A DNA stretch of 41,456 nt from Eubacteriaceae bacterium (GTDB lineage Bacteria; Bacillota; Clostridia; Eubacteriales; Anaerofustaceae). The number at the start of each line of letters is the position of its first letter. Within the stretch, counting starts at the first letter, position 1. Of the stretch, positions 1 through 41,456 are shown piece after piece. The stretch spans positions 1 to 41,456 of the forward strand of contig JAAYHF010000154.1 of NCBI GenBank assembly GCA_012727485.1. Direction: 5' to 3'. The notes beneath the pieces are model-generated. The model worked only from the letters and a program-made list of their open reading frames with translations. It did no database searches and was not told the DNA's origin. A program made the translations under genes and the position numbers.

Positions 1-53
1 AAAATTCGCCTTCGGCGAATTTTGAAAGTTCCCGCCCCCGGCGGGAACTTTTT
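1..53 (+). terminator. Two consecutive perfect hairpins, likely terminator of an upstream gene outside the window
   Basis: AAAATTCGCC-TTC-GGCGAATTTT (1-23) and AAAGTTCCCGCC-CCC-GGCGGGAACTTT (25-51) followed by Ts. Confidence 0.7.
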
Positions 54-218
54 CGCCAAACGGAAAATGCCGATAATTTAATTTCATTTCCCTTTTTCCC
101 GTCAAAATTCCCCAAAATGGGCATTTTTAATCGGCGCAGGATCAAATGAACCTTACTTTGAATCCTATTTTCCGATATGAAAATAAAGTTAAAAATGCGG
201 GCATTTAGCGCCTTTAAT

Positions 219-246
219 TGACAAGAGTTTATTTTTTTGTTATATT
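219..246 (+). promoter_or_regulatory. Putative sigma-A promoter of the purine operon
   Basis: TTGACA (219-224), 16-nt spacer, TATATT (241-246). Confidence 0.65.
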
Positions 247-257
247 TATCCCATTGA

Positions 258-327
258 ACGACTCAAGGGCACTCTTATAAAGGCATAAATTTTTAAGGGT
301 TGCCTTTTTCTGTTTTTCACGGGTCGT
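258..327 (+). promoter_or_regulatory. Structured purE leader with possible attenuator
   Basis: ACGACTC (258-264) can pair GGGTCGT (321-327, one wobble); AAGGCA (280-285) pairs TGCCTT (301-306), followed by TTTCTGTTTTT. Confidence 0.4.
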
Positions 328-342
328 CATAAGGAGGGGCTA

Positions 343-834
343 ATGAAAAAGGTTGCGGTAATAATGGGAAGCGACAGCGATATGGAGATCGCCAAGAAAG
401 CGGTTAATGTTTTAAAGGAATTCAATGTTCCTTACAGGGTGAGGGTGCTTTCGGCCCACCGTACCCCCGTGGAGGCGGCGCAGTTTGCGGAAAGCCTTGA
501 AGCCGAGGGTTACGGCGCAGTGATAGCCATAGCGGGCATGGCGGCCCATTTGGCGGGAGCCGTCGCCGCAAGGACGGTGCTTCCCGTGATAGGAGTGCCC
601 GTGGCTTCCTCCCTTTCGGGAATGGACGCCCTGCTTTCCACCGTTCAAATGCCCTCGGGCATACCCGTGGCTTCGGTGGCCGTGGACGGGGCGAAGAACG
701 CCGCATATTTGGCGGCTCAGATAATCGCCACCTCCGACGAGGCTTTAAGGGAAGCCCTTTGGAACGCCAGAAGGGAAGCCGAAGCCGGGGTTTTGGAGAA
801 GGACGCCTTTGTGGGTAAGTTCTTCGAATCTTGA
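343..834 (+). CDS. purE: N5-carboxyaminoimidazole ribonucleotide mutase
   Basis: ORF MKKVAVIMGSDSDMEIAKKA... with GSDSD and SAHRTP motifs; RBS aaggagggg. Confidence 0.96.
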   Translation: MKKVAVIMGSDSDMEIAKKAVNVLKEFNVPYRVRVLSAHRTPVEAAQFAESLEAEGYGAVIAIAGMAAHLAGAVAARTVLPVIGVPVASSLSGMDALLSTVQMPSGIPVASVAVDGAKNAAYLAAQIIATSDEALREALWNARREAEAGVLEKDAFVGKFFES

Positions 835-1183
835 TTTTCGGCGGAGTTTTCCCGCAGAGCGCAAACCGACGAATATTTTCAGGGGAGTAATTTCAAGGAA
901 TTATCCTATTATCGGTTTCATATACTCGAGAATTTCGGGGGTTGTCTTTGCAACTTGGCGCAAGCGGCCGTTCAACCTAAACATAAGCGGCGAGCGATGC
1001 GCCTTGACCGACAGCTTTAAGCGCAAGGAAAAAGACGGGGCGGGTAAACGCAAAGCCCTCGAAGCGGGGCGAAATTGCGGGTCGCTTCTTGCCGTTTAAC
1101 CCAATCGACTGTTCGTTTTACGGCGGCGGCTAAGCCCGAAGTGCCGCAAGCCGACGGCGGATAATGCCCCGAGTGTAAGTGGA

Positions 1184-1290
1184 TACGGGGCAACCCCGAA
1201 TACGGGGCAACCCCGAGTACGGGGCAACCCCGAGTACGGGGCAACCCCGAATACGGGGCACCCAGAAAACGGGGTACCCCGCACTCGGGG
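1184..1290. repeat. Tandem array of 17-bp dyad-symmetric units between purE and purC
   Basis: TACGGGGCAACCCCGA(A/G) x4 perfect (1184-1251), then degenerate units; each unit contains CGGGG-CAA-CCCCG. Confidence 0.9.
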
Positions 1291-1390
1291 TGATACAATG
1301 CTTTTTTACGCGGCAAACGGAATAAGCCGCAAAACACAAAAATGCACAAACTTTTTTGTGTATATAAAATTTAAATTTTTAGGGGGATTT

Positions 1391-2074
1391 ATGTCAAAGC
1401 AGCTGGTCTACAAAGGAAAAACAAAGGATGTATTTGCACTTGAAAACGGTAACTATCTCTTGAAATTCAAAGACGATGTGACCGGAACCGACGGCAAGTT
1501 CGACCCGGGAGCCAACACTGTGGGGCTTTCCATCGAGGGAGTGGGAAAGCTGAATATAAAAATGTCGGTTTACTATTTCGAAAAACTGGCCGCCGCGGGC
1601 ATAAAGACCCATTATGTTTCGGCTGATACAGACAACACCGAAATGGAAGTTCTCGCCGCCAAGCCCTTCGGAAAGGGGCTGGAGGTGGTCTGCCGCAGAA
1701 AGGCGGTGGGAAGCTTCTTGCGCAGATACGGCGAATACTGCACCGAGGGACAAACTCTCCCCTATTATGTGGAAACTACCTTCAAGAACGACGCCAAGGA
1801 CGATCCCCTTGTCACCCCCGACGGTCTTGTGGTTTTGGGAGTAATGGATATGGAGCAATATAATTCCCTTAAGGACTCCACCCAAAAGATAACCGCCATA
1901 ATAGCGGAGGATATGGCCGCCAGGGGTTTGGAGCTTTACGATATTAAATTCGAATTCGGCGTGGCGGGCGGCGAGGTCATATTGATAGACGAGATCGCCT
2001 CCGGCAACATGAGGGTTTATAAAGACGGGCAGTACATCGAGCCCATGGAGCTTTCAAGGCTCTTTTTCGCCTAA
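1391..2074 (+). CDS. purC: Phosphoribosylaminoimidazole-succinocarboxamide synthase
   Basis: [32 protein letters not shown]...; RBS agggggattt directly upstream of ATG 1391, inside the longer ORF 1298-2074. Confidence 0.95.
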
Positions 2075-2083
2075 GGGGAAGCC

Positions 2084-3517
2084 ATGAGCGATTTAAGGGA
2101 AGAATGCGGAGTATTCGGTTTATATTCCGATAAGAAGATAAACGCGGCGGATTACGCCTACTACGGCCTTTTTGCCCTCCAGCACAGGGGGCAGGAAAGC
2201 TGCGGGATAGTGGTGAACGACGGCGGGGTCTTCGATGTCCATGTGGATAAGGGTCTGGTGGACGATGTTTTCACCCCGAGGGTGATGAGAAACTTCTCCC
2301 AGGGCAGAATATGCGTGGGTCATGTGAGATACGGCACAAAGGAATCCGCCGGTCGCGCCGACGCCCAGCCCATCGCCATAGCCCACCACAAGGGCAACAT
2401 CGCCCTTTGCTACAACGGCGCGGTGACAAACGCCTATGAGCTGAGGGTGGAAATGGAGCAGGAGGGCTGTATATTCCACACCAATTCCGATGCGGAAATC
2501 ATCACCAATGTGATAACAAGGGAGCGCCTGAAGGCGGACAGCACCGAGCAGGCGGTCTTAAGGGCAATGGGCAGGATCCAGGGGGCCTATTCCGTGGTGA
2601 TGATGTCGCCCACCAAGCTCATCGCCTTCCGCGACGAAAAGGGCTTCCGCCCGCTTTGCTACGGGCTCACCGAGGAGGGCATATATGTGGTCGCCTCCGA
2701 AACCTGCGCTCTGGACGCGGTGGGAGCGAAGCTCATTCGGGAAATACGCCCCGGGGAAATAATGATATTCGACAAAAACGGGGTCAGAAGCGACACGAGC
2801 CGCTGTAATAAATCCGAAAGGGCCCTTTGCATCTTCGAATACATTTATTTCGCCCGTCAGGACAGCGTTATAGAGGGCTGTTCCGTCCATAAGGCGAGAA
2901 GGAGGGCGGGCGAGTTTTTGGCTCGGCTTTTCCCGGTGGAGGCGGATATAGTCATAGGAGTGCCGGATTCGGGGTTGGACGCCGCCATTGGCTATGCGAA
3001 GGAAAGCGGCATTCCCTACGGAATAGGCTTTGTGAAGAATAAATATATCGGGCGCACCTTCATCGCCCCGGGTCAGCATCTGCGGGAGGACAGGGTTAGA
3101 ATAAAGCTCAACCCCATATCCGACACGGTGGAGGGCAAGAAATTGGTTTTGCTGGACGACTCCATTGTGCGGGGAACGACCTCCACCCGCACCGTGCGTA
3201 TCCTTCGGGAGGCGGGGGCAAAGGAGATACACATGAGGGTTTCCGCGCCTCCCTTTGTGAACCAGTGCTTCTACGGCACAGACATCGAATCCAAGGAAGC
3301 CCTTATAGCAAACCGCTTCCCCATGGAGCAAATAGCGGAGATAATCGGGGTGGATTCATTGGCCTTCCTGCCCATGGATAAGGTGAGGGACATCGTCTGC
3401 GACGGCGACAACAAGGGTTTTTGCACCGCCTGTTTCGACGGAAAGAACCCCACATATATAGATGAATCGCCCAAGGTTTTCAAATATCAGAAAAGATTAG
3501 AGGGAGGAGAGGAATAA
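2084..3517 (+). CDS. purF: Amidophosphoribosyltransferase
   Basis: MSDLREECGVFGLY... (N-terminal Cys after short propeptide), LLDDSIVRGTTS PRPP-binding motif. Confidence 0.96.
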   Translation: MSDLREECGVFGLYSDKKINAADYAYYGLFALQHRGQESCGIVVNDGGVFDVHVDKGLVDDVFTPRVMRNFSQGRICVGHVRYGTKESAGRADAQPIAIAHHKGNIALCYNGAVTNAYELRVEMEQEGCIFHTNSDAEIITNVITRERLKADSTEQAVLRAMGRIQGAYSVVMMSPTKLIAFRDEKGFRPLCYGLTEEGIYVVASETCALDAVGAKLIREIRPGEIMIFDKNGVRSDTSRCNKSERALCIFEYIYFARQDSVIEGCSVHKARRRAGEFLARLFPVEADIVIGVPDSGLDAAIGYAKESGIPYGIGFVKNKYIGRTFIAPGQHLREDRVRIKLNPISDTVEGKKLVLLDDSIVRGTTSTRTVRILREAGAKEIHMRVSAPPFVNQCFYGTDIESKEALIANRFPMEQIAEIIGVDSLAFLPMDKVRDIVCDGDNKGFCTACFDGKNPTYIDESPKVFKYQKRLEGGEE

Positions 3518-4537
3518 ATGGTAAAAGACAGCCGCAGCAAAAGCTACGAGCAGGCCGGGGTTGATGTGACCGCCGGCTACAAAGCTGTTGAATTGATGAA
3601 AGAACATATTTCCAAAACCCGCACCCCCGGGGTGCTGGACGAGGTGGGGGGCTTCAGCGGAATGTTCAAGCCCGACTTTAAGGGCTTGAAGGAGCCGGTC
3701 TTGGTTTCGGGAACGGACGGCGTGGGCACAAAGCTCATGCTGGCCTTCCTTTTGGATAAGCACGACACCGTGGGCATAGACTGCGTGGCAATGAGCGTCA
3801 ATGACGTTATCTGCTGCGGGGCTAAGCCCATTTTCTTTTTGGATTATATCGCCTGCGGAAAAAACACCCCCGAAAAGATAGCCCTTATAGTAAAGGGAGT
3901 ATCCGAGGGTTGTGTTCAGGCGGGTTGCGCCCTGATAGGCGGGGAGACGGCGGAGATGCCCGGATTTTATCCCCCCGATGAATACGACCTGGCGGGCTTT
4001 GCGGTGGGTCTGGCGGATAAAGCCGCCCTTCCCGACAAAACCACCATCGCCCCCGGGGACGCCATAATCGGCCTTTCTTCAAGCGGGGTTCATTCCAACG
4101 GCTTTTCCCTCATAAGGAAGATATTCGGCATAACCTCAAAGACCTCCGAGGTTTCAAGGGATATTTTGGAGGAGCTTCTCACTCCCACAGTCATTTATGT
4201 CAAGCCCATACTCGCCTTAATGGAGCAGGTAAAGGTTAAATCCATCTCCCATATCACAGGCGGGGGTTTCTATGAGAATATACCCCGTTCCCTCCCCCGG
4301 GGAGTAAGCGCTGTGATAGACAGGGCCGCTTGGCAAGTGCCTGATATTTTCCGGGAAATACAAAGGGCGGGCAGTGTGCCCGAAAGGGATATGTTCAACA
4401 CCTTTAACATGGGAATAGGCATGAGCGCCGTCGTTCCCGCCGAAAGCGCCGACAGGGCTGTGGAAATTCTCACTTCCTGCGGAGTAAAGGCGGCGGTGAT
4501 CGGGCAGACGGGTGAAGGAGAAGGGGTGACGATGTGA
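3518..4537 (+). CDS. purM: Phosphoribosylformylglycinamidine cyclo-ligase
   Basis: SYEQAGVDVTAGYKAVELMK..., SGTDGVGTKL, GGETAEMPGFY motifs. Confidence 0.96.
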   Translation: MVKDSRSKSYEQAGVDVTAGYKAVELMKEHISKTRTPGVLDEVGGFSGMFKPDFKGLKEPVLVSGTDGVGTKLMLAFLLDKHDTVGIDCVAMSVNDVICCGAKPIFFLDYIACGKNTPEKIALIVKGVSEGCVQAGCALIGGETAEMPGFYPPDEYDLAGFAVGLADKAALPDKTTIAPGDAIIGLSSSGVHSNGFSLIRKIFGITSKTSEVSRDILEELLTPTVIYVKPILALMEQVKVKSISHITGGGFYENIPRSLPRGVSAVIDRAAWQVPDIFREIQRAGSVPERDMFNTFNMGIGMSAVVPAESADRAVEILTSCGVKAAVIGQTGEGEGVTM

Positions 4538-5172
4538 GCAGAGCAATGGCAAGAAAAAGAGACAGGGCCCGCATTGCGGTTTTCGTTTCCGGCGGCGGAA
4601 CGAATTTGCAGGCTTTGATAGACGCCCAAAAAACGGGGCAGATACCCAACGGCAGGATCGTTTTGGTGGTATCCAACAAAAAAGACGCCTATGCCCTCAC
4701 CAGGGCAAAGGAGGCGGGAATACCCGCGCTGACGATAACAAAAAAACAATGCGGCTCCGCCGAAGCCTTTGAGGAAGCCCTCAAGGAAGCGGTGAAGGAA
4801 TATATGGTGGATCTCATCGTCTTGGCGGGATTTTTAGCCATTTTGAGCGAGAATTTCACAAAGGACTATCCCGAAAGGATAATCAATATCCACCCCTCCC
4901 TCATACCCTCCTTTTGCGGAGAGGGTTATTACGGGCTGAGGGTGCATGAAGAAGCCCTCGCAAGGGGAGTGAAGGTGACAGGGGCGACGGTGCATTACGT
5001 CAACGAGATCCCCGACGGGGGGGAGATAATAATACAAAAGGCGGTCAATATCAACAACAAGGACACCGCGGAAAGCCTCCAGCGCAAGGTCATGGAGCAG
5101 GCGGAATGGAAAATACTTCCCGAGGCTGTGCAAAAGGTGGCTAAAATTATTACCAAAAGCCGCCAAGGCTGA
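4534..5172 (+). CDS. purN: Phosphoribosylglycinamide formyltransferase
   Basis: GTG start overlapping the purM stop; RIAVFVSGGGTNLQALIDA, INIHPSLIPSF, GATVHYVNEIPDGGEII. Confidence 0.95.
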   Translation: MSRAMARKRDRARIAVFVSGGGTNLQALIDAQKTGQIPNGRIVLVVSNKKDAYALTRAKEAGIPALTITKKQCGSAEAFEEALKEAVKEYMVDLIVLAGFLAILSENFTKDYPERIINIHPSLIPSFCGEGYYGLRVHEEALARGVKVTGATVHYVNEIPDGGEIIIQKAVNINNKDTAESLQRKVMEQAEWKILPEAVQKVAKIITKSRQG

Positions 5173-5200
5173 TACAATCATTTTAGAGCAAGGAGGAAAA

Positions 5201-5923
5201 ATGGAACCCTATAAAACCTTTAAAATTCAAGAACTGCTGGAAAACAACACCTACCCCGGCAGAGGCATCGTCATCGGAATGAGCGAATGCGGCAACTTTG
5301 CGGTGAGCGCATACTTCATCATGGGAAGAAGCGAAAACAGCCGCAACAGAGTTTTCACCGAGCAGGGCGAAGAACTCATGATCTATCCCTTCGATTCAAC
5401 GAAGGTGGCGAACCCGGAGCTTATCATCTATGCGCCGGTGAGGGTATATCAGAATCATCTGATAGTAACCAACGGAGACCAAACGGACACCATTTACGAT
5501 TATTTAAGCAGGGGTCTGCGCTTTGAGGACGCTTTGAACACCCGTTCCTTCGAGCCGGATTCCCCGAATTTCACCCCCCGCATCAGCGGGCTGATGAAAT
5601 TCCATGTGAAGGATTTCAATTATAAGCTCAATATCTTAAAAAGCACCGACGAGGCGGGAAGCGAATGTAACCGTTACACCTTCAGCTACGAACCCATACC
5701 CGGCCTCGGCCATTTCATTCACACCTACAACGGCGACGGAAACCCCATTCCCTCCTTCACGGGAGAACCGGAAAGGGTCTTTATCCCCTCCGATATAGAC
5801 GAATTCACCACCGCGATATGGAACAGTCTGAATGCGGCCAACAAGGTTGCCCTTTATGTGAGATACAACAACCTTAAGGACAGAACCCACGAAACCCGCA
5901 TAGTGAACAAGCACGCCAAATAA
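5201..5923 (+). CDS. IMP cyclohydrolase, PurO-type
   Basis: MEPYKTFKIQELLENNTYPGRGIVIGMSECGNFAVSAYFIMGRSENSRNRVF resembles the archaeal-type PurO IMP cyclohydrolase family; sits directly before a cyclohydrolase-less AICARFT. Confidence 0.85.
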   Translation: MEPYKTFKIQELLENNTYPGRGIVIGMSECGNFAVSAYFIMGRSENSRNRVFTEQGEELMIYPFDSTKVANPELIIYAPVRVYQNHLIVTNGDQTDTIYDYLSRGLRFEDALNTRSFEPDSPNFTPRISGLMKFHVKDFNYKLNILKSTDEAGSECNRYTFSYEPIPGLGHFIHTYNGDGNPIPSFTGEPERVFIPSDIDEFTTAIWNSLNAANKVALYVRYNNLKDRTHETRIVNKHAK

Positions 5924-5949
5924 AAACCGAAATATTTAGTCCGCCGAAG

Positions 5950-5990
5950 CCGACAATGCTCTAAAGCCTTAATAACTTAAGCATTGTCGG
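5950..5990 (+). promoter_or_regulatory. Hairpin in the leader of the AICARFT gene
   Basis: CCGACAATGCT (5950-5960) ... AGCATTGTCGG (5980-5990), perfect 11-bp stem. Confidence 0.5.
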
Positions 5991-6012
5991 AAAAGAGAAA
6001 GGAAAGAATAAA

Positions 6013-7197
6013 ATGAAAGAATTTGAACTTAAATACGGTTGCAACCCCAATCAGAAGCCCGCAAAAATATATATGGCAAACGGAAGCGAGCTTCCCGTTG
6101 AGATAGTGAACGGCAGGCCGGGTTACATAAATTTCCTCGATGCCCTGAATTCCTATCAGCTGGTAAGGGAATTGAAAAATGAGTTGGGGCTTCCCGCCGC
6201 CACCTCCTTCAAACATGTCAGCCCCACCTCCGCGGCGGTGGGTCTGCCCCTTTCAAAGGAACTCAAGAAGGCCGTTTTCGCAGACGATGTGGAGGGTCTG
6301 GACGACTCCCCCCTGGCCTGCGCCTACGCAAGAGCAAGGGGTACCGACAGAATGAGTTCCTTCGGGGATTGGGTGGCCCTTTCGGACACCTGCGACGCGG
6401 TGACCGCAAAGCTCATCAGAAGGGAAGTTTCCGACGGAGTCATCGCCCCCGGTTACACCCCCGAAGCCCTTGAGATATTAAAGCGCAAGAAAAGCGGGAA
6501 TTATCCCGTCATAAGGATAGAAGAAGGCTATGTCCCCGAAACCATAGAAGAAAAGCAGGTTTACGGGGTGACCTTCTCCCAGATAAGAAACAATTTCAAA
6601 ATAAACAAGGAACTGCTCTCCAATGTGGTGACGGAAAACAAGATAATCCCCGATTGGGCCGTGAGAGATATGATAGTTTCCCTGCTCACCCTGAAATACA
6701 CCCAATCCAACTCCGTATGCTTCGCCGAGGGCGGACAGGCCATAGGCGTGGGGGCGGGTCAGCAGAGCCGCATTCATTGCACCCGTTTGGCGGGGGGCAA
6801 GGCGGACAACTGGCATTTAAGACAGACCGAGAGGGTCTTGAACCTCCCCTTCAAGGAAGGCCTCGGCAGACCCGACAGGGACAACGCCGTTGATGTTTAC
6901 CTTTCCGAGGATTACGAAGATGTCATAGGCGACGATGTTTGGGCGAAGTATTTCACCGAAAAACCCGCCCCCTTCACAAGAGAGGAAAAGCAGGCCTATC
7001 TTTCTTCCCTGAACACCACGATCTTAGGTTCGGACGCCTTCTTCCCCTTCGAGGACAACATAGTGCGCGCCAAGAGAAGCGGGGCGGGCTTCATCGCCCA
7101 GCCCGGAGGAAGCGTCAGAGATAAGCAGGTCATCGAAACGGCCAACGGCTACGGCATGGTGATGGTGCTTACGGGAATGAGGCTTTTCCACCATTAA
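6013..7197 (+). CDS. purH: Phosphoribosylaminoimidazolecarboxamide (AICAR) formyltransferase, stand-alone
   Basis: MKEFELKYGCNPNQKPAKIYM..., TSFKHVSPTSAAVG, ends TGMRLFHH like PurH; no N-terminal cyclohydrolase domain. Confidence 0.92.
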   Translation: MKEFELKYGCNPNQKPAKIYMANGSELPVEIVNGRPGYINFLDALNSYQLVRELKNELGLPAATSFKHVSPTSAAVGLPLSKELKKAVFADDVEGLDDSPLACAYARARGTDRMSSFGDWVALSDTCDAVTAKLIRREVSDGVIAPGYTPEALEILKRKKSGNYPVIRIEEGYVPETIEEKQVYGVTFSQIRNNFKINKELLSNVVTENKIIPDWAVRDMIVSLLTLKYTQSNSVCFAEGGQAIGVGAGQQSRIHCTRLAGGKADNWHLRQTERVLNLPFKEGLGRPDRDNAVDVYLSEDYEDVIGDDVWAKYFTEKPAPFTREEKQAYLSSLNTTILGSDAFFPFEDNIVRAKRSGAGFIAQPGGSVRDKQVIETANGYGMVMVLTGMRLFHH

Positions 7198-7216
7198 ACA
7201 AAAGAATATATTGCAG

Positions 7217-7251
7217 GCTACAGCATTGGCGATTTTCGGCGGTGCTGTAGC
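7217..7251. other. Hairpin between the AICARFT gene and purD
   Basis: GCTACAGCA (7217-7225) / TGCTGTAGC (7243-7251), perfect 9-bp stem, no clear U-tract. Confidence 0.45.
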
Positions 7252-7432
7252 TGTAATAGGGCGGTGTTTCGATTATGATCGCCCCGCCGTTGGCGGGTTT
7301 GTTTCGAGTGATGAATAAGCAAGTCGCTTTTGGATCGTTTGGGTTGATGATTTACCGTGATAATGTTATTTGGTTTGGCACGGTTTAATGAATAATAAAT
7401 ATTGAATAATGAATAGTGAATGAGGGGGGAAG

Positions 7433-8701
7433 ATGAAAGTTATGGTTGTGGGCGGCGGGGGCCGCGAACACGCTATTATAAAGAAGCTCAAGGAAAGCCC
7501 GGAGATAACCGGGCTTTATGCTCTGCCGGGAAACGGGGGGATAGCGAAGGACGCTGTCTGCGTGGACATTGCCGCCAAGGATATTGATGGATTGGTGGCC
7601 TTTGCCCTTGAAAATTCCATCGGCTTTGCGGTCGTCGCCCCGGACGATCCCCTTGTTTTGGGGGCTGTGGACGCTTTGGAGGCGGCGGGGATTCCCTGCT
7701 TCGGGCCGAGGGCAAATGCGGCCATAATAGAAGGAAGCAAGGTTTTCTCGAAAAATCTGATGAAGAAATATGCCATTCCCACTGCGGGTTATGAGGTTTT
7801 CTCCGATGTGAACCGGGCTGAGGATTACATCATCGAGCAGGGGGTCTACCCGGTGGTGATAAAGGCGGACGGGCTGGCGCTGGGCAAGGGAGTTATCATC
7901 GCCGAAAACTACGAACAGGCCGCCGCCGCCCTGAAAAGCATAATGGAGGACAAGGCCTTCGGGGAAAGCGGCAACAGGGTCGTCATAGAGGAATTCCTCA
8001 CAGGCCCGGAGGTTTCGGTTTTGGCCTTCACGGACGGCAAGACCGTCAAACCCATGATCTCCTCCATGGATCACAAGAGGGCGCAGGACGGCGACAACGG
8101 GCTGAACACCGGGGGAATGGGAACTATAGCCCCCAATCCCTTCTACACCCCCGACATGGAAAAGATATGTATGGAAACCATTTTCCTGCCCACCATAAAG
8201 GCGATGGCCGCCGAGGGCAGGGTTTTCAAGGGTTGCCTTTACTTCGGGCTCATGCTCACCCAAAACGGCCCGAAGGTTATAGAATACAACTGCCGCTTCG
8301 GAGATCCTGAGGCGCAGGTCACCCTGCCCCTTTTGGAAAGCGACCTTTTTACCATAATGAAGGCCACTCGGGAGGGAACTTTGGAGCAAACAGAGGTGAA
8401 AAATTCGAGGGGGGCGGCCTGCTGTGTGGTTATGGCCTCCGATGGCTACCCCGCCGCTTATAAAACAGGCTATCCCGTTATACTGCCCGAGAAGATGAAC
8501 GCCGAGGTCTATTTTGCGGGGGTCAAGCTCGTTGAAGGGAAGCTTTTAACCTCCGGTGGAAGGGTTTTGGGAGTCACAGCCAAGGAGGAGACTCTGAGGG
8601 AAGCCATAGACGAGGCCTACGAGAACGCCCGGGGGATAATGTTTGAAAATGCTTATTACCGTCGGGATATAGGAAAAAAAGCGCTGGAGGCGAAGAATTA
8701 A
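7433..8701 (+). CDS. purD: Phosphoribosylamine-glycine ligase
   Basis: MKVMVVGGGGREHAIIKKLKES..., ATP-grasp; IEYNCRFGDPEAQ. Confidence 0.96.
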   Translation: MKVMVVGGGGREHAIIKKLKESPEITGLYALPGNGGIAKDAVCVDIAAKDIDGLVAFALENSIGFAVVAPDDPLVLGAVDALEAAGIPCFGPRANAAIIEGSKVFSKNLMKKYAIPTAGYEVFSDVNRAEDYIIEQGVYPVVIKADGLALGKGVIIAENYEQAAAALKSIMEDKAFGESGNRVVIEEFLTGPEVSVLAFTDGKTVKPMISSMDHKRAQDGDNGLNTGGMGTIAPNPFYTPDMEKICMETIFLPTIKAMAAEGRVFKGCLYFGLMLTQNGPKVIEYNCRFGDPEAQVTLPLLESDLFTIMKATREGTLEQTEVKNSRGAACCVVMASDGYPAAYKTGYPVILPEKMNAEVYFAGVKLVEGKLLTSGGRVLGVTAKEETLREAIDEAYENARGIMFENAYYRRDIGKKALEAKN

Positions 8702-11700
8702 ATGGTATATCGGGTTTTTGTCGAAAAAAGAGGGGATCTGGCCGTGGAGGCGAAAAGCCTCACCGAGGAAATAAGGACATTCCTCGGGATCACCGCCCTT
8801 GAAAAAGTCCGCCTTGTGAACCGTTACGATGCCCAAGGGCTGACAAAGGAGCTTTTTGATAAATGCGTCACCACGGTTTTTGCGGAAATGCAGGTGGACG
8901 ATTATTATTTTGAGCTGGAAAGCGAAGGGGCCTGCGCCGCCTTTGCCGTGGAATACCTCCCGGGGCAATACGACCAAAGGGCGGACAGCGCCGCCCAGTG
9001 TATTCAGATAATCTCCGTGACCGAGCGGCCCATAGTCAAAACCGCCAAGGTCTATTTACTTTACGGCAAATTGACCGAGGGGGACATTGCGGCGATACAA
9101 AAACACCTGATTAACCCCGTGGACAGCCGTCTGGCTTCCATGGAGCTTCCCGAAACCTTGGAGAGCGTCTACGACACCCCCGAAGCGGTGGAAATAATAG
9201 AGGGCTTCACAAACTTTGACGAGGCGGATCTCAAGGAATTCATAAAGAGCCGTTCCCTCGCCATGGACGAGGACGATCTGCGCCTTTGCAGAGATCATTT
9301 CAAGGCGGAGGGGAGAAACCCCACCATAACCGAGATAAAGGTGATAGACACCTATTGGTCTGACCATTGCCGCCACACCACCTTCAACACCCGCATAGAC
9401 GAGATTATCTTCGAGGACGAGAAGGTAAACGAGGCCTATAAGGATTATCTCGCCACCCGAGAGCAATTAAACAGAACAAAACCCATATGCCTTATGGATA
9501 TGGGAACGATAGTGGCTAAATTCTTGGCCGCCGAGGGCAAGCTGAAAAATTTGGACGAGAGCGAGGAGATAAACGCCTGCACCGTCAAAATAAAGGTTAA
9601 TACGCAAAACGGGCAGGAGGACTGGCTTCTTCTTTTCAAGAACGAAACCCATAACCACCCCACCGAGATCGAACCCTTCGGCGGGGCGGCCACCTGCATA
9701 GGCGGGGCGATAAGGGATCCGCTTTCGGGCAGGAGCTATGTTTACGCCGCCATGAGGGTGACGGGGGCGGCTGACCCCCTGGCCCCCCTCGAGCAGACCC
9801 TTGCGGGGAAGCTCCCCCAAAGAAAGATAGTCACCTCCGCCGCCGCCGGTTATTCGTCCTACGGAAATCAGATAGGCCTCGCCACGGGGATAGTCGATGA
9901 GGTTTACCACCCGGGCTACATGGCTAAGCACATGGAAGTGGGCGCTGTTATAGGCGCCGCACCCGCAAAGAATGTTCGCAGGGAAGCCCCCGCCCCGGGG
10001 GACAAGGTAATTCTTTTGGGAGGACGCACCGGGCGGGACGGCATAGGCGGGGCTTCAGGTTCTTCCAAGGCCCACACCGCCCTATCCCTCGAAAACTGCG
10101 GTGCGGAAGTACAAAAAGGCAACGCCCCGGAGGAAAGAAAGCTCCAAAGGCTTTTCCGCAATCCCGCCGCTTCCCTGATGATAAAGCGCTGTAACGACTT
10201 CGGCGCAGGGGGAGTGAGCGTGGCGATCGGGGAACTTTCCGCGGGAGTCAAGATAGACTTGGACAAGGTCACGAAGAAATACGAGGGGCTGGACGGCACG
10301 GAACTTGCCATAAGCGAATCCCAGGAGAGAATGGCCGTGGTGGTTTCCCCCGAAGATGCGGATAAATTCATCGCCTTGGCGGACGGCGAAAATCTGGAGG
10401 CCACGGTGGTGGCGCAGATCACCGACGAGGGCAGAATGGTGATGGATTGGCGGGGAAGCAGGATAGTTGACCTTTCGAGGGAATTTTTGGACACCAACGG
10501 CGCCCCCAAGCACATTTCCATAAAGGTCGCCTCCCCCAAGATAGCAGACAAAAAACAACAAAAAAGCTTTGCCGCCGCTTATCTCGAATTGGCGGGGGAT
10601 TTGAATATCTGCTCCAAACGGGGGCTTTCGGAAAGATTCGACTCCAACATAGGGGCGGGAACTGTACTCATGCCCTTCGGCGGGAAATATCAGAAAACGC
10701 CCATTCAGGCGATGGTGCATAAAATCGCCTTGGAAAAGGGAGATACGGACACGGTTTCCCTGATGAGCTACGGCTTTAACCCGGTCATCTCCGAGTGCGA
10801 CCCCTTCAGCGGCGCATTTTTGGCGGTGACGGAGTCCATTATGAAGCTTGCGGCCACCGGGGCGGATCTGAAGGACACGTATCTGACATTCCAAGAATAT
10901 TTCGGCAAGCCCGGGAGCGATCCCTACAAATGGGGCAAGCCCGCCGCCGCCCTTTTGGGAGCTTTTTCGGCGCAAAAGCAGTTTGAGATAGCCGCAATAG
11001 GGGGAAAGGATTCCATGAGCGGCAGTTTCGAGGATTTGGATGTGCCTTCCACCCTCATTTCCTTTGCGGTCACCACCCAAAGGGCAAAGGATATAATCTC
11101 CCCTGAATTCAAGGAGACGGGAAGCAGTGTTATATGGCTGAAACCCGAGCTGGATAAATACGGACTGCCCCTGATCGAAGGGGCGAAGGCCCTTTGCGAT
11201 AAGGCCTGCAACCTCATGAGGAAGGGGAAGGTCTTGAGCGCCTATGCCCCGGGAGTCGGCGGGGCGGCGGAGGCGGTGATGAAAATGTGTTTCGGCAATA
11301 TGAGGGGCTTTGAATTTAACCCCGATATACCCGCCGAAAAGCTTTTCGAGAGGGGCTACGGCTCTTTGATATTGGAATTAAAGGGCGAAATGGATTTGTC
11401 CGAATTCGCTCGGGGGGCTTACAAGGCGGAAGCTTTGGGGCGCACCTGCGAGAGAAGGGCTTTGATATATGGGGAGTTTTCCGTGGCTTTAAGCGAAGTG
11501 CTTGATAAATACGAGGGCAAGCTGGAGAGCGTTTACCCCTGCAATATAGATTATCCCGAAAAGGCGGCAGTGAATTACAACTACAACGCCGAAAAGCGGG
11601 CGGTATGCTCTGCGGCGGGCAAAATAGCCGCGCCGAGGGTGCTTATACCCGTTTTCCCGGGAACAAACTGCGAATACGATTCCGCCAAGGCCTTTGAAGC

Positions 11701-12427
11701 GGCGGGGGCGAAGGCCGAAATATTCGTGATAAACAACCTTAGCGGGGCTAAGATGGCAGAAAGCGTGAACAGCTTCGCCCAAAAGATAGCCGCCTCCCAA
11801 ATAATAATGATTCCCGGGGGCTTTTCCGGGGGAGACGAGCCTGAGGGCAGCGGCAAATTCATAACCGCCTTCTTCCGCAATCCCATTATCGCCGATGCGG
11901 TGAACGATTTGATGAAAAACCGCGACGGGCTTATGCTGGGAATATGCAACGGCTTCCAAGCGCTGATAAAATTGGGCTTGGTTCCCTTCGGAGAGATAAT
12001 CGACGCCGACGAAAACTGCCCCACATTAACCTTCAACTCCATAGGCCGCCACCAATCAAAATTGGTGGATACGAGGATAGCTTCCAATAAATCCCCCTGG
12101 CTGAGCAAAACCAAACCGGGAGAGATTTATACCGTACCCATTTCCCACGGGGAGGGCCGCTTCATCATCTCCGACGAGCTTCTTGCGGATTTGGCCGCCA
12201 ACGGACAGATAGCCACCCAATATGTGAACAAATCCGGGGAAGCCACCTACGAGATACAATACAATCCCAACGGCTCCATGGCCGCCATAGAGGGAATAAC
12301 CTCCCCCGACGGCAGGATTTTGGGCAAAATGTGCCACACCGAACGCACGGGAGTGAACCTGCTCAAGAATGTGCCGGGAAGATACGATATGGGGCTGTTT
12401 GAAGGGGCGGTGGAGTATTTCGGATAA
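8702..12427 (+). CDS. purL: Phosphoribosylformylglycinamidine synthase, single-chain with C-terminal glutaminase
   Basis: 1241 aa; SDHCRHTTFNT, NETHNHPTEIEPFGGAATCIGGAIRD, C-terminal VLIPVFPGTNCEYDSAKAFEAAGA and LGICNGFQALIKLG. Confidence 0.96.
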   Translation: MVYRVFVEKRGDLAVEAKSLTEEIRTFLGITALEKVRLVNRYDAQGLTKELFDKCVTTVFAEMQVDDYYFELESEGACAAFAVEYLPGQYDQRADSAAQCIQIISVTERPIVKTAKVYLLYGKLTEGDIAAIQKHLINPVDSRLASMELPETLESVYDTPEAVEIIEGFTNFDEADLKEFIKSRSLAMDEDDLRLCRDHFKAEGRNPTITEIKVIDTYWSDHCRHTTFNTRIDEIIFEDEKVNEAYKDYLATREQLNRTKPICLMDMGTIVAKFLAAEGKLKNLDESEEINACTVKIKVNTQNGQEDWLLLFKNETHNHPTEIEPFGGAATCIGGAIRDPLSGRSYVYAAMRVTGAADPLAPLEQTLAGKLPQRKIVTSAAAGYSSYGNQIGLATGIVDEVYHPGYMAKHMEVGAVIGAAPAKNVRREAPAPGDKVILLGGRTGRDGIGGASGSSKAHTALSLENCGAEVQKGNAPEERKLQRLFRNPAASLMIKRCNDFGAGGVSVAIGELSAGVKIDLDKVTKKYEGLDGTELAISESQERMAVVVSPEDADKFIALADGENLEATVVAQITDEGRMVMDWRGSRIVDLSREFLDTNGAPKHISIKVASPKIADKKQQKSFAAAYLELAGDLNICSKRGLSERFDSNIGAGTVLMPFGGKYQKTPIQAMVHKIALEKGDTDTVSLMSYGFNPVISECDPFSGAFLAVTESIMKLAATGADLKDTYLTFQEYFGKPGSDPYKWGKPAAALLGAFSAQKQFEIAAIGGKDSMSGSFEDLDVPSTLISFAVTTQRAKDIISPEFKETGSSVIWLKPELDKYGLPLIEGAKALCDKACNLMRKGKVLSAYAPGVGGAAEAVMKMCFGNMRGFEFNPDIPAEKLFERGYGSLILELKGEMDLSEFARGAYKAEALGRTCERRALIYGEFSVALSEVLDKYEGKLESVYPCNIDYPEKAAVNYNYNAEKRAVCSAAGKIAAPRVLIPVFPGTNCEYDSAKAFEAAGAKAEIFVINNLSGAKMAESVNSFAQKIAASQIIMIPGGFSGGDEPEGSGKFITAFFRNPIIADAVNDLMKNRDGLMLGICNGFQALIKLGLVPFGEIIDADENCPTLTFNSIGRHQSKLVDTRIASNKSPWLSKTKPGEIYTVPISHGEGRFIISDELLADLAANGQIATQYVNKSGEATYEIQYNPNGSMAAIEGITSPDGRILGKMCHTERTGVNLLKNVPGRYDMGLFEGAVEYFG

Positions 12428-12584
12428 AGTCGATCGGGATTCGGGGTTTGACTTGACCTGCTTTTAAAGGTCTGCTCTTTTGCTTTGGGGTTTCCTTGTA
12501 TTTTAAGGTTTTCCTCCGGGCTTCCCCCCGAGCATTACCTTTATACCTTCAAGGGAAGAAACGATATTTAAGGTTAAAACATAA

Positions 12585-12640
12585 AAACCGCCCCTCGAAA
12601 GGGGATAACGCATCCTTTCGAAGGGCGGTTTGCTTTTTTT
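12585..12640 (+). terminator. Rho-independent terminator downstream of purL
   Basis: AAACCGCCCCTCGAAAGG ... CCTTTCGAAGGGCGGTTT then GCTTTTTTT. Confidence 0.75.
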
Positions 12641-13090
12641 GCGGCGCGGGGTTTTAACGGTTATAACGGAGAAAACGGCGTTAGGAAATTTGGCTTTTTC
12701 AGGGTTTTTTTGGAGGTGTGGGAGTAAGATTGACGGCAAAACAGCCGTTCGGCAAAGCCGAAAAAAACAACTTCGGCGAATAGGTAGAGCATATAAAGGT
12801 TAAACCCACCCAAAGTTAAACACATTCGGCTTCGCCGATTTCAATACCCGGCTAAAATATTCTTGTTAAGCATAAAGAAGCCATAGCTAAAAAGGAGAAA
12901 ACCCCACCCAAGCATAACCCAACCACACCCCGTAAATTCACCTCCGTTGATTTCAAAAAGCGGCAGAATTTAAAAAGAGAAAAAAGGGCATTTACCCGTC
13001 TTAAGTTGTTCCTTCTTAGTTTTACAAAGCAGTCATAGATAAAAAGGCGAAACCCCCACACAAGCATAAAACACCACTATAAAAAAACGG

Positions 13091-13417
13091 CAAAGCAAAA
13101 AAATCAACTTAGCCGAAACTACTTTAAGCGGCTTTTACTCAAAGCAGAATATACCAACATCAACCCATGAATTCAGCTACGCCGCACAAGCATAAATAAC
13201 AGCTATAAACCCACCCAAAGAAACTATATTCAACCTCGCTGTTTTAAAAAAGCGTAGACTTCAAAAGTCAAAACATGGGCATTAACCTGCCTTAAATTTT
13301 CTTGTTAAGGTTATAAAGAAGCCATAATTAATAAAACTGTGCAAAAATGGCGGAGGTTACGGTCTTTTGGGCTTTTGAGGGGGGTAGTGTTTTGGGGTTT
13401 TGTGGGGGATTTAATCA
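13091..13417. repeat. Left copy of a diverged direct repeat (about 310-330 bp)
   Basis: caaagcaaaaaaatcaactta...actactttaagcggcttttac...ataccaacatca...cataaataacagctataaacccaccc...aagccataatta...gtgggggattta; matches 15632-15940. Confidence 0.85.
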
Positions 13418-13447
13418 GATGTAGGCACGCCTTATGGACAAAACACC

Positions 13448-13492
13448 AAAAGCCCGTGAACACCGAGATCGTCGGTATTCACGGGCTTTTTT
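13448..13492. terminator. Terminator-like hairpin at the left end of the island
   Basis: AAAAGCCCGTGAA ... TTCACGGGCTTTTTT. Confidence 0.65.
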
Positions 13493-13648
13493 ATTATACA
13501 GTCTCTACTAACTTTACCAACCCAAATCGAATTGCTCGATTATTGCAGAGACTTTTTTGTGAATCGATGCTGCCATTGCTTTCATCCACAGAAACGATGA
13601 GGTTTTGAGCAGACCCAACGGTTCAATCGACGGGTCTGCTCATTCCAC

Positions 13649-14419
13649 TTATTGTGGAAAGCGGTTTATCTCACAGAAATATTGATAGAACTCGTGAATG
13701 AGCGTCTCTTCTTCGGTGTCCTGGAACACCTTCTTCATGGCAAGCAGGATTTGATGCATCGTGCTGTTTGGTAAGTATTTGAACACCGTGTTCCCCCAGC
13801 GTGGGAGGGGATCGCTGCAATCGAAATAATCCCAATACAGCATCGTGCTGTTTGGATTCAAACGCACTTTGTACTTATCGTGACATTCTACCATTCCGTC
13901 TTTGCACATATATCCCCCAAAACCATCCTTTACCATAAAGGCGCCCAAGATCCGGCGCTCTTTCTCTGAGGTATTAGGGGGGCATCCGGTCAACAGGCAG
14001 GCGGAATTAGGCATCAGCTTGCTTGGAATACGCGGCTTTCCCTTAGAAATGCCGCTTAAATAACATCCGGTCGATATAGCGTCAGATGAAAAAACTTCAT
14101 CCAGGTCGTTCAGATCGATATGAAAGGCTGCTTGAGAGTTTGGCGTGATTTTCAAAGTGTAAAGTCTCTGGTGGCGCTCCTGTTCTTCCTGAAGCGCTTG
14201 TTTCTGTGCGACCTCCGCCTCCAACCGCTTGTTGTTTATTTCATTGATTTTATTTTGAGCAGACTTGTTTTTAAGGGTCAGAAAGTTGGCAAAAGCATCT
14301 GGATAGATGAATTTTTTATCTCCTTGAGGAAAAGAGACGGTAACGATATTGCCAGAGCAATCTGTTATGATCCCCTGTCCGAAGACTTTGTGTCCGACCA
14401 CTTTTTCGACTAACTGCAT
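13649..14419 (-). CDS. Hypothetical protein with N-terminal small beta-type domain and coiled coil
   Basis: MQLVEKVVGHKVFGQGIITDCSGNIVTVSFPQGDKKFIYPDAF...; ATG at 14419 has GGAAAGG upstream; family not confidently recognised. Confidence 0.75.
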   Translation of the reverse strand: MQLVEKVVGHKVFGQGIITDCSGNIVTVSFPQGDKKFIYPDAFANFLTLKNKSAQNKINEINNKRLEAEVAQKQALQEEQERHQRLYTLKITPNSQAAFHIDLNDLDEVFSSDAISTGCYLSGISKGKPRIPSKLMPNSACLLTGCPPNTSEKERRILGAFMVKDGFGGYMCKDGMVECHDKYKVRLNPNSTMLYWDYFDCSDPLPRWGNTVFKYLPNSTMHQILLAMKKVFQDTEEETLIHEFYQYFCEINRFPQ

Positions 14420-14610
14420 TTTATATTTCCTTTCCACAACAAAAAGTGCTTTCCCCGCCCGCACCAATGAGGTGCGCCAGCCCAAGCCCTTTTTAACGGT
14501 ATAAAACTATGCGCCAAGATTCTCCTTGGGGCTTCTCCGCAGCGAATTGCGCTGTGGCGCAATTTATACCGTAGGCATACTCATTTTGCCCCAAAAAGCA
14601 CCATACCATT

Positions 14611-15198
14611 TTATTCGGTTTTGGACGCTTCATCATCGATTTCAAGAGTTTCCACCGGCTTACGGGTATCGGCAATAGAAAGCACCGTAGTATCTAGCGG
14701 GTTCAGAATTTCAATATTAGGGTTTTTTGCAATGTCGAGATCGCTGATCCTGATACTGGACCCCACCTTCATCCCTTCAAGATCAATTTCTATTCTATCA
14801 ATGAGATGGGACGGAAGCGCCCGATATGAAATATCGGACTGCGGCTGCTGGACCATGCCCGATACCCTGTCTCTGTTCACAAGCACGATTCTTGCCGTGC
14901 TTGTAACGATTTCCCCAGCCAACAGCATTTGAAAACTCAAATGCTCCAGCTCGTCTGTCGCCGGTTTATAAGTGGCTTCCCGCAACAATGCCGTGAACCT
15001 TTTGTCACCAATCACCAATTCGGCTTTACTTCCTGTAGAATTGGATTTTAAGAAACGGGTGGCTTCTGCCCCAGAAAACTGAATGCTCAAAGACTTTTCG
15101 AGGTCTTTGCCATATAAGACACCGGGAATGGTTCCTTTTCTTCTCAGTTGTTTGGGCTTTAATCCCGTATTTCGGTTTTCCGCATTCAAAGTAAACAT
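14611..15198 (-). CDS. Ribosomal protein L25 / general stress protein Ctc family
   Basis: MFTLNAENRNTGLKPKQLRRKGTIPGVLYGKDLEKSLSIQFSG... typical L25/Ctc N-terminus; AAGGAGA RBS. Confidence 0.85.
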   Translation of the reverse strand: MFTLNAENRNTGLKPKQLRRKGTIPGVLYGKDLEKSLSIQFSGAEATRFLKSNSTGSKAELVIGDKRFTALLREATYKPATDELEHLSFQMLLAGEIVTSTARIVLVNRDRVSGMVQQPQSDISYRALPSHLIDRIEIDLEGMKVGSSIRISDLDIAKNPNIEILNPLDTTVLSIADTRKPVETLEIDDEASKTE

Positions 15199-15501
15199 CA
15201 TCATTCTCCTTTTCTCAGTCTGCAAGGTCTCTTCATTTTTGCTGTGAATTCTTACTAAATTCTCAACGGTATGACATGCAACTATATACTAGTATAACAC
15301 AATAAAAAAATAATGCAAGTTTTGATTGACAACAACGTATTATATGGTGTATTATATAAAATTATTTTTTATTCGACTGAACTATTTGACAACAACCATT
15401 GAGTGGGGTAAGGATTGTGTACAACAACATCGTCGCAATACCGCAAGAGGAAAAGCCAATCACGGCAAGTGCAAATGGAAAAACAGCTTAGAAAGGAAAG
15501 C

Positions 15502-15533
15502 GGCGTGAACTTCAAGGGGTTCACGCCAATTTT
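15502..15533 (+). terminator. Terminator-like hairpin at the right end of the island
   Basis: GGCGTGAAC-TTCAAGGG-GTTCACGCC followed by AATTTTTT. Confidence 0.7.
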
Positions 15534-15631
15534 TTAGGCATTGGGAATTTGTCTGTAAGGAGTGTGTTCCGAGGTTCTTAAAAAAGCAAACCCCCACCCA
15601 AGCATAATAACCCAACCATAAACAAACACAG

Positions 15632-15940
15632 CAAAGCAAAAAAATCAACTTAGTCTGAAACTACTTTAAGCGGCTTTTACCCAAAGCAAAATATACCAAC
15701 ATCACCCCATATATTCAGCTACGCCGCACAAGCATAAATAACAGCTATAAACCCACCCAAATTTAAACATTTCAGCTTCACTGATTGGTATTTACCCGCC
15801 TTAAATGTTTCTTGTTAAGTTTATAAAGAAGCCATAATTAAGAAAACGGCAAAAAGAGCGGAAATTTCAGTCTTTTTGGCTTTTGAGGGCTGTTAAGGGG
15901 TGTTTTATTGTTTTGAGGTTATGTGGGGGATTTATTCAGA
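15632..15940. repeat. Right copy of the diverged direct repeat bracketing the island
   Basis: Aligns by eye to 13091-13417 with scattered substitutions and indels. Confidence 0.85.
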
Positions 15941-16117
15941 AGTTCCTTAAAAAAGCAAACCCCCACCCAAGCATAATAACCCAACCGCCCCCATAAATTC
16001 AGCTACGCCGTACAAGCATAAATAAAAGCTTAAACCCACCCAAAGCCAAACAAGCGACTTCCCCCCAAAGAAAATAACCCAACCGCACCAAACAAATTCA
16101 GCAAAGCTGAATTTGCA

Positions 16118-16161
16118 AAGCAATAGAATTCAAAGGGTTTACCCTTTGAATTCTATTGCTT
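16118..16161. terminator. Long perfect palindrome / bidirectional terminator-like hairpin
   Basis: AAGCAATAGAATTCAAAGGGT-TT-ACCCTTTGAATTCTATTGCTT (21-bp stem); preceded by AAATTCAGC-AAA-GCTGAATTT (16094-16114). Confidence 0.7.
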
Positions 16162-16162
16162 A

Positions 16163-16191
16163 TTTACTTTTTTTGGATTATCCGCTATAAT
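16163..16191 (+). promoter_or_regulatory. Putative sigma-A promoter of the RACo-like gene
   Basis: TTTACT (16163-16168), 17-nt spacer, TATAAT (16186-16191). Confidence 0.6.
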
Positions 16192-16241
16192 TACAATCGG
16201 TCAATGAAATAATACACAATTTTAATATTACGGAGGGTTCA

Positions 16242-18044
16242 ATGAGCAAGGTAAAGATTAACTTCAGCTTCGACGAGAAGATCTACGAAGCCGACGAGGG
16301 ACAACTTTTAAGCAAGCTGTGCGAAATGGCGGGCTATCCCCAGGATTTGGTCTGCGGCGGAAAGCAGAAATGCGGAAAATGCGCCGTTGAGATAATAGAC
16401 GGGGGGGGAGTGCAAAGAACCGTGCTTGCCTGCGAAACAAAGGTCAACGAGGACATCACCGTCGTTAAGATATTCAACAGGGCAGACAGAAAGGTTCATG
16501 TCCTGACCGCCAACAACGCTTTGGACTGCGTCATCAACCCGAATCTGGGCATTATCACCGTCACCGAAAAGGACATCAACCCCAGCCACTGCCAGAGCTT
16601 CGAAAAGGCGCTCAAGGCGAAATTCAAGCTGGATATGCAGTATAATGTGTTAAAGAAGATCGCCCGGGTCATTTCCCCCGACGAGCCGGAAAGAAAATTC
16701 AACTTCGTCACCTTCGGAAACGATGTTATAGATGTGAACTTCGACGACGACGACGATATATACGGGCTTGCCATAGACATCGGCTCCACCACCGTGGCCG
16801 CTTACCTATATGATATGAACAGCGCCAAGCTCATTTCCACCCATTCTTCCCTGAATGCCCAAACCGCTTTGGGTGCGGATGTCATAAGCCGCATAGGCTA
16901 CACCATCGACTACGCCGACGGGCTTGATACCATGCAGGAAATGGTCTGCGGCACGATAAACCGCCTCATCAAGGAAATGAAAGAGATTGACGGGATAAAC
17001 ACCGACAGGATTTACCACACCGCCCTTTGCGGAAACTCCACCATGCAGCATCTTTTCTTAGGTCTTTTCCCGAAATATCTGGGTTACGCCCCCTTCGCCT
17101 CCACCACCCACGACATAGTGGAGATAAACGCCAAGGAGCTTCCCCTCGACTTGAACGATTACTGCAAAGTGACCTTCCTGCCCCTCTTGGGCGGTTATGT
17201 GGGTGCGGACACCACTGCGGTTCTCATCGGGCTTCCCGACGACGACAAGCCGAGGCTCGCCATCGACCTGGGCACCAACGGGGAGATCGCCTGCGGAACA
17301 AACGACCGCTATTGCATAGCCTCCACCGCCTGCGGGCCCGCCCTTGAGGGCGCCGGACTCACCTGCGGCATGAGGGCGGCGGACGGTGCTATCCAATATT
17401 TCAAGATAGACCCGGAAAAGAGGGACATTTCCCTTATAGATGTAATCGGAGGGGTAGAACCCACCGGGATTTGCGGCAGCGGTATAATCGACATCTTGGC
17501 CGAGCTTGTGCGCAACAGGATAATCACCGGCAGCGGCAAACTGCTTTCCAGAGCCGAATACGAAGCCGCCTACGGTGCGGACGCCCTTTCCGCCAGACTT
17601 GAAAAGCGCAAGGGCGAGAAATACGATATAAACACCTTTGTAATATACAGAAGCGCCACCAGCGAAGTTTACTTCACCCAGCTCGACGCAAGGGAGGTGC
17701 AAAAAGCCAAGGCGGCTATCATGTCCGGTTGCAAACTGCTCATTTCCCTTTACGGCAAGCCCCCCGAGGAATTGGAGGAAGTCTGCCTTGCGGGAGCCTT
17801 CGGCAACTATCTGAATGTGGAAAATGCACAGTACATAGGGCTTTTCCCGAATATCGAGGGAGTGCCGGTGAGAAGCGTGGGCAACGGCGCGGGTACGGGC
17901 GTGCAGATGTATCTTTTGGACAAGGGCAGCGTGAGAAAATGCCGTCAGGTGCAAAAGAATGTATACCATGTGGAGTTAAACGAACTGCCCGAGTTCATGG
18001 ACACCTATTTGGAAGAAATGCAGTTCGAGAACGCCCCCGAATAG
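16242..18044 (+). CDS. RACo-type reductive activator of corrinoid proteins (2Fe-2S ferredoxin + ASKHA domain)
   Basis: N-terminal CGGKQKCGKCAVEI...C; LAIDIGSTTVAAYLYD; NAQTALGADVISRI; LAIDLGTNGEI; RBS ggaggg. Confidence 0.9.
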   Translation: MSKVKINFSFDEKIYEADEGQLLSKLCEMAGYPQDLVCGGKQKCGKCAVEIIDGGGVQRTVLACETKVNEDITVVKIFNRADRKVHVLTANNALDCVINPNLGIITVTEKDINPSHCQSFEKALKAKFKLDMQYNVLKKIARVISPDEPERKFNFVTFGNDVIDVNFDDDDDIYGLAIDIGSTTVAAYLYDMNSAKLISTHSSLNAQTALGADVISRIGYTIDYADGLDTMQEMVCGTINRLIKEMKEIDGINTDRIYHTALCGNSTMQHLFLGLFPKYLGYAPFASTTHDIVEINAKELPLDLNDYCKVTFLPLLGGYVGADTTAVLIGLPDDDKPRLAIDLGTNGEIACGTNDRYCIASTACGPALEGAGLTCGMRAADGAIQYFKIDPEKRDISLIDVIGGVEPTGICGSGIIDILAELVRNRIITGSGKLLSRAEYEAAYGADALSARLEKRKGEKYDINTFVIYRSATSEVYFTQLDAREVQKAKAAIMSGCKLLISLYGKPPEELEEVCLAGAFGNYLNVENAQYIGLFPNIEGVPVRSVGNGAGTGVQMYLLDKGSVRKCRQVQKNVYHVELNELPEFMDTYLEEMQFENAPE

Positions 18045-18855
18045 ACTCAAATTTCCTTTTCCCGTTACTGCTCAACGGATACCCCCGACGGGGATTATCC
18101 GTTGAGCTTTTTGTTGTAAGCCGAGCCTTGACAAAGCCGAAAACCCTTAAGCCCCTTCGAAAGGAATAATTCTTTCGGTAATATGGGGATAAGGGTATTG
18201 ATAAATCGCAAAAACATCGGAGCCGAAGCGCATACATCGAAGGAATAAAGGCTAAAGAAATAAGTATCACAAATATACCCCGAAGTCGAAGGAATTATTG
18301 CGGCTTAGGCAGGCTTAAAAATCAAATAATTGTAAAAAGCCCGTCCCTTAAGCAAACCATTTTAAGGCATACACGCAGTTAACCTTAATGAAAAACCGCC
18401 CGAATAGTCAATCCTTTTCCCGTTAACCGCTCAGCGAATACCCCGACGGGGCTTATCCGTTGAGCTTTTTATTGTAGTGCCGAGCCTTGACAAAGCCGAA
18501 AACCCTTAAGCCCTTCGAAAGGATTTATTCTTTCGGTGATATGGGATAAGGGAATTGATAAATCGCAAAAGCATCAGAGCCGAAGCGCATACATTGAAGG
18601 ATTAAGGGCTAAAGGAAATAAGCATCACAAACACCCCCCGAAATTGAAGGATATATTGCAGCTTAGGCAGGCATAAAGACAGATAATTGTAAAGTGAAAA
18701 GCACGCCCCTTAAGTAAACCATTTTAAGGCTTACACGCAGTTAAATTTAATGAAGAAACCGCCCGAATTATCAATCTTTTCATATTAACCGCTCAACGAA
18801 TAACCCGACGGGGATTATCCGTTGAGCTATTTATTGTAGCGCCGAGCCTTGACTT
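18040..18855. repeat. Tandem repeat of about 360 bp, two full copies plus a truncated third
   Basis: CCCGAATAG...CTTTTCCCGTTA...GCTCA(A/G)CG(G/A)ATA-CCCCGACGGGG-TTATCCGTTGAGC...GCCGAGCCTTGACAAAGCCGAAAACCCTTAAGCCC begins near 18040, 18400 and 18762. Confidence 0.9.
18071..18113 (+). terminator. Terminator of the RACo-like gene, copied in each about 360-bp repeat unit
   Basis: GCTCAACGGATA...CCCCGACGGGG...TATCCGTTGAGC-TTTTTG; later copies near 18430 and 18791. Confidence 0.75.
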
Positions 18856-19076
18856 CATTTCCATATTAAAGGCAGACGGTGTAGGCGTTAAGGGCGGCGG
18901 CTTGCGGGGGTGCTTTTGCCGATTTGAATATACGGCGGCGGTGCGGGTCTGCGGGGGTTAAATTCGGCTTCCTTTCCCGAGGCTGTTCGATTTGCTCACT
19001 GCGCTGTGATAGAATTACCATGGATAACATTACTGCGGCGTTAATGAGCAAGCGCAGTTTACTTGGGGGGTGGAAA

Positions 19077-19598
19077 ATGTATCTTTCAAACGGAAACATG
19101 GTAATACGCAATGCGACCGCTTCGGATGCGCCGCAACTTTGCCTTTGGTGGAACGACGGTGAGGTCATGGCCCATGCGGGGTTTCCTCTGGGTACGGGTC
19201 AAACCGAAGAAGCCATAGCCGCAAGTCTGGCGGGGGACAGCGACCAAACCCATCGGCGGCTTATCATCGAGTTGGCGGGCGTTCCCGTCGGCGAGATGAA
19301 TTACCGCAATAAGGGCAATGCCGCCGAGATCGGCATAAAAATATGCGACAGAGCCCAACAGAACCGGGGCTACGGAAAGAAGCTTTTGAGTATGCTCATT
19401 GGGGAGCTTTTCAAAATGGGTTACGGGAAAATTATCCTCGACACCAATTTTGAAAACAAGCGGGCGCGCCATGTTTACGAAAGGCTCGGTTTCAAGCAAA
19501 GGCGGCTGAATGTCAACGCCGGCAGAAATCAGCTCGGGGTTTTGCAGTCCTTTGTGGATTATGAGCTTGTCCCCGGGGATTTTTGCGATTTTGCGTGA
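19077..19598 (+). CDS. GNAT family N-acetyltransferase
   Basis: MVIRNATASDAPQLCLWWND..., QNRGYGKKLLSMLIGELFKMGYGKIILDT, ENKRARHVYERLGFK. Confidence 0.88.
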   Translation: MYLSNGNMVIRNATASDAPQLCLWWNDGEVMAHAGFPLGTGQTEEAIAASLAGDSDQTHRRLIIELAGVPVGEMNYRNKGNAAEIGIKICDRAQQNRGYGKKLLSMLIGELFKMGYGKIILDTNFENKRARHVYERLGFKQRRLNVNAGRNQLGVLQSFVDYELVPGDFCDFA

Positions 19599-19604
19599 TA
19601 AAGC

Positions 19605-19706
19605 TTATGGGTTGAAGTCCGTCTTTTTACCGCTTCGCCAATCCGCCCCGCCTGTTTATAAATCAATATTGACCCGCAACAAGAAAACCTTACAAAGTCG
19701 CTACCC
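19605..19706. repeat. Direct repeat copy 1 (about 100 bp)
   Basis: ttatgggttgaagtccgtcttttt...cgcctgtttataaa-caa-tttgacccgcaacaagaaaacc-tacaa; copy 2 at 19924-20025. Confidence 0.8.
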
Positions 19707-19923
19707 ATTTTTTGAATATGTCTTATCCCGAAGGAGTTCCGCTATTTTGCGTGATAACGGCGATGACGGCAATGACAACTTGCGGCGGCTTTCGGCAGTG
19801 CCGTTTTGGTGCGAATAGGGCGCTTTTGGGGGTTGTCGGGCAATAAGGTGAAATTATTCGGCGGCTTGTATTTTCGATTCGAATAAAATCAAAAACCCTC
19901 ACGCTTCGGCCTTCCCTTTGGGA

Positions 19924-20025
19924 TTATGGGTTGAAGTCCGTCTTTTTTTCGCCGCATTTCTCAAATTCTCTCCGCCTGTTTATAAAGCAAGTTTGACCCG
20001 CAACAAGAAAACCCTACAAGGTCGA
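19924..20025. repeat. Direct repeat copy 2, abutting the 3' end of the ComM-like gene
   Basis: tatgggttgaagtccgtcttttttt...cgcctgtttataaagcaagtttgacccgcaacaagaaaaccctacaaggtcga. Confidence 0.8.
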
Positions 20026-21543
20026 AAAACTCCCCCGATACTGCAACGCCTCCGCAATATGCTCGCAGTTTATATTTTCCTCCCCCGCCAGATCCGCAAT
20101 GGTGCGGGAGAGCTTCAATACCCGGTGGTAGGTTCTTGCGCTCATGGCGTAGGCTTCGAAGGCGGCCTTCATTATTCTGTTTTCCTCACGGCCAAGCGGA
20201 CAGTATATTTCTATTTCCTTTGCGGAAATTTGGGAATTGCTTACAAAGGTGCTTCCTTCCATTCTCTTTAGCTGTATTTTCCTCGCCCTGTCCACCCTGC
20301 TTCTTATCTTTTCACTGCTCTCGGCGGCGTCGTTTCGTCTTGAAAGAAACTCGTATTTTTCCACATTCACATGGGCGACAATGTCTATCCTGTCCAAAAG
20401 AGGGCCGGATATTTTCTTTGTGTATCGCTGTATGTCGGAAGAACTGCATTTACAGCTATGCCTCGGATCCCCCCTGTAACCGCAGGGGCAGGGGTTCATA
20501 CCCGCAAGGAGCATGAAGGAGGCGGGGTAAGTATAGGTGGCGTTCACCCTGGATATGGTGACTTTCTTATCTTCAAGGGGTTGACGAAGCACCTCGAGGG
20601 CCTGTTTCGGGAACTCCGCAAATTCATCGAGGAATAGCACTCCGCCGTTGGCGAGGGAAACCTCCCCGGGGCGGGGTATGCTCCCTCCGCCCACGAGGGC
20701 CACGGGGGAGACGGTGTGGTGGGGCGAGCGGAAGGGTCTTTGGGTGATAAGGGGGGTGCTTTCGTCCAACATACCCGCCACGGAATATATCTTTGTGGTC
20801 TGAAGACTCTCCGAACGGGCCATTTCGGGCAAAATGGTGGTGAAGCGGCGGGCGAGCATGGTTTTTCCGCTGCCGGGCGGGCCTATCATCAGCATATTGT
20901 GCCCCCCTGCCGCCGCAATTTCCATCGCCCTTTTCACCTGTTGCTGACCCTTCACATCGGCCATGTCGATTGGCTCTATTTCCGTTGCCGCCGGGGGAAG
21001 ACAGTTGGGATCCGCGGGGGCGAGGGGGGCTTTTCCCGATATGTGTCCCACCGCCTCCCCAAGGTTCGCCGCCCCATAGACCCTGCCGCAACCCGCAAGG
21101 CAGGCTTCCCTCAAATTCGCCGCCGGAACGATGAAATCCCTGAAACCCGCCGCCAAAGCTCCGAGCATCATCGGGAGAATTCCCTTCACCCCCTTAACCT
21201 GTCCCGAAAGGGAAAGCTCCCCCAAGATGACATAGCGGCTCAGATCCACCTCGGGGAAAAGCTGACCGGAGGAAATCAATATCCCCAAAGCCAGCGGCAG
21301 ATCGAAGGCGGTACCCTCCTTTTTAATGTCCGCCGGGGAAAGATTGACGGTTATTTTGACCTGCGGAAAGCTGTAACCGTTGTGGGAGACGGCGGATTCC
21401 ACCCTTTCCTTCGCCTCCTTGACGGCCGTATCGGGCAGTCCCACCATAAAAAAGGAATTCTGCCCCTTAAGACAGCTCACCTCCACCCCTATCATCTTGC
21501 CGTCTATCCCCGAGGCGGCGCAGGTATATATATTGGATAACAT
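20014..21543 (-). CDS. ComM/YifB-family Mg-chelatase-like AAA ATPase
   Basis: MLSNIYTCAASGIDGKMIGVEVSCLKGQNSFFMVGLPDTAVKEAKERVESAV..., Walker A GPPGSGKTML, RPFRSPHHT, GMNPCPCG; ATG 21543 with GGAGGGAAAA upstream. Confidence 0.93.
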   Translation of the reverse strand: MLSNIYTCAASGIDGKMIGVEVSCLKGQNSFFMVGLPDTAVKEAKERVESAVSHNGYSFPQVKITVNLSPADIKKEGTAFDLPLALGILISSGQLFPEVDLSRYVILGELSLSGQVKGVKGILPMMLGALAAGFRDFIVPAANLREACLAGCGRVYGAANLGEAVGHISGKAPLAPADPNCLPPAATEIEPIDMADVKGQQQVKRAMEIAAAGGHNMLMIGPPGSGKTMLARRFTTILPEMARSESLQTTKIYSVAGMLDESTPLITQRPFRSPHHTVSPVALVGGGSIPRPGEVSLANGGVLFLDEFAEFPKQALEVLRQPLEDKKVTISRVNATYTYPASFMLLAGMNPCPCGYRGDPRHSCKCSSSDIQRYTKKISGPLLDRIDIVAHVNVEKYEFLSRRNDAAESSEKIRSRVDRARKIQLKRMEGSTFVSNSQISAKEIEIYCPLGREENRIMKAAFEAYAMSARTYHRVLKLSRTIADLAGEENINCEHIAEALQYRGSFSTL

Positions 21544-21822
21544 TTTTCCCTCCTTGTGAGTTGTGAAAATATCCCTCTGTTTATATATCCGCAAAAAGTG
21601 TCGAAAATCCTTTTTTTTTAATGAAAAAGTTACAAATTATTTTTTGGAGCGGTAGGGGAGAGTTTTCTCGGCGATTTGCGCTCGAAGAAAACGCCGTAAT
21701 AATGTGTAATACGCCTATTCGGCCGAAGGGATCGGGTTATCACGGGGCGGTTAAGGGAATGACCTTAAGGGGTGGGTTGGGTAGATGTGTGTGTGTGACA
21801 CGCACATTCTTCGTTGTGAGTT

Positions 21823-21833
21823 GTGACCCGGTC
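21823..21833. repeat. Isolated copy of the TGACCCGGTCA dyad motif
   Basis: gttgTGACCCGGTCAttgtg; same core as the arrays at 33-39 kb. Confidence 0.6.
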
Positions 21834-22062
21834 ATTGTGAGAAAAATTTGCTTTCCGGCTCGGTCGGTTAGGAAAGGAACATCGGTTTTATGGTTTTATG
21901 GTTTTATGTTGCGAATCGTTTATTTGATAAAAAGCTTTTATGACGGAGTCAAACCCTTGTGTAGGGTTTGATAAAATGGAAAAATAACGAAAACATAAAG
22001 TACGCTTTATATTTTCGTAAATGCGGAGATAGGATTACCGCCCAAACAATCAAAAACAATGC

Positions 22063-22371
22063 CTATTTACATTCACCGACCTTTTTTAACAATTCAAGAT
22101 AAAACTCACGGGCCTCGGCTTCGGAGGAAACCGGATAACCTATTGAATTATCATGACCTGCTGTGACATTTATGCCACCGGTGCATGAATCATCGGAGTA
22201 ATACGGCTCGGAGAAGTAAATCTCACTGATACTTTTCCACATTATATGGTGGTATATTTTATAAGCACGGTTCTTCTCATCGTCAAAGCAGTTTATGATT
22301 GTTAAATAATTCTCATCTATCTGCCATGTTATCGGTTTTCCGTCAGATATAACTGTCAATGTCTTCATCAT
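22063..22371 (-). CDS. Small hypothetical protein
   Basis: 102 aa MMKTLTVISDGKPITWQIDENYLTIINCFDDEKNRAYKIYHH...; AAAAGGAG RBS. Confidence 0.65.
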   Translation of the reverse strand: MMKTLTVISDGKPITWQIDENYLTIINCFDDEKNRAYKIYHHIMWKSISEIYFSEPYYSDDSCTGGINVTAGHDNSIGYPVSSEAEAREFYLELLKKVGECK

Positions 22372-22910
22372 TGTACTCCTTTTACAAATTAATATATATT
22401 TATATTAACACAAATCAACTCAAATTCAACAAAAAACAACGGATTTATCCATATTGTATACTATTGTTTTACCCCGCCGTTTGGCGCAGTTTGCCTTTAA
22501 AGCGGCTGTCCGTCACTCTCAAAAGGGTAAATCGGCAAACGGAAAATCCCTTATCTTCGGGTAAAGCGCTCTGTCTTTTGTATAAATCAGGCTTAAAAAA
22601 GCCTCCGAAGAATTCGGGAGGCGGCTTAAGTCCGCTTACAAGGGTTTACTTTTATAGATATGTATCCTTCGACATAAAGCGTGGGCGGCAGGGAAACGCT
22701 CATGCCTGCGAAACCGACGAGCGTTGTTTTTTCCCGCCGCAAAATTTGAATAAGAATTTTACCCCCTTGTACTTAAAATTCCGCACTCAAAATACGCCCC
22801 CTTTTCCTTGGGTAAACCCCGCCGCAATGCAAAAAGAAGCCCTTTTAGCGGACTTTTGCACCTTCCCCCCGCAAAAAAACATATTTTCGCCTTAAAAGTA
22901 ATTTCGCATT

Positions 22911-22942
22911 TGCCAAAATACATAGTATAATAAATTTTGGCA
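22911..22942 (+). promoter_or_regulatory. Promoter -10 enclosed by a perfect inverted repeat upstream of the methyl-branch genes
   Basis: TGCCAAAAT (22911-22919) ... TATAAT (22926-22931) ... ATTTTGGCA (22934-22942); candidate -35 TTCGCA 22903-22908 with 17-nt spacer. Confidence 0.55.
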
Positions 22943-22990
22943 GGGAGTGACCTTGAAACCCGCCGGAAATTGCATAAAACGGAGAGTAGA

Positions 22991-23803
22991 ATGATTATAA
23001 TCGGAGAAAAAATCAACGGCACTATTCCCTCGGTGAAAAAAGCCATCGGGGAAAGGGACGCGGATTTTATTATGTCAAGAGCCGTTAAGCAGGCCCAAGC
23101 GGGAGCAAGCTTCATAGATGTATGCGCCTCCACCTCCTCCGAGTTGGAATACGACGCCCTCGTCTGGCTCATAGGCGTGGTGCAGTCCGCGGTGGAAACC
23201 CCCCTTTGCGTGGATTCCCCCAACGAATTGCTTCTAAAGCGCATCTACGAGGAGGGATTGGTTAAAATACCCGGTATGCTCAATTCCGTCAACGAAGAAG
23301 GCACCAAATGCGAAACCATTTTTCCGCTGATCGCAGGCACCCCTTGGCAGGTCGTCGGGCTTACCTGCGACAAGGACGGCATACCCTCCCAATCGGATAA
23401 AAAGGTGGATATAGCCAAAAGCATGATAGATAAGGCGGTCAAGTACGGAGTTGATCTCAAGAATTTCCATATCGACCCCTGCGTAATGGCCCTCGCCACC
23501 GCCCCCGGGGCAATGCTGGATTTCGAATATTGCATTGCGCGCATCAAGGAATATGCCCCCGAGGTCAAAATAACCGGAGCCATCTCCAACATCAGCTTCG
23601 ATATGCCCCTAAGAAAGCTCATCAATCAAAACTGCATGGCCTTGGCCATTCGCGCGGGGCTGGACAGCGCCATTGCCGACCCCACCGACAGGGATATGAT
23701 GGGAGTTATTTATGCCGCCGAAGCCTTAAGCGGGATAGATAAAAGCGGCAGGAAATTCAACCGCGCCTTCAGGGCGGGCAAGATCGGCCCCAAAAAAGGT
23801 TAA
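22991..23803 (+). CDS. Methyltetrahydrofolate:corrinoid methyltransferase (AcsE/MeTr-like)
   Basis: MIIIGEKINGTIPSVKKAIGERD...; LCVDSPN, MLNSVNEE, HIDPCV, GAISNIS align with MeTr pterin-binding/active-site segments. Confidence 0.9.
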   Translation: MIIIGEKINGTIPSVKKAIGERDADFIMSRAVKQAQAGASFIDVCASTSSELEYDALVWLIGVVQSAVETPLCVDSPNELLLKRIYEEGLVKIPGMLNSVNEEGTKCETIFPLIAGTPWQVVGLTCDKDGIPSQSDKKVDIAKSMIDKAVKYGVDLKNFHIDPCVMALATAPGAMLDFEYCIARIKEYAPEVKITGAISNISFDMPLRKLINQNCMALAIRAGLDSAIADPTDRDMMGVIYAAEALSGIDKSGRKFNRAFRAGKIGPKKG

Positions 23804-23835
23804 GACCGTAAATACGGCTTAATTAATATTATTTT

Positions 23836-23942
23836 AGAGTAGGTAAGGTGCGTTAAGTTACACGGAATGGGAAGTAGTCCGTGGCCGAAGATTGTTCAAA
23901 TGCTATTTGTTTGATCACGATGCCTTGCCGCTTCCGCTACGA
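23836..23942 (+). promoter_or_regulatory. Tetrahydrofolate (THF, folT-type) riboswitch
   Basis: AGAGTAGG..GGTGCGTTAAGT....GGAATGGGA.GTAGTCC....CCGAAG....CACGATGCCTTGCCGCTTCCGCTAC matches the conserved THF riboswitch segments in order, directly upstream of a FolT-type gene. Confidence 0.85.
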
Positions 23943-23974
23943 AAAGCGGGGGTTTACTAAAGAAAGGAAAAAAA

Positions 23975-24769
23975 ATGTCAAACCCCGGTTCTGCAAGTCC
24001 CAAAAAAAGCAATAAAACCCTTAAGCTCGTTCGGGCCGCTCTTTTCGCCGCCATCGCTTTGGCCTTAAAGCCCCTTTCGGTCTATCTTCTGCCCGTTGCG
24101 AGGCTGAGCATCTTCCCCGTTCCCGTTCTTATTTCGGGCATAGTCTTGGGCCCGGTGTGGGGTGCGGCGGTGGGAGTGGTCACCGATGTGGTCGGCTATC
24201 TTTTCTTCGATACCACAGGCGCGGCTCTCAACCCTCTGCTCACCATTGAATTCGCCGTCATCGGCGCCGTTCCCGGGTTGATTTTCATGCTCTTCAAAAA
24301 AGAAGGAAAAGCTTCCAACTGCAATGTTTACAATGTTTTCGCCTATCTCGGTCTTTTGGTCGTGTTGGTGGGGCTTTTCGTTGCAAAGGGCGCTCTCAAG
24401 TTTGAGGAAGGCGCACTCAATATCCTCTCCCCGGCCAGCGGAAATTGGAAGGCCCTCTCCTGGTGGGCCGTGGGCGGAATTGCCGCCGCTTTCCTGCTTT
24501 ATTCCGTGGTTATTGTGATGCTCGTCACCAAGCGGGGCATCGGTTCTTCGGACAAGAACACAACTTCCATGATTTTGTTCGCGACAACAATAGCAGTTCT
24601 TACCGGCTCCATTCTGATAGGAGGAACCGCCTTGGCTTTGATGTACGGCTGGTCGCTGGCGCTGACCTATTGCATCAAGATTTTCCAGAGCTTTCTCACC
24701 ATACCGCTTTATTCCCTGCTGATAATTCTGGTATATCCCGTGCTTGAAAAGCAGAAGAATAAGTTATAA
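23975..24769 (+). CDS. folT: Folate ECF transporter S component
   Basis: Hydrophobic ORF AALFAAIALALKPLSVYLLPVARLSIFPVPVLISGIVLGPVWGAAVGVVTDVVGYLF...; THF riboswitch upstream. Confidence 0.88.
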   Translation: MSNPGSASPKKSNKTLKLVRAALFAAIALALKPLSVYLLPVARLSIFPVPVLISGIVLGPVWGAAVGVVTDVVGYLFFDTTGAALNPLLTIEFAVIGAVPGLIFMLFKKEGKASNCNVYNVFAYLGLLVVLVGLFVAKGALKFEEGALNILSPASGNWKALSWWAVGGIAAAFLLYSVVIVMLVTKRGIGSSDKNTTSMILFATTIAVLTGSILIGGTALALMYGWSLALTYCIKIFQSFLTIPLYSLLIILVYPVLEKQKNKL

Positions 24770-24868
24770 AGTACAGTAGGGGTTGTCCCTTGATATATCA
24801 TACATTGTAAAAGCGCAAAAAAGCGTTAAGCTCCCTTGTACTTTTGCATTATGCGCCGCTTACGGCGC
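24768..24868 (+). promoter_or_regulatory. Candidate structured leader of fchA
   Basis: AAAGTACA (24768-24775)/TGTACTTT (24837-24844); GCGCCG-CTTA-CGGCGC (24853-24868). Confidence 0.35.
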
Positions 24869-24935
24869 TGATAACGGAATTGCGGCTTGCCGTAAGCCCG
24901 GCTGTAAAGAAAAAAATTTAACGGAGGAACACAAA

Positions 24936-25568
24936 ATGAAGTATGCGGAAAAGTCATGCGTAGAGTTCACAGATGCGACATTTTCCAACGCGCCCGTACC
25001 GGGCGGCGGAGGCGTGTCCGCTTTGGCGGGAGCGCTGGGAACAGCTCTTGGAGGAATGGTTTGCAATTTGACCACCGGCAAGAAGAAATATGCCCAGTAT
25101 GAGGAAGATATTCAGAGAATAATGAAGGAAGCCAACGAAATCAAGGATTCCCTCATCACAATGATCGATCAGGACGCCGAAAACTTCCTGCCCCTTTCCA
25201 AGGCCTACGGACTGCCCACCTCCACCGACGAGGAGAAGGCACACAAGGCAAAGGTTATGGAAGAATGCCTTAAGGGCGCTTGCAGCGTTCCCGTTGACAT
25301 CGTAAAGACTTCCTATAAAGTCATCGCTTTGATGGAAGAACTCGCAGTTAAGGGTTCGTCCTTGGCTTTGTCCGATGTGGGCGTGGGAGTTGCATTGCTC
25401 AGGAGCGCCATCACCGGCGGCTGGCTGAATGTCGTCATAAACATCAACAGCATCAAGGACGCCGAGTATGTGGCAAATGTACGCAAGGAAGTCGAACCCC
25501 TTGTCACCGAGGGCATGGCTAAATGCGACGAGATCTATATGAAGGTTTGGAAGACCCTGCAGAAATAA
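24936..25568 (+). CDS. fchA: Methenyltetrahydrofolate cyclohydrolase / formiminotetrahydrofolate cyclodeaminase family
   Basis: MKYAEKSCVEFTDATFSNAPVPGGGGVSALAGALGTALGGMVCNLTTGKKKY...; RBS cggagg. Confidence 0.92.
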   Translation: MKYAEKSCVEFTDATFSNAPVPGGGGVSALAGALGTALGGMVCNLTTGKKKYAQYEEDIQRIMKEANEIKDSLITMIDQDAENFLPLSKAYGLPTSTDEEKAHKAKVMEECLKGACSVPVDIVKTSYKVIALMEELAVKGSSLALSDVGVGVALLRSAITGGWLNVVININSIKDAEYVANVRKEVEPLVTEGMAKCDEIYMKVWKTLQK

Positions 25569-25696
25569 GATTTCTGCCGAAATAAATTTCTGCAGAAATA
25601 ATTCTGCCGAAATAAAATTTCTGCCGAAATAATCCTGCAAAACTGCGCCAAAATAGTTCGGCAGATTAATTCCAAAAGAAAAATCTGCCGAAACAA
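25569..25696. repeat. Short imperfect repeats TTTCTGC(C/A)GAAATAA between fchA and folD
   Basis: gatTTCTGCCGAAATAAatTTCTGCAGAAATAAttCTGCCGAAATAAaatTTCTGCCGAAATAA then inverted TTCGGCAGA and TCTGCCGAA. Confidence 0.75.
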
Positions 25697-25720
25697 TTAA
25701 ATATATTAGGAGGAAATAAA

Positions 25721-26626
25721 ATGACCGCAAAATTACTAAGCGGAGCTGAAGTTGCTCAGGCTATTTTAGCCCAGGCCAAGACCGATGCCGACGAACTGAA
25801 GGCAAAGGGAATCAATCCCAAGCTGGTTGTGTTCAGAGTCGGTGAAGACCCCGGTTCAATATCCTATGAAAAGGGTATCATCAAGACCGTCAACGATGTC
25901 AACATTGACTTCGCCAACTATATCTTCCCCGAGAATGTTACCCAGGAAGAATTCATCGCCAAGCTCAAGGAAGCCAACGACGACAAGAATGTCAGCGGTA
26001 TCCTCGTTTTCAAGCCCCTTCCCGCACAGCTTGATGAAGAAGAAATCAAATACACCCTGAACACCTTAAAGGATCCCGACGCCATGAACCCCGCCAACCT
26101 CGGCAAGCTCATGATCGAAGATGAAAGAGGATTCTCCCCCTGCACCCCCGAGGGCGTTATGGAAATGTTCGCCCATTACGGAATAGATCTGGTGGGCAAG
26201 GATGTCGTCGTCATAAACAGGAGCGTTGTTTTCGGAAAGCCCATGGCAATGATGCTCGCCGCCGCTTCCGCAACAGTCACCATCTGCCACTCCAAGACCA
26301 AGAATTTGGCCGAAAAGTGCAAGGCCGCCGATATCGTCATAACCGCAGTCGGCCGCTACGGAATGGTAACTCCCGATATGCTCAATGAAAACGCCGTATT
26401 AATAGACGTTGCCATGTCCCAGAAGAAGGACAAGGAAGGCAATTTCGTTCTCAACGAAAAGGGCAAGAAGATCAGAACCGGCGACAGCCTTGAAGAATGC
26501 GCCGAAAAGGCCGCAATGATAACCTCAGCCACTCCCGGCTGCGGCGGCGGCACAGGCCCCATCACCTCCGCTCTTCTGACCAAGCACCTCATCAAGGGCT
26601 GCAAAATGCTCAACGGACTATTATAA
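25721..26626 (+). CDS. folD: FolD-family methylenetetrahydrofolate dehydrogenase with atypical active site
   Basis: FRVGEDPGSISYEKGIIK, KDPDAMNPANLGKL, INRSVVFGKPMAMML, TPGCGGGTGPIT. Confidence 0.92.
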   Translation: MTAKLLSGAEVAQAILAQAKTDADELKAKGINPKLVVFRVGEDPGSISYEKGIIKTVNDVNIDFANYIFPENVTQEEFIAKLKEANDDKNVSGILVFKPLPAQLDEEEIKYTLNTLKDPDAMNPANLGKLMIEDERGFSPCTPEGVMEMFAHYGIDLVGKDVVVINRSVVFGKPMAMMLAAASATVTICHSKTKNLAEKCKAADIVITAVGRYGMVTPDMLNENAVLIDVAMSQKKDKEGNFVLNEKGKKIRTGDSLEECAEKAAMITSATPGCGGGTGPITSALLTKHLIKGCKMLNGLL

Positions 26627-26648
26627 AGAAGAAAGGTAGAAAGATAAT

Positions 26649-27305
26649 ATGATTATCACAAAGGCCAAACCCACTCAAGACGTTCTCGATATGCTCGGGA
26701 ATGTTAAAAAAGTGCTTTTAACCGGTTGCGGCGAATGTTCCACCACCTGCAGAACCGGCGGCGTTGAAGAACTCGACGCAATGGAAAAGTTCCTCACCGA
26801 AAACGGTTACGAAGTTGTCGGAAAGTGCGTTCCCCAGCTTTCCTGCAATAAGAACCTCATGAAAAGAGAGCTGAAGGCTTTCAAGGACTCCGGTTATGAA
26901 GCCGTTGTCGTTATGAGCTGCGGAGACGGCACCCAGACCGTTGCCGGATTGGTTGACAGCCCCGTATATCCCGCCAACGACACCATGTTCCTCGGCGAGA
27001 TCGAAAGACTTACCCTGTTCAGCGAAGCCTGCAGAATGTGCGGCGATTGCGTCCTCGGAAAAACCGGCGGCGTATGCCCCATAACCAAGTGCGCCAAGAG
27101 TTTGGTGAACGGCCCCTGCGGCGGCGCCAAGAACGGCAAATGCGAAACCAACCCCGATGTTGAATGCGGTTGGATTTTGATCTACGACAAGCTCAAGAAG
27201 CTTGGCCAGTTGGACAAGCTCTATGTGGCCAATGATGATAAGGGTTACAAGAAGAACCTTTACCCCATGACCATCAATCTCAAGGAGGATGCGGCAAATG
27301 AGTAA
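26649..27305 (+). CDS. metV: MetV, zinc/Fe-S methylenetetrahydrofolate reductase partner (MTHFR C-terminal domain family)
   Basis: TGCGECSTTCRTGG, CRMCGDCVLGKTGGVCPITKCAKSLVNGPCGG. Confidence 0.92.
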   Translation: MIITKAKPTQDVLDMLGNVKKVLLTGCGECSTTCRTGGVEELDAMEKFLTENGYEVVGKCVPQLSCNKNLMKRELKAFKDSGYEAVVVMSCGDGTQTVAGLVDSPVYPANDTMFLGEIERLTLFSEACRMCGDCVLGKTGGVCPITKCAKSLVNGPCGGAKNGKCETNPDVECGWILIYDKLKKLGQLDKLYVANDDKGYKKNLYPMTINLKEDAANE

Positions 27306-28224
27306 TTTACAAAAAGCACTCGAAAGCGGAAAATTCGCTATCACAGCCGAAATGGCGCCCCCCAAGGGTGTCGATTTCAGCCACCAGATCGCCGTTGTCG
27401 AACAGCTCAGAGGAAAGGTCGATGCCTGCAATGTCACCGACTATCAGTCTTCCAGCCTCAAGGCTTCCTCGATCGGACTTTGCATAAAGCTCATTCAGCT
27501 CGGTATTGAGCCTGTTCTCCAGATGACCGGACGCGACAGAAGCAGAATGGCTATCCAGGGCGACTTCATGGCCGCCGCCGCCTTCGGCATCGAGAACATA
27601 TTAGCCCTCACCGGCGACCACCCCACAGTGGGCGACTGCCCCGAATCCAAGCCCGTATACGATTTGGATTCCGTGGGTATCCTGCGCGCGGCGGTACAGC
27701 TGACCACCGGTTTTGACTGCGGTGGCAACAAGCTGGACGGCGCGGCCCCCTATTATTATCTCGGAGCCTGCACCACCCCCGTTTATGATCCGGTGGAGCT
27801 TCAGCTCATGAAGATGAAGAAAAAGATCGATGCCGGCGCCAAGTTCTTCCAGACCCAGGGCGTTTACGAAGCCGAACCCATGAAGCCCTTCATGGAAATG
27901 GCCGAGAAATACGGCGTTTACCTCATGGCGGGAATTATCCCCTGCAAGACCGCCGCAATGGCGAAATACATGAGCAACAACGTTCCCGGTATCCGCGTTC
28001 CCGAATATCAGATCGAAAGACTTAAGGCCGCCGCAGCCAAGGTTCCCGCGGACGACCCCAATGTCAAGAAGCTCAAGGCCGCCGTTCAGGAAGCCGAAGG
28101 TATCACCATGTCCGCCGAGTTCCTCGCAGAACTCAAGGAAAAGGGTCTTTGCCACGGCGCTCACATCATGGCCATCGGCGCAGAGGAGAATGTTCCCAAG
28201 ATTCTTGCGGAAGCAGGATTCTAA
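27298..28224 (+). CDS. metF: Methylenetetrahydrofolate reductase
   Basis: GKFAITAEMAPPKGVDFS, CNVTDYQSSSLKASSI, ENILALTGDHP, AGAKFFQTQGVY; ATG 27298 overlaps the metV 3' end. Confidence 0.93.
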   Translation: MSNLQKALESGKFAITAEMAPPKGVDFSHQIAVVEQLRGKVDACNVTDYQSSSLKASSIGLCIKLIQLGIEPVLQMTGRDRSRMAIQGDFMAAAAFGIENILALTGDHPTVGDCPESKPVYDLDSVGILRAAVQLTTGFDCGGNKLDGAAPYYYLGACTTPVYDPVELQLMKMKKKIDAGAKFFQTQGVYEAEPMKPFMEMAEKYGVYLMAGIIPCKTAAMAKYMSNNVPGIRVPEYQIERLKAAAAKVPADDPNVKKLKAAVQEAEGITMSAEFLAELKEKGLCHGAHIMAIGAEENVPKILAEAGF

Positions 28225-28255
28225 AGATTTTAAAGTTACCCTTTAGGTTAAAAAA

Positions 28256-28297
28256 AACTTTGTGTTTCGGCCCTGTGGTCGGAACACAAAGTTTTCA
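28256..28297 (+). terminator. Intra-operon hairpin between metF and lpdA
   Basis: AACTTTGTGTTTCGGCC-CTGT-GGTCGGAACACAAAGTT-TTC, about 17-bp stem with wobble. Confidence 0.55.
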
Positions 28298-28321
28298 TCT
28301 ACGAAAGGAAAGGTCATATAA

Positions 28322-29704
28322 ATGAAAATAGCAGTACTCGGCGCCGGCCCCGGCGGATACGAAGCCGCCATATATGCGGCAAAAAAGGGCGCAGAAGTTG
28401 TGCTGATCGAAAAACAGACCGGTGAGCTTGGAGGCACCTGCTTAAACCGCGGCTGCATCCCCACAAAGGCCTTCCTCGCCAGCTACGATACTTTGGAAAC
28501 CGTTGAGAACGCCAAGGATTTCGGAGTTAACATCAGCGGAGAGGTTACAGTAGACTTCAAATTCATACAGGATAGAAAAAAGAAGGTCGTCGCCACCCTC
28601 GTGAAGGGAATCGCTTTCCTCATGAAGAAGAACGGCGTTTCCGTTTTAAACGGCTTCGGTAAGCTCGTTGACAGAAATACCATTGATGTCACCAAGGAAG
28701 ACGGAACCGTCGAAACCGTGAAGGCGGATTATATCATTCTTGCCACCGGAAGCGTTCCTTCCACCCCCTCCACCATGGGCTACGACAAGAAGCGCATCAT
28801 CACCAGCGACGAAGTCCTCGATTTCGAAGAAGCTCCCAAGAGCTTGATCCTCATCGGGGGAGGCGTCATCGGAGTTGAAATAGGTCAGTTCCTTGCCAAG
28901 ATGGGCACCGAAGTTTCCGTTGTTCAAAGCGGAAAACAGCTTCTCCCCACCATGGACGAGGATGTGGCAAAACAGCTTCAAAGACAATTCAAGAAGGATA
29001 AGATCAATGTGGTTTTGGGCGCAAGGGTCAACGGAGCCGTCAATAACGGAGATAATGTCACCGTTACCTTGGACAACGGCAAAGAGCTTGTTGCGGATTA
29101 TGCCCTCATCGCCACCGGAAGAAGCCCCTTCACAAAGGGTTGCGGATTCGAGGAAGCGGGCGTGGTCATGACCCCGAGAGGCAGAGTTGATGTCAACGAA
29201 TACCTCCAGACCAATTACGACAATGTTTACGCCATCGGAGACCTTATCGACACCGCAATGCTCGCCCATGTGGCAAGCTGGGAAGGCATACTTGCAGTTG
29301 ACAACATTTTCGGAAAGGGCAGAAAGACCCAATACAACGCCGTTCCCGGATGCGTATTCACAAATCCCGAAATCGCTCAAGTGGGAGCCACCGAAGCCGA
29401 ACTCGTCAAGGCGGGCAAGGCCTATAAGGTCGGCACCTTCGACTTCAAGGGCCTCGGCAAGGCAATGGCCAGCGGACACACCGCAGGTTTTGTCAAGGTC
29501 ATAACCGACGAAAACGATGTCCTCATCGGCGCGGCTGTGGTCGGAGCAAGGGCCACCGACATGATGCAGGTACTCACAAACGCCATTTTCTACGGACAGA
29601 CCGCAGAAATGGTCGGCGCGGCCATTTATCCGCACCCCACCATGGGAGAAGCGGTCATGGAAGCTTTGCACGATTTGCACGGCGTTTCCATCAACAAAGG
29701 CTGA
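28322..29704 (+). CDS. lpdA: Dihydrolipoyl dehydrogenase
   Basis: GAGPGGYEAAIYAAKKGAEVVLIEK, GGTCLNRGCIPTKAF (redox disulfide), GGGVIGVEIGQ, HPTMGEAVMEA. Confidence 0.93.
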   Translation: MKIAVLGAGPGGYEAAIYAAKKGAEVVLIEKQTGELGGTCLNRGCIPTKAFLASYDTLETVENAKDFGVNISGEVTVDFKFIQDRKKKVVATLVKGIAFLMKKNGVSVLNGFGKLVDRNTIDVTKEDGTVETVKADYIILATGSVPSTPSTMGYDKKRIITSDEVLDFEEAPKSLILIGGGVIGVEIGQFLAKMGTEVSVVQSGKQLLPTMDEDVAKQLQRQFKKDKINVVLGARVNGAVNNGDNVTVTLDNGKELVADYALIATGRSPFTKGCGFEEAGVVMTPRGRVDVNEYLQTNYDNVYAIGDLIDTAMLAHVASWEGILAVDNIFGKGRKTQYNAVPGCVFTNPEIAQVGATEAELVKAGKAYKVGTFDFKGLGKAMASGHTAGFVKVITDENDVLIGAAVVGARATDMMQVLTNAIFYGQTAEMVGAAIYPHPTMGEAVMEALHDLHGVSINKG

Positions 29705-29737
29705 TAAGCCAAAAAACATATAAAGGAGAAAAAAAGT

Positions 29738-30109
29738 ATGGCAAGCCCCAAAGAACTCAAATATAATGCCGATAACCTATGGTTCGCCATTGACGGCGAT
29801 GTGGTAAAGATCGGATTGACCGATTTCGCACAGAATGAACTCGGCGACATCAACTATGTTGAACTCCCCGAAGCCGATCAGGCAGTAGCCACCGGCGAGG
29901 CCTTCACCACCATCGAAAGCACCAAGACCGACATCGAACTCGTGCTTCCCTTCGACGGAGTTGTAACCGCAGTCAACGAAGAACTGGACGATTCCCCCGA
30001 ACTGATCAACGAAGATCCCTACGGAGCATGGATAATCGAAGTTAAGGCCTCCGACATCGACGGACTTATGAACGCCGACGAATACGAAGCCCAGCTTCCC
30101 CAGGAATAA
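29738..30109 (+). CDS. gcvH: Glycine cleavage system H protein (lipoyl carrier)
   Basis: NLWFAIDGDVVKIGLTDFAQNELGDINYVELPE, lipoylation motif TIESTKTDIELVLPFDG. Confidence 0.92.
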   Translation: MASPKELKYNADNLWFAIDGDVVKIGLTDFAQNELGDINYVELPEADQAVATGEAFTTIESTKTDIELVLPFDGVVTAVNEELDDSPELINEDPYGAWIIEVKASDIDGLMNADEYEAQLPQE

Positions 30110-30138
30110 GATTAACCAATTCAATATTTTTCACAATG

Positions 30139-30161
30139 CAGGGCGGGATTACCCCGCCCTG
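30139..30161. terminator. GC-rich hairpin downstream of gcvH
   Basis: CAGGGCGGG-ATTAC-CCCGCCCTG; no strong U tract. Confidence 0.45.
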
Positions 30162-31145
30162 TAGTCGGTATGGGGCGGTTTTTTGGCTGTTTGGGGTTGG
30201 CGGGAGTATTGCGGGGAAAAGTCGAGGCGGCTGTGAAAATGGGCTTATTTGACGGTCGGTTTGAAAGCCGACCCGCACAAAACTCAAACGGGTTTGAACG
30301 CAAGTGGGGTATAGCATGGGGGGATTAATTCATGCTTGAAAATCATGTAAGCATGGGTTTTGCTCGCTCGTAAGCAATACCGCTTAACCGCTAAAACAAC
30401 GGGCAAAGGGCGGCAAGGTTCGAAAGTTAAAAATAATTTGCGATGGGGTAAGTAAACAAATCGCAATAAGAGCATATTCACTTAACATCGTGACTGCTCA
30501 ACCGACCGCAACAGTCCGCCATAGGTCGGCAAGGACGGTTAAGCTCGGCGGTTGTAAAGAGTTTTCGATATATGGCGATGGGGATATATGCGATTTGTAT
30601 TGTTTTCCTCTCCCTAATATCAAGACCGCTTAACCGACGACGATTTATCGGGCAAAGCTCGGCGGACGGCAAGGCTCGAAAGTCGCAGTTGTCGATGTAT
30701 ATAAAAGCGCCGAAGGGTTTTTTTACCTTAGCGGCAATGTGCGGCACATACCCGTCAAAAAGGAAGAACTCTTTCCCTTTTGCGAATAATACCGCCGCTC
30801 CCGAAGGGCTTTAGGTCGTCTGCTTGTTTCGAAGGAGCTTTCTCGATCGGAAAAACGGCTTTACGGCATAATCAAGCAGTTATGATAACCGGATAAGAAC
30901 GGGAACAGGGCGGCCGCATTTATAAGTTATAAGAAAGATTTGTTTTATTGTTTTAAGGCTTTATAAATATAATCGAGGTCAGAGAAAGTCAAAGATCGGC
31001 TTTCAAAAGGGAAAAGGCTCATCGGCGGCTTTGCCCGGAGGGTTGGCGATGTATCGGTGAGCTTCAAAATATTAAAATCGCACGCAGAAGGGCTTACACA
31101 ACAAGAAAGTAATTACATTTAACGGCGAAAGGAACGCTCATAGCA

Positions 31146-32012
31146 ATGAAAGCAGAATTACACGCCCATGTGATAATGGACGCGATCAACTATAAACAGG
31201 CCATGGCCCGCCATGAAAAAGGGGTGGACAAGGCTTATGTGAGGGGGGTGCTTGAAACCTATCAAAGGGCGGGCATAACCTTGATAAGGGACGGCGGGGA
31301 TTTCGCCGGGGTCGGAGAATACGCCAAGGAAATCGCCCCCGAATACGGCATAACATACCTCACCCCCATCTTTGCGCTTCACAGGGAGGGTTATTACGGC
31401 TCTGTGGTGGGTTTCGGCTATCGCACCATGGAAGAATACAGGAATTATGTGGCGGATATTAAGCGGCGGGGCGGCAATTTCGTCAAGATAATGACTACGG
31501 GTATACTGGATTTTGCCCGGTACGGGGTGATAAGCGAGGGCGCTTTGAGCCTTGGGGAAATAAAGGAACTTGTGAACATCGCCCATGGGGAGGGCTTTGC
31601 GGTGATGAGCCACACCAATGGGGCGGTGAATGTGAAAAACGCCGTTGAGGGGGGAGTGGATTCAATAGAACACGGTAGCTACATGGACGAGGATGCCGTC
31701 GATTACCTTGCTCAAAGCGGCACTCTCTGGGTTCCCACCATTGCCACCCAGAAAAACCTCCTTCGCACCGAAAGATACCCGGCGGAAATCGTGAGCAAAA
31801 TTGTCGCCGTAAACGAGGAAAATATTGCTGCGGCGATAAGAAAGGGCGCAAATGTGGGGGTCGGCAGCGATGCGGGGGCCTATGCGGTTTTCCACGCCGA
31901 GGGGACTTTGGACGAATACGCCTATATAAGGGCTTTGAGCGACTCCGAGGAGCGCTTTGAGACTCTTTGTACAAGAAGCATAAATACCATAAAAGAAAAA
32001 TTCATGAAGTGA
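31146..32012 (+). CDS. Amidohydrolase family protein
   Basis: AELHAHVIMD, RDGGDFAGV, VKIMTTGILD, VMSHTNGAVNVKNAVEGGVDSIEHGSYMDED, GSDAGAY. Confidence 0.85.
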   Translation: MKAELHAHVIMDAINYKQAMARHEKGVDKAYVRGVLETYQRAGITLIRDGGDFAGVGEYAKEIAPEYGITYLTPIFALHREGYYGSVVGFGYRTMEEYRNYVADIKRRGGNFVKIMTTGILDFARYGVISEGALSLGEIKELVNIAHGEGFAVMSHTNGAVNVKNAVEGGVDSIEHGSYMDEDAVDYLAQSGTLWVPTIATQKNLLRTERYPAEIVSKIVAVNEENIAAAIRKGANVGVGSDAGAYAVFHAEGTLDEYAYIRALSDSEERFETLCTRSINTIKEKFMK

Positions 32013-32020
32013 GTAGCGAG

Positions 32021-33307
32021 ATGAAAAACCTAAAAAACGATACATCCGCCCTTTTTTTGCTTTTTTTCACTCTTTTTTCCCTTATGCTCATAATAACGGG
32101 AATTGCCTGCGGCGGCAGGGACGCCTTTATCGGGGCTTTGCACGAGATGCTTTCCCCGGAAAAACTCACCACCGACAGCCTTTCCGATGAGGTGGGCGGG
32201 CTTGGCGGGGGACTGCTTTGCGTGGGCGTCACCGGGCTTATCGCCACCGCCGTTTTGAAATTCAGCGGGGCTACCATTGCGGGGGGGAGCTTCGGCGCGT
32301 ATTTTCTGATGGTGGGCTTCGCCTTTTTCGGCAAGAACCCCTTCAACATACTGCCCATAATTTTGGGAACTTATCTTTATTCAAAGGCTAAAAAACAGCC
32401 CTTTGCCGCCAATGCGAATATGTCGCTTTTCGCCTGTTGCATGGCCCCCGCCGTCTCGGAGCTGATGTTCGGGTTATGCAACCCCTGGGGGAAGGGCGCG
32501 GGAATTGTCATCGGGCTGATTGCGGGGATAGCGATAGGCTTTTTATTCCCCACCATCGCCGCCCACACCGTATCCATGCATCAGGGTTACGACCTTTTCA
32601 ATGCGGGTTTGGCCGGGGGGCTTTTCGGCATAGTTATTTTCATGATTTACAAACAGCTTGTTCTCGTTCCCGCCGGAACCTCCGCCGATTACGGGGCAAA
32701 TTCCATATCCGGGGGGAGTTTCCCTGCGCTTTTCAACACGATGCTTATAATTGTATTTCTGCTTTCCGTCGCCCTCGGCGCATATTTGAACGGGGGCTTC
32801 AAGGGCTATGGGGCTTTGCTTTCCCGCACAGGGCATAAAACCGATTTAGCCCTTTTGGACGGGGGGCCTCTTTGCCTGATCAATTTCGGAATACTCGGGC
32901 TTTTCGGGCTCGGTTATGTGAATTTGGTGGGCGCGCCCATAAGCGGGCCTGTGGTGGGGGCCTTGCTTTGTATGCTCTGCTGGGCGGCCAACGGTTCCCA
33001 TGTGCTGAATGTATGGCCCTTGTTTGCGGGTTACGCCTTGGCGGCCCTTTTGCAGGGGAATATTTCATGGCTCGCCGGGCAGGGGATCGCCGTGGGGGTG
33101 ATGTTTGCCAGCGGAATGAGTCCGATTGCCGGGAAATACCGTTTCCCCTGGGGTATTCTTGCGGGGTTGCTCCACGCCTGCCTTGTTTCCTATACCGGGG
33201 CCTTCCATGGGTGGCTCAACGGCTATAATGGGGGATTTACGGCGGGGTTGGTTTGCTGTGTGTTGGTGCCGGTGGTGTTGAGTTGGGGAGGGAAGGGGAA
33301 GGAGTAG
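32021..33307 (+). CDS. DUF1576-like polytopic membrane protein
   Basis: Multiple TM segments; LSDEVGGLGGGLLCVGVTGLIATAVLKFSGATIAGGSFGAYFLMVGFAFFGKNPFNILPIILGTYLYSK; ATG 32021. Confidence 0.75.
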   Translation: MKNLKNDTSALFLLFFTLFSLMLIITGIACGGRDAFIGALHEMLSPEKLTTDSLSDEVGGLGGGLLCVGVTGLIATAVLKFSGATIAGGSFGAYFLMVGFAFFGKNPFNILPIILGTYLYSKAKKQPFAANANMSLFACCMAPAVSELMFGLCNPWGKGAGIVIGLIAGIAIGFLFPTIAAHTVSMHQGYDLFNAGLAGGLFGIVIFMIYKQLVLVPAGTSADYGANSISGGSFPALFNTMLIIVFLLSVALGAYLNGGFKGYGALLSRTGHKTDLALLDGGPLCLINFGILGLFGLGYVNLVGAPISGPVVGALLCMLCWAANGSHVLNVWPLFAGYALAALLQGNISWLAGQGIAVGVMFASGMSPIAGKYRFPWGILAGLLHACLVSYTGAFHGWLNGYNGGFTAGLVCCVLVPVVLSWGGKGKE

Positions 33308-33335
33308 GGTTGCGGGGTGATTTTGCGTTGGAAAA

Positions 33336-35325
33336 TGACCGGGTCACGATGTGAAGTCGGTATTCCTGCGCTCTTTGCCTCGTCCGTTGTCCTTTGGAGA
33401 GATTCTTTTCAATAGGGAAACCTTCCTTTTATTCTCTGTGTAGCCGCCAACTGCGGCGGCAGGATCACTTCGGTTTTTACTTATACATATTTGTGAATAG
33501 TCAATGTTTTACAATATTGTAATATTATTGCCCAACGGATATGGCTGTGGCTGTATTCGTTGGGTTTATTTTTTTCTTGTAATGGACGGTGTCAATGAAA
33601 CAGTGGGGAGTTTTGTAAAATATCCTTGTTTTTTGATTGGGTTACTTTGTTGGAAAAGCTGGTGTCTGGGCTTTTGCGTTTTGACCGGGTCACTTTTCAC
33701 TTTCTGACCGGGGCGGAAAAACGCAACAGCTTTATGATTACTCTCACAGCGCTTTGTGAAGTAGGTTTACTTTCTGACAGGGTCACTCTGCCGTATTTGT
33801 GAAGCCCCTTGGTTTTGATTTTCTGAGCCGGTCACTTTGTTAAAAAGGAATTTTCTTAGTTTTTTAAATTCTGACCGGGTCACTTCATTAAAAGAAAATT
33901 TCATGGTTGTTTTCGTTCTGACCCGGTCACTTTGTAAAAAAACAGAGACTTCACTTTATGTGTTTAATTGGGTCGAAAAAACGCAACAGTATTTCAAATA
34001 CTCTCACAAGGCTTGTTAAGCCCCTCGATTTTAACATTCTGACCGGGTCACTTTGTTAAAAGAAAAATGCCTTAGTTTTTAACATTCTGACCGGGTCACT
34101 TCTTCAAAACAATACCTAAGTTTTTTATCTTCTGACCGAAGCAAGAATAAATCCAATGACCTTATATACACTCCCACAACACTTATAAAGCCCCCCGGTT
34201 TTCCTTTCTGACCCGGTCACTTCATAAAAAGAAAATTTCATGGTTGTTTTCGTTCTGACCCAGTCACTTTGTAAAAAACAGAGACTTCACTTTATGTGTT
34301 TAATTGGGTCGAAAAACGCAACAGTAATTCAAATACTCTCACAAGGCTTGTTAAGCCCCTCGGTTTTGACTTACTGACCGGGTCTTTGTTAAAAGAAAAA
34401 TGCCTTAATTTTTTACATTCTGACCGGGTCACTTCTTCAAAAACAATACCTAAGGTTTTTATCTTCTGACCGAAGCAGAAATAAATCCAATGACCTTATA
34501 TATACTTCCATAATATTTATAAAGCCCTCCGGTTTTCCTTTCTGACCCGGTCACTTCATTAAAAGAAAATTTCATGGTTGTTTTCGTTCCGACCCGGTCA
34601 CTTTGTAAAAAACAGAAACTTCACATTTTGTATTTTAATTGGGTCGGAAAAAAGCAACAGTATTATAGATACTTTCACAAGGCTTGTGAAGCCCCTCGGT
34701 TTTGACTTTCTGACCAAGTCACTTCGTTAAAAGCAAAAATAAAACTTTCTCAAATTTTGAACGAGTCAAAATAAAAAGACTTCGACCGAAAGCGAAGAAA
34801 GTAGCCGATTCCTTTCCGTAACTCCATTTGACTTTCAAGGCGGAAAATCTATCTTTTTAGCCCGGTCACTTTGCAAAAATCACCGAAAAGGCAAAGTCTA
34901 CCGTTTAGGCATTTGTTTTTCTGACCCGGTCATAATGGAAAACCCTTCGTTACTCGCGCCTAAACCCCGCCATTTTAAAACCCAACCGGAGATAGAAAAT
35001 GTCTACCATTAAAATCTTGTCTTTCTGAGCCGGTCATAATGTAAAAAGCCCTCGCCGATGCTCACTTTTAGACCCGGTCACTTTGTAAAAGCCCCTGAGA
35101 AGATAAAGTATAACGATTAACATTTACTTTTCCGACCCGGTCAAAAAACACAGGGAATACGGAATCTGCCTTTATTCTTTCTGACCCGGTCACAATGCAA
35201 AAAGCCCTCACCAATACCCAAGCTTAAGCCCCGGTTATATATTCACACAAAACACCTTTAAAAAGAAACTTCCTCGATACAATTTTCAAATTGACTATTT
35301 TATTTTTTCGACCGGGTCACTATGC
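33336..35325. repeat. Array 1 of the TGACC(C/G)GGTCA dyad motif, with nested repeats
   Basis: More than 20 copies of (T)TCTGACCSGGTCACTT(TGT/C), e.g. 33682, 33872, 33919, 34040, 34088, 34208, 34256, 34422, 34543, 34590, 34922, 35181, 35310; about 335-bp higher-order unit at tcatggttg 33901, 34238, 34572. Confidence 0.95.
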
Positions 35326-35539
35326 AAGAAAACCCAAAATAACAAACCCACCGAAAACCCTACCAAACACCTACCCCAATCAAAAACCCTCCCCCGCCGC
35401 AAATCTCTCCACAAAAAGAAGCGCCGCATAAAACAACCCCCACAGCGCCCCCCAATCTCCCTTTAGCTTGTTTTAAGCCCCGGGAAACATCAGCCGTATT
35501 AACATAAAAACAACAAACCAACCGCCGAAGCCGACCCAC

Positions 35540-36046
35540 TCACTTCATGACAATACTATCCGCCGCCTCAAAAAATTCCTCCTCCCACCTTTGCTCCATG
35601 CTTTTTACCCCCGCAAAGGTGAATATATAGAAACCTTCGGAATTCTTTTGCAATACGGCCAAATATAGGTAGTCGATACCCTCTGCGGCGGCCGTGTAGG
35701 AAATGTAGTAGTAACCGGCCCCCTCCCTTTCTTTCAGCTCCTGCGCGCTTAATCCGTTTACGGAAAGGACTATTTGGGCATACTCCCGCAGGGTGGATCT
35801 TTTGGTAATGTTTATTGCGGCAAGCTCCTCGTAACTTTCTCTGTAAACCGCCAAAAGAGAGTTTTCGCCCTTAAAATAGGCCCTTACGCCCGCCAAATCC
35901 TCCTTTATATATTCCTCGGGCAGTCTTATCGAGAACTCCTCGGTTTCGAATAAAACCCCCTCCGATTGGGGAGCTTCCTTTTCCCCGCAACCGTACAAAA
36001 GAGTTATTACCATCATGAATATCAAAAATGTCTTGAACCTTTTCAT
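35540..36046 (-). CDS. Putative lipoprotein of unknown function
   Basis: MKRFKTFLIFMMVITLLYGCGEKEAPQ... lipobox LLYGC; ATG 36046 with AGGTG upstream. Confidence 0.75.
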   Translation of the reverse strand: MKRFKTFLIFMMVITLLYGCGEKEAPQSEGVLFETEEFSIRLPEEYIKEDLAGVRAYFKGENSLLAVYRESYEELAAINITKRSTLREYAQIVLSVNGLSAQELKEREGAGYYYISYTAAAEGIDYLYLAVLQKNSEGFYIFTFAGVKSMEQRWEEEFFEAADSIVMK

Positions 36047-36198
36047 TTTACGCACCTGCTTTTCCGTAAAAATTATATACTTTTTGACCTCCCGGGTCAA
36101 CCGCCCGATTCCCTTTAAGGCGCAGTCTTCTTCAATAACGGCTCAAATTTAACATAAAACCATGGCAGTTTAAAATCCCTCAAAAAAGCAAGATGTCA

Positions 36199-36227
36199 TT
36201 GACTGTCAGAGCTTCGAGTGATATATT
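36199..36227 (+). promoter_or_regulatory. Sigma-A promoter
   Basis: TTGACT (36199-36204), N17, TATATT (36222-36227). Confidence 0.75.
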
Positions 36228-36233
36228 AATAAT

Positions 36234-36247
36234 CGAACACGCGTTCT
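36234..36247 (+). promoter_or_regulatory. LexA/SOS box (Gram-positive type)
   Basis: CGAACACGCGTTCT; fits the Bacillus-type core GAACNNNNGTTC with perfect dyad GAAC-ACGC-GTTC at the expected transcription start. Confidence 0.75.
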
Positions 36248-36270
36248 ACAAAAAGGAAGGATAACCCTAA

Positions 36271-36768
36271 GTGACGGTAAAAAATATATCTGTAACAATA
36301 AATACAAAATGGGACAGCAAGGAAATAAAAAGCGCAAAGGCCTATCTTTCCCGCGCGGTCAATATGGGGGTGGCGATAGAGGCCCTCACCGATTATATAA
36401 AGGAGTTGGACGAAGCCAATACTTCCCTTTCTTCCCCGGATTATTCGCTGGGTACAAGAATAACCTCCCACATCACCGACGGCAAGTCGGCCAGCGCCGT
36501 CATTCTCACCCTTAAGGAAAAGCTGATCGGGCAATACAGGGAATTGGCGGAAATATACGAACAGGTGGAGTCCGTGATAGACATGGTGGGGGACAGCTTT
36601 CTTCGCACCCTTTTGAAATATCGCTACTTAGACGGCATGATATGGGACGAGATAGGCTCCCTCACCGGTTACAGCGTGCGCCAAATATATCGTAAGCACA
36701 CCGAAGCCCTCAAGGAAGTTTTACCCTATGTGCCTTTGGAGTGGAAAAAAAGAACCGATGTGTTATAA
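36271..36768 (+). CDS. Phage-like transcriptional regulator with sigma-70 region 4-like HTH (DUF1492/RinA-like)
   Basis: GTG start with AAGGAAGG RBS; C-terminal LLKYRYLDGMIWDEIGSLTGYSVRQIYRKHTEALKEV. Confidence 0.75.
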   Translation: MTVKNISVTINTKWDSKEIKSAKAYLSRAVNMGVAIEALTDYIKELDEANTSLSSPDYSLGTRITSHITDGKSASAVILTLKEKLIGQYRELAEIYEQVESVIDMVGDSFLRTLLKYRYLDGMIWDEIGSLTGYSVRQIYRKHTEALKEVLPYVPLEWKKRTDVL

Positions 36769-36810
36769 TGTTGTTGCGATGTATGCCCACGAGCTACGCA
36801 AGGGCATGCC

Positions 36811-37015
36811 TAAAGTCATGCCCTTGGCATGTCTAAAGTCATGCTCAAGGTCATGCCCAAAGTCATACCCAAGATCATGCCCAAGGCCATGCTCAAGGTC
36901 ATTCCCAAGGTCATGTCCAAAATCATGCTCAAGGTCATTCCCAAGGTCATGTCCAAAATCATGCCCAAAGTCATACCCAAAGTCATGTCCAAGGTCATGC
37001 CTAAAGTCATGCCCA
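36811..37015. repeat. 12-bp minisatellite, about 17 units
   Basis: (C)AA(A/G)GTCATGCC-type units in tandem; includes a 36-bp higher-order duplication caaggtcattcccaaggtcatgtccaaaatcatg. Confidence 0.92.
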
Positions 37016-37369
37016 TAAGCCGTACAGACTTTGCCTTCCCGGGGCGGTAAGGGCCGTTAGCCCAATGAAAGCGCCGTTTTCGGACATAAAAATTGCGTTT
37101 GTCGGTTAAGGCAGGGCAAACCCGGGTAATTTCGCCCTTAACACCGAAGATTAATTTCGGGGAGCGAAAAGGGATAGGCCTTCGGCTATGTGCAGAAAGT
37201 GCGTTATTTGGCGTTGCGAGCTTGAGAAGGGTCCTGTGTCTTGCTTGTTTTTCTTACCCTCACCCGCGATGCCAAAGGGATCCCCCCCGCGTCTTTCGCA
37301 GGGCAGGCCCGCAAAAAGGGGCAGACATTGTAAATAGAAGCGCAGGGGAAGCTCTGCAACGAGAAACCC

Positions 37370-38086
37370 ATGAACACCGAAGATTTCATTAATTTATACA
37401 AAGAATTGGAGAGGGTGCTTTTCGAGAAATACGGGCAATCCGGCGATAAGTACGAAAACTCCGTACTCAGGTTCATCAACTCCGAACGCGGGCGTCCCTA
37501 CAAGGATACCCTGGATATATGCAGGGAAATGCGTAATCTGCTCAGCCATTACCCCAAGGAGGACGGGAAGTATATCTTTCAGCCCTCCGACGACATTGTC
37601 CTTGAGCTTTCCTCCATTGTAAATAAGCTTAAAAATCCCATCACCGCAAAGGATTTTGCCATAAGAAACATTTTCACCGTAAAGCCGGACACCCGGGCGA
37701 AGCAGGCCCTGTCTTCGATGCAGGAGAGGGGCTTTTCCCACGCTCCGATGATTTCCGCCGGGAGACTCACGGGCGTTTTCAGCATCAGCACCCTTATAAC
37801 CTTTTCCATGAAATACGGTGGGGCTGTTTTGAAAGAGGACACCACAGTGAGCGATTTTGCGGAGTTCCTCCCCATAGACAAACACAGCGGCGAATATTTC
37901 GCCTTCGCCCCGCCCAAAGCCCTGCCCGAAGAACTCAACGACCTTTTTTCCGCAAAGAGGGAAAGAAAGCGTCTGGCGATAATCTTCATCACCGACACGG
38001 GTAAACCCTCCGGAAAGCTCAGCGGCATGATAACCCCCTGGGATTTGATCGATCTGCGGGACGAGGCGGGGGAGGTTGGCAGGTAG
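37370..38086 (+). CDS. CBS-domain-containing protein
   Basis: MNTEDFINLYKELERVLFEKYG...; AKDFAIRNIFTVKPDTRAKQALSSMQERGFSHAPMISAGRLTGVFSISTL. Confidence 0.85.
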   Translation: MNTEDFINLYKELERVLFEKYGQSGDKYENSVLRFINSERGRPYKDTLDICREMRNLLSHYPKEDGKYIFQPSDDIVLELSSIVNKLKNPITAKDFAIRNIFTVKPDTRAKQALSSMQERGFSHAPMISAGRLTGVFSISTLITFSMKYGGAVLKEDTTVSDFAEFLPIDKHSGEYFAFAPPKALPEELNDLFSAKRERKRLAIIFITDTGKPSGKLSGMITPWDLIDLRDEAGEVGR

Positions 38087-38221
38087 GAGAGGGGCGGAGT
38101 CGGTTTGCGGGGTGTGGGGTGTTTGGGTGTTTTTTTGTTTTCGTGTTATGTTTTTCGATTTTTTCGGTTTAATTTCTTTTGTGTGGTGTAGTTTATTTGC
38201 AAGAGGTTGCGGGGCTTTTTT

Positions 38222-39356
38222 GGTTTCTGAACCGGTCATTATGTTAAATTTAATAATTCCTTTGCCGCTTCGGAAAGTAACTTTAGCCGTTTTTCCAAAG
38301 TGACCTGGTCAGAAAATGAAAAAGCAACTCCGTTATTTGGCATCATATAATGTGAGTAAAAATTGCTTTGATTACGGTTAAACCCTTATGAAAGTGACCC
38401 GGTCACTATTATAAAACCTTTGCTACTCTGACCCGGTCGTTATGTTAAAAACAATGATTCCTTCGCCGCTTCGGAAAATCGCTTTTGCCCTTATTCGAAG
38501 TGACACAGGTCAGAAAGTGAAAAAGCAACTCTGCAATATACCGCTTAAAAATCGTGCGTGAGAACTACTTTGCTGTTTTTATAAAGTGACCGGGTCACTC
38601 TGCAAAACATTTGCTTTACCGCCAAACTCTCGAATAGATTCAAAGCGCAACAACGATTAAGTTAAAGAGCTTTGATTACGGTTAAGCCTCTATGAAAGTG
38701 ACCCGGCCACTATATTAAAAACCTTTGCTACTCTGACCCGGTTATTATGTGAATATTCAATTCCTTCGACGCTCGGAAAAGTTCACTTTCGCCGTTTTTC
38801 CAGAGCGACCAGGTCAGAAAATGAAAGGCATCTCTATTATTTAGCGCCATATAATGTGAGTAAAAATTACTTTGATTATGTTTGAACCCTTATGAAAGTG
38901 ACCCGGTCAGAAAGTAAAAAATCAACTCTACTTTATGCCGCCTAAAATCCATGTATGAAAACTGCTTATAATTATAGGTAAAAGATTCCTTCCCGACCCG
39001 ATAAGATCCGTGACGACTCGGAATGTTGCTTTCGCCGTTTTCCCAAAGTGACCGGGTCAGAAAGTGAAAAAACAACTCTGCAATATACCGCTTAAAATCG
39101 TGCATGAGATTACTTCTGCCGTTTTTATAAAGTGACCGGGTCAGACTGTAAAAAAAGAAAAAAGAAAACAGCTTTTTCCCGAAAAAGATGCGCTTTTACT
39201 TTATTTTACATTTCGACCGTGTCATTACGATAAAACACTAATTCACTAACCCCCACGGCGATTCGGAAAGTTGAGTTCGCCGTTTTTCCAAAGTGACCCG
39301 GTCAGAAAACAAACTGTGCAGTATTATATTTTCACATACTGACCCGGTCAAAACAA
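38222..39356. repeat. Array 2 of the TGACC(C/G)GGTCA dyad motif, predominantly in opposite orientation to array 1
   Basis: About 15 copies of AAAGTGACCSGGTCAGAAA, e.g. 38395, 38586, 38896, 39046, 39133, 39290; nested repeats such as acggttaaacccttatgaaagtgacccggtcactat. Confidence 0.93.
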
Positions 39357-39368
39357 ACCCCCCATAAA

Positions 39369-40841
39369 TCACACCAACCTCCCCCCCTCCGCCAATGCCA
39401 ACGAAAACCAAAAACAACTCCCTTCCCCCAAGGAACTCTCGACCCCGTAGCGGGCACAGTGGCGTTCAAGTACCTTTCTGACGATGGAAAGCCCCAGCCC
39501 CGTGCCGACTATCGGCCTTTTGTGATGTTCGTCCCTGTAATACCTCTCCCATATATAGGGCAAGGCCTCCTCGGATATGCCATGACCCCGGTCGATGATC
39601 CTTGTCATCGCCCTGCCCCTTTCGGTAAACAGCTCGATTTCGATCCGCTTATCATCGCCGCTGTAATTCACCGCATTTGAGAGCAGATTGTATATGACCT
39701 GCTCAATACCCCTCTGTTCCCCCCGCACCCATACGCCGTCCTCGCATTTCAGGGTGAAGCTGTAACCCAAATGGGAAGTCATCTTCTCGAATCTGCCCGC
39801 AATGTCCCCGAGCATTTCGCTCAAATTTATATCCACGGGGGTAAAGGGGGAGGAATCGTTTTCAAGACCGGTCATTTCGAGAATGTCGTTCACCAGCGTT
39901 TCGAGACGGCGGGCCTCCTCCACTATCACCTGAAGATTATCGGGGGTGTTTTCCCCGGAAATGTCCCGCATGATCTCGCTGTAACCGATTATCATCGTCA
40001 GGGGGGTACGCATATCGTGGGATACATTCGCCATAAGCTCCCGTCGGTAGGTTTCCACCTTATTCAGCTCAAAGGCCGCCTCGTTCAGGGTTTTCGCCAA
40101 CTCCCTCACCTCCAGACAGCCCTTTTCCTCGAAGCGGGCGGTGTATTCCCTTCTTCCCAAAGCCTTTGCGCTCTCATTCAGACCGGTTATCGGCCCGGAA
40201 ATCCTGCGGCTGATTATCATGGCGGTGAGGGCGGCGGATAATATCATTATGGCGCTCGCCCAGATAAGCTCGGTGCGCAGGGTGGAAATCGTGGCGGTGA
40301 GGGGGATAATGTTCACATTTATGAAGATATAAAGCCTCTCGCCCCCGGGGGAAGCGTTAGCCGCAAGACAGTAAATGGCCGTATCGGGCAGGGGTTTATT
40401 GTCGTAGGACATGGGGTAATCCCTCAAATGCTCAAGCTCCGGACGGTATAGGACCCGACTCACCAACTTGAGCAGCTCCCCCCCGTTTTCCTCCGTATCC
40501 CGGGCCAGCTCGAGCATTTGCTCCTTTGTTATATGGTGGATTACGCAGTTCATAAGCCTGTCACTGCCCGCACAAACACAGCCCTCGGCGTCCGTCACCT
40601 CAATACAGAGGGTCTGGGAGGCGGAAAGGTTTTCCGCAAGGGCCTGCAAATCCCCGGTTTCAATGGCTTCTTCCATCATATGCGCCGTTTTTTTCGCGGC
40701 GGAAACACGGATCGATTTATATATGTCTTCGATGTACACGGTCTGCACTATCCAAAGGAAAGTGATGAAAATGAGGGTGAAGATGATAAAGCCCGTGAAT
40801 ATTTCGTATTTCAATCTGAAGGGTTTTTTGCCCTTTTCCAT
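39369..40841 (-). CDS. Sensor histidine kinase (HAMP, HisKA, HATPase)
   Basis: RELMANVSHDMRTPLTMIIGYSEIMRD (H box), QVIYNLLSNAVNYS (N box), RIIDRGHGISEEALPYIWERYYR, GTGLGLSIVRKVLERH. Confidence 0.95.
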   Translation of the reverse strand: MEKGKKPFRLKYEIFTGFIIFTLIFITFLWIVQTVYIEDIYKSIRVSAAKKTAHMMEEAIETGDLQALAENLSASQTLCIEVTDAEGCVCAGSDRLMNCVIHHITKEQMLELARDTEENGGELLKLVSRVLYRPELEHLRDYPMSYDNKPLPDTAIYCLAANASPGGERLYIFINVNIIPLTATISTLRTELIWASAIMILSAALTAMIISRRISGPITGLNESAKALGRREYTARFEEKGCLEVRELAKTLNEAAFELNKVETYRRELMANVSHDMRTPLTMIIGYSEIMRDISGENTPDNLQVIVEEARRLETLVNDILEMTGLENDSSPFTPVDINLSEMLGDIAGRFEKMTSHLGYSFTLKCEDGVWVRGEQRGIEQVIYNLLSNAVNYSGDDKRIEIELFTERGRAMTRIIDRGHGISEEALPYIWERYYRDEHHKRPIVGTGLGLSIVRKVLERHCARYGVESSLGEGSCFWFSLALAEGGRLV

Positions 40842-41029
40842 AAACGCCCCCCGAGGTAACTTTGATTACATTATATATAAAAGCGCTTCTTTTGGCAACA
40901 AAATGCTCCCCCCTTGACTTAACGGACGAAAACGCGAAAATATTCGGGGTTTTCATAAAACCGTCACATTGCTGATATATTATCACTCTGGGCAGCCAAT
41001 AAGCTGATCTCAATAATTCTCTTCAATTC

Positions 41030-41070
41030 TTACCTAAGGCATACGGCAGCGTGTGCCTTAGGTAATTTTT
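41030..41070 (+). terminator. Hairpin with U-tract, no obvious upstream + strand gene
   Basis: TTACCTAAGGCA ... TGCCTTAGGTAA-TTTTTGG (12-bp stem). Confidence 0.6.
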
Positions 41071-41153
41071 GGAGGGTTTTGTGCTATAATTAAAAGGGAA
41101 GTTTATATGAGCATACAAGGGGATATTCAAGAATAAAGGAGTGTTACACACAA

Positions 41154-41456
41154 GGCTGTTCATGAACGATAAAGCTGTTCATGAACGATAAAGCTGTTCA
41201 TGAACGATAAAGCTGTTCATGAACAACAAGAACTGTTCATAAGCAAATGAACTTCTCATAAGCAAAAGGACTGTTCAAGAACAAAAGGGCTGTTCAAGAA
41301 CAAAAGGGCTGTTCAAGTGCAAAAGAACCGTTCAAGAGCAAAAGAACTTCTCATGAGCAAAGGATCTGTTAAATATAAGGATAAGTACACGAACAAAGAG
41401 ATTGACATAAAAAGAGCTTAAAATGCTCAAGAGCTTAAAATGCTCAAGAGCATAAA
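41154..41456. repeat. Array of 17-20-bp dyad-symmetric tandem units running off the window end
   Basis: CTGTTCATGAACGATAAAG x3-4 (19 bp); (G)GCTGTTCAAGAACAAAAG-type units (20 bp); AAGAGCTTAAAATGCTC (17 bp) x2. Confidence 0.9.

Follow-up and report, generated by a model that had tools for sequence, protein, structure and literature searches.

A FolD predicted to be dehydrogenase-only beside FchA in a methyl-branch gene cluster

The fchA–folD locus

The window (the whole stretch of DNA analysed, 41,456 nucleotides of contig JAAYHF010000154.1 from a Eubacteriaceae bacterium, a gut acetogen relative) carries folD within a group of folate and one-carbon genes, all on the forward strand:

22994–23803 (+): AcsE-like methyl-THF:corrinoid/Fe-S protein methyltransferase (NCBIfam NF005719, above cut-off)
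23833–23941 (+): THF riboswitch, directly ahead of the gene for the folate transporter (Rfam RF01831, 53.1 bits)
23975–24769 (+): folate-family ECF transporter S component (NCBIfam TIGR04518, above cut-off)
24936–25568 (+): fchA, methenyl-THF cyclohydrolase, 210 aa (FTCD_C domain, structure match and context)
25721–26626 (+): folD, predicted monofunctional 5,10-methylene-THF dehydrogenase, 301 aa (Pfam PF00763 and PF02882, AlphaFold)
26649–27305 (+): metV-like protein of the MTHFR C-terminal domain family (Pfam PF12225)
27289–28224 (+): metF, methylene-THF reductase (Pfam PF02219)

Dihydrolipoyl dehydrogenase and GcvH are also encoded in the cluster; outside it, the same genome has Fhs and a match to the acetyl-CoA synthase family. 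The riboswitch may control fchA–folD as well as the transporter gene. The gap between fchA and folD is 152 bases long, and four to five imperfect copies of TTTCTGCCGAAATAA at 25557–25697 fold into strong hairpins (z −6.4); the corresponding gap in a genus-mate is just 47 bases, so the repeats are not conserved there.

FchA gives a Pfam FTCD_C match of 224 bits and is the sole FTCD_C protein in the genome, which is 92% complete. Its sole NCBIfam match is NF045657 (MthfCyhylaseFchA), which at 183.6 bits scores under the 275-bit cut-off, and the name therefore rests on the domain, the closest solved structure (methenyl-THF cyclohydrolase 7vg4, E 8.7e-40) and the gene context.

Translation of 25721–26623 (+) yields the 301-residue FolD, which contains GEDPGSISYEKGIIK and ILVFKPLP. 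Both Pfam domains score above their cut-offs (PF00763 with 100.2 bits and PF02882 with 157.5 bits), the AlphaFold model has a mean pLDDT of 91, and its best 50 matches in the PDB are all FolD/MTHFD, placing the protein in the FolD fold. Among the 25 NCBIfam models listed, none is above its cut-off (the best scores 245 against 411 bits), and this includes any curated model for bifunctional FolD. A genome-wide search of the 92%-complete assembly recovered this one copy, with no second, canonical FolD elsewhere.

Active-site residues and the fate of the two activities

Residues were mapped by MAFFT alignment with E. coli FolD (from NC_000913), which gives the following correspondences; counts refer to 60 FolDs that lack the lysine and have Phe at position 98, and to 100 Lys-bearing FolDs:

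25835–25837 (+): Arg39, at E. coli Leu40; Arg in 60/60 Lys-less Phe98 FolDs against 1/100 (1%) of the Lys-bearing
25865–25867 (+): Tyr49, E. coli Tyr50, kept (alignment)
25868–25870 (+): Glu50, at E. coli Val51; Glu in 58/60 Lys-less Phe98 FolDs against 0/100 (0%) of the Lys-bearing
25877–25879 (+): Ile53, in place of the catalytic Lys54 of E. coli (alignment)
26009–26011 (+): Phe97, in place of E. coli Gln98 (alignment)
26078–26080 (+): Asp120, E. coli Asp121, folate binding, kept (alignment)

Tyr49 and Ile53 lie on the helix formed by residues 44–59 of the model. Both hallmarks of a bifunctional FolD, the catalytic Lys at Tyr+4 and the Gln of QLPLP, are absent, and the Leu that follows the Gln is changed as well (Lys98 where E. 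coli has Leu99). The substrate-binding Tyr and Asp, expected of a monofunctional dehydrogenase, are kept. The original prediction, that the Tyr is retained with Ile at +4 and that the Gln is replaced, thus agrees with the alignment, and the codons of Tyr49, Ile53 and Phe97 all fall within the span quoted for these changes. As the genus-mate and the whole clade carry the same residues, the changes are not a sequencing accident; between FolD and the genus-mate orthologue dN is 0.076 and dS 1.09, indicating purifying selection.

The functional reading draws on characterized enzymes. In E. coli FolD, K54N leaves cyclohydrolase undetectable and dehydrogenase at about 19%, and Q98H leaves about 1% and about 8%, respectively (PMC5688156); the equivalent residues of the human enzyme are Lys56, Gln100 and Asp125 (PMC3368264, PMC6443876), and the catalytic lysine requires hydrophobic surroundings to stay unprotonated (PMC3368264). 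Since both residues are absent here and the E. coli single mutants behave in this way, we infer that the window FolD lacks cyclohydrolase and retains dehydrogenase activity, as had been proposed; from sequence this is a strong and well-supported prediction. In the E. coli single mutants, however, the greater part of the dehydrogenase activity is gone as well, suggesting that good dehydrogenase activity here would depend on the other changes of the clade.

The original prediction had also named, as a finding that would speak against it, another lysine two or six residues after the Tyr standing in for the missing one, and neither is conserved as a replacement. Of 86 Lys-less FolDs just 38 have Lys at Y+2 (Lys51), and many Lys-bearing ones also have Lys or Arg there. 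The lysine at Y+6 (Lys55) corresponds to E. coli Lys56 and is frequent in both classes; the genus-mate has Ser at this position, and most Acetobacterium have Thr.

The two losses form part of a wider change at four sites, which in E. coli numbering are Leu40Arg, Val51Glu, Lys54 to Ile, Ala or Leu (the only residues at position 54 in the 60 Lys-less Phe98 FolDs) and Gln98Phe. The 60 Phe98 FolDs fall inside one clade of 66 Lys-less FolDs (FastTree, support 95). In E. coli Q98H, Tyr50 packs against V38, L40, L96 and H98 (PMC5688156), and position 40 can therefore be placed in the pocket that takes up Tyr50. The four-site change looks like rebuilding under selection, not decay, which is consistent with the low dN relative to dS. 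While the residue reading of the original prediction holds, it overlooked the nearly clade-specific Arg40, which belongs to this concerted rewrite and is possibly functional.

Lysine loss and FchA across the Bacillota

Both Lys and Gln are absent from 47 of the 50 FolDs fetched from the order, with Phe at the Gln site in 46 and Leu in one. The remaining three keep both residues and all come from one family, and the genomes that encode them are without FTCD_C. The motif is common to Acetobacterium fimetarium, A. bakii, A. wieringae, A. paludosum, A. tundrae and A. dehalogenans, and is also present in Eubacterium callanderi, E. aggregans and E. barkeri. The rarity implied by the original prediction is therefore not borne out; in Acetobacterium, Eubacterium and their relatives, a FolD without the Lys is what one normally finds.

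A wider sample, comprising the order and a spread of the phylum, contained 177 classifiable Bacillota genomes, in which FchA was scored as an FTCD_C match of more than 100 bits and as adjacent when within 3 kb of folD. FchA was present in 77/77 genomes with only Lys-less FolDs, adjacent to folD in 66 of them. In genomes with a Lys+Gln FolD it was missing from 56/75 and present in 19/75, and was adjacent in 0/75; one genome of the 177 had a mixed FolD state. The proposal that the upstream FchA supplies the missing step gains support from these counts and from the lack of any other FTCD_C protein in this genome. The association between Lys-less FolD and FchA gives a Fisher p of <1e-24, a value that, the genomes being related, is no guide to its strength. 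The FolD tree contains at least seven changes of Lys state, with three independent pairs on supported branches, too few for significance. In two relatives without fchA near folD (one of these loci is ended by the contig end), fchA lies elsewhere in the genome.

Adjacency to fchA was considered as a diagnostic of lysine loss and rejected. Genomes whose FolD keeps the Lys and has Glu for the Gln carry FchA in 24/24 cases, adjacent in 17/24, and a neighbouring fchA alone is thus no proof that the Lys is gone.

Several other FolD arrangements were seen in the sample. Lys54-keeping, Glu98 FolDs have fchA about 1 kb downstream (loci L204, L209, L198, L181 and others). Other Bacillota carry tandem FolD pairs (loci L162, L167, L155, L159, L173 and L174), in which one copy has Lys/Gln/Asp and its neighbour has Gln for the Lys and Glu for Asp121; these are possibly split or heteromeric FolDs. 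One genome encodes three copies (L122, L138 and L141), a tandem pair and a Lys-less copy adjoining fchA; in this pair one member has Val for Tyr50 with the Lys kept, and the other has His for Tyr50 with Ile for Lys54.

Taken together, it is very probable that the window encodes a dehydrogenase-only FolD with FchA as the cyclohydrolase, within a methyl-branch (Wood–Ljungdahl) cluster. FolD would interconvert methylene-THF and methenyl-THF with NAD(P), and FchA would carry out the cyclohydrolase step between methenyl-THF and 10-formyl-THF. In the likeliest history FchA would already have been there, the cyclohydrolase site of FolD would thereby have become free to change, and the clade would then have rebuilt it as Arg40/Glu51/Ile-or-Ala54/Phe98.

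The same residues could be read as a site rebuilt and not lost, in which Arg39 with Glu50 partly replaces Lys54 and Gln98 and some cyclohydrolase is kept. The distribution of Arg40 and Glu51 between the Phe98 and the Lys-bearing FolDs is in its favour, as is the location of position 40 within the Tyr50 pocket of E. coli Q98H (PMC5688156). However, FchA is always present in the clade genomes tested, other Lys-less FolDs with FchA are without Arg40, and an arginine is unlikely to mimic a lysine held unprotonated in a hydrophobic setting (PMC3368264), which leaves this explanation improbable. A lower probability still attaches to the neighbour being a formimino-THF cyclodeaminase of histidine or purine fermentation, with FolD still serving as the cell's cyclohydrolase by an unrecognised mechanism: the FTCD_C family does include cyclodeaminases (e.g. 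1tt9 and 1o5h) and FchA does score too low for the cut-off of its NCBIfam model, but the formiminotransferase domain PF02971 was not found in the genome, a methenyl-THF cyclohydrolase is the solved structure that matches best, and MthfCyhylaseFchA is the only NCBIfam match. We give almost no credence to a decaying folD with both activities gone. Although two catalytic residues are lost, the gene is the sole folD of the genome, its dN and dS are those of a constrained gene, the predicted fold is confident and intact, and the equivalents of Tyr50 and Asp121 are kept.

Beyond the dehydrogenase-only assignment, we tentatively suggest, as a doubtful extension, that Arg40/Glu51/Ile-or-Ala54/Phe98 forms a rebuilt site of a FolD subfamily that is widespread, in which the Arg and Glu work chemically or positionally, so that the enzyme is either specialised as an efficient dehydrogenase or retains part of the cyclohydrolase activity, with methenyl-THF passed between FolD and FchA.

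In place of the habit of annotating every FolD as "bifunctional", these results offer a residue rule that can be tested, namely that in the Bacillota sampled, genomes in which all FolDs are without Lys54 always have FchA. This bears on metabolic models of acetogens and on which FolD/FchA pairs are chosen for formate-assimilation pathways, and with the four-site signature simple mutations can test how the lysine and the glutamine contribute to each half-reaction. The rule and the signature may be new; neither was found in the open-access papers searched and read, a scope that covers little of the subscription literature and is no evidence that they are unpublished.

Comparison with known systems

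The division of labour between FolD and FchA is old, real and common to the whole Acetobacterium/Eubacterium group, and it is therefore largely expected and not a new system. Systems of this kind, in which the methylene-THF dehydrogenase is monofunctional and the cyclohydrolase is an enzyme of its own, are already known from acetogens. The bifunctional E. coli FolD shares the fold (TM ~0.82), Tyr50 and Asp121 but differs in having Lys54 and Gln98, and no FTCD_C protein was found in the E. coli control genome. Yeast MTD1 (PDB 1EDZ/1EE9), a monofunctional NAD-dependent methylene-THF dehydrogenase, independently has Thr for the Lys and Tyr for the Gln. It is distant (E 1.9e-9) and differs in having Leu at position 40, with no Arg, and Glu for Asp121. 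The MTD1 sequence compared matched PDB 1EDZ over its whole length. For Clostridium perfringens, the title of a 2016 paper by Aluri et al. reportedly names a FolD dehydrogenase and an FchA cyclohydrolase as separate enzymes, beside Fhs, which resembles the division predicted here.

Among acetogens, the methylene-THF dehydrogenase of Peptostreptococcus productus is described as monofunctional, as is predicted for the window FolD, and as NADP-dependent (PMC6443876). In Acetobacterium woodii, FolD (Awo_c09280) and FchA (Awo_c09270) are encoded in the same fchA–folD–metV–metF order, but rnfC2 stands between folD and metV, and fhs1 lies upstream of fchA (PMC10472528). The Arg-Tyr-Glu-Ile-Phe signature of the window FolD recurs in the FolDs of Acetobacterium, and the methylene-THF dehydrogenase of A. 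woodii has been described as specific for NAD (PMC7793690). At the coenzyme site, Acetobacterium and Eubacterium have Asn and Val at two positions (INNS and CHVF/CHVH), whereas the window FolD has Arg and Ser (INRS and CHSK), and its NAD/NADP preference may therefore differ from theirs.
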